From contig NZ_ATTH01000001.1 in assembly GCF_000419585.1 (NCBI RefSeq), forward strand, positions 1,324,005-1,388,004: 64,000 nucleotides of DNA, in the 5' to 3' direction. Shown here in pieces: positions 1-64,000 of the stretch; the first letter of the stretch is position 1; every line of letters starts with the position of its first letter. Position numbers and translations under genes: made by a program. The notes beneath the pieces are model-generated. The model saw only the letters and a program-made list of their open reading frames with translations. It was not told where the DNA came from and did not search any database. This stretch comes from Salisaeta longa DSM 21114. Lineage in GTDB: Bacteria > Bacteroidota > Rhodothermia > Rhodothermales > Salinibacteraceae.

Positions 1-1688
1 TTGATGCGCTTGCTGTAGCTGAGCCGAAACTTCGTTTGTTGCGACGGCTCGTACATCAGGTACGCGCTGGGAAAGAGACTGAAGTAGTTGTTGTCGTAGG
101 CGTTGCCGTCGGCCAGATCGAAGGTGGTGAGGGCCTGCTCGGCGCGCACGCCAACCTGCGCGCCCCAGGTCCCCCAATCGGCATTCACGATGCCAAAGGC
201 CGCGTGGATCTGCTCGTCGTACGTAAAGTTGCTGCCCCGCTCAGGCTGCGGCTCAAACTGATTCGTTTGGAAGTTGAACGCCGCCGCAAAGAAATCCGTT
301 GACTCGCGCTCCCAATCTGCCTTGTAGCCCACGTCAATGCCGTACGTGTCGGTAAGCGGGCGAATGTAGTTCACCTCAAAGCTGGCCTCTTGCTCGGTTT
401 CGGCTTCTTCGGCGCGCTCGCGCTCGGTAAAGTCGCCCACCGTGCCCCCCAACGTCACGTTCCGCTGCCGGTAGATCGAGGTACTTTCTTCCTGATCCGT
501 CTCGTACCGCAGATCGACCGTAAGCTCATTCTCGCGCGGCTTAATGGTGCGGGCAAAAGACAGGCGCACGTCGGCCCCAATGTCGTTGTCATTTTCATCG
601 CTGAGGCGCCGGTAGCGATCAACGACAACGCCCGTATTGTTCTGCTCAAAGTACTGCGTCGTGCCCGATTCGTCGTCGGTGCTGGTGCGCAGCACGCTCG
701 TCAGCGAGAGGGTGCTGATGTCGCTGAGGCTGTAGTCCACCTGCGCCGTGAACGAGTGCGAACGCCCCCTGTCGAACTCGTTGCTTAGCTGCTCCAGCGC
801 CGAGATCGGGTCGGTTTGCAGGTTGCGCCGAAACCGATACCCCGAGGACGTATCCTCGTCGTACCGAAAGCCGTAGGTGGTAAAGAGCGTCCACGGCCCG
901 CCCTGATAGCCCACGTTGCCCGACAGGTTGGCGCCCGGACTGTCGTTCACCCCTGCGGTAAGGCCGCCATTCCAACCGCTCTCACGATTTTTCTTCAGCA
1001 CAATGTTGATGATGCCCGCCATGCCCTCCGGGTCAAATTTGGCCGACGGGTTGGGGATGACCTCTATGCTGGCAATGGCGTCTGCGGGGAGGCTCTGCAG
1101 AAATCCCGCGAGGGCCGCGCCCGACAGCGACGTCGGCTTGCCGTTGATGTGAATAGCCACATTCTCATTCCCGCGGAAGCTCACGCTGCCATCAATATCC
1201 ACCTGAATGGACGGGATGCTCTCCAGCACGTTCTTCGCCGTACCGCCCAGCGTCGTCACCTGGTCGGCGGTGTTGTAGACCGTACGGTCGATCCGGTTCT
1301 CCATGAACGAACGCTCGCCCGTGATCTCCACGCCCTCGAGCTGCGACGCATCTTGCGCCAGGGCGACCGTGCCAAGGCTACGCTGCATCGCGTCGTCTCT
1401 CATCGTGATGGACCGGCGCTTGGTCGTGTACCCCACGTAGCTCATCCGCAGCTCATACGTGCCCGGCCGAATGCCCTCGAGCGTAAAGGTCCCATTCTTT
1501 TGGGTCACCGTTCCGGTGACCAGGGTCGTGTCTTGCCACAGCGCCACCGTAGCCGAAATGAGCGGCTCGTTGGTCGACGCATCGATGATGCGGCCCTGAA
1601 TGACGCCCTCGCCCGTCGCGGCATTTTGCCCGCGTGCAGGGACTGCAAGGAACAGGAGACAAGCAATCCAACAGAACAAACGACGCAT
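1..1688 (-). CDS. TonB-dependent outer-membrane receptor, 5' part (runs off left edge)
   Basis: The frame opens at an ATG at 1688 and stays open to the window edge, giving about 562 residues without a stop. A signal peptide (MRRLFCWIACLLFLAVPARG) is followed by a carboxypeptidase-regulatory-like domain at about residues 25-105 (GIRPGTYELRMSYVGYTT). A TonB plug follows, with a VYNTADQVTTLGG segment and then GMAGIINIVLKKN, which is typical of the plug end in Bacteroidota outer-membrane beta-barrel proteins. The remainder is beta-barrel strand sequence rich in aromatic and acidic residues. It should sit in the outer membrane and import a ligand using TonB energy. There is no SusD-like gene next to it, so it belongs to the CirA-like or OMP_b-brl_3 type rather than to a SusC/D pair. 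The substrate is unknown and the C-terminal barrel lies outside the window. Confidence 0.85.
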   Translation of the reverse strand, partial: MRRLFCWIACLLFLAVPARGQNAATGEGVIQGRIIDASTNEPLISATVALWQDTTLVTGTVTQKNGTFTLEGIRPGTYELRMSYVGYTTKRRSITMRDDAMQRSLGTVALAQDASQLEGVEITGERSFMENRIDRTVYNTADQVTTLGGTAKNVLESIPSIQVDIDGSVSFRGNENVAIHINGKPTSLSGAALAGFLQSLPADAIASIEVIPNPSAKFDPEGMAGIINIVLKKNRESGWNGGLTAGVNDSPGANLSGNVGYQGGPWTLFTTYGFRYDEDTSSGYRFRRNLQTDPISALEQLSNEFDRGRSHSFTAQVDYSLSDISTLSLTSVLRTSTDDESGTTQYFEQNNTGVVVDRYRRLSDENDNDIGADVRLSFARTIKPRENELTVDLRYETDQEESTSIYRQRNVTLGGTVGDFTERERAEEAETEQEASFEVNYIRPLTDTYGIDVGYKADWERESTDFFAAAFNFQTNQFEPQPERGSNFTYDEQIHAAFGIVNADWGTWGAQVGVRAEQALTTFDLADGNAYDNNYFSLFPSAYLMYEPSQQTKFRLSYSKRI

Positions 1689-1922
1689 GGTACGTAAAAC
1701 GGCCAGGAGGAAGAAGCAGTGCGGAGTGCATCAGCGACCGATGCATGCTCCTGAAAGACCGCGGCGCGCGTCGGATCCTGTGGAATGGACGAGCGGCATG
1801 CCTGCGCTATCAGCGGCATGCGGACGCAACGAACCTTTTAGGGGCGACAGGATCGTCAAAAAGAGCCCTTCAGCGCGTATCAAGGCCGTTACGATGAAGC
1901 GAGACCTGCATGCCCTGCAACG

Positions 1923-4214
1923 TTAAGCAGCCGCTTCTTCCTGGATGCGCGTGTAGGAGGCCTCCAGCTCGTCAACGGTAATGACTTGCCCCGTCGACGG
2001 CTCCACCTGCCCAAACGACAGCACGCCGGTGGGGCAGCTTTGCACGCAGGCCGAGCAGCGCACGCACTCGGGGTCTTCCATCGGCGCTCCTTGCTGGGCG
2101 TAGTGCATCACGTCGATCCCCTGATGGCACACGCTGGTGCACACGTTGCACGAGATGCATTTTTTCTTATCGGCCAGGATACGAAACCGGCTGAACCGCG
2201 CGTAGATGTGCATCAGTGCAGCGAGCGGGCAGAAGAACCGGCACCAGAACCGCCCGCTCAGCCAAAAATACACGCCGTAGCCAATCATGCCCGCCAGCAC
2301 CACATCCACCAGCCAGCTGTAGTTGAGCTTGAGCCCGGCGACCGTGCCGTAAAAAACCTGCGCGTACACCGCTTCCATCCAGCTGCCGGGCCATATCCAC
2401 CCGCCGATGCGCAGGAACAGGAGCGCAAACGCAAGCGCCAGGAGGGCCTGTCCGGCCAGGTTCAGCTTATTCCAGCCCTCGCCGTGCGGCATCTTGTCGC
2501 GGTGGGTATCGCCGAGGGTTTCGGCCAGGGCCCCGCACGAGCAGATCCATCCGCAGTAGGCGCCTTTGCCCCAGTAGTAGATGAGCGCCGGGATGAGAAC
2601 GAAGGTCTGGACAAAGCAAATGCCAATCCACCACCACAGCGGTTCCGCGGTAAACACGTTGTAAACGCTTAGCGGCCACGCCAGAATAAAGCCGTAGGCC
2701 CGCCAGTATTCGCGGCCATGCACGGCATACTCCGTAACCGGAAAGAGGGCGTCGAGCACGCCGGTGGGCAAAAGCCCGTTGTGCCCCAGGTACGGCAGAA
2801 TGACTTCCGGCAACAGAAAGAGCGGCACCACCTGAATGGCCATGAGCGTGAGGGTTTGCACCTTCACGTAGGGCGTTTTGCGACGACGGATGCGCCGAAA
2901 CCCGAAGATGACCACGATGGCCGAGTACGCCAGCGTGTAGTAGAACGACGGCTGCTGCATGGACGTGAGCACCACGCCCGCGAGCGACGCGGGATCGGCC
3001 GGTGGAGTGATTGAAAACGGAAACGCCCCGGCCTCTTGGGCCAGACGGTGCAGCCAGCCGCTTTTCGTCCAGCTGTACACGGCGGCCATAAAGAGCACAA
3101 ACGCCGTCATCGCCCCGATGCGGTCCCACCGGAGGTCGGTTACCCAGTCGAGCGACGACACGGCCGCCCGCCAGCTATCGGGGGGATCGCCCCAATCGTT
3201 GCGCAACGCAATCCCCGAGCGCCGGAAGAAGTCGATGGGCGCCTCGCGGCCAATTGTGGCGTACACGTGTTGCGCGGGCACCGTTTCGGTGTCGTCCGGC
3301 GTTTCAAGCACCACCCGATCTTTTTCGATGCGGCGCACCTCGCTGTTCAGGATGAGTTCGAGCGTGCCCTCGCCCGCGTGGTACGACGCCAGCTCGTAGA
3401 GCCGCTCCACGTTCTCTTCCTTGGGCCGCCCAAACGTGCCGCGCCGGTACGAGAGCCGCACGTGCGCCCCTGCTTCGGTCAGGGCAATGGCTGCTTCCGC
3501 CGCGCTGTCGCCCCCACCCACCACCACGACGTCTTCGCCCGCATGGGCGCTGGGATCGTGGAGGCGGTGGTGCACGTGGTCCTGGTCTTCGCCCGGCACA
3601 TCGAGCGTCCGAAAGTTGCCGCTCCGCCCGATGCCCACAATCACGTGGCGCGCCTCGATGGCCGCGCCGTCCGTCGTTTCGACCACCAGGTGGTTGCCCG
3701 CGTCGCGGATGCGATGCGCCTCGGCCGCTGTGACCGAAATGTCTTGCGTCTGCGCCTCCAGCTCGTCCACCAACGCCTCTTTCACATCGGCCGTCACCTG
3801 CACATCGCCCGCCGGGGTCATATCGGCCGGATAGGTGTAGATGGGCTTGCCCGCCTGAAAGTCTTTGATCGTCGCAAAGCGGCGCTGCGCCTCCAGCACG
3901 CGCACCGAGAGGCCCTGCTGCTGCGCCTCGCGCGCGGCGGCCATGCCCGATGCGCCCGCGCCCAGGATGACCACGTCTACGTGATCGTCGGGGCCGCGGC
4001 CCAGGCGGTTGGAGTGCGCCACGAGGTGCCGCACGGCCTGCACGCCGCTATCCAGCGAAAACTTGAGGAGCGGAACGCCCGACAGGTCGCCCACCACGTA
4101 CACCCCGTCGACGTTGGTTTGGTGATGGGCGTCGGTGCGGGGGAGTTGTTCGACGGTTCCGCCGGGCCACTGAAGATGCAACCAGTGCGCGTAGGAACGA
4201 AGGGCGGAAAGCAT
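1923..4214 (-). CDS. FAD/NAD(P)-dependent reductase fused to a NapH-like membrane polyferredoxin
   Basis: 763 residues from the ATG at 4214; an upstream in-frame ATG at 4253 adds 13 unlikely residues. The N-terminal half is a thioredoxin-reductase-like flavoprotein with an FAD Rossmann motif (VVILGAGASG, about 82-90) and an NAD(P) motif (VVVVGGGDSAAEAA, about 230-243). The C-terminal half has about five membrane segments, the NapH/RdxA-type cysteine cluster CGWICSCG, the motif FWCRFFCPLAAL, and two 4Fe-4S ferredoxin motifs (CISCNVCTSVC and CVRCSACVQSCP) near the C-terminus. It probably moves electrons between NAD(P)H, FAD and Fe-S clusters at the cytoplasmic membrane; the partner is unknown. 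The GD motif that normally closes a TrxR fold (GVYVVGDLSGVPLLKF) lies at residues 37-52, before the FAD motif, so the flavoprotein looks circularly permuted. It appears to be monocistronic. Confidence 0.85.
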   Translation of the reverse strand: MLSALRSYAHWLHLQWPGGTVEQLPRTDAHHQTNVDGVYVVGDLSGVPLLKFSLDSGVQAVRHLVAHSNRLGRGPDDHVDVVILGAGASGMAAAREAQQQGLSVRVLEAQRRFATIKDFQAGKPIYTYPADMTPAGDVQVTADVKEALVDELEAQTQDISVTAAEAHRIRDAGNHLVVETTDGAAIEARHVIVGIGRSGNFRTLDVPGEDQDHVHHRLHDPSAHAGEDVVVVGGGDSAAEAAIALTEAGAHVRLSYRRGTFGRPKEENVERLYELASYHAGEGTLELILNSEVRRIEKDRVVLETPDDTETVPAQHVYATIGREAPIDFFRRSGIALRNDWGDPPDSWRAAVSSLDWVTDLRWDRIGAMTAFVLFMAAVYSWTKSGWLHRLAQEAGAFPFSITPPADPASLAGVVLTSMQQPSFYYTLAYSAIVVIFGFRRIRRRKTPYVKVQTLTLMAIQVVPLFLLPEVILPYLGHNGLLPTGVLDALFPVTEYAVHGREYWRAYGFILAWPLSVYNVFTAEPLWWWIGICFVQTFVLIPALIYYWGKGAYCGWICSCGALAETLGDTHRDKMPHGEGWNKLNLAGQALLALAFALLFLRIGGWIWPGSWMEAVYAQVFYGTVAGLKLNYSWLVDVVLAGMIGYGVYFWLSGRFWCRFFCPLAALMHIYARFSRFRILADKKKCISCNVCTSVCHQGIDVMHYAQQGAPMEDPECVRCSACVQSCPTGVLSFGQVEPSTGQVITVDELEASYTRIQEEAAA

Positions 4215-4366
4215 GACAGCTAAGCTTCTACAATGGAATGACGTGTGTAGCACCCGGTCACCAACAGATCCGTTTCACATACGCAGAAAATGTTACACCT
4301 TGGCCGTAACGAAGGCTGTGCTGGTCCGTATTGCCGGTGCTTTCGTTTCCGTAAACCCATGTCCCC

Positions 4367-5257
4367 ATGCACTACGGCCTTACAGGAAATCCGACAAAGT
4401 CAGAAATTTGGTCGCCGGTGGCGCAGCTCATTGATTGGCTCTCCAGTCAGGGGCTTCCGTTTTCGGTGCATACCGACCTGGTCGAGGGCCTACGCGCCCG
4501 CGGGCAGGCGGACGCATACCCCCTCGACGCGCGCGATGCCGTTGCCCTCACCGAACGCGCCGACGTGCTGCTTTCGTTTGGCGGCGATGGGACGTTGTTG
4601 CGCGTGGCGCACGCCACCGGGGCGCACGATACGCCGGTGCTTGGGGTAAACATCGGGCGGCTCGGCTTTCTCGCGGACATCGAGGTGGAGCAGCTCACCA
4701 AGGCCGTCGCGGCCATCGAGGCCGGCAATTATACGGTGGAGGAGCGCATGGTGCTCGAAATTACAGGCGGGCCGCGCACGGAGCTCGCCCGCGAGTGGGC
4801 CCTCAACGAATTTGTTATCGACCGCAGCGGCGCCGCCGGACTCATCCACATCGAGGTGGAAGTCGACGGCGTGCCCCTCAACACGTACTGGGCCGACGGC
4901 CTGATCATGGCCACCCCAACCGGCTCCACCGCCTACTCGCTCTCCAGCGGCGGCCCCATCATTGCGCCCGGCGTCGACGCCATCATCCTAACGCCCATCG
5001 CGCCGCATACGCTCACGGTGCGGCCCATCGTGCTGCCCGGCACCGCCACCATCACGGCCCGCGTGCAAGACGGCGACCAGCCCTACGTGTGCGCAACCGA
5101 CGGACGCAGCGTGCTGCTGGAGGAACACGGCCTCACATTTACCGTGGAACGCGCCGCTCACACGGTTAACCTCGTGAAGCTCCCGGGCCAGCACTTTTTC
5201 AAGACGCTGCGCACCAAGCTGATGTGGGGCCGCCGCCCGAGCGATGGTTTTAGCTGA
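4367..5257 (+). CDS. nadK: NAD kinase
   Basis: 296 residues, normal for the family. It phosphorylates NAD to NADP using ATP or polyphosphate in the cytoplasm. The diagnostic GGDGT motif is at residues 72-76, followed by NIGRLGFLADI. The NAD-binding region NEFVIDRS and the conserved ATPTGSTAYSLSSGGPI motif are both present. The start at 4367 begins MHYGLTGNP, matching the usual strand-1 (GLxGNP) start of NAD kinases. It is a single gene, followed by the tRNA pair. Because ppk1 is also in this window, polyphosphate is a possible phosphate donor, but the sequence does not show donor choice. Confidence 0.95.
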   Translation: MHYGLTGNPTKSEIWSPVAQLIDWLSSQGLPFSVHTDLVEGLRARGQADAYPLDARDAVALTERADVLLSFGGDGTLLRVAHATGAHDTPVLGVNIGRLGFLADIEVEQLTKAVAAIEAGNYTVEERMVLEITGGPRTELAREWALNEFVIDRSGAAGLIHIEVEVDGVPLNTYWADGLIMATPTGSTAYSLSSGGPIIAPGVDAIILTPIAPHTLTVRPIVLPGTATITARVQDGDQPYVCATDGRSVLLEEHGLTFTVERAAHTVNLVKLPGQHFFKTLRTKLMWGRRPSDGFS

Positions 5258-5356
5258 CGGGGCGGCGCGCCCTCCGCAACAGGCCATGCGCTGCGCACCA
5301 CGCGCTGAAGCCTTGGCCAAGCCGCGTTGAACTCGGAGTGAAACCGACGCAGGCGC

Positions 5357-5385
5357 TTGACACCGCCGCGTGCGCCGCCTACATT
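5357..5385 (+). promoter_or_regulatory. Probable promoter of the tRNA-Phe/tRNA-Asp unit
   Basis: TTGACA at 5357-5362, a spacer of exactly 17 bases, then TACATT at 5380-5385, 54 bases before tRNA-Phe. It also partly fits the Bacteroidota -7 consensus (TAnnTTTG). Strong housekeeping promoters are usual for tRNA genes. Confidence 0.6.
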
Positions 5386-5439
5386 GGGATCCGCTTCCGA
5401 TGGGGAGCCTGCGGGCTTCGCCCGCGCCAGACAACGCCC

Positions 5440-5515
5440 GGTCAGGTAGCTCAGGTGGTAGAGCAACGGCCTGAAAAGCCGTGTGTCGGCGGTTCGAATC
5501 CGCCCCTGACCACCA
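5440..5515 (+). tRNA. tRNA-Phe (GAA)
   Basis: 76 bases including an encoded CCA. The acceptor stem GGTCAGG (5440-5446) pairs with CCTGACC (5505-5511). The anticodon stem ACGGC/GCCGT carries the loop CTGAAAA with anticodon GAA. The T arm GGCGG-TTCGAAT-CCGCC is canonical. Discriminator A is followed by CCA. Confidence 0.97.
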
Positions 5516-5538
5516 AATATTGGTATGCAGTACCAGAC

Positions 5539-5615
5539 GGTCCGGTAGTTCAGTTGGTTAGAATGCTGCCCTGTCACGGCAGAGGTCGCGGGTTCGAGTC
5601 CCGTCCGGACCGCCA
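5539..5615 (+). tRNA. tRNA-Asp (GTC)
   Basis: 77 bases including an encoded CCA. The acceptor GGTCCGG (5539-5545) pairs with CCGGACC (5605-5611), and the discriminator is G as expected for tRNA-Asp. The anticodon stem CTGCC/GGCAG encloses CTGTCAC with anticodon GTC. It lies 23 bases after tRNA-Phe and is probably co-transcribed with it. Confidence 0.97.
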
Positions 5616-5621
5616 CAACAG

Positions 5622-5658
5622 ACGCCCCATGGCCCTGCGGCCGTTGGGCGTTTTTCTG
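5622..5658 (+). terminator. Rho-independent terminator after the tRNA pair
   Basis: The outer stem ACGCCC (5622-5627) pairs with GGGCGT (5646-5651), with an inner GGCC/GGCC pairing, and is followed by a run of T (5651-5655). It begins seven bases after the CCA of tRNA-Asp. Confidence 0.8.
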
Positions 5659-5696
5659 TTTATGGGCGGCGTTGCGCGCGAGCTTCTACCCTTCAT

Positions 5697-6581
5697 CTAC
5701 CGCTCATCTACCGCGTTTAGCGCAGCCATCGCTTCCGGAACGAGCGGCGGCCCGCCGGTGCGCACCAGCAGCACCGACCGCACCACGCGGCGCAGCACCT
5801 TCTCCACCACGTGCCCAAGCGGGCGGCGCGAGCGATTGATTAGGCCGTGCGTGGCCATCACGAGCAGATCCACCGGGTGCTCCTGCACAAAACGCGCGAT
5901 CTCGGACGCCGCATCGCCATGCGCCAGATGAAACGCCAGCGCGTCGCCGTCTACGCCAAGGGCCGTACGCGTGAGGGCTGCGGCGCGGCGCCGTGCCTGC
6001 CGCTCGGCAATGGTTGGGTCAGAGAGCGCGAGCAAGTCCATCTCGTTTAGGGCCACGTACTGCGGCCGCTCGATGACGTGCATCAGCGAGGGGCGGCACT
6101 GGGCGGTTTCGGCCAGCGCTTGCGCGCACCGCAGCGCAGCGCGGGCATGTTTCGAGAAGTCGACCGGGACGACCAGCTGCTGCAGCGGCGGTACCGCCTC
6201 CACCCGGCGCTCAACCAACAACGACACGGGCAGCTGAAATGCCGCCCACTGCACCAGCGAACAGTCCAGCGGCGGGATGGCGCCCCGATCGGGCGGCGTG
6301 CTTAACGCCACGAGCCGCACGGACGCATCGGCCACGTGCTGCTTAACCGCCGCCCGCTGCGCCTCGAGCGGGGCCTCCGCCACACCGAGCGTGAGGCGCT
6401 CAACCCGCGGGTCGTTGAACACGGACGCCGAGGCCCAGCGATTGGGCGTGGGCGGGGCGCCCGGCAGCCGCGCCACCTGTACCGTAGCCTCGGCCGGTAC
6501 GATGCGTAGCGCGCGCTGCACCGCCGGCAACGCCGTGTCGTTCGGCGCAGCAAGCACAAGAAGAGGAGAGATGCTCAGCAT
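5697..6581 (-). CDS. Universal stress protein, degenerate N-terminal domain plus C-terminal UspA domain
   Basis: 294 residues from the ATG at 6581 (MLSISPLLVLAAPND); an upstream ATG at 6716 would add 45 arginine-rich residues that look non-coding. The C-terminal half (about 160-290) is a UspA fold with the opening strand LQQLVVPVDFSKHARAAL and the closing MATHGLINRS motif. The second glycine of the usual G-2x-G-9x-G(S/T) nucleotide motif is replaced, so ATP binding is doubtful. The N-terminal half has the same rough layout but little motif conservation. It is divergent from the histidine kinase gene and, with the UspA at 9507, frames that two-component system. Confidence 0.8.
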   Translation of the reverse strand: MLSISPLLVLAAPNDTALPAVQRALRIVPAEATVQVARLPGAPPTPNRWASASVFNDPRVERLTLGVAEAPLEAQRAAVKQHVADASVRLVALSTPPDRGAIPPLDCSLVQWAAFQLPVSLLVERRVEAVPPLQQLVVPVDFSKHARAALRCAQALAETAQCRPSLMHVIERPQYVALNEMDLLALSDPTIAERQARRRAAALTRTALGVDGDALAFHLAHGDAASEIARFVQEHPVDLLVMATHGLINRSRRPLGHVVEKVLRRVVRSVLLVRTGGPPLVPEAMAALNAVDER

Positions 6582-6881
6582 ATCGATCCATGAAGCTCTG
6601 TTCCAGAAGTCAGCGTGCGAGCGGACCCGCGGCGCAAGCCGCGGCAGCACGGCCGTCGGCGCAGCAAGCGCCCGTGCCGCTGCGGGGTACCTACACCATA
6701 CGAAGATTCGGTGCACGGCGCGCTACAGGAGACGGCCGCTTACCGCGTGGGCGATCTGCCGCCTTCTGCGTGGGGATTTTTCCTACACCCCCACACGGCC
6801 TCTTGCGGTGGAATCTCCACGGTGCGTTTGCGTATGCTGCATGTACCGTGCATGTGCATTTGTCATTGGCTGCTTCCTGCT
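6582..6881. other. Divergent intergenic region, usp / histidine kinase
   Basis: 300 bases between the start codons of the usp gene (minus) and the kinase gene (plus). It should hold both promoters. I see several GCATGT/GTGCAT steps at 6836-6867 just before the kinase start but no convincing promoter pair and no RNA gene. The open frames that continue the two genes across this stretch are arginine- and alanine-rich and look like non-coding GC-rich sequence. Confidence 0.5.
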
Positions 6882-8789
6882 ATGGACGTTTTGCTTTGCG
6901 CCGCCTCGCCTCCCGACGCGCTGATCGCCCGCCTCAAGGCGCGCGGCCACCGGGTGCATGTGTGCGCTACGCCCCCTGAGGCCCTGCGCTTTGCCCAGCA
7001 GAACGATCCGGCGCTCGCCTTTTTTGCGGCCACAGCTCCCGAAGGGCTCCGCTTCTGCCAGGCGGCCCGTGCGCAGTGTCCGGCCATGGCCACCATCGCC
7101 TACTGCCTCGAAGACGCGTGTGCGCCGGGGCGCATCCAAGCCGTGTTTACCCACGGCGCCGACGACTGCCTACGTTGGTCCGATGATGTACCGCGCATGG
7201 ATACGCGCCTCGCATTTCTTGAACAACACCTCGCCACACGCCCCCGCCCCGAAACCCTCGCGGCCCATCGGCCCGCCATCATTGCAGAAATTGGCCGGCG
7301 CGCGCTCGCCAGCACCGCCCTCGATGTGCTCATGGCCTATGCTGTGCATACCATTTCCGATGTCCTGGACGCACCGTTTTGCAAGGTGCTGCGGCACGAA
7401 CCGGCCCAGGCGTGCTTTGTGCTTGAGGCCGGCGTTGGATGGGACGACGGAACGCTTGGCACGGCGTGCACAAACGACGGCACCGACTCACAAGCGGGAT
7501 TCACGCTACAAAGCGCCGAACCCGTCATCGTAGACGACCTAACCCACGAGGCCCGCTTTGCCGCGCCGTCCCTGCTCACGTCACACAACATACGCAGCGG
7601 CATCAGCGTCACCATCACCAGCACGCCGCGCCCCTACGGCGTCCTCGGCGCGCATGCCCCCACGCCAGCGGCCTTTACCTCGGCCGACGCGTACTTCCTT
7701 CAGTCGGTGGCCAACGTGCTCGCCGGCGCGGTGGAACGCGTCCAAACCGAAGACGCCCTTCGCGAAAGCCGCGCCAAGGCCCACGCCATCCTGGAAACCA
7801 CCGTGGATGGCGTCATCACCATCGATGCCAAGGGCCACATCACCTCGTTCAACGCGGCGGCTGAAGACATTTTTGGCTACTCGGAGGCCGAAGTGCTCGG
7901 CGAAAACGTGAAGATGCTCATGCCGTCGCCCTACCACGAGGAGCACGACGGCTACATGCAGAGCTACCACGATACGGGGCGCGCGAAAATCATCGGCATT
8001 GGCCGCGAGGTGACAGGCAAGCGCCGCGACGGCTCGACCTTTCCCATGGACCTAGCCGTCAGCGAGGTGATGCTGGACGATCGCCACCTGTTTACCGGCA
8101 TCGTGCGCGACATCTCGGAGCGCCGCCGCCTCGAACAGGAAATCCTGAGCATCAGCGAGCAAGAGCGCCGTCGCATCGGGCAAGACCTGCACGACGGCCT
8201 CGGGCAGATGCTCACCGGCACGGGACTGCTCAGCCAAAGCCTTGCCAAACACCTAGCCCGCGAAGACCACCCGCGCGCTGAGGATGCTGCCGAGATCACC
8301 GAACTCATCAAGGAGGCCGATCAGTACGCCCGCGACCTCTCGCGCGGCCTCACGCCCGTTGACCTCGAAGCGGAGGGCCTCGCCGAAGCGCTCCGCCGCC
8401 TCTCCGACAATGCCAAGCGCCTGTTCGACGTTGGCTGCACCTTTGAGGAAGTGGGCACCGTGCTGGTTCACGACGACACCGCGGCCACCCACCTGTATCG
8501 CATCGCGCAGGAAGCCGTAAGCAATGCGGTTCGTCATGGCGACGCGGCGCATCTCAAAATTATCCTAGCTGCCGGCACCGACCAAGTTCGGCTGCGCATT
8601 CATGATGACGGCGACGGGTTCGATCCCGCGGCTATCGAAGGCCCTGGCATGGGTGTTCACATCATGCACTACCGCGCCCGCATCATCGGCGGCACGCTCG
8701 ACATCAGCAGCGCCCCTGCCAACGGCACCACCGTAACGTGCACATTGCCGCGACGGCACCCCACCGCTCCAACCCCCGCGCATCACTAA
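6882..8789 (+). CDS. GAF-PAS sensor histidine kinase (NarX/DegS class, FixL-like PAS)
   Basis: 635 residues from the ATG at 6882 (MDVLLCAASPPDAL); the open frame reaches back to 6615 but that extension has no domain. Order: a receiver-like N-terminal domain without a phosphorylatable Asp (1-120), GAF (about 140-290), PAS (about 300-415), HisKA_3 with phospho-acceptor His437 in QDLHDGLGQ, and HATPase_c with AQEAVSNAVRHG and DDGDGF. There is no membrane segment, so it is cytoplasmic. The PAS copies the FixL pattern: MPSPYHEEHDGYMQSYH, then IIGIGREVTGKRRDG. His355 falls where FixL has its haem-binding histidine, so O2/CO/NO sensing is possible. The response regulator follows after 14 bases. Haem binding is inferred from one histidine and its context. 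Confidence 0.88.
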   Translation: MDVLLCAASPPDALIARLKARGHRVHVCATPPEALRFAQQNDPALAFFAATAPEGLRFCQAARAQCPAMATIAYCLEDACAPGRIQAVFTHGADDCLRWSDDVPRMDTRLAFLEQHLATRPRPETLAAHRPAIIAEIGRRALASTALDVLMAYAVHTISDVLDAPFCKVLRHEPAQACFVLEAGVGWDDGTLGTACTNDGTDSQAGFTLQSAEPVIVDDLTHEARFAAPSLLTSHNIRSGISVTITSTPRPYGVLGAHAPTPAAFTSADAYFLQSVANVLAGAVERVQTEDALRESRAKAHAILETTVDGVITIDAKGHITSFNAAAEDIFGYSEAEVLGENVKMLMPSPYHEEHDGYMQSYHDTGRAKIIGIGREVTGKRRDGSTFPMDLAVSEVMLDDRHLFTGIVRDISERRRLEQEILSISEQERRRIGQDLHDGLGQMLTGTGLLSQSLAKHLAREDHPRAEDAAEITELIKEADQYARDLSRGLTPVDLEAEGLAEALRRLSDNAKRLFDVGCTFEEVGTVLVHDDTAATHLYRIAQEAVSNAVRHGDAAHLKIILAAGTDQVRLRIHDDGDGFDPAAIEGPGMGVHIMHYRARIIGGTLDISSAPANGTTVTCTLPRRHPTAPTPAHH

Positions 8790-8803
8790 TCCCCTGGTTT
8801 GCT

Positions 8804-9460
8804 ATGACCTACGACATCATGCTTGTCGACGATCACCCCCTCATGCGCAAGGGCCTGGCCCTGTCGCTGGATGAGGAGCCCGACTTGAACATCGCGGGCC
8901 AACTGAGCAGCGCCGAGGAGGCCCTGGATGCCCTCGACCGCCTCGACCCCGACCTCGCCATCGTAGACATCTCGCTGCCCGGCATGAGCGGCGTGGAGCT
9001 CGTAAAACACCTTCAGTCGCTGCGCCCCGAGCTGCCCATCCTGGTCGTCTCGCGCCACGACGAAACGCTGTACGCCGAGCGCGTCATTCGCGCCGGGGCC
9101 CGCGGATACATCATGAAGATGGAAGCCGGCGACATCATCGTGCAGGCCGTCCGGCAGGTGCTGCGCGGAAAGATTTATGTGAGCGACGAGATCAACGAGC
9201 GCTTGCTGCAAAGTATGGCCACCGGCGGCCGCGAGCGCATCGGGCAATCGCCGCTGGAGGTGCTGAGCGACCGCGAGCTGGAAGTGTTTGAGCTCACCGG
9301 CCACGGCTCCACCACGCGCGACATCGCCGAGCGCCTTCACCTGTCCGTCAAGACGGTGGAGAGCTACCGCGCCCGGATCAAGAAAAAGCTCCAGCTTGAC
9401 TCGGCCAACGAACTGATGAAGCACGCCGTACAATGGGTGGAAAGTGAAGACGCCACCTGA
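8804..9460 (+). CDS. NarL/LuxR-family response regulator
   Basis: 218 residues from the ATG at 8804 (MTYDIMLVDDHPLMRKG). The receiver domain has the acidic pair D9-D10, phospho-acceptor D55 (AIVDISLPG) and the conserved Lys in GYIMKMEAG. The C-terminal LuxR helix-turn-helix reads LSDREVEVFEL-like (LSDRELEVFELTGHG), then TTRDIAERLHLSVKTVESYRARIKKKL. The gene starts 14 bases after the kinase stop and is its obvious partner. Likely targets include the adjacent usp genes, by analogy with DevR/DosR and NarL systems that control stress proteins; no operator was recognised. Confidence 0.93.
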   Translation: MTYDIMLVDDHPLMRKGLALSLDEEPDLNIAGQLSSAEEALDALDRLDPDLAIVDISLPGMSGVELVKHLQSLRPELPILVVSRHDETLYAERVIRAGARGYIMKMEAGDIIVQAVRQVLRGKIYVSDEINERLLQSMATGGRERIGQSPLEVLSDRELEVFELTGHGSTTRDIAERLHLSVKTVESYRARIKKKLQLDSANELMKHAVQWVESEDAT

Positions 9461-9506
9461 GTTTACCCCTCCCGATCGCTCCCTACACACCAACCTTCCT
9501 GCACTC

Positions 9507-10430
9507 ATGCTAACGATCCGCCGTATTCTGTTTCCGACCGATTTTTCAGCCGTGGCCGAAGACGCCTTCGCCCACGCGGCCCACTTGGCCATGCAGCACA
9601 ACGCCGAGATCCACGTCTTCAACGTTGTGGCGCCCGACCAGGCCGAGGCCACCAACCCCATGACCTACCTGCCCTTGGAGGCCGAGGAGAACGGGTTCTA
9701 CCGGATGCCGGCATCCAACGTAGGCGCCGGCGACGAGGCGCCCGCCCACGACGTGCACGTGGCCTACGAGCAAAAAGAGAGCGACGCGCCCAGCACCGCC
9801 ATCACCGAACAGGCCAAAACGATCGACGCCGATTTGATCGTCATGGGCACCCACGGACGCCAAGGCATCGACCGAATCTTGAGCGGAAGCGTCGCGGAGC
9901 ATGTGGTGCGCACCGCGCCCTGTCCGGTACTCGCCGTGCGCTCCGATGGCGAAGGGCCGTTGCCAACGCAGTCCGTTTCCCGCGTGCTCGCGCCCCTCGA
10001 CCTCTCCAAAACGGCCGACACGGTGGCCGATCATGCCACGGCGCTGGCCGACACGTACGACGCGCGCCTCGACCTGCTGCATGTGGTGGAGGAGGTGGTG
10101 TACCCGAACGTGTACAACATCGACCCCATCACGCCCATGCTCAACGACATCCAGGAGCGCGCACGTGCCGCCGTCGATAGCCTGGCCCAGCGAGCGTCCG
10201 AAGCAGGCGTCGCCGCCGATGTGCACATCACCGTAGGCTACGCGGCGCACGAAATTCTCTCATTTGCCGAGGCCAACGATTCCGGCCTTATCGTGATGGC
10301 AACGCACGGCCGCACGGGCCTTGAGCGCTTCCTGATTGGCAGCGTGGCCGAGAAGGTGGTGCGCGGCGCGCCGTGCCCGGTATTTGTGCTGAAGCCCAAT
10401 GGCAAATCGCTACTTACCGCATCGGCATGA
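9507..10430 (+). CDS. Tandem-domain universal stress protein
   Basis: 307 residues from the ATG at 9507 (MLTIRRILFPTDFS). It has two complete UspA domains. The first ends in IVMGTHGRQGIDRILSGSV, the second in IVMATHGRTGLERFLIGSV. Both keep the G-2x-G-9x-G-S nucleotide-binding motif, so ATP binding is likely. It lies 46 bases after the response regulator and reads in the same direction, probably as part of its operon. Its stop overlaps the ATG of the following ABC ATPase gene (ATGA). Confidence 0.93.
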   Translation: MLTIRRILFPTDFSAVAEDAFAHAAHLAMQHNAEIHVFNVVAPDQAEATNPMTYLPLEAEENGFYRMPASNVGAGDEAPAHDVHVAYEQKESDAPSTAITEQAKTIDADLIVMGTHGRQGIDRILSGSVAEHVVRTAPCPVLAVRSDGEGPLPTQSVSRVLAPLDLSKTADTVADHATALADTYDARLDLLHVVEEVVYPNVYNIDPITPMLNDIQERARAAVDSLAQRASEAGVAADVHITVGYAAHEILSFAEANDSGLIVMATHGRTGLERFLIGSVAEKVVRGAPCPVFVLKPNGKSLLTASA

Positions 10431-11161
10431 TTGCGCTTACCAACATTGCGAAGACGTTCGGTGCCACCACGGCCGTCGACGGCCTCACGCTCAACGTACC
10501 GGCCGGCGAGACGACGGTGCTCATTGGCCCTAGCGGCTGCGGAAAGTCGACGGTGCTGCGGCTTATCACGGGCCTCGTGCGTCCCGATGAAGGCTCGATA
10601 ACCTTCGGGGGCGCTCCGCTGCCGTACGACGACCTGGCGGCCGTGCGTCATCGCATGGGCTACGTGATTCAGTCGGGGGGCCTGTTTCCGCACCTTACGG
10701 CGCGCGCCAACGTGACGCTGTTGGCGCGCCACCTGGGGTGGAGCGCGACCCGATGCGCCGAACGCCTTGATACGCTCACGGAACTCGTGCAGCTTGCACC
10801 GCGCCAGCTGCAGCAGTATCCGCGCGAACTGTCGGGGGGCCAGCGCCAGCGCGTCAGCCTCATGCGGGCCTTGATGTTAGCGCCCGATGTTCTCTTGCTC
10901 GATGAGCCGCTCGGGGCGCTCGACCCGATGATTCGCGCCGACCTGCAAGAGGACCTGCGGGCCATCATCCGGCAGCTGTCTGCGACGGTGGTGCTGGTCA
11001 CCCACGACTTGCCCGAGGCGGCGTTCTTTGGCGATACCATCGTGCTGATGCGCGCGGGCCGCGTGGTGCAGCAAGGGCCCATGCATACCCTAACCGAAGC
11101 GCCCGCCAACGCGTTCGTCTCCGACTTCGTGCAAGCGCAACGCACGGCGCACGCCCTATAG
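10427..11161 (+). CDS. ABC transporter ATPase, OpuBA/ProV-like, no permease nearby
   Basis: 244 residues from the ATG at 10427, which overlaps the stop of the upstream UspA gene in an ATGA arrangement and suggests translational coupling. Walker A is GPSGCGKST, the Q-loop region is YVIQSGGLFPHLT, the signature is LSGGQRQRVSL and Walker B is VLLLDEPLGALD. The Q-loop wording is typical of ATPases of compatible-solute (glycine betaine/choline) importers. There is no C-terminal CBS pair, unlike ProV. The usual permease or binding-protein gene is absent; the next gene is convergent and unrelated. It may serve a permease encoded elsewhere. Confidence 0.85.
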   Translation: MIALTNIAKTFGATTAVDGLTLNVPAGETTVLIGPSGCGKSTVLRLITGLVRPDEGSITFGGAPLPYDDLAAVRHRMGYVIQSGGLFPHLTARANVTLLARHLGWSATRCAERLDTLTELVQLAPRQLQQYPRELSGGQRQRVSLMRALMLAPDVLLLDEPLGALDPMIRADLQEDLRAIIRQLSATVVLVTHDLPEAAFFGDTIVLMRAGRVVQQGPMHTLTEAPANAFVSDFVQAQRTAHAL

Positions 11162-11281
11162 GCTCCGGTCGTCCGCAGCGCCTCCGGTGGTCTTCTGCGC
11201 GGGCTGCGGCTGCCTCCTACGAGTTGCCTCCCGGCACATCACCCCCTAAAGGATTTGGGGATGGCGCCTGTCACGCAAGCA

Positions 11282-11314
11282 AAAAGGGCCCTCTCCGGTA
11301 GAGAGGGCCCTTTT
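11282..11314. terminator. Bidirectional Rho-independent terminator
   Basis: A perfect 14-bp stem (AAAAGGGCCCTCTC at 11282-11295 with GAGAGGGCCCTTTT at 11301-11314) around a 5-base loop. A/T tracts on both sides let it stop the ABC ATPase transcript on plus and the small gene transcript on minus. Confidence 0.92.
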
Positions 11315-11343
11315 GGTATTGCTGGGGACGTCAACAAACAGCG

Positions 11344-11616
11344 CTACACCGGATTCTCAACGCCAAAGAATTCCTGCAGCTTGCGATATTCATCGCGCGT
11401 GAACGACAAGCTGTAGCGATCCGGCTTGTCTTCATCGCCTACCGCGGTGAGGGGCTCAACGTCCGATGCGTGAACCTTGGAAATAAACGTGTCCACATCG
11501 GTCCCAAGCTCCTTGGCGAAATCTTCCGCGGTGGCCGCGTAGATTCCGCCGTACACTTTTACATCGCCCGATGAAAAGTTCTCGGCCCCTTTTGGCTTAA
11601 AGCTAACGCCGCGCAT
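11344..11616 (-). CDS. Small hypothetical protein, 90 residues
   Basis: I do not recognise the family. The start at 11616 (MRGVSFKPKGAENF) is preferred because the upstream extension to 11742 is cysteine-rich and crosses an AT-rich intergenic stretch. The protein is acidic and soluble with no signal peptide or membrane segment. It has a central helical part (TAEDFAKELGTDVDTF) and a C-terminal helix (RDEYRKLQEFFGV). It ends just before the bidirectional terminator at 11282-11314, and queC upstream reads in the same direction with a gap of 116 bases. Codon use resembles its neighbours. Confidence 0.6.
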   Translation of the reverse strand: MRGVSFKPKGAENFSSGDVKVYGGIYAATAEDFAKELGTDVDTFISKVHASDVEPLTAVGDEDKPDRYSLSFTRDEYRKLQEFFGVENPV

Positions 11617-11732
11617 AATGCTGAGGTGGTCTATGAGTAAGCAACCGTAGCAAAAGTAAAACGACGAGCGCGCGAAAAGTTTCTCCCGCGCCGCCCACAA
11701 CCTTACGCACATGCAAAGATTCTGCCGGGCTG

Positions 11733-12431
11733 CTACACCCATCCGTTGGCTTTCGCCTCCTGGTAGCCCTTTGCCCGCAACTCAGACGCCGGGTTGTCCA
11801 GCCGCCCGTAGCCCCACTCGTTCCACGTGCTTCGGTCGCCGTTGTAATCGGTGTGCGAGTCGCGGCGGACCACCTCCAGCACGTCTGCGCCCAGGTCGGC
11901 CGCCAGCTTCCACGTCTCGGCCTTGGTCAGGTACATGAGCGGGGTGTGGATGCGCAGCGGCGCATCGAGCGCCAACCCGAGGCTCACCTGCATACTGTCG
12001 ATGAAGGCCCGCCGGCAATCCGGATAGCCCGAGTAGTCGGTTTCGCACATGCCGCCCACAAGGTCATGAATGTCATGTAGATAGGCATGACTCGCGGCGT
12101 AGCTCAAAAACAGCGCATTGCGCCCGGGCACAAAGGACGCCGGCAGGTCTTCGTTTTGCTCGTGGGCCGCGTTCATGTCTTTGTCGTGCTCGGTGAGCGC
12201 CGAGCCGCGCAGCGTGCCCGCAACGTCCATGACGTGCAGCGGCACCCCGGCCTGCTCGGCGATATGACGCGCCTGTTCGAGCTCTACGGCGTGTTTCTGT
12301 CCGTAGTCGAACGCCAAGGCCCTTACGTTCTCGAAATGCTCCAGCGCCCAAAACAGACAGGTGGTCGAGTCTTGGCCGCCGGAGAAAAGCACGAGCGCCG
12401 AGGCGGCTGGCGTTTGCGGAGGATACAGCAT
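11733..12431 (-). CDS. queC: 7-cyano-7-deazaguanine synthase QueC, zinc cysteines replaced
   Basis: 232 residues. QueC turns 7-carboxy-7-deazaguanine into preQ0 with ATP and ammonia, in the queuosine pathway. The PP-loop SGGQDS is at 17-22. The conserved blocks FDYGQKHAVE, FVPGRNALFLSYA and DYSGYPDCR are present. The C-terminal zinc site is odd: family members usually read T-C-Y-x-G-D-R, then W-G-Y-G-C-G-x-C-P-A-C. Here it reads TDYNGDRSTW, then WGYGRLDNPASELRAKGY, so the four cysteines are D195, R210, N213 and S216 while everything around them is kept. queD lies 10 bases upstream in the same operon. The substitution is clear in the sequence; whether zinc is dispensable here is unknown. Confidence 0.93.
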   Translation of the reverse strand: MLYPPQTPAASALVLFSGGQDSTTCLFWALEHFENVRALAFDYGQKHAVELEQARHIAEQAGVPLHVMDVAGTLRGSALTEHDKDMNAAHEQNEDLPASFVPGRNALFLSYAASHAYLHDIHDLVGGMCETDYSGYPDCRRAFIDSMQVSLGLALDAPLRIHTPLMYLTKAETWKLAADLGADVLEVVRRDSHTDYNGDRSTWNEWGYGRLDNPASELRAKGYQEAKANGWV

Positions 12432-12441
12432 GCGGAGGGTG

Positions 12442-12921
12442 TTAGGTTGCGGGAGAAACAGCAGCGGGGGCCGATTCGGGGGCGTGGTGCAGCGTGCGCG
12501 CGGCCTCGGCGAAACAGGTTTCGGTTTCGGCCAGCCGCACGCTCACGCGTGTGATGTTGTGGGCGCGAAACAGCGAAGCGCCTTCGTCTTCAAGGTAGTC
12601 GAGGACGTACGTTACCAGGTTCTCCGTTGTCGTATCAAACGGCAGGAGCACGACGTCGGTGCCAAGAGCGTGCATCGCCTCGCGCAGCGCCGTATCGTCG
12701 GTCGACACAAACGTGGCATGGTCGAACCGCTCCACGAGGGGCGCGACCAGGGCCTTCAGCTCTTTGAAGTCGATCAGGAGGCCGCGGGCGTCGGGCGTGC
12801 CGGCCACCGTCACGGCCATTCGGTAGGAGTGGCCATGCAGGTGCTGGCAGGCCCCGGCGTGCCAAGGCAAGCGATGGGCTGCTTCCCAGCGAAAACGTTT
12901 GGTTACTTCCATGAGAGCCAA
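12442..12921 (-). CDS. queD: 6-carboxy-5,6,7,8-tetrahydropterin synthase
   Basis: 159 residues (or 156 from the second ATG at 12912). It converts dihydroneopterin triphosphate to 6-carboxytetrahydropterin, the second step of queuosine precursor synthesis. The zinc histidines are H16 (EAAHRL) and H29/H31 (LHGH), and the catalytic Cys25 precedes them in ACQHLHGH. IDFKELK and FDHATF are the other family blocks, and ETETCFAEA carries the conserved Glu. It is followed by queC after 10 bases. queE, queF and a folE homologue are not in this window. Confidence 0.93.
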   Translation of the reverse strand: MALMEVTKRFRWEAAHRLPWHAGACQHLHGHSYRMAVTVAGTPDARGLLIDFKELKALVAPLVERFDHATFVSTDDTALREAMHALGTDVVLLPFDTTTENLVTYVLDYLEDEGASLFRAHNITRVSVRLAETETCFAEAARTLHHAPESAPAAVSPAT

Positions 12922-12933
12922 TAACGCGTGTGC

Positions 12934-14502
12934 TTACTTATCCGGCGCCCGCATAATTACGGTGCTGTATGGCGGGAGCGTCACGCCCTCAGGCATCACC
13001 TCGGCCGCCGCATTGCTCGTAAACAGCTCCGTCGTGTAGCGGCGGAGCGAATCGGGCATAGGGGCAGAAACCGCTCGGTCGGCCACGTTGTGAACCACCA
13101 GCAGGTGCTCCTCGGGATGCAGGCGCACAAATGCCGTGAGGTGCTCGTTAGGCAACATCACAGGCTGCATGCGCCCCATGGTGAGCGCCGGACTGTCGTT
13201 GCGCAGCGCCATCATTTCGGTGTAGTGGTGCAGCATCGATGTGTCGCGGGCGGCTTGTCGCGCGCGCGGCACCACCGTGCTGTCGGTGCTGTACTTCGGA
13301 TCGATCCAGGTGGTCCGGTAGGGCGCGCCCGGCGTTTCTTGCCACAGGTACGGCTCCCGGATGTGCGGATCGGGCTTCATGCCGCGCATGCCAATTTCCT
13401 CGCCGTAGTAAACAAACGGCGCGCCCGGCAGCGTAAACAGCAAGTTGGCGGCCATCTTGGCCTTTCGATCGCCGTTCAGGACGCTGCGCACACGGTTTTG
13501 GTCGTGGTTTGCAAGAAACGTCGCGTCGATGAAGTCCGGCGCCACGGCCTGGTATTTTTCACGGACCTGCTTGTGGCGATATGCCAGCGAGTCGCCGTCG
13601 CCCGTCTTTACCGCGTTCAGCATGGCGGCCGCCATGTCGAAGTTGAACAGCGCATCGAGGCCCTTCAGGTAGGGCTGCACGATCTCTGCCCGGTCCCACA
13701 CCTCTCCAATGAGCAACACGTTGGGCTCCACGTCCTGCATTTCCTTCCGGAAGGTTTGCCACCAGGCGTGGTTTTTCTGGTGATCGATGTAAATATGCTT
13801 CGCAGCATCCAACCGGAATCCATCGACCCCTTTCTTCAGCCAAAACCGGCCGATGTCCAAAATTTCTTTACGAACCGCCGGGTTGTCGAAGTTAAGATCG
13901 GGCATGCCGCCCCAGAAGTACGCGTAGTAGCGCTCAGAGCGCCCCGCGATGGGATGCCAGCGCTGCACGTTGTCGGTGTCGGGCCCGGTTTCTTCAACCG
14001 TTGCATCAGTTATCTGGCTGGAATCCTTCCACACGTAGTAGTCGTGGTAGCGGCTGGTGGTGTCGGCCAGCGCCTTCCTAAACCACGGATGGGTGCGGGC
14101 GGTGTGGTTGATGACGAGGTCGATGATGACCTTGATGCCTTTCGCGTGGGCCGCGCGCACCAGCTCCTCAAAATCCTCCATGGTCCCGTAGTCCGGATGG
14201 ATCGCGCGGTAGTCGGTGACATCGTACTTGTGGTACGAGGGCGACGGATGGATGGGCATGAGCCAGATGGCTTTTACGCCCATGCGCTGCAGACTGTCGA
14301 GATGCATCGTGACGCCGTCGAGGTCGCCAATGCCGTCGTTGTTTGTGTCGGCAAAGGACTGAACGAAGATCTCGTAGGTGATGGCGCGGGGCCAGTCGGG
14401 CATGCGGTCTTCGGAGCGCGGGTGCGCCCACCCGGCGACGAGCAGCACAACCGCGCCAACGAAGGCGCAGCTGTATCCAAGAATGCGCTGGAGCTCAAGC
14501 AT
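12934..14502 (-). CDS. GH13 alpha-amylase-family hydrolase, membrane-anchored or exported
   Basis: 522 residues from the ATG at 14502 (MLELQRILGYSCAF); upstream ATGs in the same frame only add arginine-rich non-coding sequence. An N-terminal hydrophobic segment (YSCAFVGAVVLLVAGWA) is a signal anchor or signal peptide. All four GH13 regions are intact: DLVINH, GFRLDAAKH (Asp nucleophile), LLIGEVWD (Glu acid/base) and FLANHDQNR. The C-terminal beta domain ends PPYSTVIMRAP. It probably hydrolyses or trims alpha-glucans in the periplasm or outside the cell. It is the last gene of the starch locus. The exact specificity (amylase, oligo-1,6-glucosidase or cyclomaltodextrinase-like) cannot be read from the motifs. 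Confidence 0.92.
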   Translation of the reverse strand: MLELQRILGYSCAFVGAVVLLVAGWAHPRSEDRMPDWPRAITYEIFVQSFADTNNDGIGDLDGVTMHLDSLQRMGVKAIWLMPIHPSPSYHKYDVTDYRAIHPDYGTMEDFEELVRAAHAKGIKVIIDLVINHTARTHPWFRKALADTTSRYHDYYVWKDSSQITDATVEETGPDTDNVQRWHPIAGRSERYYAYFWGGMPDLNFDNPAVRKEILDIGRFWLKKGVDGFRLDAAKHIYIDHQKNHAWWQTFRKEMQDVEPNVLLIGEVWDRAEIVQPYLKGLDALFNFDMAAAMLNAVKTGDGDSLAYRHKQVREKYQAVAPDFIDATFLANHDQNRVRSVLNGDRKAKMAANLLFTLPGAPFVYYGEEIGMRGMKPDPHIREPYLWQETPGAPYRTTWIDPKYSTDSTVVPRARQAARDTSMLHHYTEMMALRNDSPALTMGRMQPVMLPNEHLTAFVRLHPEEHLLVVHNVADRAVSAPMPDSLRRYTTELFTSNAAAEVMPEGVTLPPYSTVIMRAPDK

Positions 14503-14651
14503 AGATCGTTGGATCGGTAAGGCGTATGGGATCCTCGTGTATCGCCCCCTTGAGGGCAGGGTTTCACACCCGCGGCCCGCGAGGGCTTCGGGGCGGCTGC
14601 GCCCTGTTCGTGCGGCGACGCGCCAACGCACCGGTACAGATCTGCTGCGCC

Positions 14652-14882
14652 CTACCGTGGCGACGGCGCGGCGGGCACGCGCGGTCGCGGATGACGGGCC
14701 ACGGCCGTATCGGGGCGCGCGGGCGCCGTTACGGTTTGGCTGGGCAGTTGCATGCTGGGGCGCCCCGGCGGCTCGGGAAACGAGCCGCCGCCCCCACCGC
14801 CTGAATCGCAAGCAGGCAAGAGCAGCAGGCTTGCGCCCAAGAGGGCGGCCAAAGCCAGCGGACGAAGGGTACGGGAAGACAT
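14652..14882 (-). CDS. Small proline-rich lipoprotein
   Basis: 76 residues with a clear lipoprotein signal (LALAALLGASLLLLPAC; cleavage before Cys25), then a glycine run and a proline/alanine/threonine-rich tail without a fold. It lies between the two GH13 genes of the starch locus, 49 bases after the stop of the large one, in the same direction. The lipobox and position support a real gene. The low-complexity tail gives no function; it could be a spacer or an assembly lipoprotein. Confidence 0.6.
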   Translation of the reverse strand: MSSRTLRPLALAALLGASLLLLPACDSGGGGGGSFPEPPGRPSMQLPSQTVTAPARPDTAVARHPRPRVPAAPSPR

Positions 14883-14931
14883 ACGAAGCTCGGGAGTCAG
14901 TTCATCAATACAGGAGAACGCAGTGCAGGCC

Positions 14932-17900
14932 CTACCGCACCAGCGTCACTTTGCGCGTGCGGGTCGTGCCGTTGGCCGTCAGCCGCACAATGTAGAGGCC
15001 ACTGGCAATGGGCCCACGGCTCTCGTTGACATTCCATTGCACGCGATGCAGCCCGGCCGACTGCTTGCCGCGCGCCAGCACGTGCACCCGGCGGCCCAAA
15101 ATGTCGAAGACCTCAACCGTCACGGGCCCCGCGGTGGGCAGGGTGTACGTGATGGTCGTTTGGTCGTGGAACGGGTTCGGGTAGTTGGCCCACAGCCGAA
15201 CGGTTTGCGGCACCAGCTTCTCTTGTTGCCGCTCCACGAAGGCCGCGCTACCGGTGAGCAGCGCCAGGTCGACCGCATCCGTGGTAGCCGTTAGCGTGAT
15301 GCGTTGCTTTGTGGACAGATTGTACACGGCGCCGGTGGTACGATTCACCAGGCGCGCTGCGGGCCCGATGGCCGTGCCGCCTTCAACCGTCAGTGTGATA
15401 CGGCCGCCGTTGGGGGTTTGCAGGCGCAGCGGGAAAACGTGGCCGCCGCGTTGGGAGCGCGCGCGCACCGAGCGGGCCAAGCGATCTTGCCGTGCGCCCG
15501 CTCCCGGCGCTTTCGCACGCAAGCTAAACGACTCGAACGACGTCGATGGCGCGATGATGTCCTCGGCGCCCACCTCGTTCGAGGCGTTGGGCGCTACGCC
15601 AAGCGCTACGGTCGACGAGCGCGCGTCGTCGAGCGTGGCGGTAATGCGCAGCAGTTCAGGCGACGCGGTCTTGCTGCGCTGGGCAGCAGCCGACTGCATA
15701 GCGTATGGGATGGTGAGCGACGACAGACCGGATTGGTTGTTGAAGTAGAACGCCGTACCGCTGCGGGCCGAGACAAACGTCTCGGCTTGCTGAAACGACC
15801 CGTTGAAGCGCCAGATCGGCTGCAGCGATCCCCCGTTTGCGGCCGCCACCGCACTCCATGCCACGTCGCGATCGAACGGGTTCGAGATGATGTTCCACCC
15901 CTCATGCAGCGGAATCGTGGTGACGGGCACGTCGCTTCCGGCCGTTTGCTGCGGCACCACCGTCGGGATATCGCCATCTACCGTCCACGCCGATTCGCTG
16001 ATGGCCCAAAAGCCGCGGCCCGGCCGCAAGGCAAACGTCGCCGAGGGCGTGTACTTCACCAGGTAGTCCGTGGCGTTGCCGTTGTCCCAGTAGGCCTGCC
16101 ACGCGTCGCCCGCGGTTCCCTGAAAGGTATCGCCAAGCCCGCGGCTCACGTCGCCCGGCAGCGCGACGAGGCGGTAATCGTCTTTGGCCGCGCCGTTGCC
16201 GAAGGAACGCGTCACCGACACCGGGATGGATGCCGGATACAGCAGGGCCGAAGCGGCCGCGGACGCGCTCTGCATGCCGTCGTTGTCGAGCGCCACCACG
16301 CGGTAATAGTACGTAGGACCCGACACGACCGCGTCGTCGGTGTACGTTGTTGCGTTGGGTCCCAGCGTGGCCAAGAGCGCACCGGTGGTGTCAAACGTGG
16401 CCGTCCGGCCCCGATACACCTGATGCGCCACCACGTCGACGGCGTCGCTGGCGGTCCACGAAAGTTCTACCGCGCCCGCCTCCAGGTTCGACGACGCTTC
16501 GACGCCGGTGGGCGCTTCGGGGGCCGGCGCCGCCACACCGTACGGCACAATGCCTGCTTCCGGTGTAACGGCCGGCGGCTCGCTGGTGTACACGTGAAAC
16601 TCGCCCGGCGCCATAGGAATCGCGGCGTCTTGTTCCTCCGCTTCAATCGACACCGCCTTGCCGGAAAAAACGTCGTACCAGGTGCCACTAGTGGGGAAGT
16701 TTGCCGTCACGTCGGTCGGCTCCACGCCAAAGTTGCCCACCACGATGGCATTCATGGAGGGATGCTGCAGGCCGATGCGCCGCCCATCCACCGCGGCCCC
16801 CACGCGCAGGTCGACCTGCGTGTCGGTCGAGGTGAACACCTCGTGCTGGTTGCGCAGGTTGATGAGCGCCGACCACGTCTTGTAGAGCTTCACGCGGTTG
16901 GGCGATTGCTGCGGATCGCGGTAGTCCCACCGGATCGGCTTCGGCGCCGTGCGACCTGGCGCAACGGTGGGGCAATCGTTGGGGCGCAGGCACTGCTCGC
17001 CGTTGTCGCCGTAGCCGTAGCCGAGCTCGCCAAACTGCCACATCATGCGCGGGCCAGGGACGGTGAAGAAGAACGCCCCGACCAATTTCTGCCGGTTGAG
17101 CGCCGTAGGCAGCTCCTGAATGTCGTACGAACCGCTAGAGTTACCAAACGCTAAGTTGCGGTACATAAGCCACTGCTCGTCGTGGCTTTCCATGTACGTG
17201 ATGTAGTTAGGGACGCTGATGCCGCGGTTGCGGTAATAGGTGTTCGACAGGTCCGAGCCCTCATCGTACCCCATCGCTGCCTCGCTATATGGATCGTTCA
17301 TGTTATTCCACAGCATCATGCCGGCCTGGCCCTGATCGGTGCGGTACTCGGCGAGCGCTCTCTCTTCGTCGGTTGCAGCGAAGTGCTCCAGAATGATGTA
17401 CGCATTGTCATCAACCGCCCAGATCTTGTCGGCCATGCGCTGCAAGGTGTTGATGCGCTCCTGGTCGTAGCTGCTCCAGGCACCCACATCATTGTAGCCA
17501 TCGGCATCGGGGCCCTGCGTGAAGCCCTTCGACAGGTCAAACCGAAAGCCGTCGACGTTAAACTCCGTGAGCCAGTATTCATTCGCGCGATCCAGCCAGT
17601 ATTTCGTAAACGTGCTCTCGTGGTTGTTGTCGTAAAACACGTTGAAAGGGTGACGCGCATCGCGATTCACCCATGGGTTATCGTCGGTGGGCGGACCGTA
17701 GGTTCCGTCGTTAAAGAGCCGCACAAACGGACTCTGCCCGGTTTGCTGGTTGTACACCACGTCCAGGATCACCGCGATACCGCGCTGGTGGGCCATCTCA
17801 ATGAATTGCTTTAGCTCCTTGGCGGGGCCGTAGTACTTGTCGGTCGCAAAGTAGAGCGCCGGGTTGTAGCCCCAACTCTCGTTGCCGTCAAATTCCGAGA

Positions 17901-19257
17901 CGGGCATCAGTTCGATGGCGTTGATGCCCATGCGGTCGAGGTACGCCAGCGTATCTTGCAGCGTCTGGTAATTATGGTTGGCGATGAAGTCACGGACGAG
18001 CAACTCGTAGATCACCAGATCCTTCTGCGGCGGCCGCTCAAAAGGCGAGAAGTTGAAGGCGGCCTGATCGGTCTGCAGGACCGATACGAGCTGCTGCGTT
18101 TTGCCCGTTGGGTACGCGATGAGGTTGGGATACGTCTGCGCATCGATGAACTGGTCGTTGGTGCTCAGCACCTTGCCCGAATACGGATCGGGAATGCGAA
18201 TGTCGCCATCAACCAAATACTGAAAGCGATATTCCTTCCCCGGCGTCAGGTTGTTCAGCTCAATCCACCAACGGGTGCTGTCTTGCCCGGTGGAGGCCGT
18301 GTTGCGCTCACGATTCAGCTGATACGACGGCTGCACCTCCCAGTTGGTAAAGTCGCCAATGACGTGGACGAACGACTTGCGCGGGGCCTGCAGCACCAGG
18401 GTGGCCGAGGTGCTGCTCGTGTAGTTGATGCCGTCGTCGAGCCCGGCGGGCACCGGTGCATCGGTTAGCGGCGCCGTGCGCACCGCATAAATCGAATCGG
18501 CAGCGACCGAGCCGTCGGTGCCGCGCGCCTCAATGCGCACATCTTTTCGCCCGGCTTGGGTCAACGACAAGCTGTACTGAATGGTGTCATTCGTGGTGCG
18601 CACCGCCTCGGTCCCATCCACAAAGAGCTTAAAGCTCTGCAGATCGGTTTGGATGGTGTCGGCAATCGCAAGCACGGAAATCGTCGTGTCCGTATCGACG
18701 ACCACCGGGTTGATGGCGCTTACCGCCGGCGTCTCGATGTTGGCATTTACGCCCGGATCGCTGTCCGCCAGCTCCACGATGATGTCGCCCCCCGAGGCCG
18801 TTTTGCCCTCCAGCGTACCGTCGTCATTACGAAAGACAAAGTTCATCGACAGAATTTCCTCATTGGGCCCCAGCATGCAGCCGGTATTGTTGTCGTTGTA
18901 GTACGCCCGAATGTCACTAATCTCTAGCTTGTAGCGTTCAGCCGCGACCTCCGTCATGCGGATGTCCGGCCGGTTGTTAGGCCACTCCGTCTTCACGCAC
19001 TTCCAGGTGGTAGGGCTCTCGCTCGTATACACGCCGGTATGGGCGTACACCGCCCCGTCGTAGCCCTGCAGGCCCTTATTGCCTTGATCGGCATTGAAGT
19101 AGATCGTCACCGGACGTGTGACGGTGGGAAGCGCAGGATCGGTTTCTACCACAGGTTCGCTCTCCTGCGCGGCGGCGGAAGGACCGCCAGCCACGAGTGC
19201 AACAAACAATAGCAGGAACGAGAGGGCGCCCCGTGAGGCGCGAGAGAAGTAGCGCAT
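14932..19257 (-). CDS. Large secreted multidomain GH13 amylase/pullulanase-like enzyme with T9SS sorting domain
   Basis: 1441 residues. Signal peptide (ALSFLLLFVALVAGG), a starch-binding CBM26-like module (about 45-160), an Ig-like segment, a CBM48-like E-set (about 285-390), GH13 barrel (about 410-830), FN3 (about 905-1000), a beta-rich region, and a C-terminal type 9 secretion sorting domain (NYPNPFHDQTTITY to the end). Catalytic regions II-IV are intact: GFRFDLSKG (nucleophile), IILEHF (acid/base) and MESHDE. Region I reads DVVYNQ where GH13 enzymes usually have NH. It should be delivered to the cell surface to cut starch or related glucans into pieces for SusC/SusD. It follows the SusE/F-like gene with a hairpin between them. 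Confidence 0.93.
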   Translation of the reverse strand: MRYFSRASRGALSFLLLFVALVAGGPSAAAQESEPVVETDPALPTVTRPVTIYFNADQGNKGLQGYDGAVYAHTGVYTSESPTTWKCVKTEWPNNRPDIRMTEVAAERYKLEISDIRAYYNDNNTGCMLGPNEEILSMNFVFRNDDGTLEGKTASGGDIIVELADSDPGVNANIETPAVSAINPVVVDTDTTISVLAIADTIQTDLQSFKLFVDGTEAVRTTNDTIQYSLSLTQAGRKDVRIEARGTDGSVAADSIYAVRTAPLTDAPVPAGLDDGINYTSSTSATLVLQAPRKSFVHVIGDFTNWEVQPSYQLNRERNTASTGQDSTRWWIELNNLTPGKEYRFQYLVDGDIRIPDPYSGKVLSTNDQFIDAQTYPNLIAYPTGKTQQLVSVLQTDQAAFNFSPFERPPQKDLVIYELLVRDFIANHNYQTLQDTLAYLDRMGINAIELMPVSEFDGNESWGYNPALYFATDKYYGPAKELKQFIEMAHQRGIAVILDVVYNQQTGQSPFVRLFNDGTYGPPTDDNPWVNRDARHPFNVFYDNNHESTFTKYWLDRANEYWLTEFNVDGFRFDLSKGFTQGPDADGYNDVGAWSSYDQERINTLQRMADKIWAVDDNAYIILEHFAATDEERALAEYRTDQGQAGMMLWNNMNDPYSEAAMGYDEGSDLSNTYYRNRGISVPNYITYMESHDEQWLMYRNLAFGNSSGSYDIQELPTALNRQKLVGAFFFTVPGPRMMWQFGELGYGYGDNGEQCLRPNDCPTVAPGRTAPKPIRWDYRDPQQSPNRVKLYKTWSALINLRNQHEVFTSTDTQVDLRVGAAVDGRRIGLQHPSMNAIVVGNFGVEPTDVTANFPTSGTWYDVFSGKAVSIEAEEQDAAIPMAPGEFHVYTSEPPAVTPEAGIVPYGVAAPAPEAPTGVEASSNLEAGAVELSWTASDAVDVVAHQVYRGRTATFDTTGALLATLGPNATTYTDDAVVSGPTYYYRVVALDNDGMQSASAAASALLYPASIPVSVTRSFGNGAAKDDYRLVALPGDVSRGLGDTFQGTAGDAWQAYWDNGNATDYLVKYTPSATFALRPGRGFWAISESAWTVDGDIPTVVPQQTAGSDVPVTTIPLHEGWNIISNPFDRDVAWSAVAAANGGSLQPIWRFNGSFQQAETFVSARSGTAFYFNNQSGLSSLTIPYAMQSAAAQRSKTASPELLRITATLDDARSSTVALGVAPNASNEVGAEDIIAPSTSFESFSLRAKAPGAGARQDRLARSVRARSQRGGHVFPLRLQTPNGGRITLTVEGGTAIGPAARLVNRTTGAVYNLSTKQRITLTATTDAVDLALLTGSAAFVERQQEKLVPQTVRLWANYPNPFHDQTTITYTLPTAGPVTVEVFDILGRRVHVLARGKQSAGLHRVQWNVNESRGPIASGLYIVRLTANGTTRTRKVTLVR

Positions 19258-19296
19258 TGCAACTGCTGGTAAGCATTAAAGACAAAAGCAAAGATA

Positions 19297-19335
19297 GAAA
19301 GCGCACCAACCGCTTGCAGGGGCTGGTGCGCTTTC
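19297..19335 (-). terminator. Intergenic hairpin (possible attenuator) between SusE/F-like and GH13 genes
   Basis: A perfect 12-bp stem: GAAAGCGCACCA (19297-19308) with TGGTGCGCTTTC (19324-19335) and a 15-base loop. On the minus strand it is followed by a T-rich stretch, which starts with TATCTTTG (19296-19289). That octamer fits the Bacteroidota -7 element TAnnTTTG. The site could therefore be a partial terminator, a separate promoter for the amylase gene, or both. Confidence 0.55.
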
Positions 19336-19359
19336 CATGTTCTGAGACGCCAACGGGCG

Positions 19360-20754
19360 TCACTCGCCGCCCGCTTGAAGGCTAATGCCGTCGATGAGGA
19401 ACTCAATAGGCTCAGTGGTTGCATCGTCCGCGGCGCGACGCACCTCAAACCCAACATTCCGAATGCCCGGCTCAGCCAGGGCCGCGGGGCTCTCACCCAG
19501 TTGCCCCAGGGGAATCTCGACCGTGCGCCAGTCGTTCCCCGCGCTGATGGGCACTTCAATGCCTGCATCAAAGGTGTAGCCGCCGGCACTATCGAAGGTC
19601 TCGACAAAGGCAAACAACACGAAGTTGCGTGATACTTCGCCAATGCGCATCGTAAGCACGTCGTCGGCAGTGGCGCTCACGGACAGCAGCTCGTAGTTGT
19701 AGCCGAAGAAATTGCCTCCGGTGGTGTACGAGAGGCTGCGCGCAGTGGGCCCATCGGCCATGTCGGCGACCTCGGTGGTGTTCTCGAACTGAATGGCCGA
19801 GAACGATCCGTAGGCGTTGGTGGTGCGCTCAAAGTCGTCGATTTCGACGCGCGTCGCGTTGGGTGAAGATAGTGCAAGCTCATCGATATAGAACGACGCC
19901 TGCGTATTGGTCGAAAGCTCCACGCTTAGGAGCGGGCCGTCGCCGCCGGCGCGCTGGGCCACCGGGTTGAAGTCGGGGCTCACCTGCGAGAAGCCCACCG
20001 CGTAACGCCGCCACTGATTATCGGCCGGGATGGGGAACGTAAAGTCGTGGGTGATCTCTCCACCAGCCGCTTCTTCGGTAAAGGTGATGGTCAGATCAAA
20101 GCTCGAACCGGTCGTGTTTTGCAACAAGAAGCTGAACCGGTCCGACTGGGGGCCGCTGGCTTGTCGACTGATAACCACCGAGCCGCTTCCGCCCGAGGTT
20201 ACCTTAAGCGCATTGGCACCATTGCTGCCATCGGCCACGCTCTCGCTTGTTATCTCGGCCATTGTCCCCCCGGTTACGGTCATGCTGCGTTGGTCGTCCT
20301 CGTAGTCAGCCACAGCCGCAAAGGTACTTTCGAACTGCGTCTCGATGACAAACGGACTTACGGTCACCGTTAGCGTATCCGTGATTTGCCGATCGGGCGA
20401 AGCCGCCTGAATGATGACCTGCTCCTGCACGACCCCTTCAAGGGCCGCGTTGTATGTCACGCGCCACTGCTGCGCGCCGCCCTGTGTAGGCGAGCCGGTC
20501 TCATTTATTTTCTCCAGAGCCAGGTTCCCCGTAGCTGTAGCCTGCGGCGCACTGCTTAGGCCTTGATACCCCACATCGAAGGTCGTCCCGGCATTCTCAC
20601 CGGCCACAACCAAGGTGAAGTCGCTGGGGGTTTCCATGTTGGGCTGGATGGTGAAGTCCTCAACGCTCGTCGGACTCTCGTCACAGGCGCTAAGGCTCAC
20701 CCCGAGGAGCAGAACCAGCGCGAATCGGAAAAAGGAGGGTGTAGCGTGATTCAT
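19360..20754 (-). CDS. SusE/SusF-position surface glycan-binding lipoprotein
   Basis: 464 residues from the ATG at 20754 (MNHATPSFFRFALVLLLG); the open frame continues upstream without a signal sequence. The lipobox LSAC gives a lipoprotein with Cys23 as first residue, followed by DESP. An Ig-like N-terminal part is followed by two jelly-roll segments that each begin with a D-(F/Y)-E motif (ADYEDDQRS and IDDFERTTN), in the style of CBM11/CIA30-type carbohydrate-binding domains. It lacks a catalytic signature. Position directly after susD and before an amylase supports a starch-binding role at the outer surface. It is not close to B. thetaiotaomicron SusE or SusF as far as I can tell by eye. 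Confidence 0.75.
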   Translation of the reverse strand: MNHATPSFFRFALVLLLGVSLSACDESPTSVEDFTIQPNMETPSDFTLVVAGENAGTTFDVGYQGLSSAPQATATGNLALEKINETGSPTQGGAQQWRVTYNAALEGVVQEQVIIQAASPDRQITDTLTVTVSPFVIETQFESTFAAVADYEDDQRSMTVTGGTMAEITSESVADGSNGANALKVTSGGSGSVVISRQASGPQSDRFSFLLQNTTGSSFDLTITFTEEAAGGEITHDFTFPIPADNQWRRYAVGFSQVSPDFNPVAQRAGGDGPLLSVELSTNTQASFYIDELALSSPNATRVEIDDFERTTNAYGSFSAIQFENTTEVADMADGPTARSLSYTTGGNFFGYNYELLSVSATADDVLTMRIGEVSRNFVLFAFVETFDSAGGYTFDAGIEVPISAGNDWRTVEIPLGQLGESPAALAEPGIRNVGFEVRRAADDATTEPIEFLIDGISLQAGGE

Positions 20755-20806
20755 GTTAATGGTAAAATCTAATAGCGACAGATGGCGAGGAGAGGGTGCA
20801 CGCGCC

Positions 20807-20850
20807 GTGTTAGGGCCTGCCACAGCAACGAGGCGACAGGCCCTAGCACA
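20807..20850 (-). repeat. Intercistronic hairpin between susD and the SusE/F-like gene
   Basis: TAGGGCCTG (20811-20819) pairs with CAGGCCCTA (20837-20845), extended by GTGT with GCACAC. There is no T tract after it on the minus strand, so it looks like an RNA stability or processing element rather than a terminator. Confidence 0.5.
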
Positions 20851-20867
20851 CGTGCGTCAGCCGGCGG

Positions 20868-22490
20868 TCAGCTGTAGCCCGGGTTTTGTTCCAGGTTCGG
20901 ATTGGCCCGCAGTTCGGTCGCGGGAAGCGGGAAGAGGCGCAAGTGGTCTTGCGTCGCCTGCCCCTCTTTTACGCCGCCCTTCCACGGCCACAAGTAGGCA
21001 TCCGTGGTATACTGACCGAAGCGAATGAGGTCGATTCGGCGATGACCTTCCCACATGAGCTCGCGCGACCGCTCATCCAGAATAAACTGGAGATCGAGTT
21101 CAGTAGCCGTAACATCACGCCCGAGGCCCGCGCGCTCGCGCAGGTCGTTGACGAGCTCCAGCGCGCGCTGCTGGCTGCCTCCGCCACCGCGCAGCACCGC
21201 CTCGGCGTACATCAGGTACGCATCGGCGAGGCGAAACATCGGATAATCCGTATCGGGGAAGGTCGCGTTTTTGCCCTCTGCGCCCGTCGATGTCACGTTT
21301 TGGTACTTCGGCACCGCGTAGCCATCGGTGAAGGTGCCAATGTCGTCAATCTCCTTCGACTGTCCTTGCGTGAAGAAGATGGCACGGTCGTCGGTGCCGC
21401 TGTAACGATCAACCACCGGCGCCGTCGTGCGCAATCCGGCCCACCCGAAGTCGAGGCCATAAGCGGCCGGGTTCATGCTCCCGCCCACCGGCGCGTGGCA
21501 CAAGAACGTGGTGCCGCCATAGTGCTGCGTGCGGTTTCCGTCTTGCGGAATGGCGAAGATAATGCCATTGGCGGTGTGGTTATCGGCCAGGAACAGGCGA
21601 TGGTAGGCAGAGAACTGCGCCGTGGCCTCGGTTTCAAGGCTGTACGCATTCGCGTCGATAATCCGGGTTGTGTACTCGATGACATCGGCGGAACGATTTT
21701 CCCCGATGTACACCGGTGCATTCTGGTAGAGCTTCGCGAGCACCATATACGCCGCAGCCGCGTCGGCACGCCCGTATTCTGCTTGCCCCACGGCGGGCAG
21801 GTTCTCCTCCCCTTCGCTGTCGGTGATGGCCTTCAACTCGCTTTCCACAAAGGCGAAGATTTCGGCGCGCGTGCTCTGCTGGGGGGCTTCGCTGCCGCGG
21901 GTAAAGTCTTCGGTGACGAGTGGAATATTGCCAAAGAGATCGATGCCGTGCCAATACGCGAGGGCCCGCAGAAAGCGCGCCTCAGCGCGGTACTGCTGAA
22001 TCACCTGCTGACGATTAGCGGAAACGCCATATTGCTCCAGCTTCGCATCGGTCGACTGCCGCAGGAATTCGTTCGACTGCGAGATCGTGAAGAAGATGCG
22101 GTCGTACATGGCCCGCGAAAACTGATTCGCCGCGTCCCAGGAATGGTTGTGCAGCTCGCGGATGCCGTTGTCGTTCCAGGCAATAATGGCCTCATCGGTC
22201 GTCAGCTCCTGCATCTGCCAGTACAGACGCATGTATTGCGAAAAGCCCTCATCAATCCCGCCAATGTCGCCACTGCCAGCGGGACCTTGCTGCCCGGTTA
22301 CATTAAAGCTGCCGTAGAGCTTTGCGAGAAATTGTTTGAAGGCTCCATCCTGCGTGAACACGGTGGAAGCTGTGGCGCTGCTCTTGGGCTGAACGCCGAC
22401 GTTATCGCACGCCGTGAGCCCGGTAAAGAGCGCTACAAACGCCGCCACAAATAAGGCGCGGTAGAGCGTGTGCGTTGATCGAAACATCAT
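20868..22490 (-). CDS. susD: SusD-like outer-membrane glycan-binding lipoprotein
   Basis: 540 residues. Lipoprotein signal with lipobox LTAC (Cys28). SusD/RagB family features are present: a TPR-like helical N-terminal part (RAEARFLRALAYWHGIDLFGNIPLV), and the C-terminal block FRLADAYLMYAEAVLRGG followed by LDERSRELMWEGHRRIDLIRFG and the terminal NPGY. It caps the SusC barrel and captures oligosaccharides at the cell surface. It starts 65 bases after the susC stop. With the GH13 enzymes downstream the ligand is most likely an alpha-glucan. Confidence 0.95.
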   Translation of the reverse strand: MMFRSTHTLYRALFVAAFVALFTGLTACDNVGVQPKSSATASTVFTQDGAFKQFLAKLYGSFNVTGQQGPAGSGDIGGIDEGFSQYMRLYWQMQELTTDEAIIAWNDNGIRELHNHSWDAANQFSRAMYDRIFFTISQSNEFLRQSTDAKLEQYGVSANRQQVIQQYRAEARFLRALAYWHGIDLFGNIPLVTEDFTRGSEAPQQSTRAEIFAFVESELKAITDSEGEENLPAVGQAEYGRADAAAAYMVLAKLYQNAPVYIGENRSADVIEYTTRIIDANAYSLETEATAQFSAYHRLFLADNHTANGIIFAIPQDGNRTQHYGGTTFLCHAPVGGSMNPAAYGLDFGWAGLRTTAPVVDRYSGTDDRAIFFTQGQSKEIDDIGTFTDGYAVPKYQNVTSTGAEGKNATFPDTDYPMFRLADAYLMYAEAVLRGGGGSQQRALELVNDLRERAGLGRDVTATELDLQFILDERSRELMWEGHRRIDLIRFGQYTTDAYLWPWKGGVKEGQATQDHLRLFPLPATELRANPNLEQNPGYS

Positions 22491-22554
22491 AGGTCTGATC
22501 AGAAAGTTCTACAGTCAAAGGGGTCTTAGGCTATCGCGCAAGCACCGGGGGCCG

Positions 22555-25500
22555 CTACAGCCGCACATTGATGCCCGCCGAGAACGTCCGTGAGCGCGGG
22601 TAGGTGTTGTTGTCAATGCCGATGGCTGAGGCACCCGGCCCGCCCACTTCAGGATCGCGCCCGCTGTAGCCGGTGAGCACAAAAGCATTGTTGACCGAGC
22701 CGTACACCCGAATTTGGTCAACGGTCGGGATCGACGTGAGGGTGTAGCCGAGCGTGATATTATCCATCCGCAGGAACGACCCATCTTCCAGATACACGTC
22801 GGAGAGATACAACGGCTCTTCGAAGCCATACTTCAGGGCGCTCTCGTGGAGATTGGAGGGGGCAAACTCCGTGAGGCGCTGGAAGTGGCCGTAGTTCGAG
22901 GCAATGTTGTTGTATACCTCTTGGCCGATGTGGGCCCGTAGCGTGAAGCTGAGATCGAAGTTGTTGTAACTCAGCTGCGAGGTGTGGCCCAGAATCCATT
23001 CGGGCTGCGGGGCACCTACTACCGAGCGGTCTTGGCTGGTTACGGCACCATCGCCGTTGATATCTTTGTACAGATCATCGCCGTTGATCGTGCCATCGCC
23101 GTTCACGTCGGCGTAGATGGGATCGCCGTTCGCATCGCGTTTGTGCTGATACAAGAAGAAGGAGTTCACCGCAGCCCCCTCTTGCAGGATTTGCACGGTG
23201 TTGCCCACGCCGCCGCTAATGCCGCCCACGTCAATGCCCTGAAAGTCTTCGACGTCGTCGGCCCGGTTAATCTTCGTGAGCTTATTCTCGTTGGTCGACA
23301 CGTTAAACTGAGCGTTGTACCGGAACGCTTCCGTATCTATGACGCGCCCCGCGATGGAAAACTCGTAGCCCTCATTGCGCATCGACCCGATGTTGGTGAG
23401 CAAGCGGTTGCTGAGGTTTGCACCTGCCGCAACCGGTACGGTAAACAGCAAATCATCGGTGTCCTTCACGTAGTAGTTGAAGGACCCCGTCAGTCGACCG
23501 TCCAGGAAGCCATAATCGAGGCCGATGTTCGTGGATGTTGTCTCCTCCCACTTCAGCGCCTCGTCGGCCGCGCTGGGACGAATCGTCGTCACAAACTCAT
23601 CACCAAATTGAACCTGCGCCTGCGGCCCGCCCGATACGTACAGCGGCGCATACAGGAAGTCGCCAATTTCTTGATTACCGGTCACGCCCCACGATGCGCG
23701 GATTTTGAAGGTCGAGATAGGCAGCGGAATCGCATCAAAGAACGATTCTTGATTCACGCGCCACGCAAGCGCGCCCGAGGGGAACGTACCCCAACGGTTC
23801 TCTGGTCCGAACCGTGACGATCCGTCGCGGCGCACCGTGAAGGTGAGCAGGTAACGATCCATGAACGTGTAATTCACACGCCCAAAGACCGAAATGAGCC
23901 GGTTGGGAATTTCTGTCACAAAGCCCTGAAGGTTCACCGGGTCCGAAATGGGCGCGACGCTATTCGGGCCAAAGATATTCGTCGTAAGCCCGCTGGCGTT
24001 AAACTCCGGATACTCTTCCTGAAAGTCTTCCCAGGAGTAACCCGCCGTGATATCGAACTTACTGTCGATGCTATCAAACGTATTTTTGTAGCTGAGGAAA
24101 GCGTCAAACAGCGTTGAAAGGCGCTCGAAGTTGGCACGGACCACGGTGCCGGGGTTGGCCGACTCGGCCTGTCCCTTTAAAAACGTTGGGGCAAAGTACT
24201 CCCGCTCACCGGCTGCTACATCATAGGCCACTTTGGCCCGTGCGCTCAGCCCTTCCACAAAGGGAAGCTTATAATTAGCCTCCACGCTTCCCAGGCTACG
24301 ATAGCTGGTTCCAATGTTGCTGGAGAGAACAAATTCGGCCACGGGGTTATTCTCGGCAAGGCCAAGCCCCGGCTGGCTCCACTCATAGAATCCACCAAAC
24401 GCACTGTTCACGTCGCGAATGGGCTGGGTGGGCGCAAACGACGCGGCACCGCCCACAAGCCCCGGCGCAAACTGATCCTCGGTCTGTGCGCCCTTCACAT
24501 TGGCCGTGATGGACAGCTGATCGTCGAGCAGCGACTGATTGTAGTTGAGCCCGACGCTCAAGCGCTCGGTGTTTGATGTTTGCAATACCCCCTGCTGATC
24601 GAGATAACCGATCGAAAGACGGTAGTTAGCGTCCTCATATCCGCGGGATACGCTTACGTTATGCTCCTGTCCGTAGGCAGTCCGTTGCACGGCATCCTGC
24701 CAGTTCGTCGTTGCATCGCCAAGCAATCCGAGCTGGCTCGGGGCGCGCTCGCGCACCACCTGACGAAATTGATCCGCGTTCAGGACATCAATCTGATCGG
24801 TGGGCTCAGACATCGTGAAGTTGCCCGAATACGTGATGTTGGCTTCGCCCTCATCCGCCGTCTTCGTCTCAATAATAATGACACCGTTCGCGCCACGCGA
24901 TCCGTAAATCGCTGTCGCGGAGGCGTCTTTGAGCACCGTAATGCTCGCAATGCTGTTGGGGTTGAGGAAGTTGAGCGGGTTGCGCGTCGCCTGTGTGCCC
25001 TCGTTGCTGATGGGCACCCCGTCGACCACAAAGAGCGGCTGACTGTCGGCGTTTACCGAGGTGGCCCCACGAATGCGAATGAACGTTTGCGACCCCGGCG
25101 CGCCGCTGCTTGACGAAATCTGAACGCCCGGCACCTTCGCCGCAATGAGTTGCTCGGGGCTCACCTTCGCCGACTGATTGAAGTCTTCCGCCTCAACCTT
25201 CTCGACCGATCCGGTGATGTCTTCGGCCTGCTGCTCGCCGTACCCCACAACAACCAGTTCCTCAAGCGCGGCGACATCTTGCTGCAACGCGACGTCAATC
25301 TGCTCGCGGGTGCCAACCGGCACTGTTTTCGTGTTGTACCCCACGTACGAGAATACGAGTTCGGCATCGGGCCCCGGGACGGTGATCGAGTACTGACCGT
25401 TCACATCGCTTGCGGTCCCGGTTGTGGTACCGGCCACGCGGATGTTTACCCCCGGGAGCGGGTCACCACTGGTTGCGTCTGTAACGGTGCCCGACACATC

Positions 25501-25578
25501 TTTCTGCGCAAACGCAGGCGTCGCGGCAATGAGCAATAGGAGCGCTGTCCATAGCGCCGTGGTAGCGATTTTTCGCAT
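22555..25578 (-). CDS. susC: SusC/RagA-type TonB-dependent glycan transporter
   Basis: 1007 residues. Signal peptide (ALLLLIAATPAFA), carboxypeptidase-regulatory-like domain (VSGTVTDATSGDPLPGVNI, about 28-110), then the TonB box region EELVVVGYGEQ and the plug with the SusC hallmark LFVVDGVPIS and ITVLKDASATAIYGSRGANGV-like sequence. The rest is a 22-strand-type barrel ending in SAGINVRL. It imports oligosaccharides across the outer membrane with SusD. It is the first gene of the starch locus, and three LacI-type palindromes lie 118-224 bases upstream of its start. Confidence 0.96.
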   Translation of the reverse strand: MRKIATTALWTALLLLIAATPAFAQKDVSGTVTDATSGDPLPGVNIRVAGTTTGTASDVNGQYSITVPGPDAELVFSYVGYNTKTVPVGTREQIDVALQQDVAALEELVVVGYGEQQAEDITGSVEKVEAEDFNQSAKVSPEQLIAAKVPGVQISSSSGAPGSQTFIRIRGATSVNADSQPLFVVDGVPISNEGTQATRNPLNFLNPNSIASITVLKDASATAIYGSRGANGVIIIETKTADEGEANITYSGNFTMSEPTDQIDVLNADQFRQVVRERAPSQLGLLGDATTNWQDAVQRTAYGQEHNVSVSRGYEDANYRLSIGYLDQQGVLQTSNTERLSVGLNYNQSLLDDQLSITANVKGAQTEDQFAPGLVGGAASFAPTQPIRDVNSAFGGFYEWSQPGLGLAENNPVAEFVLSSNIGTSYRSLGSVEANYKLPFVEGLSARAKVAYDVAAGEREYFAPTFLKGQAESANPGTVVRANFERLSTLFDAFLSYKNTFDSIDSKFDITAGYSWEDFQEEYPEFNASGLTTNIFGPNSVAPISDPVNLQGFVTEIPNRLISVFGRVNYTFMDRYLLTFTVRRDGSSRFGPENRWGTFPSGALAWRVNQESFFDAIPLPISTFKIRASWGVTGNQEIGDFLYAPLYVSGGPQAQVQFGDEFVTTIRPSAADEALKWEETTSTNIGLDYGFLDGRLTGSFNYYVKDTDDLLFTVPVAAGANLSNRLLTNIGSMRNEGYEFSIAGRVIDTEAFRYNAQFNVSTNENKLTKINRADDVEDFQGIDVGGISGGVGNTVQILQEGAAVNSFFLYQHKRDANGDPIYADVNGDGTINGDDLYKDINGDGAVTSQDRSVVGAPQPEWILGHTSQLSYNNFDLSFTLRAHIGQEVYNNIASNYGHFQRLTEFAPSNLHESALKYGFEEPLYLSDVYLEDGSFLRMDNITLGYTLTSIPTVDQIRVYGSVNNAFVLTGYSGRDPEVGGPGASAIGIDNNTYPRSRTFSAGINVRL

Positions 25579-25690
25579 ATCAGTTCAACCCTTTAAGTAA
25601 TGCTACGGATGACCGTCGATGATGAGCACCCCGAAAACGCACGCCTCTGCAGGAGCGCACCTATCATGAGGAATGGTTTTTGTGCGATGT

Positions 25691-25702
25691 GGGAGCGCTT
25701 CC
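25691..25702. promoter_or_regulatory. LacI-type operator 1 upstream of susC
   Basis: GGGAGCGCTTCC, an imperfect palindrome centred on AGCGCT, 118 bases upstream of the susC ATG. LacI/GalR regulators of sugar genes bind palindromes with a central CG such as this. Confidence 0.55.
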
Positions 25703-25763
25703 GTCATGGAGTGTAGCGCCGTGTATGCGCGATGTCAAGCTATTGTTATCAATCATTTATGCT

Positions 25764-25775
25764 GTAAGCGCTTTC
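25764..25775. promoter_or_regulatory. LacI-type operator 2 upstream of susC
   Basis: GTAAGCGCTTTC holds the perfect 8-bp palindrome AAGCGCTT (25766-25773). Its centre lies 73 bases (seven helical turns) from operator 1, on the far side from susC. Confidence 0.6.
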
Positions 25776-25797
25776 ACCGGAGCGTCGATTCAGAAAC

Positions 25798-25807
25798 GAA
25801 GCGCTTC
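25798..25807. promoter_or_regulatory. LacI-type operator 3 upstream of susC
   Basis: GAAGCGCTTC, a perfect 10-bp palindrome, with its centre 33 bases (three helical turns) from operator 2. The array could also affect the divergent malic enzyme gene. Confidence 0.6.
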
Positions 25808-25960
25808 CAAAAATTGAAATAACGATGAATGAAAGGGTGGTATAGACGAATGCGCCGCTTGTGCGGCCAACAGGTACGCCTACCGGGCGTGCGACGCTGC
25901 CTGCGTGTTCCTACTACTTTCATGCAGTGCCGGCGAACCCGACGGGCTAGAATCCATCAG

Positions 25961-27430
25961 ATGGAGCCCCCTGAATCTTTTGCTCCGCCTACTGACCTAT
26001 CCGCCGACCCTATGGATAGCAACGAGTACCTACCCACTGCCAGCAACTCGATTACGGCTCGCATCGCGATCCAAAACCAACCGGGGATGCTGGCGCAGGT
26101 CACCTCGGCCATTGGCGCGCGCGGCGGCAACATCGGGGCGATTGACATCGTGCAGGCCCGTGACTCGCTCCTCGTGCGCGATATTACCATCAACACGCGC
26201 AGCGACGCCCATGCACACGAAATTATCAGCGCCCTCTCTGGATTAGAGGGTGTTCGGGTCATCAATGTTTCGGATCGGACGTTCTTGCTGCACCTCGGCG
26301 GCAAGCTGGAAGTGAACAGCAAAGCGCCGCTTCGCACCCGCGATCAGCTCTCGATGGCCTATACCCCTGGCGTGGCGCGCGTGTGCGAGGCCATCCACGA
26401 CCGGCCGGAGGACGCGCACCGCCTGACCATCAAGAGCAACACCGTCGCGGTTGTGTCGGATGGAAGCGCGGTGCTTGGGCTGGGCGACATTGGCCCCGAG
26501 GCGGCCATCCCGGTCATGGAGGGCAAGGCGCAGCTGCTCAAGGAGTTTGCTGGCGTCAACGGCTTTCCGATTTGCCTCGACACCACCGACGTTGACGAAA
26601 TCGTGGAGACCATCATTCGGCTTGCGCCGGTGTTTGGGGCCATTAACCTCGAAGATATTGGCGCGCCGCGCTGCTTCGAGATTGAGGATCGCCTGCGCGA
26701 GGCCCTCGACATCCCGGTCTTTCACGACGACCAGCACGGTACAGCGGTTGTTGCCGTGGCGGCCCTGCTGAATGCCCTCAAAATCGTCGACAAAACGCCC
26801 GAGGAGCTGAAGGTGGTGATGGTGGGCATTGGAGCGGCGGGCACAGCCGTCACCCACATGATGCAGTCCCTGGGCGTCGAAAACATTGTGGGCGTCGATC
26901 GGAAGGGGGCCGTAACGCCCGAGCGCACCGACCTCAATCCGGCCAAGGCCCGCTACGCAGCCATGACCAACCCCAACCGCGAGACGGGGTCGCTGTCTGA
27001 AGTGATGCGCGGCGCGGATGTGTTTGTCGGCCTGAGCGGCCCCGACGTCATTGGCGTGGAGGACCTAAAGCGCATGGCGCGCGACCCGATCGTGTTTGCC
27101 ATGGCCAATCCCACCCCCGAGATCATGCCAGAAAAAGCGTACCCGCACGTGGCCGTCATGGCCACCGGCCGCAGCGACTATCCCAACCAGATCAACAACG
27201 TGCTGTGCTTTCCGGGCTTGTTTAAGGGCGCGCTGGCGTGCCGCGCCACGGCCATCACCGATGAGATGAAGATGGCCGCGGCCCACGCTATTGCCGACGC
27301 CATCGACGAAAAGAGCCTGACCGCCGATTACATCGTACCCAGCGTTTTCGACCAGGAGGTTGTTCGGCGCGTTTCGGAAGCGGTGCAGCACGCCGCCACG
27401 CACAACGGCGTCGCCCGCAAGCGGGGCTGA
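25961..27430 (+). CDS. NAD(P)-dependent malic enzyme with N-terminal ACT domain
   Basis: 489 residues from the ATG at 25961 (MEPPESFAPP); an ATG at 26012 is an alternative. It decarboxylates malate to pyruvate. The N-terminal ACT domain (about 25-110, ARIAIQNQPGMLAQVTSAIGARGGNIGAI-type sequence) probably binds an amino acid or other small effector. The malic enzyme part has YTPGVARVC (catalytic Tyr), the Lys in EGKAQLLKEFAG, the metal-binding LEDIGAPRCFEIE and FHDDQHGT, and the nucleotide motif GIGAAGTAV. It lacks the C-terminal phosphotransacetylase domain of long MaeB enzymes. It is divergent from the starch locus. Confidence 0.93.
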   Translation: MEPPESFAPPTDLSADPMDSNEYLPTASNSITARIAIQNQPGMLAQVTSAIGARGGNIGAIDIVQARDSLLVRDITINTRSDAHAHEIISALSGLEGVRVINVSDRTFLLHLGGKLEVNSKAPLRTRDQLSMAYTPGVARVCEAIHDRPEDAHRLTIKSNTVAVVSDGSAVLGLGDIGPEAAIPVMEGKAQLLKEFAGVNGFPICLDTTDVDEIVETIIRLAPVFGAINLEDIGAPRCFEIEDRLREALDIPVFHDDQHGTAVVAVAALLNALKIVDKTPEELKVVMVGIGAAGTAVTHMMQSLGVENIVGVDRKGAVTPERTDLNPAKARYAAMTNPNRETGSLSEVMRGADVFVGLSGPDVIGVEDLKRMARDPIVFAMANPTPEIMPEKAYPHVAVMATGRSDYPNQINNVLCFPGLFKGALACRATAITDEMKMAAAHAIADAIDEKSLTADYIVPSVFDQEVVRRVSEAVQHAATHNGVARKRG

Positions 27431-27494
27431 GGGGTATCCCGCGGCGACGCCTCCCCACCCCGCGGCGCGCACAACCTATCACGGGTTGTTCACA

Positions 27495-28631
27495 GTGTGC
27501 AACGCTGTGCTGCGTACGTTAGGCAGGCGGTCCCCAATCACCACCATCGCTCACATCGGCACGGATCTCTTGTTTTTTGTACTGGCGGGCATTCACGGGT
27601 TCATCTGGATCGTTTTGCTGGGCAACCTCTGGTACCTGCGGCGCACCCGCACCTCCGCGCGGCCCGCGCAGCAGCCGTCGGTCTCCATTCTCATCCCGGC
27701 GCGCAACGAAGCAGCAAACCTGCAACGCCTGCTGCCGTCGCTGCTCCGTCAGCGCTACCCGTCGTTCGAAGTGCTCGTGTACAACGATGGCTCGACGGAC
27801 GCCACGGGCGCGGTGCTCCGCTCCTTTTCCGACGACCGCCTGCGTACGTTTGCGGGCGACGGGCCGCCGCCCGGCTGGCTGGGCAAGCCCCATGCGTTGC
27901 ACCAGCTGCAGCAAGCGGCCACCGGCGACGTGTTCTTGTTTCTGGATGCCGATACCGAACTCGCCGACCCTCAGGCCCTCGCGCGCCTCGTGGCCCAGTA
28001 CGCCGCGCAACCCGACGGGTCTGTCCTCACGGCCTTGCCGCGCCTGAAAGGCGGCGCGCTGCTGCTGGTTAGCCTCTTGCCAAGCGCCATGCTTACCGGA
28101 CTGCCGTGGCCCCTCGTGCGCCCGTTGCGCCTTCCGTCGCTCGGGGCCCTCAACGGACAGTGCTGGATGATCGCGGCGGCGACCTATCGCGCCCTTCGGC
28201 CGCATCGCCACGTGCGCGCTAAAGTGCTTGAAGATGTGGAAATTGGGCGCTACCTGAAGCGCGAGGGCTTCACCCCGGTGCTCGTGGATGTAACCACCGA
28301 GGTGTCGGTGTTCATGTACGAGCGCTTGGGCGACGCCTGGACCGGCTTCCGCAAAAATGCCTACCTGATCCTCGGCGGCTCGCCGCTTGCGTTCGTGGCG
28401 CTGTGGATCTTTTTTGCGTGGACGTGGGTTGCGGGGCCCGCGCTATATCCGTCGCTCCTGCTCTCGGTGTACGGCCTCAAGCTCATCACCGACCGGTGCA
28501 ACGGCCTGCCCTGGCACGTGACGGTGCTTGCGCCGCTGTCGTACGCGCTCGGCAGCGTGTTGCAACTTCATTCTGCACTTAGTCATTGGACGAAGCGTGT
28601 CACCTGGAAAGGCCGTTCGGTGGCTTCATAG
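27495..28631 (+). CDS. Membrane-bound family 2 glycosyltransferase
   Basis: 378 residues if the GTG at 27495 is used. There is no ATG in frame between the malic enzyme stop and the first membrane helix; a TTG at 27486 and a GTG at 27507 are alternatives. An N-terminal TM segment (LLFFVLAGIHGFIWIVLLGN), the GT-A domain with SILIPARNEAANL, YNDGSTDAT and the DxD-like LDADTEL, acceptor-site EDVEIGRYLKREG, and C-terminal TM helices. The layout resembles CrtQ/CruC-type transferases that glycosylate carotenoids or lipids, but no carotenoid gene is nearby, so the acceptor is unknown. It follows malic enzyme closely and may share its transcript. Confidence 0.82.
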   Translation: MCNAVLRTLGRRSPITTIAHIGTDLLFFVLAGIHGFIWIVLLGNLWYLRRTRTSARPAQQPSVSILIPARNEAANLQRLLPSLLRQRYPSFEVLVYNDGSTDATGAVLRSFSDDRLRTFAGDGPPPGWLGKPHALHQLQQAATGDVFLFLDADTELADPQALARLVAQYAAQPDGSVLTALPRLKGGALLLVSLLPSAMLTGLPWPLVRPLRLPSLGALNGQCWMIAAATYRALRPHRHVRAKVLEDVEIGRYLKREGFTPVLVDVTTEVSVFMYERLGDAWTGFRKNAYLILGGSPLAFVALWIFFAWTWVAGPALYPSLLLSVYGLKLITDRCNGLPWHVTVLAPLSYALGSVLQLHSALSHWTKRVTWKGRSVAS

Positions 28632-28675
28632 TCCGGGCCGCCTTCCTGTTCTACCACTCACCGCTTCGTGCCGCT

Positions 28676-28990
28676 ATGCGACTTACACTCATCTCTTCGC
28701 TGCTGCTGGCTGTGCTGGCCGTGGTGTTTGCGCTGCAAAACACAGCCACCATCACCGTCAATCTCCTGTTTTATGAGACGCGCGGCTCTGCGGCACTGGT
28801 CATCATTCTGTCGTTTGCCGTTGGCGTGCTCGTGGGGCTGCTCGCCACCATCCCGCGGCGCATGCGCGACCGGCGCGAGATCAAACAGCTGAAGCGCGAC
28901 CTGCGCGATGCCCACACGCCGGCCGACCCGAAAGCCAAAAAGGACAAAGGCGCCGGCAGCACGCCGTCCGTTCCGCCCACCACGCCGTAA
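28676..28990 (+). CDS. LapA-domain (DUF1049) inner-membrane protein
   Basis: 104 residues from the ATG at 28676 (MRLTLISSLLLAVLAVVF). Two membrane helices are joined by ALQNTATITVNLLFYE, which is the LapA/DUF1049 pattern (xQN....V...f). A basic cytoplasmic coil RRMRDRREIKQLKRDLRD and a lysine/proline tail follow. In E. coli LapA takes part in regulating lipopolysaccharide synthesis, but outside enterobacteria the role is unproven. It lies 44 bases after the glycosyltransferase and 45 bases before corA. Confidence 0.8.
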   Translation: MRLTLISSLLLAVLAVVFALQNTATITVNLLFYETRGSAALVIILSFAVGVLVGLLATIPRRMRDRREIKQLKRDLRDAHTPADPKAKKDKGAGSTPSVPPTTP

Positions 28991-29035
28991 CCCTGCCCCC
29001 GCGCCAGCACGCCCAGCCCCGCCCGCCTGCACCAT

Positions 29036-30097
29036 ATGCGTCTTTTCACCCGTCGTAGCGCAAAGATTGGTCAGCCGCCGGGCACCGTCGATTTTGTGGG
29101 CGACGCGCCTGCAACGCCCGCCACGCTCACCATCACCGACCTGTACCCCGATCGCGTTGAGCGCACGACGCCCGAGGCCCTCCCCGCCGCCCTCGCACCG
29201 CCCCCGGGGGTCACGGTTCGGTGGATTAACCTGGACGGGGTGCACGACGAGGCGATGGTCCAACAGATCGGAGCGCTCGCGCACATCCATCCGCTCGTGC
29301 TGGAAGACATTGCCAACACCGGCCAGCGCCCCAAGCTTGAGACGTTCGACGACTATCTCTTTGCCGTCGTCAAGATGCTGCGCCTCGATGTCGAAGAAAC
29401 CATCGACGCCGAGCAGGTGAGCCTCATCGTACAAGAGCGGCTCGTCATCAGCTTTCAGGAGCGCGCCGGGGACGTGTTCGATCCCGTGCGGCGGCGCCTG
29501 GACAATGCCACCGGCCGCTTGCGCACCGCCGGGGCCGACTATTTCGCCTAAGCGCTGCTCGACATCATTGTCGATCACTACTTTGTGGTGCTAGAGCACC
29601 TGGGCCTGACGCTCGAAACGCTCGAAGATCAGCTTCTGGACGAGGACCCTACCGTTGCGCAGCGCGAGGCCATTAACGATGTACGGCGCGAGCTCATCAG
29701 CGTGCGGCGGCTGGTGTGGCCTACGCGCGAGCTGTTGGCCACGTGGTCGCGCTTGGAGCACCCGCTCATGGACGCCTCGACGGAGCCCTTCCTGCGCGAT
29801 GCCCACGACCACGCCACCCAGGCAGCCGACCTCGTCGAATCGCTGCGCGACGTGACCAATGGGACGCTAGATCTGTACATGACAGCGCTAAGCAACCGCA
29901 TGAACGAGATCATGAAGGTGCTTACCATCATCGGGACGATCTTTATCCCTCTTACGTTTATTGCAGGCATCTACGGCATGAATTTCGAGTACATGCCTGA
30001 GCTACAATCGCCATGGGGATACCCGGTCGTCATGGGCGTCATGGCAGTCATTGGCATTATCTTTCTCGGCTATTTTCGCTGGAACGATTGGATCTAG
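29036..30097 (+). pseudogene. corA: corA magnesium/cobalt transporter interrupted by one in-frame TAA
   Basis: A full-length CorA (353 residues) is encoded in a single frame except for TAA at 29549-29551 (codon 172). Before it: VRWINLDGVHDEAMVQQIG, HPLVLEDIANTGQRPK and the cytoplasmic helices. After it: ALLDIIVDHYFVVLE, the long stalk helix, TM1 (TIIGTIFIPLTFIAGIYGMNFE) with the selectivity motif YGMN, and TM2. The stop sits at DYFA-stop-ALLD, where relatives usually have Tyr, so TAC or TAT to TAA is a one-base change. Coding quality is unchanged on both sides. A recent nonsense mutation, a sequencing error, or readthrough could each explain it. A restart at GTG 29585 would make only the C-terminal part. 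Confidence 0.88.
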
Positions 30098-31295
30098 GGG
30101 CCGCTGCGTCGTCACCGCCGGTAAATGTGGGGGCCTCGGTTGGAATGGTGCGCGCGTCCTCGGGGTATGCAACGGCCGGCAGGCGGCGCGGCAACGCTTG
30201 GGGGTCCTCCACCGGATTCGGCTCGGCCCATACCGTGCCATCGTAGCTGTGCATGATCACATGATCGCCGGCGCGGCCTTTCACGTAGCTCTCGTTCAGC
30301 GGAATTTTGCCGTGGGGGGTATCGAGCACATACGTGGGGATGGCAAACCCAGAGGTGCGCCCGCGTAACGCCTCCATCAGATGCATGCCGCGCTCAATGG
30401 GCGTGCGCAGGTGCGCCGTGCCGCCAATGAGCTGCGCCTGATACAGGTAATACGGCCGCACGCGCATTTCCACGAGCCCTTCGTTGAGTGATTTCATGGT
30501 CGCTACGTCGTCGTTGATGCCACGCAGCAGGACGGTTTGGTTACCCACCGGAATCCCGGCGCGCGTCAGTCGGTCGATGGCCGCTGCCGCATCCGACGTA
30601 AGCTCGCGTGGGTGGTTGAAGTGCGTGTTGATCCACACGGGGTGGTACTGTGCAATCAGGTCGCACAGCGCATCAGTGATCCGGTACGGCAGCTTCACCG
30701 GCATGCGCGACCCAAACCGGATGATCTCGACGTGATCGATGGCGCGCAGCTCTTTCAGCAGCCACTCCAGGTGCCGGTTGTTGAACGTAAGCGGGTCGCC
30801 GCCCGTCAGCAGTACGTCGCGGATTTCCGGGTGCGCGGCGATGTACGCGATGGCCTCGCGGTGTTCAGACGTGCGCATCATAAAGCTCGAATCGCCCACC
30901 ATGCGCTTCCGCAAACAGTACCGGCAATAAATGGCGCACTCGGCCGTTACACAAAAAGCGACGCGGTCGTTGTAGTTGTGGATCAGGTTTTTGACGGGCG
31001 AGTGTGCCTCCTCCGTGAGCGGATCGACCACGCCCACGATGTCCGGCGCAAGCTCGTGCATGGTTGGCACCACCTGCCGCCGGATCGGACACGCCGGGTC
31101 GTCGGGGTCCATGAGGGCCGCGTAGTACGGCGTGATGTTCCACCGAAAGACCGACGACGTCGCCTCAATCGCCTCGATCTCGTCGGGTGTAGGGTGTATC
31201 CACGCCCGGAGGTCGGACAGGCGGTGGATGCGATGCTGCATCTGCCAGCGCCAGTTGTGCCAATCGGATGGATCTACGTGTTGGGGACGAGGCAT
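30057..31295 (-). CDS. kamA: Lysine 2,3-aminomutase-family radical SAM enzyme
   Basis: 412 residues. It interconverts L-lysine and L-beta-lysine (or acts on a related amino acid or protein lysine) using SAM, a 4Fe-4S cluster and PLP. The radical SAM cysteines are C120, C124 and C127 (CAIYCRYC). GGDPLTF, RFGSRMPV and NTHFNHPREL are conserved blocks. The PLP lysine is in DTPHGKIPLN. The family partner ablB (beta-lysine acetyltransferase), which makes the osmolyte N-acetyl-beta-lysine, is not next to it. The low-complexity C-terminal tail overlaps the 3' end of convergent corA by 41 bases. Confidence 0.9.
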   Translation of the reverse strand: MPRPQHVDPSDWHNWRWQMQHRIHRLSDLRAWIHPTPDEIEAIEATSSVFRWNITPYYAALMDPDDPACPIRRQVVPTMHELAPDIVGVVDPLTEEAHSPVKNLIHNYNDRVAFCVTAECAIYCRYCLRKRMVGDSSFMMRTSEHREAIAYIAAHPEIRDVLLTGGDPLTFNNRHLEWLLKELRAIDHVEIIRFGSRMPVKLPYRITDALCDLIAQYHPVWINTHFNHPRELTSDAAAAIDRLTRAGIPVGNQTVLLRGINDDVATMKSLNEGLVEMRVRPYYLYQAQLIGGTAHLRTPIERGMHLMEALRGRTSGFAIPTYVLDTPHGKIPLNESYVKGRAGDHVIMHSYDGTVWAEPNPVEDPQALPRRLPAVAYPEDARTIPTEAPTFTGGDDAAAPRSNRSSENSRER

Positions 31296-31755
31296 TGGTT
31301 GGGATGGGCGAACCCGCTGTGTAACGTTAAGCGCGACCCAACGTACGCCACGCCCCCAGGCCCGCGTTTCATCGATCCATCGCTTGCACTTGTGCGCCCC
31401 CCATGCTTACCCTGAATTCGCAAAACAGATCAAAAACTTTTCACCATGCCATCGATATGCGGACACGCATGCACCGCATGGGCGTAGTACCACACGTGAA
31501 GCCATACCCCGCTTCCGAACATACGCGCGCTTGGGGCCGATCGCGGTCATAGCGCGCAACTATTTACCCTATGCGTCGTGCATACCACAAAGGTCTTGCA
31601 TCTATCGGTTGTTGCCTAGCCACTCATGTCTCACAACGTCCCACCTACGTTTGGCGTGATTGCCCACCCACCTGTTCGCTAGTGCAACCGCTGCATTGTG
31701 CAGTCCCCCCTCAGACCTTCTGTTCGAATCTTATCGACGGCCCAGCACAAAGCCC
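31296..31755. promoter_or_regulatory. Long leader/intergenic region upstream of rho
   Basis: 460 bases between kamA (minus) and rho (plus). It must hold both promoters. TACGTTTG at 31646-31653 fits the Bacteroidota -7 element TAnnTTTG and could give a leader of about 100 bases for rho, but no -33 box is placed correctly. The stretch 31660-31755 is open in the rho frame, yet it is Cys/Pro/Ser-rich without rho homology and I treat it as leader. No RNA gene was recognised. Long rho leaders often serve Rho autoregulation. Confidence 0.4.
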
Positions 31756-33183
31756 ATGAAAATATCTACATTGCAAGAGAAGAAGCTAGACGATCTTCGC
31801 GCGATTGCACGCGAGTTGGATCTGTCGGGCGTTTCTAAACTGCGAAAGCAAGATCTCATCTATCGCATCTTAGAAGCCCAAGCAGAGGGCGCCTCCTCCG
31901 CCACGCGCGGTGCGCAACAGCGCGAATCCTCTGCCGATGCATCGCCCAACAAAAGCAAGGGGCGCTCCTCGGCACGCAAAAGCGCGCCGCAACGTCGCAT
32001 GTCACGGCGCGAGCGGCTCTATGCGGACCATCCCGACTACATGGCCTCCTACGACCCCAGCCAAACGGAGCTGCGGGGCATGATTGAAAAGGAGGGCATC
32101 CTGGAAGTACTTCCCGACGGCTACGGCTTCTTGCGCTCGGGCGAGTACAACTACGAATCGAGCCCCGACGACATTTACGTCTCGCCCTCTCAAATCAAAC
32201 GCTTTGGGCTGCAAGATGGCGATACCGTTGCCGGCAGCGTTCGGCCGCCCAAGGAAGGCGAGAAGTTCTTCGCGTTGATCCAGGTCACCGAGGTGAACGG
32301 CTGCTCGCCCGGGGCCATGGAAGAACGCACCGACTTCGAGCAGCTCACCCCCATCTTCCCAGACACGCACCTGCGCCTCGAAACGACGCCCGACGAGGTA
32401 AGCACCCGTATCATCGACCTGTTTGCGCCCATCGGCTTCGGGCAACGCGGCCTCATCGTTGCGCCGCCCAAAACCGGCAAAACCGTGCTGCTGCAAAAGA
32501 TTGCCAACGGCGTAACCACCAACTACCCCGACGCCCACTTGCTCATCCTGCTCATCGATGAGCGGCCGGAGGAGGTAACCGACATGGACCGTAACGTGAC
32601 GGGCGAGGTGGTCGCGTCGACCTTCGACCAAGATGCGGAGCGTCACGTGGAGGTGGCCGAGGCACTGCTCGACAAGGCCAAGCGCCTCGTAGAAGCCGGC
32701 CAAGACGTTGTGGTACTGCTCGACTCCATCACCCGCCTGGCCCGCGCTTACAACTCCGTGGCGCCGGGCAAAGGCCGTACGCTCTCGGGCGGCATGGAAG
32801 CCGGTGCCCTGCGCGGGCCCAAGCGCTTCTTTGGCGCGGCCCGCAACGTAGAAGACGGCGGCTCGCTCACCATCGTTGGCACCGCGCTGATCGATACCGG
32901 CAGCCGGATGGATGACGTGATCTTTGAGGAGTTTAAGGGCACTGGCAACATGGAGCTCGTGCTCAACCGCCAGATGTCCGATCGCCGCATTTACCCGGCC
33001 ATCGACCTCATCAAGTCGGGGACGCGCCGTGAGGAAGCACTTCTCTCGAAACCGCACATGAAGCGCGTGTGGGTCCTTCGAAAGATCCTCGCCGATATGG
33101 ATGCCGTCGAGGCGATGCAATTCCTGCTCAACAAGATGGAAGGCACCACCGACAACGAAGACTTCCTCGCGACCATGAACTGA
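31756..33183 (+). CDS. rho: Transcription termination factor Rho
   Basis: 475 residues from the ATG at 31756 ([18 protein letters not shown]). Rho_N helix domain (1-45), a low-complexity basic linker (about 48-85, typical of Bacteroidota), cold-shock-like RNA-binding domain ([15 protein letters not shown]), and the hexameric ATPase with Walker A PPKTGKT (about 237-243), Walker [17 protein letters not shown], and the Q/R loops ([11 protein letters not shown]). It is an RNA-dependent helicase that ends transcription. A hairpin follows its stop. Confidence 0.97.
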
Positions 33184-33221
33184 GGACGGTCGCTTCCAAA
33201 CACATGTGCTACCATCGCCGG

Positions 33222-33252
33222 CGCCCCATTGCTTTTCGTTCGCAATGGGGCG
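33222..33252. terminator. Hairpin between convergent rho and TANGO2-like genes
   Basis: A perfect 11-bp stem CGCCCCATTGC (33222-33232) with GCAATGGGGCG (33242-33252) and a 9-base loop. The T tract is weak (TTCGATTG). It is placed 39 bases after rho and 31 bases beyond the end of the minus-strand gene, so it can serve both. Confidence 0.7.
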
Positions 33253-33282
33253 TTCGATTGTATTGCGTGGAGACGTACGGGC

Positions 33283-34089
33283 TCAAGCCACTACGTCGGA
33301 GGCATCCGCGGGCTCCCGCTGCGGCGGCTGGGTGCATTGAAACGAGAAGCGGCGGGTGGTGCCGCGGGCGCCGCGGTTGTACGTGCGTTCGGCAAAGTGC
33401 ACGCGCCCATCGTGCGTGAGCAGCAGGACGGTGGAGCAGCGCGTGCCGTATTCGTCGCTCGCGATGAACATTGGCGAGAGCAAGCGCTCTTCGGCTCTGC
33501 CTACGCCCGTATCCGGCAGCTCCTCATCCGGCGCCCGCGTTCGGTCGTTAAGGGCTTGCAGCAGCGCGGCCACCGGGTCGTCGGCCGCAAGCGCCGGGGG
33601 CACAACCGCAAGGCCGCGCTCTACCTTGGGCCACGGCGTATCGAGCACGGCATTGCTGAGTCCGTGCCAGCCGTCGCCCACGGCGCGCGGGCCGTCGTCG
33701 ATCTGGTTGGAGACGTAGTAGGCTGCGGCTCCGCGGCCCACCAAAAGGTTGAATCCGTTAAAGCGCTCTGCACGCGCCTGCACATCGGCTGCATAGGTGC
33801 GCGGCGCAGCGCTACCGGTGAGGTAGTCCGCAACGAGCGCGCCCCGCGACGGGGCTTCGGGGGCGTACTGGTTCGGGGCGCGGTAGTTGGTGAGCGCCGC
33901 CCAGCGCCCGCTGCGCGTTACGCCCATCCACGTGCCGCCGGCCGTTTCATCGCGGCCCGCGAGGACGTGCGGCGCATCTTGCCAAAACCGCGCCGGTTGC
34001 GCCGGCCGCGCGTAAAACTCATCGCGATTGGCTGCAATCACTAACGCGTAGGTGGGATGAGCCGCAATTCCTGCAATGATCAGGCACAT
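33283..34089 (-). CDS. NRDE/TANGO2-family protein
   Basis: 268 residues from the ATG at 34089; this start puts Cys at position 2 (MCLIIAG), as in the family, where Cys2 is thought to be an N-terminal nucleophile. The name-giving NRDE motif follows (VIAANRDEFYARP). WMGVTRSGRWAALTNYR and FNLLVG are further conserved blocks. TANGO2 homologues are linked to haem and lipid handling in eukaryotes; the bacterial role is unknown. It is cytoplasmic, a single gene, and divergent from the ZIP transporter. Confidence 0.88.
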   Translation of the reverse strand: MCLIIAGIAAHPTYALVIAANRDEFYARPAQPARFWQDAPHVLAGRDETAGGTWMGVTRSGRWAALTNYRAPNQYAPEAPSRGALVADYLTGSAAPRTYAADVQARAERFNGFNLLVGRGAAAYYVSNQIDDGPRAVGDGWHGLSNAVLDTPWPKVERGLAVVPPALAADDPVAALLQALNDRTRAPDEELPDTGVGRAEERLLSPMFIASDEYGTRCSTVLLLTHDGRVHFAERTYNRGARGTTRRFSFQCTQPPQREPADASDVVA

Positions 34090-34252
34090 AATCTTGGCAA
34101 TGAATGGCACAGCACGTAACGAGCCAACCTGTCCCGCCGCGGCCATGATCCGCCCCATACAGGTTGATACACGCGCTGCAGCACGCCCCGAAACCCAACG
34201 GTGCGCAGCCCATAGGCAGAGGCTATTTTTCCAAACAAACTGTTAGGGCAAC

Positions 34253-35086
34253 ATGGACCTCTTCGCACCATGGTTTCAGGGGCTCTCGCCGATCACGCAA
34301 TCGCTGATTGCCGGCTGTTTTACGTGGACGGTAACGGCACTCGGAGCGGCGGCTGTGTTCGTCACGCGCACGGTCAATCAGCGGCTGCTGGATGCCATGA
34401 TGGGCTTCGCCGGCGGTGTGATGATTGCCGCAAGTTTCTGGTCGCTGCTCGCACCCGCTATTGAAATGGCGGCCGCCCAGGGCATTCCCACATGGCTCCC
34501 GGCGGTGGTGGGCTTTGCCACCGGCGGCCTCTTTTTACGCATTGCGGATGCGGTGCTGCCCCACCTGCACACCGGCGCGGCCAATCGTTCGGAGGCGGAG
34601 GGGTTACCCACCGAGTGGCGGCGCTCGACGCTGCTCGTGCTCGCCATCACGCTACACAACATTCCCGAAGGACTTGCGGTGGGGGTCACCTTTGGGGCGG
34701 CAGCCTCGGCGCTGGATGTGAGCACGGGTGCTACGCTGGCGGCTGCGGTAACGCTGGCCCTTGGCATCGGGCTTCAGAACTTTCCCGAAGGCATTGCCGT
34801 GTCGATGCCGCTGCGCGGGCAAGGCATGTCGAAAAGTAAGAGTTTTTGGTACGGACAGCTATCGGGCGTCGTGGAGCCTATTTCGGCGGTGCTAGGCGCA
34901 GCGGCTGTGCTTGCCATCCAGCCCCTGTTGCCATACGCGCTGGCCTTTGCGGCCGGTGCCATGATCTACGTGGTGGTGGAGGAGCTCATTCCCGAGTCGC
35001 AGCGCGCGGGCAACACCGACCTCGCGACCATGGGCGCAATGGGCGGCTTCACCGTCATGATGTTTTTGGATGTGGCGCTCGGCTGA
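34253..35086 (+). CDS. ZIP-family divalent metal transporter
   Basis: 277 residues with about eight membrane segments. The metal-binding TM4 and TM5 motifs are [11 protein letters not shown] and [11 protein letters not shown], which is the GufA/ZupT subfamily pattern. The second motif has QN instead of HN. It probably imports zinc, iron or manganese through the cytoplasmic membrane. The start at 34253 is preceded by an AT-rich stretch. I could not identify a Fur or Zur box in the 163-base divergent region. Confidence 0.92.
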
Positions 35087-35099
35087 GCGGCCCGTGACG

Positions 35100-35735
35100 C
35101 TACGCGGCCTCTGCGGGCGGCCACTTGTCGGCCAGCAGGCGCTTTAACCAGGCGACGTACCCAAACGAGCGCGTAGCCGGTAGCGCGTGTGGAAACGTGC
35201 CGCCCAGCCAGTGCGTGCCGACGGCCCGAAACGTTTCGGCGCGGGCCGCGGCCGCGGGCCCAGCGGTCTCAAAGCAGAGGGTCCATCCGGTGCGCGGGCC
35301 CACCTGAAGCTTTGTAAGCTCGATAGATGCCTCGCACGGGTCGGCGGCGGCCTGTGCGCCCAAGTGCTCGCGGTGCGCCTGGGGCGTGAGCACCCGTTGC
35401 CAGCGCTCCTTCTGCACCGCCACCCACACGGGCCCGGGGTCGGTGGCGTGCACGTTGGGCGCGTCCGACAGCGCGAAACTCCACTTGCCCCACTCCTCTG
35501 CGCGCCCGGCCACCGCGGGGCCAAACTGCACGTCTGTGGGCGCCCCAAAGCGGTGCTTTGTTTGGATCTTGCCCTCCCGCAGCTTCACGTTCAGCGCGGG
35601 GTCGTTCGATACGACGTAGCTGTCGGTGCGGGTCGATTCGAGGGTTGCCCCGTGGGCCTCAAACCACGACGTCACATCGGCGGGCGGTCGGCCGTTGAAG
35701 AACCATCGAACCTCGCGGGTGCGATCCATAACCAT
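35100..35735 (-). CDS. Unknown protein, possibly CYTH-like, downstream of ppk1
   Basis: 211 residues (209 from the second ATG at 35729). I do not recognise it with certainty. The spacing of charged strands recalls the CYTH/triphosphate tunnel fold: EVRWFF near the start, TDSYVVSNDPALNVKLREGK then QTKHRFG, VAVQKERWQRVL, and ASIELTKLQV followed by WTLCFET. The strict N-terminal ExExK motif is missing. It starts 6 bases after the ppk1 stop and is surely co-transcribed, which fits a role with polyphosphate or triphosphate. The C-terminal part is helical. It is soluble, with no signal peptide. Confidence 0.65.
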   Translation of the reverse strand: MVMDRTREVRWFFNGRPPADVTSWFEAHGATLESTRTDSYVVSNDPALNVKLREGKIQTKHRFGAPTDVQFGPAVAGRAEEWGKWSFALSDAPNVHATDPGPVWVAVQKERWQRVLTPQAHREHLGAQAAADPCEASIELTKLQVGPRTGWTLCFETAGPAAAARAETFRAVGTHWLGGTFPHALPATRSFGYVAWLKRLLADKWPPAEAA

Positions 35736-35741
35736 GGGCTG

Positions 35742-37931
35742 TTAGGTGAGAATGTCGCGGCTCCGATCTTCAATGGTGCGCATGAGAAGGTCCTGCAAGC
35801 CAGAGGCTTCTTCGGCTGCGTTGGTGGGATACGGGAGCACGTAGCGGCCATCGGACTGCAACTCCCATGCGGTGCGCCGATCGGCGAGGGCGTCTTCCAG
35901 CACGTGTACCACGCGCTGCCGCAACGCGTCTTGTTCAATCGGCACGATGGCCTCCACCCGGCTGTTCAAGTTGCGGCTCATCCAGTCGGCACTGCCAATG
36001 TAAACATCTTCGGCCCCCGCGTTCTGGAAGTAAAAGATGCGAGTGTGCTCCAGGAAGCGCCCCAGGATGCTCACCACCCGGATGTTTTCACTATATCCGG
36101 CGAGGCCCGGCCGCAGCAGGCTGTGCCCTCGCACAATAAGATCGACCTGGACGCCCCCCTGTGAGGCCTTGTAGAGGCGCTGGATGATGTCTACATCGTT
36201 GATGGCGTTCATCTTTGCTACGATGCGTCCGCCCGTCCCGTCCTGTTCGTGCTGTATCTCGCGATCAATGAGGCGGTTGAGGGTCGCTCGCATGTTGTGC
36301 GGTGCCACAAGCAACTTCCGGTAGTCTTGCGCCGGCGCGTAGCCCGTCAGATAGTGGAACAGGTTGGTGACGTCGTAGCCAATGTCGGCGTCGCACGTGA
36401 GCAGGCCAAGATCGGTGTACTGCCGCGCCGTCTTCGAATTGTAGTTTCCGGTTCCCAGATGACAATACGTCCGCGGACCGTCGTCTTCTTCGCGGATGAC
36501 CAGCGTTGCTTTTGCGTGCGTCTTTAGACCCACCAGGCCGTAGGCCACGTGCACGCCCGACTCCTCCAGCATGCGCCCCCACTCGATGTTGTTTTCCTCA
36601 TCGAAGCGCGCTTTCACCTCCACGAGCACGGCCACCTGCTTCCCCCGCTCGGCAGCGCGCACCAGCGCCGCCACGATGGGCGAATCGTCGGACGTCCGGT
36701 ACAGCGTCTGCTTGATCGCCAGCACCTTGGGGTCTTCGGCCGCTTCTTCAACGAACCGCTGCACGCTTTCTTGGAACGACTCGTACGGATGGTGCACGAG
36801 CACATCGCCCGCGCGAATCGCACTGAAGATGTTGGGATGATCGGCGGTTTTGCCCTTCCGTGCCAAATCGGCCGGATCGCCCTCGCGGCGGAGGCGGGCC
36901 GGGATGCGAGGGGTCCAGGGCGGAAATGACGCGCCGGGCACGTCGCGTCCGGCCAGCGGCATCGCATCGGCATGGCCGAGCAGGCTCTGACTCTCGTACA
37001 CGTCGCGGGGCCCAATGCGCAGCTCGTCAACCAGCAAGTCGCGCAGCGAGGCGGGCATGTCGGGCGTAATCTCAAGCCGCACAACAGGCGCAAACCGCCG
37101 CTCGCGCAGTTCGTCGGAAATCATCTCCAGCAGGTCGTCGGCCTCCTCCTCATCGCGCCGGATGTCCGCATTACGCGTCACCCGAAAGGGATGTGCAGCA
37201 GCCACCGTCATGCCCCGAAAGAGCGCATCGAGGTTGTGCGTGATAATTTGCTCCAGCGGCACCACGTGCATCGGCCCGTCCACCGGCACCCACCGGGGCT
37301 GGTTGTTGGGCACCTTTACGCGAGCAAAGTGCTCGGTACCTCGCGCTTCGTTGTGGAGCGAGACGGCAAGCGAGAGGCTGAGGTTTGACAGAAAGGGAAA
37401 CGGATGGCCCGGATCGACGGCGAGGGGCGTAAGGACCGGAAAGACCTGCTCGCGGAAATAGGCATCGGCACGTTTGCGCTGCCGGGCCGAGAGCGCCTCG
37501 TAGTCGTGGATGTGCAGCCCCGCATGCTCGCGCAAGAGCGGACGGAGGGTGGTGCCCCAGAACGTCGTGAGGCGCTCGTACAGCGGCGCTACGCCGTCTC
37601 GGATAAGCGCCAGCTGCTCCTGTGGCGAGCGGCCGTCGGGGGAGTACGCCGTAACACCGGCCGCCGCCTGGCGCTTGAGCCCGCCCACACGCTTCCGAAA
37701 GAACTCGTCGAGGTTGCTTGCCGTGATGGCAACGAAAAAAATCCGCTCCAGCAGGGGCGTGCGGTCGTCCAGCGCCTGGTACAGCACGCGCCAGTTGAAG
37801 TCGATGGTGCTCAACTCGCGGTTGAAGTACAGATGCGGGTGGTCGAGCGCGGCCTCCGTGGGCACCTCACGCGCCTCTACGGCAGGGGTAAACGAAAGGG
37901 ACGAGGGGCGGACGTCTTCAGAAGCCGGCAT
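35742..37931 (-). CDS. ppk1: Polyphosphate kinase 1
   Basis: 729 residues, family-typical. It makes polyphosphate from ATP, reversibly. N-terminal domain YFNRELSTIDFNWRVL, the phospho-histidine motif HLGTGNYNSKTA, and the C-terminal phospholipase D-like domains with VRGHSLLRPG and YIGSADWMSRNL. It follows metF after 41 bases and is followed by the CYTH-like gene after 6 bases. Together with NAD kinase and the universal stress proteins it supports a polyphosphate stress response, though no regulatory site is seen. Confidence 0.96.
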   Translation of the reverse strand: MPASEDVRPSSLSFTPAVEAREVPTEAALDHPHLYFNRELSTIDFNWRVLYQALDDRTPLLERIFFVAITASNLDEFFRKRVGGLKRQAAAGVTAYSPDGRSPQEQLALIRDGVAPLYERLTTFWGTTLRPLLREHAGLHIHDYEALSARQRKRADAYFREQVFPVLTPLAVDPGHPFPFLSNLSLSLAVSLHNEARGTEHFARVKVPNNQPRWVPVDGPMHVVPLEQIITHNLDALFRGMTVAAAHPFRVTRNADIRRDEEEADDLLEMISDELRERRFAPVVRLEITPDMPASLRDLLVDELRIGPRDVYESQSLLGHADAMPLAGRDVPGASFPPWTPRIPARLRREGDPADLARKGKTADHPNIFSAIRAGDVLVHHPYESFQESVQRFVEEAAEDPKVLAIKQTLYRTSDDSPIVAALVRAAERGKQVAVLVEVKARFDEENNIEWGRMLEESGVHVAYGLVGLKTHAKATLVIREEDDGPRTYCHLGTGNYNSKTARQYTDLGLLTCDADIGYDVTNLFHYLTGYAPAQDYRKLLVAPHNMRATLNRLIDREIQHEQDGTGGRIVAKMNAINDVDIIQRLYKASQGGVQVDLIVRGHSLLRPGLAGYSENIRVVSILGRFLEHTRIFYFQNAGAEDVYIGSADWMSRNLNSRVEAIVPIEQDALRQRVVHVLEDALADRRTAWELQSDGRYVLPYPTNAAEEASGLQDLLMRTIEDRSRDILT

Positions 37932-37972
37932 ACGGGGGCCTCAACGATGAGTCAACAGGACCGGGAGCGGTG

Positions 37973-38929
37973 CTACGCCATCTCGCGCAGCGGTTCAACG
38001 ACGCGCCGCACCGTATCTGCGCTCGACATGATGTAGAAGTGCAGGCACGGCACGCCCGCGCGCAGCAGCTCCTCCGACTGCTTCAGCGCCCACTCTACCC
38101 CGATGTCTTTCACGTGCTCCGGGTCGGCGGCCTCAATTTCGGCGGCCAGCTCCGTTGGAATTTCGGTGTGGAAGTGCCGCGGCAACGAGGTGAGATGCCG
38201 CTTCCGCGTGATGATTTTGATTCCTGGAATGATCGGCACGTCGATGCCCACTTCGCGGCATTGCTCCACGAACGACAGGTAATGCGCATTGTCAAAAAAC
38301 ATCTGCGTCACGACGTAGTGGGCCCCGGCCTCTACCTTTTGCTTCAGCCGCATGATGTCCCACGACAGATTGGGCGCCTCGAAGTGCTTCTCCGGGTAGC
38401 CCCCCACGCCCACGCAGAAGTCGGTGGGCGCAGCGTCCATCAGATCCTCAAGGTACGTGCCCTGGTTCATCGCATCGACTTGCTTCACTAGGTCGATGGC
38501 GTACTTGTTGCGCGAGCGGTCGGGGTCGATGTTTTTCTGAAACCCTTTCTCATCGCCGCGGATGGCGAGCACATTATCGATGCCCAGATAGTTGAGCTCG
38601 ATGAGCGCATCCTCGGTCTCCTCACGCGTAAATCCGTTGCAGAGGATGTGCGGTACGGTGTCTACGCCAAACCGCCCCTCGATGGCCGCACACAAGCCCA
38701 ACGTGCCCGGACGCTTGCGCTTTACGCATCGCTTCCAGGTGCCATCGGGCATTTGCTTGTACGACACCTCGGCCGAGTGGCTCGTCACGTCGATGAACGG
38801 TGGATCGAACGGCATGAGCGCATCGACCACGTTGAGCATTTGCTCGGCCGAGCCGCCACGCTTCGGCGGGATGATCTCATACGAAATAAGCGGGTTGCGG
38901 GCACGCTCCAGATGCTCGATGACCTTCAT
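37973..38929 (-). CDS. metF: 5,10-methylenetetrahydrofolate reductase
   Basis: 318 residues from the ATG at 38929 (MKVIEHLERARNPLISYEI); a 24-residue upstream extension has no homology. It reduces methylene-THF to methyl-THF with FAD and NAD(P)H for methionine synthesis. Visible motifs are YEIIPPKRGG (E near the N-terminus), FIDVTSHSAEV, LAIRGDEKGF, GVGGYPEKHFEAP, YVVTQMFFDN and PIIPGIK. The nearby metK uses the same methyl cycle. It probably leads a metF-ppk1-CYTH-like transcript. Confidence 0.94.
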   Translation of the reverse strand: MKVIEHLERARNPLISYEIIPPKRGGSAEQMLNVVDALMPFDPPFIDVTSHSAEVSYKQMPDGTWKRCVKRKRPGTLGLCAAIEGRFGVDTVPHILCNGFTREETEDALIELNYLGIDNVLAIRGDEKGFQKNIDPDRSRNKYAIDLVKQVDAMNQGTYLEDLMDAAPTDFCVGVGGYPEKHFEAPNLSWDIMRLKQKVEAGAHYVVTQMFFDNAHYLSFVEQCREVGIDVPIIPGIKIITRKRHLTSLPRHFHTEIPTELAAEIEAADPEHVKDIGVEWALKQSEELLRAGVPCLHFYIMSSADTVRRVVEPLREMA

Positions 38930-39083
38930 GAACGCAGCATTGGTTACCGGGACAATAGATGGTGTTTGTACACGCGCCAACGGAGGGGCTTGTTCGTGCA
39001 CGACCGGCGTGTACCGCCGATTGGCAGTTAAGAAATGACCATCGATCTGCCTGCGTGTCGGAAAGCGCTTCCGCCCGGCCCGC

Positions 39084-39413
39084 TTAATTCCGACGGGCCC
39101 ACAATTCTTCGCGCCATGCCTCAGGGAATCCGTCGGACGAGTCCCAGGCGTAGTGGTACTGGACGACGGCCTCCTCGCGTCGCCGCTTGTACCGCTGATC
39201 GGCCTGGATCTCCCGAACGCCTACGGGCACCGCGCGGCCGGCGGCACGGGCGCGCTCCCGAATCATCACGGGATGCTGATGATACGGCTGGGGTTCTTCC
39301 GGAAAGTATAGCCGGTAGGCCGTGGCCACCACCCAGGCCATGAGGAAAAGGGCGATGGGGCCAACAATGGTGGCAAGGAGCAAAACCATGGCGAGTCCTG
39401 ATGCTGCGTACAT
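39084..39413 (-). CDS. Small membrane-anchored hypothetical protein
   Basis: 109 residues. One N-terminal membrane segment (LAMVLLLATIVGPIALFLMAWVV) followed by a charged soluble tail with IQADQRYKRRREEAVVQYHYAWD. I do not recognise the family. It lies 95 bases after cytochrome oxidase subunit IV in the same direction, and before metF, so it could be a late gene of the respiratory block or stand alone. The AT-richer gap upstream of it may carry its own promoter. Confidence 0.6.
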   Translation of the reverse strand: MYAASGLAMVLLLATIVGPIALFLMAWVVATAYRLYFPEEPQPYHQHPVMIRERARAAGRAVPVGVREIQADQRYKRRREEAVVQYHYAWDSSDGFPEAWREELWARRN

Positions 39414-39508
39414 AGTTCACACGTTACACATACAACATACGCGCAGCAGCGCACAAATGCACATCCGTCTCGTATTTTTGCATGTCCGTTTCGTATGGCG
39501 GGTTCGCC

Positions 39509-39952
39509 TTACGGAAGCTGAGCCCCCTTATTGCTTCCCGGCGGGTAGTCGGCAGGGGCAACCTTCAGATTCTCGGCACCTGGATCGCGGGCTTCAAGCT
39601 CCTTCAGACGCTTTTCCTCCTGCACGATCGTCGTTGGGGTGGTGTTGGTCAGGTCGCCCCGAAACGCGGTGTCCATGAGGGTAATGGCCAAAAACACCAC
39701 GACGAACACCGTGCTCATGACGAACGTGAGCGTGTTCACCGGCTTGTCGTACTTGAGCGCCATGAAGAACATGACGACCAGCGTAGCCTTGGCAGCCGCA
39801 ATGCCAATAGCCACCGGAATGTTCAGCGGCCCAAGGTCTACCTGCGCCACGGCAACCGTAAGGATGGTAAGCACGATGAGCCCCCCAAAAACGCTTAGGA
39901 GCGTCTTCAGGGGAATAATGTGGTGGCTGTGGTCGTCGCCTGCGTGTGCCAT
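39509..39952 (-). CDS. caa3 cytochrome oxidase subunit IV
   Basis: 147 residues. Three membrane helices (LLSVFGGLIVLTILTVAVA; VAIGIAAAKATLVVMFFMAL; FVMSTVFVVVFLAITLMD) in the arrangement of the prokaryotic COX4 family, with the KATLVVMFFMALKYD motif. A His-rich N-terminus (HAGDDHSHH) and a polar, proline-containing C-terminal tail extend beyond the usual length of about 100. It is the last oxidase gene, 63 bases after subunit III. Confidence 0.88.
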   Translation of the reverse strand: MAHAGDDHSHHIIPLKTLLSVFGGLIVLTILTVAVAQVDLGPLNIPVAIGIAAAKATLVVMFFMALKYDKPVNTLTFVMSTVFVVVFLAITLMDTAFRGDLTNTTPTTIVQEEKRLKELEARDPGAENLKVAPADYPPGSNKGAQLP

Positions 39953-40015
39953 GACTCTCGGAATACGTATCGGGTTCGAAGGGATAAGGCAGAGGGTTCA
40001 GCCCGCGGATGCGTC

Positions 40016-40717
40016 CTAAATGAGATAGAGCAGCGGAAACAGGAAGATCCAGATGATGTCGACCAGGTGCCAGTACAGGCCGGTGAGCTCCACCGGGGTG
40101 TACCATTCGCTGCTGAAGTCCCCTCGGTTGGCGCGCCACGCGATCCACCCGATGAGGGCCATGCCGATGAGGACGTGTACGCCGTGGATGCCCGTCATCA
40201 CGAAGTAGATGCTAAAGAATTGCGCCGCAAATGGAATGTCAGCCAGGTAGGCATAGTGGGCGCCGTGTGGGTCAAAGAAGCTGCCGGGATACACGCCGTG
40301 CTCAAACTTGGCCGTATACTCGAAATACTTGATCACCAAGAAGACACCGGCCAGAACGAGCGTTGCCAGCAGGCTCCACACCATCTTTCGCTGCTCTTCC
40401 TTTTGCGCGAAGTGGATTGAGAGCGCGACCGTGAGCGACGAGGTAAGCAAGACCACCGTGTTTGTGCCGCCCATAACCCAGTTCAGGGCATTACTAGCAG
40501 CCAGGAAAGCATCGGGATGCCACTGCCGGAAGACCGCGTAGGCAACAAACATCCCGCTAAACAGCAGGATCTCGGTTGCCAGGAAGATCCACATGCCTAG
40601 CTTTGCCGAGTCAAACTGCTGCTCGGACGATACGAAATGGTGCTCCAGATGCGGCGGGTGCTGGTGCGCATGAACGTCGCCCGCCGATGTTGTTGCAGGG
40701 GCCGTCTCGGTTGCCAT
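40016..40717 (-). CDS. ctaE: caa3 cytochrome oxidase subunit III
   Basis: 233 residues from the ATG at 40717 (MATETAPATTSAGD); a 13-residue upstream extension is unlikely. About five membrane helices with LGMWIFLATEILLFSGMF (conserved Glu) and YFVMTGIHGVHVLIGM, then YWHLVDIIWIFLFPLLYL at the end. The His-rich N-terminus (HAHQHPPHLEHH) is odd but similar to the tail chemistry of subunit IV. Subunit III stabilises the oxidase core. It follows subunit I after 65 bases. Confidence 0.94.
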   Translation of the reverse strand: MATETAPATTSAGDVHAHQHPPHLEHHFVSSEQQFDSAKLGMWIFLATEILLFSGMFVAYAVFRQWHPDAFLAASNALNWVMGGTNTVVLLTSSLTVALSIHFAQKEEQRKMVWSLLATLVLAGVFLVIKYFEYTAKFEHGVYPGSFFDPHGAHYAYLADIPFAAQFFSIYFVMTGIHGVHVLIGMALIGWIAWRANRGDFSSEWYTPVELTGLYWHLVDIIWIFLFPLLYLI

Positions 40718-40782
40718 GAGAATACGTGTTGAGCGGAAAAAGGTGGTGGAGCGCACGCGGGCCGCGCGTGCAGTCGAAGGAA

Positions 40783-42507
<1,725 letters not shown>

Positions 42508-42587
42508 GGGCTCCAATAGCTTCTTCGTGAACCGTTTGCCAACCACAGGCACGCCGCGCGGCATCATCTCCGCAGCGGCGTTACCTC

Positions 42588-43583
42588 TTACCGTGCGAGG
42601 GATGCCGTGGTTGTGGATACTTCTTTGTCACTCAAGGTCTTCATGTATTCGATCAGCGCTGTGAGCTGGCGCTCGCTGAGTCCGCCGTATGAGGCGGGCA
42701 TGATGTTGTTGTAGCCCGCGACAATTTTTGCTCCCGGATTTAGGATAGACTCACGCAAGTAGTTTGCGTCGGCCTCTAACGTTGTACCATCGGCCATCTC
42801 ATGGTTATCCTTTCCATACAAGCCTTTCCACGTCGGGCCCACTTTGGGCGCACCGTCTACGCTGTGACACGTCTGACAGCCCTGCTGGGTGTAAAGCACC
42901 TCGCCATATTCCGGCAGCGGCATCTCGTCGTAGTTGCCGCCGCCGCTCTCCAGCCATTTCTGGAAGTTCTCCTGCGAGAGCACCTTTACGCCGCCAATCA
43001 TCGCGGAGTGCCCGGTGCCGCAGTACTCGGTACAAAACAGGTTGTAGAATCCACTTTCACCGGTTTGCTTGGTCGCCTCAAACCAGAGGCTCGTGTAGCG
43101 GTTGGGCAGCACGTCGTGCTTCACGCGGAACGCCGGCACAAAAAAGCTGTGGATGACGTCCTGGCTGCTCATTGTCAGCTTAACCGGCCGGTTGGCAGGC
43201 ACAATGAGCGTGTCCATCACCTGCGTACCGTTTGGGTACTCAAACCGCCACTTCCAGCTCCAGGCCGTCACCTTAATATTGTAGGCGTTGGGGGGCGCGG
43301 TGTACATGTTTACGTACGACTTGAAGCCCCACGTGAATACAATAAGCACCAGAATGGTGGGAATGACAACCCAGGAGATCTCTACGATCTTGCTCTCCTC
43401 GACCATCTCGGGGCGTTCGTCGGCGCTGCGACGCCGGTAACGCACCACGAAGTAGAGCATGGCCGCTATCACGCCCACAAAGATGACAAGACTCGTCCAC
43501 GTAACGAATTGGAAGAGGCTATCCACCTGACTTGCGAAGGTGGAGGCCTGTTCGGGCAGCCAAAATGAGCCGTAATCGCCCAT
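42588..43583 (-). CDS. ctaC: caa3 cytochrome oxidase subunit II with fused cytochrome c
   Basis: 331 residues from the ATG at 43583 ([15 protein letters not shown]). Two N-terminal membrane helices, then the CuA cupredoxin domain ([12 protein letters not shown]; metal ligands in [12 protein letters not shown]), and a C-terminal cytochrome c domain with haem motif CQTCH at about residue 240 and [11 protein letters not shown] with the axial Met. The fused cytochrome defines a caa3 oxidase and lets the enzyme accept electrons directly from alternative complex III. It follows SCO1 after 41 bases. Confidence 0.97.
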
Positions 43584-43624
43584 AGCAGTTGTATTGAATC
43601 GTCCCTGTAAATCGTGCGGGCAGT

Positions 43625-44470
43625 CTATGGCGTCGAGGACGCATACGACTGCAAATCTTCTTTTTCGCGCCGCCAAAACACGAACAGCGCAAGGCCCAGG
43701 AGCAGCACCGTAACGCCGCTTCCAAGCTTCATGATGTTAAAGGCATCGGCCGTGTACGTATTGGCCTTCGGATCAAACTGGAAGCAATACATCGCAATCT
43801 GATCCACGGGATTGCCCACGTTTCCGTTGGAGGCCTCTACAAGTGCTTTACGCACGTCGCCGGCGGGCAACTCCAGTCCGTAAATGTACCGCGTCACCGT
43901 TCCCGTGCCGCTCAAAAAGATGAGCGCTGTGGGATGGGCGTATTCCTTTTCGGCAGGCACCCACTTGTAGTTAAACCCGACCGCTTGGGTGAGCGCCTGG
44001 ATAGACGCCTTGCTACCGGTCAAAAAGTGCCAGCCTTCTTCAGCCCCCTGCCGGTTAAGGCGCTGCAGGTACTGTGTGCGTTTCGTTTGCGCAATCGCGG
44101 GCGTCTCGCGGGGGTTGAAGCTTACCGTCAAAATCCGAAATTGGTCACCCGGCGTCCACTTCAATTTGCTCAGCGTTTGCGTAACCCCGTTGAGCATCAG
44201 CCCGCACAGCATGGGGCAGTTGTGGTACACCAAGTTCAGTATAACAGGTGTTGTGCCATCGAAGTACCGATCAAGCGTCACGGTCTCCCCGCTGGCATTT
44301 TGGAAAGTCAGGTCGGTCGGCACGTCCGAGCCCAGGGCTCGCGTGATACCGACACCGTCAAACTCCTTCTTCATTTGACCGCTCGGCTGGGCAACACTGG
44401 GCCCCACGCTGCTCATCAAAAGCAACGCAATGAAAACAACAAGCGATCTTGTCTTTGTCGTTCTGCACAT
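43625..44470 (-). CDS. SCO1/SenC-family copper chaperone
   Basis: 281 residues. Signal peptide (SLVVFIALLLMSSVGPSVA), a thioredoxin-like domain with the copper motif C-P-M-L-C in LVYHNCPMLCGLM and the third ligand His in EYAHPTALIFL, and a C-terminal membrane helix (GSGVTVLLLGLALFVFW). SCO proteins insert copper into the CuA site of subunit II, whose gene follows directly. The C-terminal TM anchor is unusual, as most have an N-terminal anchor. Confidence 0.93.
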   Translation of the reverse strand: MCRTTKTRSLVVFIALLLMSSVGPSVAQPSGQMKKEFDGVGITRALGSDVPTDLTFQNASGETVTLDRYFDGTTPVILNLVYHNCPMLCGLMLNGVTQTLSKLKWTPGDQFRILTVSFNPRETPAIAQTKRTQYLQRLNRQGAEEGWHFLTGSKASIQALTQAVGFNYKWVPAEKEYAHPTALIFLSGTGTVTRYIYGLELPAGDVRKALVEASNGNVGNPVDQIAMYCFQFDPKANTYTADAFNIMKLGSGVTVLLLGLALFVFWRREKEDLQSYASSTP

Positions 44471-44684
44471 GACTCTGCATCCGTCTGAGAAGCGCGTCGA
44501 CTGCTCGCACCGTTAGAACCTGTTGCAATTCCTGCCGCCGGGCGGCACATCGTCCCCGGGCGTGGCCCGTGGCGCTACCATGAGCCGCGACCGAGGTTAG
44601 GTTTTTGCGCCATCGTGGCTCGCGCTCACCTCCTGACGCAAAATCAACACAGGTTCTTACAAACAGACGATCCACCTCAAACAA

Positions 44685-45464
44685 TCATTCCGATGATGGC
44701 GCCGATGGCGGCGGGGTCTGATCGTACTTGTTCACTACCACATCCATGGCTTGCTCAATGGGCATGCGGTAAATCCCTGCCTCGGCATCTACCACACCGT
44801 ACTCATTTAGCAAGCGGTTTGATTCGTTTGTGGCTTCTTCAACCAACGTGTTCGGCGTCTGCGCAACGCGGGTAGCGGCCACTTGCTGCTTGGTCATCTG
44901 AAACCACACAAACACGATGACAATCGCAAGAGCGATAATCAGCAGCGTCGAGCCTGCAATGCCCATCACAAGGCTTGCGGCAATGCCTTCGTCGGCCACG
45001 CCCTGTTCTTTCTCCTTGGCCAGGCGCTCTTCGGGCGTCAGCTTTTGCTCTACGTCTTGCGCGGCCGCCTGCACCAACTCGGTGGCAGGCCCCATGGCCT
45101 CGCCGTCATCCGGCGCCCGCGTGTGCCGCGCCGCCTCGGCTTCGGTTGCCGCCACAAAGCTCTCCACCCGTTCGCCCGGACTCGTTCCGGCGTCGTTGTA
45201 GGAAAGCACGCGCCAAAAGAACGTCTGCCCGTCGGTGGGCAGGTAGTTGCCGACCTCTACGGCCGTCTGCTGCGCGACGTCCTTGTCCAGCACAAGATCG
45301 CTGAAGTTCGCGTCACGCGCAACCTGCAGCGTGTAGCCCGTCGCGCGCTCCACCGGCTCCCAGGCGAATGTCACCTGGCGACCGTCGACGACCTCAGCCC
45401 CGTACGGCGATGTTAGAGCAGGCGAGGGCGGTGCTGCGCCGGTATGTGTATCCGTTGAGTCCAT
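44685..45464 (-). CDS. FN3-like single-TM protein between complex III and oxidase genes
   Basis: 259 residues. An N-terminal FN3-like domain (VTFAWEPVERATGYTLQVARD and TFFWRVLSYNDAG), an acidic helical linker (VEQKLTPEERLAKEKEQ), one membrane helix (LVMGIAGSTLLIIALAIVIVFVWF), and a 70-residue tail. There is no signal peptide before FN3, so the topology is uncertain. It follows actF after 121 bases and precedes SCO1 after 214 bases. It sits where Rhodothermus marinus has the extra complex III subunit ActG, so it may be that subunit or a supercomplex factor; I cannot confirm homology by eye. Confidence 0.7.
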   Translation of the reverse strand: MDSTDTHTGAAPPSPALTSPYGAEVVDGRQVTFAWEPVERATGYTLQVARDANFSDLVLDKDVAQQTAVEVGNYLPTDGQTFFWRVLSYNDAGTSPGERVESFVAATEAEAARHTRAPDDGEAMGPATELVQAAAQDVEQKLTPEERLAKEKEQGVADEGIAASLVMGIAGSTLLIIALAIVIVFVWFQMTKQQVAATRVAQTPNTLVEEATNESNRLLNEYGVVDAEAGIYRMPIEQAMDVVVNKYDQTPPPSAPSSE

Positions 45465-45585
45465 GGTAATTATGCTTAGCTAAGGGACGGAACGTAACGC
45501 TTAGCGATTTTCAGTTGATCGTGAAAGCACGTGAATATACCCCAAAGACACATGTGCAAAGCACATGGGAGGGAGGGCGCGCGGA

Positions 45586-46848
45586 CTAGGCATTCTCAAA
45601 ATGGAGCGACTCTTCGAGGTATGGATCGCCCTCGGGTACCAGCGGGTGGCGCTTCACCCGATACATGACGGTGCCCACGAAAATTCCCGTGAGGCCGAGC
45701 CACGTGCTGAAGTCAAGCCAGTGAAAGGCCGCGTGCTCCGAGCCGTACACCGGCATCACCATCCAGTAGAGGTCGAACCAGTGCATCACGAGCATCCATA
45801 CCGACATAAAGCCCATCAGTGGGAGCATCCGCTTGGTGAAGCGCGGCAGCAGCACAAAGAAGGGCACAATAAAGTGAAGTAGCACAAGCATGGCACTATG
45901 CCAGCCCCACCCGTGCTGCAAGCGGTGCTGGTACCACGCAATTTCTTCGGGAATGCCGGCATACCAGATCAGCATGTACTGACTGAACCCGATGTATGCC
46001 CAGAAGACCGTGAACCCGAACATGTACTTCCCAAGGTCCTGGTAGTGCTCGCGGGTGATGACGTCTTGCAGCATGCCACGGCGCTGCATGACGAGGGCAA
46101 TGAGCGTGACGAGCGCGAGCATCGCGAGCATGCTTCCCGCAAACATGTACACCCCAAAGATGGTGGAGTACCAGTGCGGGTCGAGCGACATCAAGATGTC
46201 GTAGCTCGCAAACGCGGTGGTTACGGCGGTAACCGGCAACCCCCAGGCACTTACGTTCCGCAGCTTCTGCTGATGCTTGCCGGTGCCGCCGGCGTCCTGC
46301 TGTATGGACGTCACATACAGCTTGTACGCCAGCACCGACCAGATGACGAGGTACGCGACCATCCGCGCAATCCAAAACGGCTGATTCAGGTAGGCCCGCT
46401 TGCCGGCCAGCACCGGATCGTAGTGCGGGCCGCCTTCAACGTACAGGTCGTGGTGCGTCCAGTGATACAGGTCGTGCATGCCAAACACGATGGGAATGCC
46501 CAGTAAGGCAAGCAATGGAAAGGCCCAGAGCAACGCCTCGGTGAGGCGCCGCACGACAATGTGCCACCCGGCTTTCGTGAGATGATGGAAGAACAGGAAA
46601 AAGAGCGCCCCGAGCGACGTCGTCAGGCAGAAGGTCCACCCCGTGAGGTACGCAAAGTAGAACCGCTTTGCGTCCTGCACGAGCCCGATGAGGCTTATGG
46701 CCAGGAGCGCGATGCCGATGGCCAGAGGCACCAACCACGCCCGTCGGTCGCCCGTGAAGCGATACGCGCGCTGCGCTGCATCTTTGGTAGCCTGCACAGG
46801 ATCTGCAAACCACCGAGGTCCGAGGTAAGGTTTAACCGATTCCGCCAT
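45586..46848 (-). CDS. actF: Alternative complex III subunit ActF (NrfD-like membrane subunit)
   Basis: 420 residues from the ATG at 46848; a GTG at 46872 would add 8. About ten membrane helices of the NrfD/PsrC fold. Conserved stretches include SLGALFFLFFHHLTKAGW, ASYDILMSLDPHWYSTIFGVY and GFSQYMLIWYAGIPEE. It pairs with ActC in the membrane to bind and oxidise menaquinol. It follows actE after 92 bases. Confidence 0.93.
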   Translation of the reverse strand: MAESVKPYLGPRWFADPVQATKDAAQRAYRFTGDRRAWLVPLAIGIALLAISLIGLVQDAKRFYFAYLTGWTFCLTTSLGALFFLFFHHLTKAGWHIVVRRLTEALLWAFPLLALLGIPIVFGMHDLYHWTHHDLYVEGGPHYDPVLAGKRAYLNQPFWIARMVAYLVIWSVLAYKLYVTSIQQDAGGTGKHQQKLRNVSAWGLPVTAVTTAFASYDILMSLDPHWYSTIFGVYMFAGSMLAMLALVTLIALVMQRRGMLQDVITREHYQDLGKYMFGFTVFWAYIGFSQYMLIWYAGIPEEIAWYQHRLQHGWGWHSAMLVLLHFIVPFFVLLPRFTKRMLPLMGFMSVWMLVMHWFDLYWMVMPVYGSEHAAFHWLDFSTWLGLTGIFVGTVMYRVKRHPLVPEGDPYLEESLHFENA

Positions 46849-46940
46849 AGTGTATCGTGTTTGCGTGGCCACGCGGGCCGGTGATCAAGAAAACGTCGGG
46901 GAGCGGCAATGTGCGCCGCTCGCTCGTCAAGGATCGGGGG

Positions 46941-47594
46941 TCAAGGGGCCGAGGCGCCGGCTTGCCCGTCGATGTTGGCGCTTCCGCCCTGTTCGATTTG
47001 CGCAAGCGCGCTTGCGGGCAGTTCGCTCTCGGTTGCATTCTGGCTTTGCTGCAGGGCCCGGATGTACGTGACGATCGCCCAGCGGTCGCGCACCGGGATC
47101 TGCTGCGCGTAGCCGGGCATGTTGCGCACGCCGTTTGCGATCACGTCGTAGATGTAGCCGTCCGGTACATTGCGCAGCCGCTCGGAATGATATGTGGGCG
47201 CCGGGGTGTAGCCGTAATCGCCGGTCATAATGACGCCGTTGCCGTTGCCCGCGCCCCCATGGCACACGGTGCAGTAAATCTCATAGCGCTCTTGCCCCCG
47301 CCGCACCAGCGCTTTGGTCACCGGAAACGGGACGCGTTCAACGTACTGCCCGGCCGCGGTACGCCCGGTATGGTAGGGGGCGTTGGCCTCCCGCAGCCCG
47401 CGCGCAATCGTACCGGGCACGGGCTTACGCATCGCCATGTTGTTGGCGAAGAATGGATTCGCTTCTTGCGGCTTAAACGACTGCTGAATGTCCATATTCA
47501 GGTTCGGGTGCACCGGAGGTTCTTCCGATTGCATCCCACGGCAGCCCGCAAGCACAACGAGGCTCAACACGAGAAGTAGGGGTAAGCGATGCAT
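46941..47594 (-). CDS. actE: Alternative complex III subunit ActE (monohaem cytochrome c lipoprotein)
   Basis: 217 residues from the ATG at 47594. Lipoprotein signal with lipobox LAGC (MHRLPLLLVLSLVVLAGC). Cytochrome c domain with haem motif CTVCHGG and the axial Met in GVRNMPGYAQQIP. It is the electron exit of complex III towards the oxidase or a soluble carrier. It starts 46 bases after actD. The C-terminal tail is Ala/Ser-rich. Confidence 0.94.
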   Translation of the reverse strand: MHRLPLLLVLSLVVLAGCRGMQSEEPPVHPNLNMDIQQSFKPQEANPFFANNMAMRKPVPGTIARGLREANAPYHTGRTAAGQYVERVPFPVTKALVRRGQERYEIYCTVCHGGAGNGNGVIMTGDYGYTPAPTYHSERLRNVPDGYIYDVIANGVRNMPGYAQQIPVRDRWAIVTYIRALQQSQNATESELPASALAQIEQGGSANIDGQAGASAP

Positions 47595-47640
47595 GAGGCG
47601 TTTCGGTCTCGGAAAGGGGCAGTGCGCGAGCAGGGGGCGA

Positions 47641-48246
47641 CTAAGCATCGGCCGTTCCATCGTCCTTGATGAGCTCTACAGCGAGCGCCCCCATGGCGCG
47701 AAGCTCGTCGGCCGTCTGGTCGGCATCGAACTGCGGGTCGCTCGCCGCAATGTGTATAAAGAAGGCGTCGTCGGTCGCTTGCTTGAAGCGATCGGAGTAA
47801 AAGAGCGGGTTGTACGGCCGGGGCAGCCCGTTGAGCGCCAACATGCCGCCCACCGCGCCAAACGCCGCAAACAGAATCGTGAGCTCGAACATAATGGGCA
47901 CCGAGGGCTCCACCGCAAAGAACGGCTTGCCGCTCACGCTAATCGGGTAGTCTACGGCGTACGTCCACCACTGCAAGACGTACCCCACGGCGCAGCCGGT
48001 AAGCCCGCCACCAAAGGCAAAGTACCCAACCAAGGAGTTCCCGAGCCCCATGGCCTTGTCCATGCCATGAATGGGAAACGGACTGTGGGCATCGAAGTGG
48101 GCGTAGCCCTTCTCGCGCACGGCCTCCGCCGCGTGCATCAGGGCCGCGGGATCTTTAAATTCCGCAAGGAGCCCGTATACGTCGTCGGTGACGGGCTCGT
48201 AGATGCCCATCGAGGCCTTCACTTCGCGTGTCAGTTCACTCAGCAT
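47641..48246 (-). CDS. actD: Alternative complex III subunit ActD (DUF3341)
   Basis: 201 residues. A soluble DUF3341 domain (YGLLAEFKDPAALMHAAEAVREKGY, then DAHSPFPIHGMDKAMG) followed by two membrane helices, where FAFGGGLTGCAVGYVLQWW and MFELTILFAAFGAVGGMLAL are typical. It is a structural subunit of the quinol:cytochrome c oxidoreductase. It follows actC after 50 bases. Confidence 0.94.
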   Translation of the reverse strand: MLSELTREVKASMGIYEPVTDDVYGLLAEFKDPAALMHAAEAVREKGYAHFDAHSPFPIHGMDKAMGLGNSLVGYFAFGGGLTGCAVGYVLQWWTYAVDYPISVSGKPFFAVEPSVPIMFELTILFAAFGAVGGMLALNGLPRPYNPLFYSDRFKQATDDAFFIHIAASDPQFDADQTADELRAMGALAVELIKDDGTADA

Positions 48247-48296
48247 GGCGTGCTACAGTCGTCAGAAATCAGTGGAAACCGGGGCCCGCGGGGCGT

Positions 48297-49784
48297 TTAC
48301 GTCGTCGCGGGATCGTCGTCGGCCGAGCGGTAGGCGCTGTACTCTTGAGCCGGCTGCACGTACGGCACGTCGGTTGTGGCGCGGCCATCGCCTTCGTCGT
48401 GCGCATGCGGATCGGCTTCGGGCGTAACGGCCTTCACCTCGGCCAGCGCCACCATGGGCACAAACCGGAGGAACAGCAAGAACATCGTAAAGAAGAGCCC
48501 AAACGACCCGACGTACGTCCCAATGTCGATCCACGTGGGCGTGTAGTATCCCCACGAGCTGGGCAGGAAGTCGCGGTGCAGCGAAGTTACCGTAATCACA
48601 AACCGCTCGAACCACATGCCAATGTTTACCACAATCGACAGCGTAAACATCACCGGAATGGAGCGGCGCATCTTCTTAAACCAGAAGATTTGGGGCGAGA
48701 TCAGGTTGCAGCTCATCATGATCCAGTAGGCCCACGCATACGGTCCTAGCGCACGGTTTAGGAAGGCGTACTGCTCGTACTCGACGCCCGAGTACCACGC
48801 CATGAAGAACTCCGTGATGTAGGCAAAGCCCACCAGCGTGCCGGTCACCAGGATGATGATGTTCATCTTCTCCAGGTGATTCTTCGTGATGATGTCCTCC
48901 AGGTTGTAGATCTTGCGCGCAATGACGAGCAGCGTCACCACCATGGCAAAGCCCGAGAAGATAGCGCCGGCCACAAAGTAGGGCGGAAAGATGGTGGTGT
49001 GCCAGCCCGGCAGCACGGCTACCGCAAAGTCGAACGACACCACCGAGTGCACGGAAAGCACGAGCGGCGTAGCGAGGCCCGCGAGCAAGAGATACGCTTT
49101 CTCGTAGTTGCGCCAGTGGCGGTTGGCCCCGGTCCAGCCCAGCGAAAAGAACGCCAGCACCTTCGCGCGCAGGCCCTTGGCGCGGTCGCGCAGCGTTGCA
49201 AGGTCGGGGATGAGGCCTACGTACCAAAAGACGAGCGACACGGTAAAGTAGCTGGACACCGCAAAGACATCCCACAGCAGCGGGCTCTTAAACTGCGGCC
49301 ACATCTCCATCTGGTTGGGGATGGGAAACATCCAGTACACCACCCATACGCGGCCCACGTGTACGGCCGGAAAGATGCCCGCACACATCACTGCAAACAA
49401 GGTCATGGCCTCCGCCGAGCGGTTGATGGACGTACGCCAGCCCTGCCGGAACAGAAATAAAATAGCAGAAATCAGTGTGCCGGCGTGGCCAATGCCCACC
49501 CACCACACAAAGTTGACGATGGGCCAGCCCCAACCTACCGGCTGGTTGTTGCCCCACACGCCGACGCCATTCCAAATCTGGTAGGCCAGGCATACGGCCA
49601 GCAGCCCCAGCATAGACACGGCCACCGTAAAGGCGCCGTACCACGCCAGCGGCGTTTGCTTCTCCGTATGACCGGCAACGCGTTCGGTCAGTTCATGAAA
49701 CGAGAGCTTGCCAATCAGGCGCGGACGGTGCCCAGGCCCGCCATCGGATGCGTGCGCCGATTGAGTGGTTGGTTGTTCTTCCAC
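48297..49784 (-). CDS. actC: Alternative complex III subunit ActC (NrfD-like membrane subunit)
   Basis: 495 residues from a GTG at 49784; there is no nearer ATG, and the coding frame is clearly needed from about residue 25. About ten membrane helices. [53 protein letters not shown]-type sequence, and EFFMAWYSG are the NrfD/PsrC signatures that form the quinone site and possible proton path. The C-terminal tail is acidic. It follows actB after 44 bases. Confidence 0.94.
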
Positions 49785-49828
49785 AGGTCTGTTGCGCGTG
49801 TAGTGGGAAATTCAGCGGGCGGGCGGCC

Positions 49829-52800
49829 TTATGCTGCCAGCGCATCGAGCGCTTGCACGAGGCGATCATTCACGTTGCGCACGCGTCCAAGGTAGGACAC
49901 GCGCGGCTTGGTGTTCAGGTACCCCAGCAGTTGATACCGGCGGCTGTTTTTGCGCTTCTGCACCACGGCGCTGTCCTCGTTGTTGAGGTCGCCAAAGGTG
50001 ATCGCGTTGGTGGGGCATGCCTCCTGGCACGCCGTCTCAATTTCGTTCGGCCGCAGGTCGCGCTGCTCGTTATCGGCTTGGCGCTGCCCATCGCGGATGC
50101 GCTGCACGCAGAAGGAGCATTTCTCCATCACGCCGCGGAAGCGCATCGTAACGTCCGGGTTCTGCTGCATTTGCAGCGACAGCGGCAAGGTCTTCGTCCA
50201 GTTGTAAAAGTTGAAGCGCCGGACCTTGTATGGGCAGTTGTTGGCGCAGTACCGCGTGCCGATGCAGCGGTTGTAAATCATCTGGTTCATGCCGTCGGGC
50301 GAGTGCACCGTTGCGGCAACCGGACAGACCGATTCGCAGGGGGCGTTCTCGCAATGCTGGCATAGCACCGGCTGCATGAGCATCTCCGGGTTGTCGTCGT
50401 TCGTCCCGTCGCTCACGTAATACCGGTCGGTGCGCATCCAGTACATGTGACGCCCGCGGCTCACCTCTTCCTTGCCCACCACCTGCACGTTGTTTTCGGC
50501 CGTACACGCCACAACGCAGGCGTTGCACCCCGTGCAGGTGTTCAGGTCGATCACCATCCCCCACTGGTTGTCGTGGTAGGGATTGTCCTTGTAGGCACGC
50601 GACTCGGACGGATGGTCGTCTTGCCACAGGGTGGGATACGACTCGAACGTCTCGCCTTCTTCGCCCGGCACCGGCGGCCCCATGTCTTCCACAAATTCGG
50701 GGTTTTCGCGGTACTCATCGAGCGTGGCCCACCGGGCAATCGGGCGGCCCATCATGGAGCCTTCCTCTTGCGTGGTGGCAATCATGTACGGCGCGGCGTC
50801 CGTCTTCTCTACCGTCGCGCCGGTCGCAAAACGACGGCCGGACGGGCGCAGGGGCGAGACGTTGCGGCCCACGGTGTACTCACGGGTGCCCCCGGCCCAG
50901 TCGCCGGCAATGGGGCCGTCGCTGTAAATGTCGGTGTAGTCGTCGGTGTCAAAGAAGTTGGTGTGCCGCTCGGGGCGGTTGGTGGCAAGGTAGCGCCCGT
51001 AGCCGAGCGTCACCAGCACGGTGTCGTCGGGCATGCCGGGCTGCACCCACACCGGAAGCTCTACGGATTCGCCTTCGATGGTGATGGCGACCGTGTCGGA
51101 GTAAAAGTTGCCTTCGGAGTATTCCGCCGAAACGTTCAGCTTCTCGGCGGTGGCCTGGCTCATGGTGGCCACGTTATCCCACACAATTTTTGTGGTGGGG
51201 TCGGGCAGCTCTTGCATCCAGGCATTGTTGGAAAAGCGACCGTCGAGGACCTTCGGATCGAGCCGGAAGACCACCTCCATCCCGTCGCTCGCGCCCGTTG
51301 CAAGGGCAGGCGGCGCCGGAGCCGCCACGCTGGCCGCCGGGTACTGCGAGCCGGCCACGAAGCCGTCGTGGAGGGCCGTGCGCCAGGCCGACTCGAAGTC
51401 GGCGGCGTCGAGCTGCTGCCGCCATTGCTGCCGCACGAGGTCGTAGCCCGTTACGTCGGTGCCGGTGGCGACAAGGTTGAGCACCTCAAGCGGCGACTTG
51501 GCGTCGTCGTAGAGCGGCGCGATGAGCGGCTGTACAACCGAGAGCGTGCCGTCGTAGGCGCGGCCGTCGCCCCAGGCTTCCAGGTAGTGGGCCTGCGGGA
51601 TGTGCCAGTGCGCCGCGCGTGCCGACTCGTCGACGTGCAATCCGGTGTGCACAACGGACGGGACGCGCGTAAGGGCCTCTTCAAAGCCCAGCGCCGATGG
51701 CGTGCTGTATACCGGGTTGACGCCCAGCATAAAGAGCGCATCCACCGCGCCGGCGTTCATGTCGTCAACCAGCGCCGCCAGCGCCTCGTCTTGCGCGGGC
51801 CGCGAGGATTCGCCGGTCTCCAGTAGCTCAACCGTCGTGCCGATGCTGCCAAGCTGCCCATTGATGGCCATGGCAAGGGCATGCACGGCGGGCGGCTGCT
51901 CTTCGCCAGCCATCACCACCGCGTTGGGGCCCGCCGCGGCAAGGTCGCGGGCAATCTCGCGGGCATAAATCTGTTGCTTGTCATCGAGCCCGTCCCCGCC
52001 CGAAGCATCCAGGCCCAGCTCGCGCGCCAGCGCAGCAGCAAACGCGCCAATGGCGCTCGCCTTCATCGGCAGGCGATGATCGGCCATGCCGCCCGTTACC
52101 GAGAACGTGCTTTCGATGGCATACAGCCGGCTCATCTCGTCCTCGGGCCCGTCCAGTTCGCGGCCCTGGGCGAAGGTGCGGCTGTTGTGCAGATAGTCGG
52201 CAGCGCGGCCGTCCAGAAAGTCGTCGTCGAGGCTCACAATAACATCGGCCGCATCCAGCGCGTAGCGCGGGCGGAGGGGGCGCCCGAACGCTTGCTGCAT
52301 GCCCAGCCGCCGGTTGTCGTTGCCCGCGGCCGCGTACGGAATCCATTGCACCGTATCGAAGCGTGCATCCAGCTGCTCGCGAAGCGCGGCCATCGTGGGG
52401 GAGCTGTTCGGCTCCGCCAGTACGGCTACGGTGCCAGCCTGCGTGCTAAGCTCACGTGCGAATGAAACGAAGTCGTCCCACGAGGCCTCAGAGCCTTCCC
52501 GCAGCAGGCGCTGCGAGCGATCCGGGTCGTACAGGTTGAGCACCGATGCCTGCTCAAACGGACTCGTGCTGCCCTGACTGCTTGGGTGCCGCTTGTTGCC
52601 CTCCACCTTGGTTGGGCGTCCCTCGTGCGACTCCACAAGCAGCGGGCGCAGGGTGCCCCGAAACGGCATGCCCGTAGCATAGCGCTGCGGCACACCCGGA
52701 ATGATTTCTTCCGGCTTCTCGGCGTACGGCAGAATCTTTTGCACCGGGCGGCGGCACGCCGTGAGCCCGGCCATCGCCATCGCAGCCCCCATCAGTTGCA

Positions 52801-52981
52801 GAAACTGACGGCGTGATGCGCCGCTCGGCGGCTCGCTCATGCCTTCGCCAAACTCGGGCGCCGCCCCATCGCCCGACGCCATCAAGGACGACTGCGAGCG
52901 CTCGGGCGTGCTCCGCCAAAACCGCAGCCCATCGCTGTCGGTGTCGGCGGCTTTTGCATCAATTACGTCAAGCTCAATCAT
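49829..52981 (-). CDS. actB: Alternative complex III subunit ActB (molybdopterin-like plus Fe-S domains)
   Basis: 1050 residues. The extended Tat-type N-terminus (LRFWRSTPERSQSS, then SRRQFLQLMGAAMAMAG) is typical of this subunit. The large B1 domain resembles molybdopterin oxidoreductases but in this family binds no molybdenum. The C-terminal B2 ferredoxin domain has four cysteine groups (CTGCNACVVAC; CQHCENAPCESVC; YCANNCPYK; CSFCVQRI with CQEACP), for three 4Fe-4S and one 3Fe-4S cluster in characterised homologues. It carries electrons from quinol towards the haem subunits. It follows actA after 79 bases. Confidence 0.95.
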   Translation of the reverse strand: MIELDVIDAKAADTDSDGLRFWRSTPERSQSSLMASGDGAAPEFGEGMSEPPSGASRRQFLQLMGAAMAMAGLTACRRPVQKILPYAEKPEEIIPGVPQRYATGMPFRGTLRPLLVESHEGRPTKVEGNKRHPSSQGSTSPFEQASVLNLYDPDRSQRLLREGSEASWDDFVSFARELSTQAGTVAVLAEPNSSPTMAALREQLDARFDTVQWIPYAAAGNDNRRLGMQQAFGRPLRPRYALDAADVIVSLDDDFLDGRAADYLHNSRTFAQGRELDGPEDEMSRLYAIESTFSVTGGMADHRLPMKASAIGAFAAALARELGLDASGGDGLDDKQQIYAREIARDLAAAGPNAVVMAGEEQPPAVHALAMAINGQLGSIGTTVELLETGESSRPAQDEALAALVDDMNAGAVDALFMLGVNPVYSTPSALGFEEALTRVPSVVHTGLHVDESARAAHWHIPQAHYLEAWGDGRAYDGTLSVVQPLIAPLYDDAKSPLEVLNLVATGTDVTGYDLVRQQWRQQLDAADFESAWRTALHDGFVAGSQYPAASVAAPAPPALATGASDGMEVVFRLDPKVLDGRFSNNAWMQELPDPTTKIVWDNVATMSQATAEKLNVSAEYSEGNFYSDTVAITIEGESVELPVWVQPGMPDDTVLVTLGYGRYLATNRPERHTNFFDTDDYTDIYSDGPIAGDWAGGTREYTVGRNVSPLRPSGRRFATGATVEKTDAAPYMIATTQEEGSMMGRPIARWATLDEYRENPEFVEDMGPPVPGEEGETFESYPTLWQDDHPSESRAYKDNPYHDNQWGMVIDLNTCTGCNACVVACTAENNVQVVGKEEVSRGRHMYWMRTDRYYVSDGTNDDNPEMLMQPVLCQHCENAPCESVCPVAATVHSPDGMNQMIYNRCIGTRYCANNCPYKVRRFNFYNWTKTLPLSLQMQQNPDVTMRFRGVMEKCSFCVQRIRDGQRQADNEQRDLRPNEIETACQEACPTNAITFGDLNNEDSAVVQKRKNSRRYQLLGYLNTKPRVSYLGRVRNVNDRLVQALDALAA

Positions 52982-53060
52982 GCTACACTGCGGTATTGAG
53001 TGGCAAGGGTGTACGTCAGAGGAGTGGGCCGCGCGGGCCGATCGGGCGCCCTACAAGTGG

Positions 53061-53714
53061 TTAGTAGTGACAGGCGGAGCAGTTGGTGGGCGGCTGAATG
53101 CCTTCCTCGCGCACCCGGCGGAGGTTGCGCTCCACAAAGTTGGCGGGCTGCACGTATCCCATGGTGGTAATCTTGTCGTTGGGACGCAGGTACAACTCGG
53201 GTTGCCGGTGGCACTCCAGGCACCACCCCATCGACAGCGGCTCGGCCTGATAGACGCCTTCGGCCCCCATCTGGTCGACGCGCCCGTGGCACGTCTCGCA
53301 TCCCACGCCCTTGTTTACGTGGGCCGCGTGGCTAAAGTGGGCATAGTCGGGCAGGTGATGCACCTGCACCCACTCAATCGGCTGATCGTTCGCCCAGCTC
53401 TCACGCACCTTAGCGAGCTTCGGCGACTCCGTTCTGATCTGGTTGTGGCAGTTCATGCATGTCTGCGTGGGCGGCACGTTGGCGTGCTTCGAGTTCTCCA
53501 CCCAGTTGTGGCAATACCGGCAGTCCATGCCCAGCTTGTCCACATGAATCTGGTGACTGTAGGGCACGGGCTGCTCCGGCTGATACCCCACCACCAAGTA
53601 TTCCGGAGAGAAGTAGTACCAGACAAGAAAAATCGTGGCCATGCCTCCCAGTAGGGCCCCCGCAAGGGAGAGCAATGGGAGCAAATTGGCTTTCTTAGGA
53701 AATATCTGCGGCAT
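53061..53714 (-). CDS. actA: Alternative complex III subunit ActA (pentahaem cytochrome c)
   Basis: 217 residues. An N-terminal membrane anchor (LLPLLSLAGALLGGMATIFLVWYYF) and five CxxCH haem motifs: CRYCH, CMNCH, CETCH, CLECH and CSACH (the last ends the protein, CSACHY). FSHAAHVNKGVGCETCHG is typical of class III-like multihaem proteins. It receives electrons from ActB and passes them on. It is the first gene of the act operon. Confidence 0.96.
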   Translation of the reverse strand: MPQIFPKKANLLPLLSLAGALLGGMATIFLVWYYFSPEYLVVGYQPEQPVPYSHQIHVDKLGMDCRYCHNWVENSKHANVPPTQTCMNCHNQIRTESPKLAKVRESWANDQPIEWVQVHHLPDYAHFSHAAHVNKGVGCETCHGRVDQMGAEGVYQAEPLSMGWCLECHRQPELYLRPNDKITTMGYVQPANFVERNLRRVREEGIQPPTNCSACHY

Positions 53715-54060
53715 ACAAATGCGGCGATGAGCGACCGAAGATGACCGTGGAGTACAAAAGGTACGGCATAACTGCCTAAACTGAGACCTCTACCCCTTGA
53801 ATTTGGAGTAAAAGGCAGCGGTGGCTAGAGAGGCGGTACGAGCGTTTGCATCCTGCTTCACAACGTGCCTGCTGGGCCCGAACAATGCAACAGATTCCAA
53901 TAAATCCCACCGCTTTTACGCTAAACCTTAACGCATCATACGAGCGATACCGCCACAAGCACAACAAGACCCCTAATTTAGACTCATTATGGAATGTGAG
54001 CGCGCGTTAATCTGCGTTAGGGACCATGTTGGCTCATTGGATGGATGGTATGCGGTGCGC
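53715..54060. promoter_or_regulatory. Intergenic region between rsmG and the act operon
   Basis: 346 bases upstream of actA and downstream of rsmG (both minus). It is AT-richer than its surroundings, mainly 53880-54010, and should hold the promoter of the act-cox operon. I see no clear promoter boxes, terminator stem or gene. Short open frames here are not supported by composition. Confidence 0.45.
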
Positions 54061-54705
54061 TCAGGGCGTGTGCACGTGTAGCAGCACCTTATCCGTAAAG
54101 TACGCATCGTCAAGCACTGGGCGCAGGGCATGCTCGGACACGCGCACATCAGGGGATTGGGCGTGCAGGGCCTCTTTCTCCTGCGTGAGGTCGCCGCCCT
54201 TCAGACACAGCAAGCCCGGTGCCCAGCATCCATCGGGCACCGTGTTGGAGGGCCGAGCCACGCGCCGATGCCACCGCCAGATGTCGGCCAGCGGCGCCGT
54301 GGCCCGCGACACCGAGTAATCGGCCGGTCCGGTCCATTGCGCTGCCCGGCCGTGCCAGCCGAAGCAGTTGTCAAGGGACAGCCGCCGTGCCATCTGGCGC
54401 ACGAGCCGCACCTTCTTCCCCACAGCGTCAACCGCATGCACCGTTACGTGCGGGCAGCAGATCGCCAGCACAAGGGCGGGCAGCCCGCCGCCCGTCCCCC
54501 AATCGACCACCACAGCATCCGATGGAAAACGGCGAAGCAGAAGCGCACGGCTGTGTACGATGTGGCGCCGCACGATGTCGTGCGTCGTGTCGGGCGAGAT
54601 GAGGTTGACCTTGGGATTGTAGCGCTGCAGCAGGCGGGCAAACGCCTGCAGGCGTTCCGCTTGCGTATCGGTAAGTGCTGGCAGCGCCGGGACGTCAGTT
54701 GTCAT
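54061..54705 (-). CDS. rsmG: 16S rRNA (guanine-N7) methyltransferase RsmG
   Basis: 214 residues from the ATG at 54705 ([15 protein letters not shown]), normal length. It methylates G527 of 16S rRNA with SAM. N-terminal LQRYNPKVNLIS and HIVHSRAL, SAM motif VVDWGTGGGLPALVLAI, and VSRATAPLADIWRW. Longer frames upstream run through the GNAT gene and are not real. It overlaps the acetyltransferase stop by 11 bases, so the two are probably translationally coupled. Confidence 0.93.
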   Translation of the reverse strand: MTTDVPALPALTDTQAERLQAFARLLQRYNPKVNLISPDTTHDIVRRHIVHSRALLLRRFPSDAVVVDWGTGGGLPALVLAICCPHVTVHAVDAVGKKVRLVRQMARRLSLDNCFGWHGRAAQWTGPADYSVSRATAPLADIWRWHRRVARPSNTVPDGCWAPGLLCLKGGDLTQEKEALHAQSPDVRVSEHALRPVLDDAYFTDKVLLHVHTP

Positions 54706-55171
54706 CAGCCGGTGCAAACGTTCGTTCGTAGAAGCGATACGAGGTTTCGCGCATGCCAAGCGCACCGTACGTGGCCCGCGCTGTATCGTTGGTTTTCTCG
54801 ACGTACAACCGGAGGCCGCACACGTCGGGCGCAGCGCGCGCCGCCGAAACGACGTAGGCGTAGAGCGCCGCGTACACGCCCTGCCGGCGCGCCTCGGGGC
54901 GCACGTACACGCTCTGAATCCACCAAAACTGGCCGTTGCGCCAGTCGCTCCACTCCGTAGTGAGCAGCAGCCCGCCCACCACGCGCCCGCCGCGTTGCGC
55001 CAGCAGGTAGCGCCCCTTGGCTTCATCCGTCAGCACAGCGCGCACCCCGGCGCGCAGCCGCTCGGCATCCAGCGGTTTGTCTTCGGTCTCCGCGGCCATC
55101 GCCTGGTTGAACGCGACCAGCGTGTCTAGGTCGTCGAGGGTAGCAGCGCGAATCGATAGCGGCGGAGGCAT
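54695..55171 (-). CDS. GNAT-family N-acetyltransferase
   Basis: 158 residues from the ATG at 55171 ([19 protein letters not shown]); an ATG at 55201 adds 10. GNAT motif A is [20 protein letters not shown], with the acetyl-CoA loop R-R-Q-G-V-Y, and motif B is [21 protein letters not shown]. The substrate is not predictable. It is upstream of rsmG with an 11-base overlap. Confidence 0.9.
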
Positions 55172-55245
55172 GGGCGAATAGCAAGAACGTGTCAAGATCA
55201 TGATGCGCAGGCCGGTGCGGGCCGCCGCGGCTGGGGGATGCTCCG

Positions 55246-55282
55246 AACCAAACCCGCAGAGGGCTGGTTGAAGCGGCGCTTC
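55246..55282 (+). promoter_or_regulatory. Two adjacent hairpins in the metK leader
   Basis: AACCA (55246-55250) pairs with TGGTT (55265-55269) around an inner CCC/GGG pair. Immediately after it, GAAGC (55270-55274) pairs with GCTTC (55278-55282). They end 51 bases before the metK ATG. It does not match the SAM-I or SAM-II consensus that I know. A structured leader is possible but unproven. Confidence 0.3.
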
Positions 55283-55333
55283 TCGCGCAGTACACCCAAG
55301 AACTCATCCTTTTTCGAATTTCCGCGTTCCTTT

Positions 55334-56488
55334 ATGGCCTACTTGTTTACATCCGAGTCCGTTTCCGAAGGACACCCCGATAAGGTGGCCGATCAGATTT
55401 CGGATGCCATTCTTGATGCGCTCCTTACCGAAGACAAAAACAGCCGGGTGGCCGTCGAAACGATGGTGACGACCGGCCTCGTGGTACTCTCCGGCGAGGT
55501 GCGCACCGATGCGTACGTTGAGCTGCGCGAGGTGGCCCGCGAGGTAATCCGCGACATCGGGTACACCAACCCAGAGCTTCAGTTTGACGCCGATTCGTGC
55601 GGCGTGCTCAGTAGCATCCATGAACAGAGCGACGACATCAACCGCGGCGTAGACGGCAAAGAGCAACAGGGCGCCGGCGACCAGGGCCTTATGTTTGGCT
55701 ACGCGTGCCGCGAGACGGAGGCGCTCATGCCCATGGCCATCACCTACTCGCATCGCCTGATGCAGGAGCTGGCCCACCTGCGCAAGCACACCGATGACCT
55801 GCCGTACCTGCGGCCCGACTCCAAGAGTCAGGTGACGGTAGAGTACGCGGAAGACCGGCGCACGCCGAAGCGCATTCACACCATCGTCGTCTCCACGCAG
55901 CACGACCCCGGCGTGTCGCAAAAGGAGATTGCGCGCGACGTCCGCGAGATTCTGGTGCCGCGGGCCCTGGGCGACCGGTACGACGACCTCATCGACGACG
56001 ACCTCATTCTGCACGTGAACCCCACCGGCCGATTTGTGATTGGCGGCCCGCACGGCGACACCGGCCTTACGGGCCGCAAGATCATCGTGGATACGTACGG
56101 CGGCAAGGGCGGCCACGGCGGCGGGGCCTTTAGCGGCAAGGATGCCTCGAAGGTTGACCGTAGCGCGGCCTACGCGGCCCGACACGTAGCCAAAAACCTT
56201 GTGGGCGCCGAGCTTTGCGACGAAGCGCTGGTGCAGCTTGCTTACGCCATTGGCGTGCCCGAGCCCGTCTCCATCGACGTGAACACCAACGGCACCGGGA
56301 CCATCCCCGACCGTGAGCTTGTGACGCTGGTGCGCGAGCACTTCGAGCTGTCGCCCGCGGCCATCATCGACCGGCTGGACCTGAAGCGTCCGAAGTTCCG
56401 GGATACCGCGGCCTACGGGCACTTCGGTCGTGCGGAGTTTACGTGGGAGCGTCTCGATTACGTGGATGCCCTGAAGCGCGCCGCGTGA
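55334..56488 (+). CDS. metK: S-adenosylmethionine synthase
   Basis: 384 residues from the ATG at 55334 ([20 protein letters not shown]), the invariant start region of MetK. It makes SAM from methionine and ATP. The motifs [30 protein letters not shown] and [19 protein letters not shown] are complete. A strong terminator follows. SAM is used by the neighbouring RsmG and by KamA. Confidence 0.97.
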
Positions 56489-56525
56489 TGCGATGCACCG
56501 CGGATATGCTCCGCCCCCCTGCAAG

Positions 56526-56565
56526 CGGCGGCCCGTCTTTCCACAAGGCGGGTCGCCGTTTTTTT
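56526..56565 (+). terminator. Rho-independent terminator after metK
   Basis: CGGCGGCCCG (56526-56535) pairs imperfectly with CGGGTCGCCG (56549-56558), then a run of seven T (56559-56565). It is 37 bases after the metK stop. Confidence 0.88.
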
Positions 56566-56634
56566 ATTGTGATTGGGCCACGCCGCCCGCTTGAGCTCTT
56601 CGGCCGTGATGTTCAACAGTGCCCTTCTCTTGCA

Positions 56635-59600
56635 CTACACAGACGAGGAGCGGTCTGCGTAATCAGAAGGCGAGCAGCCCATCTGCTTTTTAAAGCAGCG
56701 ACTGAAGTAGGAATGGCTATTGAACCCTACGGCATACGCCACTTCAGCCACCGTACCCTTGTTGTCGGCCAGAAGCCGCGTGGCGACCTGAATCCGCACC
56801 GCGCGAAGGAACTGGTTAGGCGTTTGATCCACCGTTTTCTTCAGATGGCGCCGCAACGTGCGTGGCGTCATCGACACAGCCTCAGCCATGTCTGCAACGC
56901 CTACCTCCGGGTCCACCAAGTGCGCTTCGAGATACGTTTGAAGTGACTGCATGACTTCGTCCGTCGCAGCGCTTGAAGCATCGGCGCCGATAGCGTCGTA
57001 CATAGCGGCACTCACAAGCGACGCAGGCCCGCTCGGTTCCGTTTGAAGTTGCTCGCGGAGGCGATGGCGTGTGGTGATGTGTTGGTGCACATGCGCACGC
57101 AGCACGTCGGGAACAAACGGTTTCGTGAGGTACGCATCTGCCCCCGATGTGAGCCCAGTTATCTGGTCATCGGTGTCGGCGCGCGCTGTGAGCATCACAA
57201 CGGGGATGTCTTCCGTTGCGTCGTGCTTGCGCAGTGCCGCCACCAGCTCCATACCATCCACGCGGGGCATCACTACGTCTGCCACAACGCAATCCGGGAG
57301 GATTTCGCGAGACATGCGCAGCGCCGCGTGCCCATCGGAAGCCGCACGCACGAGATAATCAGGCTCCAGGATGGAGCGGACAAACGTTCGCATGTCGGGG
57401 TCATCATCGACAACGAGCACCGTAGGTTGAGCGGTAGCTGTCCCGGAAGAATAGGCTGCCGGCGCTGCTCGCGCAGATGGTTGCTGAGCACGCTCAGCAG
57501 ATCCATCGCCTGCAAATGCCTCGTGCGAGTCCGGTACATGGGGCGACAAGGCACTGCCAGACGTGCCATCTCCTGAGCATCGTTTGGCGGATGGGTTGTT
57601 TGGTCTTGCGGGCGACCGGTCTATCTCAACAGGCCATATGACGATAAACGTACTTCCATGCGTACCCGGGCTTTCTACGCGCAAGGTGCCATTGTGCAGC
57701 GACGTGAGCGCATAAGCCAGTGCCAAGCCGATGCCTGTGCCGCTCTTCGTTGTGCGCGCGCTTCGGTAGAAGCGCTCGAAGACGTGTTCTTGTTCACTCA
57801 CGCTTAGCCCAGGACCCGTATCGTGAACGGCGATGCGCGCATTATGGTCTTGTACAGAAGCTGTCACACGCACGCGTCCACCACGCGGCGTATACTTCAG
57901 CGCGTTCTCCAGCAAATTTCCCAGAACCGTCTCCATGTGCTCCGCATCGAGTTCCACCGCCGCTCGAGCAGCCTCAACATCCACCAGCAGATCAATTTGT
58001 GCTTCGTGGGCCCGGTGCGCGAAGCGCTCTGCAACGCGTTCCACAAAGTCCGCCAACGGATAGCGGCGCACCGTTAATGACAACCGCCCAGCATCGTATT
58101 TGGCAAGGTTCAGCACTTGTACCGTAAGCGCTTCGAGACGCTCGCTGTTGGCTTCAACAATGTGCAATGAACGCCGGAGCGAAGCCGAGAGCTCTTCGTC
58201 ACCTCTGAGCACGTGCTGCACCGGGCCCTTAATAAGTGCGAGGGGGGTACGTAGCTCATGACTGATGCTCGTAAAGAACCGAGACTTCCGTTCGTTGAGG
58301 TCTGCTAACACGCGGGCTTGTTCCTCGACCACCTCGAGCGCCTCCTCGGTTGATTGTTTCTCGAGACGCAGCGCCTTTGTTTTTTCTCGCACCTGTCGGC
58401 TTAGTTCGTCCTCCCGCTGCCGGAGCCGCCGCAGCCGGTACTGCACGCCGCCGTACACGATGGCACCTGCAATGCCCAGCACGAGGAGGCCGAGCACCAC
58501 CCGGAACCACGTGGTCTCGTAGACGGTCGGTTTGAGCACAATCACCTGGGTGGCCGGGGGCGACCAGCCGCTGCGCGCGCTCCGCACCGACACCTCGAAG
58601 GTGTAGCTGCCCGGATCCAGATTGGTGAAGAACGCTTCGCGGCGGTCCACTTCGATCCACCGCTGATGGAGGCCCCGCAGACGATAGCGGAACGTCAGGT
58701 GCTCCGGATCGCGGAAATGCAAGGCGGCATAGCGTATCGAGAAGTTGCGCTGATCGGGCGGCAGGGGGAGGCGCCCGGCATCGACAAAGCGGGGGGCGCC
58801 GCCCTCGGGCACAAGCGCTTCCACGACGACCGGCGGAGCGGACTCGCGTACCGGGTCGGTTGCCGGATCCACGACGACGGCGCCTTCTTGCGTGGGAAAC
58901 CACAGCCGTCCATCCTGTGCCCGGATTCCGGCAGGCTGCACGCCGCCGTTTGCCTCGCGGTTGCGGAGGCCGTGCCGGGTGGTGTAGGGAATAGACCGAA
59001 CCTGCGAACGCGATCCATTGGCCACGGCGTTGAGCGCCGCACGACGCACCCAAAACAACCCGCGGTTGCTGCTCATCCAAAACCGCTCCTGCGAATCTGT
59101 CAAAATCCGATGGAGGACATTGTCAAACAAGCCCTCAGCGGTTGTAATGTGCGCGAGCGACGCAGCAACGAGTGACGTGTCGTCCTGCGCGGCCCACTGT
59201 ATGCGCACAAGGCCTTCATCCTCGGTAGCAAGCCAAAATGTGCCCGTCGGATCGCGGTAAATGTCGCGGATGAGATTGGAGGGCAGCCCATCGGCCTGGG
59301 TAAACGCGACAAACCGACCGTTGTGATAGCGCGCAATGCCGCCGCCGTTGGTGCCCACCCAGAGCGCACCATCAGGCGTCTCGCGGATGACACGCACGTA
59401 TGGATGCGGCAGACCGCTGTTTTGGGGCATGAAGCGCGTCCAGGGGGCGGAAGCATCGGTTGCCTGCTCGCGCCGATACAGTCCGTTTTCGGTACCCACC
59501 CAGAGGCGTCCGTCGCGGTCTTCGTAGATGGCACGGATGCGTGTCGGGCGAAACGGATTGGGGGCATTTGGGTGGGCACATTGTGCATCTTCCACGCGAC

Positions 59601-60993
59601 AGAGGTCGGTTCCGCCAACCCAAAATGCACCGGACCGGCCCTGATGGAGGGCCCAGACGTTGCGGAGGATTTCGGCCCCCTTGCGAAAGAAATACGTTCG
59701 CGTCGTGTCCGCATCCGGATCCAATCGCACCGCCCCGCCACCTAGGGTGCCCATCCATATCGATCCGTCGCGGTGTTGCTCAATTGGGTAAATAATCGAG
59801 CTCGAAAGCCCCTCCGAAGTGCCCCATACACGAACACGTGAGGGATGCAACTGCACGAGACCATTGCCGGAGGTGCCCAGCCACAACACGCTGTGTGGAC
59901 CCCGCTGCACCGCTTCGATAGTGGATGACGCACGGTAGATGACATGTCCATTGCGTTCTAGCGTGCGCCCCGTGTTGGTCCATACCGTTCCGGCATGATT
60001 AAAGCGCAACCGTCGGTTTTTACGAAAGGTAGTGAAGGCAACGGATCGGCCGGAGTCTGGCACAAAACGTCCCGCGGTGTACCGCAGCAAACGATTGGGC
60101 GTAGTGAGCCACGTGACGCCCGTCGCATCTACAAACAGATCATGGACCGCGCCATCGGGCTTATCTCTGGCGAGGGTTGTGAGCGTGCCGGCGGCCCAGC
60201 GTTGGACGTGGGGAAAAGTCCCGATCCAAAGTGACGCCGAGTCGGGATGGGCCGCGAGGTCATACACCGCCTCCCCCGCTAACCCATTGGCCGTGGTCCA
60301 GGTGCGCACCGACCCGTTTGGACCCCGGCGCAGCAGCCCGTCATTGGTGCCTACCCAAAGCGTGCCATCGGGGCGTTCGAGCAGCGAGAGCACGCGGCCG
60401 CCGGGCACCGGCACATCCACGCGGCGCAGGCGGTTGGCATCGGTCCAGCGGTACAGCCCATTGTTGGTCCCAACCCATACAGTGCGCGAAGGCCCCACGT
60501 GAAACGCCGTGACGACGCGCGGGCCCGTGTTGATCGTCTCGAAGCGTCCGTTGTGCAGGCGCACCAGCTGGCGCGATTCGGTAACGAGCCAGAGGCCGTC
60601 GGGATGCGGTTGGACGCGCGTGATGCGACTGCTGGGCAGGCCGGGCGTGGTGCCTGAGCGGTAGACGCGAAACCGAGCGCCATCGAAGCGCACCAGTCCG
60701 TCGAACGTCGCCATCCAGAGGTAGCCGTCGTTGGTGCGCGCCAGATCGTTGATGGCATTCACCGGCAGCCCGTCCTTCACGGTCCACTGCGTGCGGACGA
60801 ACGTCGGTGCAGCTCCGGTATCTGGCAGTGCTGACGGTCCAGAAAAGGGTACGGGCAAGCCGTGCACCCTCGATCCAATGAGAGGCCCCACGAGCAGAAG
60901 AGACACGACCCATAACCATGTGCGTGCGGAGACAGAAGCGACCACGTGATTCGGGGATGAGAAGGCGAAAGCAGTACGTGCAACGTCAAACAT
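56635..60993 (-). CDS. Hybrid two-component system regulator (Reg_prop/Y_Y_Y/HisKA/REC/AraC)
   Basis: 1452 residues from the ATG at 60993 (MFDVARTAFAFSS); an ATG at 61017 is possible. An N-terminal membrane segment, a periplasmic beta-propeller of repeated W(V/I)GT..GL.R units (about 70-660), a Y_Y_Y domain (about 765-820), TM2 (VVLGLLVLGIAGAIVYGG), coiled coil, HisKA with SISHELRTP (His near 914), HATPase_c (GPGLSVSEQEHVFERFYR), receiver with VLVVDDDPDMR and phospho-Asp in VVADVVMP (near 1240), and a C-terminal AraC HTH (about 1355-1447). HTCS regulators usually sense oligosaccharides and control glycan genes. It is divergent from the LamG gene, with four phased repeats between them. Confidence 0.96.
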   Translation of the reverse strand: MFDVARTAFAFSSPNHVVASVSARTWLWVVSLLLVGPLIGSRVHGLPVPFSGPSALPDTGAAPTFVRTQWTVKDGLPVNAINDLARTNDGYLWMATFDGLVRFDGARFRVYRSGTTPGLPSSRITRVQPHPDGLWLVTESRQLVRLHNGRFETINTGPRVVTAFHVGPSRTVWVGTNNGLYRWTDANRLRRVDVPVPGGRVLSLLERPDGTLWVGTNDGLLRRGPNGSVRTWTTANGLAGEAVYDLAAHPDSASLWIGTFPHVQRWAAGTLTTLARDKPDGAVHDLFVDATGVTWLTTPNRLLRYTAGRFVPDSGRSVAFTTFRKNRRLRFNHAGTVWTNTGRTLERNGHVIYRASSTIEAVQRGPHSVLWLGTSGNGLVQLHPSRVRVWGTSEGLSSSIIYPIEQHRDGSIWMGTLGGGAVRLDPDADTTRTYFFRKGAEILRNVWALHQGRSGAFWVGGTDLCRVEDAQCAHPNAPNPFRPTRIRAIYEDRDGRLWVGTENGLYRREQATDASAPWTRFMPQNSGLPHPYVRVIRETPDGALWVGTNGGGIARYHNGRFVAFTQADGLPSNLIRDIYRDPTGTFWLATEDEGLVRIQWAAQDDTSLVAASLAHITTAEGLFDNVLHRILTDSQERFWMSSNRGLFWVRRAALNAVANGSRSQVRSIPYTTRHGLRNREANGGVQPAGIRAQDGRLWFPTQEGAVVVDPATDPVRESAPPVVVEALVPEGGAPRFVDAGRLPLPPDQRNFSIRYAALHFRDPEHLTFRYRLRGLHQRWIEVDRREAFFTNLDPGSYTFEVSVRSARSGWSPPATQVIVLKPTVYETTWFRVVLGLLVLGIAGAIVYGGVQYRLRRLRQREDELSRQVREKTKALRLEKQSTEEALEVVEEQARVLADLNERKSRFFTSISHELRTPLALIKGPVQHVLRGDEELSASLRRSLHIVEANSERLEALTVQVLNLAKYDAGRLSLTVRRYPLADFVERVAERFAHRAHEAQIDLLVDVEAARAAVELDAEHMETVLGNLLENALKYTPRGGRVRVTASVQDHNARIAVHDTGPGLSVSEQEHVFERFYRSARTTKSGTGIGLALAYALTSLHNGTLRVESPGTHGSTFIVIWPVEIDRSPARPNNPSAKRCSGDGTSGSALSPHVPDSHEAFAGDGSAERAQQPSARAAPAAYSSGTATAQPTVLVVDDDPDMRTFVRSILEPDYLVRAASDGHAALRMSREILPDCVVADVVMPRVDGMELVAALRKHDATEDIPVVMLTARADTDDQITGLTSGADAYLTKPFVPDVLRAHVHQHITTRHRLREQLQTEPSGPASLVSAAMYDAIGADASSAATDEVMQSLQTYLEAHLVDPEVGVADMAEAVSMTPRTLRRHLKKTVDQTPNQFLRAVRIQVATRLLADNKGTVAEVAYAVGFNSHSYFSRCFKKQMGCSPSDYADRSSSV

Positions 60994-61055
60994 ATCCCCT
61001 GTGGCCGACAGGAGCAACCGGGAGAGAGAGCTGCGAGGATCGAATACGGACGTTT

Positions 61056-61092
61056 AGACCTGTCAGGTCTCCAAAGCCTGACAGGTCTTTTT
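61056..61092. repeat. AGACCTGTCAGG inverted repeat, copy 1
   Basis: A perfect 12-bp stem, AGACCTGTCAGG (61056-61067) with CCTGACAGGTCT (61077-61088), 9-base loop, followed by TTTTT on plus. It looks like a terminator but lies between two divergent genes. The same stem recurs at 63595-63627, on the other side of the LamG gene. Confidence 0.85.
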
Positions 61093-61137
61093 ACGGTTCT
61101 CTTTTTCAATAGAACGCGGCCCGCAGCGCCGTCTGGG

Positions 61138-61221
61138 GCAGATTGGCCGATGTGTGCAAGAGATTGTCCGATAAGTGAAAGACATTGGGATGCCACATCG
61201 GTGGATTGTTATCGCGTGGAT
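61138..61221. promoter_or_regulatory. Four direct repeats at exactly 21-bp spacing, probable HTCS/AraC-type operator
   Basis: ATTG recurs at 61142, 61163, 61184 and 61205, each 21 bases apart. Copies 1 and 2 are strong (consensus GATTGNCCGATNNGTG, 61141-61156 and 61162-61177). Copies 3 and 4 keep ATTG and part of the rest. They lie between the divergent HTCS and LamG genes, ending 35 bases before the LamG ATG. AraC-family proteins bind direct half-sites 21 bp apart. Confidence 0.6.
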
Positions 61222-61255
61222 TTTTGCCTCCAGACGTCTCCGATGAATCATTCTC

Positions 61256-63562
61256 ATGCTACAACCCCAGATGACGATGCATCGCATTCCCAACCTTGGT
61301 CGCCTCTCCACTACAGCATCCAGCACCCCGTCTTGCGTTCAAGTTGCTCTTCTAGCCATTTTTGGAATCGTGGCCGCCCTGGCACCATTGAGTCGCGCTC
61401 AGTCCGTGAAGACGACAGCAGAACCGCAGATGAATGCGGATGCCCCACGGCCGTCCATCGGAGTAGCAAAGCCCGTCCTCCGGCTCTCGGTTGCCAGCAC
61501 AGCCGATGCGCTCTACCCTGATGAACAGGCGACGCTCACGTTCACGCTCCGCAACCTTGGAGAAGGCGACGCTACTAACGTGACCATTGACTTGAATGTA
61601 CAGAGCGGACTAATCCTCAACAGCATCACACCCGGGGACGGCACCGTGACGGACGGCACCTGGAGCGTGTCGCGCGTCGATGCAGGCGAAGCAATCGATC
61701 TGGTGGTGGACGTCACGAAAGACGGCACGGTGCCCGGCGTGATGCGCCCGGCCATTACCGGAGCCGACCAGTCGCTGGACCGGTTGGATGGAGCGGGCAT
61801 CGCCATTACGCCCCTCACCGTTGACGTCGGATCGAGCCTGCTGCTGGATGATCCCGACGACTACGTCGTTCTCGAGAACGAATCCGCATTCGACTTTACG
61901 GGCAACTTCAGCGTCGCCTTCTGGGTCTACCTGAACGACCGCCCGTCCTTTGGCGGATTGGTGACCAAGGGGGACACGGCGTGGCGCGTTCAGCTTTCGG
62001 AGGATGGAACTGCGTTTACCTTCGACACCCGCCATTCGCAGGGATTGGCCGCATCGACGACGGCCAACGCGTCTGTCCAATCGTTTCGGTGGTACCACAT
62101 CGCCGCCGTGTACGACCGCGATGCAGGCCAGAAGCGCCTGTACGTGAACGGGGTGCTCTCGGGTAGTTCTGCCGAAACCCGCGCTGTCAACCAGAATGAC
62201 AACCCCGTGTGGCTGGGCAGCAATGCCGATTTCCCGGAGCGGACCATCGGCGGCGCGCTGGATAACGTTTCCATTTGGAACCGCGTGATCTCGCTGGAGC
62301 GCATCCGGGCGCATGCCCACGAGTACGCACCGTCCTACTGGGACATTTACAGTACGGCCTCCGCCGAGCGCCTTCGTGCTTCGAACGACGTGCCTCCGAA
62401 CGAAGGATTGGTGGCGGCCTATCGCTTCGACCACAACGCCGACGCCGACGCCTACGATATTGCTGTTGCCGATGCGGGCGGCGCGCAAAATGGCACCTCG
62501 CCCGGCACGCCCACGCTGCAAACTGATATCCCCGTGCCTGTGGGCGATGAGAGCGCCATTCTAACCGATGGGCAGCCCGGTAGCGTCGGCGGAACCGGCG
62601 CATCGATGACCGTGAATCCCATCTCGTTCGCAAGCAACGCGTATGTGGCGGCTTACCGGCAAGGACGCGCCGATGGTGCCTTGGTCGATGGTACAGCTCC
62701 AGAAGAAGACTTCTCCGATGTCTCCGTTACGCGGCGCCTGAATCCGGTGTGGGGCGTGTGGGTTGGCCCCGAAGATGCCGAAGGCGAGGTGACTCTCGCC
62801 ATCGACTTCAGCAACGTCTCGGGAATCGCCGATCCGTCGCAGGCCATTTTGCTGGGGCGGACCGCTCCGGGCGAACCGTGGCTTGAGGTTTCGTTGGCCA
62901 CACTCGACCCCGACGCCCGCACCTTCACGTACACGTTTCTCCGGGGCGAAGACGAATCCCAAGGATTTCAGTTTGCCGTCGCAGCGCCGAATGATGCCCT
63001 CCCCGTCGAACTGACGGCCTTCACCGCCACCCGCGACGGCGAGGGGGCGCTGCTGGAATGGACCACGGCCAGCGAGCAGAACAACGCCGGGTTTGAGATC
63101 CAGCGGCGCTCCGGCGAAACCGAGACGTGGACGGCCCTCGGCTTCGTCGAAGGCGCCGGCACCACCCAAGAGGCCCAGACCTACCGCTTCCGCGTCGAGG
63201 ATCTGCCGGTGGGCACGCACCGCTTCCGCCTGAAGCAGACGGACACCGACGGATCGGCGCACTACAGCGACGTGGTTGCCCTGGACGTGACGATGGCCGA
63301 GGCCTACCGCCTTGTGGCTCCGCATCCGAACCCGGCTCCCGATGGCGCCACGCTCCGCCTTTCCGTTGCGCAGTCGCAACAGGTCCGGATTGCGGTGTAC
63401 GACCTGTTGGGCCGTGAAGTGGCGACGGCGTTCCGCGGCACCGTCCCGGCGCAGACCGAGCGGTCGATCCGCATCGGCGACGGGCTGCCGTCCGGAAGCT
63501 ACTTCATTCGCGTAACCGGCGAGCAGTTCAGCGCCACCGAGCGGCTGACCGTGGTGCAGTGA
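61256..63562 (+). CDS. Secreted LamG-domain surface protein with T9SS sorting domain
   Basis: 768 residues from the ATG at 61256 (or the ATG at 61274). Signal peptide (VALLAIFGIVAALAPLSRAQ), a CARDB/DUF11-like Ig domain (about 70-190, TLTFTLRNLGEGDATNVTI), a LamG/concanavalin-like domain (about 195-360, FSVAFWVYLNDRPS; WYHIAAVYDRDAGQKRLYVNG), a middle beta domain (LNPVWGVWVGPEDAEG), an FN3-like part (PVELTAFTATRDGEGALLEW-type), and a C-terminal T9SS sorting domain (PHPNPAPDGATLRLSV; VYDLLGREVAT). It is probably a surface adhesin or glycan-binding protein. It has no catalytic motif that I recognise. It is divergent from the HTCS and is flanked by two copies of the AGACCTGTCAGG hairpin. Confidence 0.88.
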   Translation: MLQPQMTMHRIPNLGRLSTTASSTPSCVQVALLAIFGIVAALAPLSRAQSVKTTAEPQMNADAPRPSIGVAKPVLRLSVASTADALYPDEQATLTFTLRNLGEGDATNVTIDLNVQSGLILNSITPGDGTVTDGTWSVSRVDAGEAIDLVVDVTKDGTVPGVMRPAITGADQSLDRLDGAGIAITPLTVDVGSSLLLDDPDDYVVLENESAFDFTGNFSVAFWVYLNDRPSFGGLVTKGDTAWRVQLSEDGTAFTFDTRHSQGLAASTTANASVQSFRWYHIAAVYDRDAGQKRLYVNGVLSGSSAETRAVNQNDNPVWLGSNADFPERTIGGALDNVSIWNRVISLERIRAHAHEYAPSYWDIYSTASAERLRASNDVPPNEGLVAAYRFDHNADADAYDIAVADAGGAQNGTSPGTPTLQTDIPVPVGDESAILTDGQPGSVGGTGASMTVNPISFASNAYVAAYRQGRADGALVDGTAPEEDFSDVSVTRRLNPVWGVWVGPEDAEGEVTLAIDFSNVSGIADPSQAILLGRTAPGEPWLEVSLATLDPDARTFTYTFLRGEDESQGFQFAVAAPNDALPVELTAFTATRDGEGALLEWTTASEQNNAGFEIQRRSGETETWTALGFVEGAGTTQEAQTYRFRVEDLPVGTHRFRLKQTDTDGSAHYSDVVALDVTMAEAYRLVAPHPNPAPDGATLRLSVAQSQQVRIAVYDLLGREVATAFRGTVPAQTERSIRIGDGLPSGSYFIRVTGEQFSATERLTVVQ

Positions 63563-63594
63563 CGCATGGGCGTTTGACTCCGTTCTGCATCTCC

Positions 63595-63627
63595 AGACCT
63601 GTCAGGTTTTAGCAACCTGACAGGTCT
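63595..63627. repeat. AGACCTGTCAGG inverted repeat, copy 2
   Basis: A perfect 14-bp stem, AGACCTGTCAGGTT (63595-63608) with AACCTGACAGGTCT (63614-63627), loop TTAGC, then TTGTTATT. It lies 32 bases after the LamG stop and can serve as its terminator. Twelve of the 14 stem bases are identical to copy 1. Confidence 0.88.
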
Positions 63628-63672
63628 TGTTATTGGTACCGCGTTATTGGCAGCGAACCCCACCGTCAGTGA

Positions 63673-64000
63673 TTATGCCACGCCGCCCGTCAGGGCCCAG
63701 GCCACGATGCCGCCGAGTAGCACAGCGATGAAGCCGTACACCACAAGCCGCTTCACCGACACGCTGTCGCTGCCGTGATCGTGCCCACCGCCCGCGTGCA
63801 TCCGGCGGTGTTGCCACCGCAGGTACAGCTGCGCGCCCACCACGGCCACCGACGCGACGTTCATCCAGAACGTGTAGTCGATCGCAAACTGCGTTAGGGC
63901 CGCGATCTCGCGCGCGCCCTCGGGCACCCATCCGATAAGTGCAAACGAGCCGTTCAAGATCAGCGCCGTAGCAACGATGCTCACGTACATGATGCCGGCG
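63673..64000 (-). CDS. Probable permease (UPF0718/YraQ-like), C-terminal part, runs off right edge
   Basis: About 109 residues are visible; the frame stays open past the ATG at 63988-63990 to the edge (AGIMYVSIVATALILNG), so that ATG is probably internal. Three membrane segments: VSIVATALILNGSFALIGWV, TFWMNVASVAVVGAQLYL and LVVYGFIAVLLGGIVAWAL. A His-rich loop (HRRMHAGGGHDHG) lies between the last two. The DYTFWMN motif and the His-rich loop recall DUF318/UPF0718 permeases for metals or small solutes. This is a tentative call from a fragment. Confidence 0.5.
   Translation of the reverse strand, partial: AGIMYVSIVATALILNGSFALIGWVPEGAREIAALTQFAIDYTFWMNVASVAVVGAQLYLRWQHRRMHAGGGHDHGSDSVSVKRLVVYGFIAVLLGGIVAWALTGGVA

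Follow-up and report, generated by a model that had tools for sequence, protein, structure and literature searches.

The window, by which we mean the whole stretch of 64,000 nucleotides that was analysed, carries on its minus strand a queC gene (11733..12431) whose product, a 232-residue homologue of 7-cyano-7-deazaguanine synthase, is by its sequence a zinc-site-free variant and not a canonical QueC. In other QueCs, zinc bound by four cysteines ties the C-terminal knuckle, and an essential tyrosine lies next to the first of these cysteines. We hypothesise, with a probability of about three in four, that the gene encodes a genuine preQ0 synthase whose lineage no longer has the structural zinc site; what the data show directly are the substitution itself, its conservation, the catalytic residues that are kept, the co-occurrence of genes and the predicted fold. 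The protein would most likely be an ordinary preQ0 synthase in function, unusual in the way its C-terminus is held.

Profile searches placed the protein in PF06508 (215 bits against a cut-off of 22) and in the equivalog family TIGR00364 (210.7 bits against 150.3); the narrower model PRK11106 was not reached (194 bits against a cut-off of 378). Residues 193-223 translate as HTDYNGDRSTWNEWGYGRLDNPASELRAKGY, and SHTDYNGDRSTWNEWGYGRLDNPASELRAKGY occupies the place of the usual TCY...CxxCPAC of QueC. The whole protein has three cysteines, C25, C129 and C139, and none at the zinc site. All residues of the catalytic signature are present (SGGQDS, Y43, Q45, H47, E50, R104, N105, YPDC, K170 and Y196), and the ATP PP-loop, described as intact in the original prediction, reads SGGQDS at residues 17-22 (12366..12383, minus strand). 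A second queC with cysteines elsewhere in the genome had been named as one finding that would overturn that prediction. No second full-length QueC was found in the 3.4-Mb genome, where the sole other candidate covers 47 codons of a 477-codon frame and scores 21.3 bits, below the cut-off.

The former zinc-site loop spans residues 195-216 (11784..11849, minus strand), and the positions of the lost cysteines follow from ungapped alignment to closely related QueCs that retain them. Phage QueCs with the same scaffold and with cysteines align without gaps to the window segment HTDYNGDRSTWNEWGYGRLDNPAS, as do the viral contigs L140-L147 and others, which have the same loop, and the QueC of Escherichia phage CAjan. 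All of them pair the cysteines with D195 (11847-11849), R210 (11802-11804), N213 (11793-11795) and S216 (11784-11786), all on the minus strand. When distant QueCs of Bacteroidota were aligned with MAFFT, gaps opened and the cysteines were paired with D195, Y208, L211 and S216; we take the first register as correct because the closer Cys-containing homologues align without gaps. The replacement of all four zinc cysteines by these residues, as originally proposed, is thereby borne out. The interval first given for it, 11733-11840, stops just short of the D195 codon.

CAjan and L140-L147 share with the window the loop scaffold HTCYNGxR... and retain all four cysteines, of which the window QueC has none, and such sisters with the same loop allow a clean comparison residue by residue. 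The modified base dPreQ0 has been found in CAjan DNA by mass spectrometry (PMC6884629). We looked for an isolated phage combining measured 7-deazaguanine DNA with a Cys-free QueC, but CAjan has the cysteines, and so do the checked relatives of Rosebush and HVTV-1 (Godines and HCTV-16). Direct biochemical support was therefore not found among the phages checked.

Across the lineage, 79 distinct Cys-free sequences could be compared. D195 and N213 are invariant (79/79), position 216 is serine in 62, threonine in 16 and alanine in one, and position 210 varies freely (R, K, Q, T, D, V and others), with Arg or Lys in most bacterial members. The codons vary underneath: D195 is GAC in 41 and GAT in 38, N213 is AAC in 51 and AAT in 28, and serine at position 216 uses all of the TCN and AGY codons. 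Because 79 distinct sequences share the pattern with varying codons, it is not a product of chance, and the same consistency and synonymous variation rule out a sequencing error or a pseudogene. Residues Y43, R104, Y136 and Y196 are found in 79/79 sequences and correspond to Y35, R99, Y131 and Y189 of E. coli QueC, essential by mutagenesis as reported in a 2026 survey of PF06508 (PMC13329287). The remaining catalytic signature is also kept, with the exception of the variable V/P of VPxRN and of one sequence at a contig edge, which has a gap and then Glu at the first two PP-loop positions. It is very improbable that the gene is decaying or inactive and that queuosine precursors are salvaged from outside, even if TGT occurs without QueC or QueF in many genomes of the order and salvage is plausible there: residues that stay constant across 79 sequences while their codons vary synonymously, intact frames, conserved queD and queF neighbours and complete pathways show strong purifying selection.

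Within the window's order, a full QueC was detected in 35 of 114 genomes, and the zinc cysteines are missing in all 30 of the QueCs that were read (30/30), which answers how many relatives lack them. Scanning about 85,000 species genomes with sequence motifs gave 37 loci, a lower bound given the strict patterns, all of them Cys-free at the site; they fall in the window's order, in Cytophagales (Pontibacter, Spirosoma, Hymenobacter, Rhodocytophaga and others), in Planctomycetota and in Myxococcota. Viral contigs carry the same Cys-free type, usually adjoining a queD homologue. Among 394 sampled genomes of the phylum the type was found in only 15, of which 14 belong to the order and one (G275) does not. 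Another 21 carriers were read, most of them from outside the order, and in each the Cys-free gene is the single QueC-like match above 100 bits. The original prediction had left two options, a zinc-free QueC lineage or an enzyme with changed chemistry, and the former is the better one, given a sole QueC that keeps its catalytic residues and is common to the order, three other phyla and viruses.

In the genome outside the order, G275 (L262 6732-10793 and L263), QueD-, QueE- and FolE-like frames cluster around the Cys-free QueC, and a prophage is the probable source of the Cys-free gene. A normal Cys-containing QueC lies on another contig of the same assembly. Frames resembling terminase and portal, recognised by eye only, follow the cluster.

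In the phylogeny, the Cys-free group forms one clade (support 95) when the trait columns are included; when they are left out, the tree needs two changes, of which the well-supported branches force only one, and a single origin of the group is likely. Elsewhere among phages, a second Cys-free group resembles the window QueC in lacking the zinc cysteines and in lying beside queD, but differs in its short loop, SHT[AS]YDGxYPPxxxxH[AS][TN], and in forming a separate branch of its own (support 99-100). Its members include Sphingomonas phage MMDA13, Dinoroseobacter phage R5C, Pseudomonas phage PSASB_03 and Rhizobium phage RHph_X3_2; the isolated phages have queD, plus folE and dpdA where a wider stretch was read. 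The MMDA13 QueC was called canonical in the sense of having no GAT domain, and the missing cysteines go unmentioned in the passages found on it (PMC7472734). A third phage group of QueC-like proteins, also without zinc cysteines (L164 411-1238, L166 3971-4822 and L241 3495-4376; also L167 and L168), has the motifs SGGMDSS, THTSYKP or TNTSYKP, and KSASSVER, and shows 64% identity to a protein encoded by Flavobacterium phage immuto, which itself falls in the group. Judging from these sequences, the zinc site of QueC was lost at least twice, since the second phage group has a different loop and its own branch, and perhaps three times.

The main text of the PF06508 survey gives C(x)8CxxCxxC as the hallmark of QueC and mentions neither Rhodothermota nor a cysteine-free canonical QueC (PMC13329287). 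Within that main text we found no earlier report of a Cys-free QueC lineage, which does not by itself prove novelty. The finding should be surprising to specialists, since the zinc motif, by which QueC is recognised, is treated as defining, and it would caution annotators not to equate missing cysteines with loss of function. The zinc in QueC appears to be dispensable. We tentatively picture, at slightly less than an even chance, that the mechanism of QueC does not require zinc and that the metal is a structural clamp open to replacement, which disappeared on several occasions; one metal-free D/x/N/S solution would have travelled with phages and mobile islands and, in bacteria of several phyla, displaced the canonical gene to become their sole preQ0 synthase. 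If true, the zinc of QueC would be structural and replaceable, as shown by a conserved lineage of several phyla whose genomes have no other QueC, and studies of mechanism and structure would gain a natural scaffold free of metal.

The gene content around queC and in the genome points to a complete queuosine pathway. A queD gene encoding a homologue of 6-carboxytetrahydropterin synthase (12442..12921, minus strand; PF01242, 97.9 bits) lies 10 nucleotides upstream of queC on the same strand. It scores 78.8 bits against TIGR03367, below the cut-off of 89.25, and keeps the AAH and HLHGH histidines and the cysteine of CxxxHGH. The genome also encodes QueE (312 bits), QueF (94.8 bits against a cut-off of 86.9), TGT (474 bits) and QueA (402 bits). 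Of the 114 genomes in the order, 33 have QueF above its cut-off, and every one of these also has a full QueC; among the 79 genomes that lack a full QueC, QueF exceeded the cut-off in none (0/79). Two QueC-positive genomes of the order have no QueF, G403, whose assembly is 83% complete, and Salinivenus iranica (G435). Among the 21 further carriers, QueF was over the cut-off in 19 and reached 84.2 bits in one more. QueF reduces the nitrile of preQ0, and given this co-occurrence the Cys-free QueC very probably makes preQ0.

This association weakens the second original option, that of changed chemistry, in which the enzyme would stop at the amide (ADG) or take another substrate and so not be a preQ0 synthase. 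We consider it improbable. In its favour, LarE and GMP synthetase, PF06508 proteins in which the zinc motif has been lost or remodelled, have different substrates according to the survey (PMC13329287), and the Dpd island of Salinivenus would be compatible with ADG in DNA. However, LarE and GMP synthetase have also lost the QueC substrate motifs, all of which the Cys-free QueCs keep, and the co-occurrence with QueF, the reducer of the preQ0 nitrile, is near-perfect. The same differences set the window gene apart from these families: the ATPase of GMP synthetase and LarE (clusters 3 and 6 of PMC13329287) share with the window QueC the PP-loop ATPase fold and the lack of the QueC zinc motif, but they have none of the QueC substrate motifs and perform other chemistry. 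An identity as one of them was rejected, the LarE model giving 24.7 bits against a cut-off of 150 and the QueC motifs being complete. Likewise, Cap9 and QatC of anti-phage systems share the fold and the ATP site (Z 21.8 and 15.2), but, unlike the window QueC, they keep the cysteine zinc motif and have other partners, and QatC has lost the QueC substrate motifs, as the survey describes (PMC13329287). Such an identity was also discarded, the neighbour being queD and not a CD-NTase or qatABD.

The former zinc region of the window QueC is predicted to fold in place. An AlphaFold2 model built from 65 sequences and containing no metal reached a mean pLDDT of 93.8, with 94-98 over residues 191-232, and the Cys-containing sister L140 was modelled with similar confidence (90.0). 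AlphaFold2 can build the folds of metal sites without the metal, and therefore high confidence is no proof of zinc-free stability. Against QueC of B. subtilis (3BL5) the model gave Z 26.3 and 1.9 Å over 190 residues (model range 9-230), and against that of Pectobacterium/Erwinia (2PG3) Z 24.6; identity to the two over the structural alignment is about 40-49%. These canonical enzymes share with the window QueC all catalytic signature residues and the queD neighbour. The window protein differs from them in having D, R, N and S for the four zinc cysteines and a longer loop separating the first position from the other three (the WGYG insert), and most members of the Cys-free lineage have in addition a conserved C-terminal Gly-Trp.

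In the mechanism that we infer, which covers activity, a site free of metal, the hydrogen bonds that hold it and the direction in which the gene was transferred, the Cys-free lineage, common to bacteria of several phyla and to phages, would descend from Cys-containing QueCs. Its active site would be unchanged (the PP-loop; Y43/Q45/H47/E50; R104-N105; Y136-P137-D138-C139; K170; Y196), so that ATP would activate 7-carboxy-7-deazaguanine, followed by the addition of ammonia and conversion of the amide to the nitrile. The C-terminal knuckle would be held by a metal-free polar network, probably of hydrogen bonds among D195, N213 and S/T216, and in many bacterial members Arg or Lys210 could form a salt bridge to D195. 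Counting against a metal-free site, zinc is stated to be required for QueC function in the survey (PMC13329287). A further alternative is that the site binds a metal other than zinc, with D195, N213, S216 and perhaps H193 holding Mg2+, Ca2+ or Fe2+ in the same place. The invariant D195 and N213 and the near-constant Ser/Thr216 would suit oxygen ligands, and such invariance suggests more than a filler role; however, the Arg or Lys210 that most bacterial members place inside the former tetrahedron would be a poor neighbour for a cation, position 210 otherwise varies without constraint and leaves three protein ligands at most, and many viral members have Leu, Met, Val or Ile in place of H193. We regard this alternative as unlikely, though less so than changed chemistry, and favour the metal-free network. 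The preQ0 made by the Cys-free QueC would then pass to QueF and TGT for queuosine or, in Salinivenus iranica, to a Dpd island for the modification of DNA.

In Salinivenus iranica (G435/G472), queD-queC-queE-folE2 lie near matches to DpdA, B, D, E, F and H (L169-L171, G435:C90:8000-67000), and profile searches of the genome returned no QueF and no full TGT; from this gene content, its Cys-free QueC appears to feed Dpd 7-deazaguanine modification of DNA. A second PF06508 match in this genome (85 bits), considered as a possible Cys-containing rescue, adjoins a PfkB/deoxyribosyltransferase protein, as members of cluster 4 in PMC13329287 do, and for this reason was not counted as a QueC. Most genomes of the genus (g2: G147, G195, G199, G340, G434, G436-G438, G440 and G441) have neither QueC nor TGT, nor QueF over the cut-off, a pattern that would fit loss of the queuosine pathway. 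The comparison with Salinibacter that was originally suggested could for this reason be used only in part.

The TGT of the window genome (L175, G000:C1:504800-506900) also lacks zinc ligands, CxCxxC...H reading LxNxxS...Q, so that two zinc enzymes of one pathway, QueC and TGT, have lost their sites in this genome. Across the phylum the TGT zinc site is commonly lost in full or in part, independently of the QueC type (compare L177-L194 and L199-L237), and the TGT cysteines are kept in Myxococcota, in most Planctomycetota carriers and in some other genomes of the phylum. Pathway-wide zinc sparing as a coupled trait is not supported, given this independence of TGT loss from QueC type, the TGT cysteines of Myxococcota and most Planctomycetota carriers, and the histidines kept in the window QueD. 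The window also contains two tandem tRNA genes on the plus strand (5440-5612).
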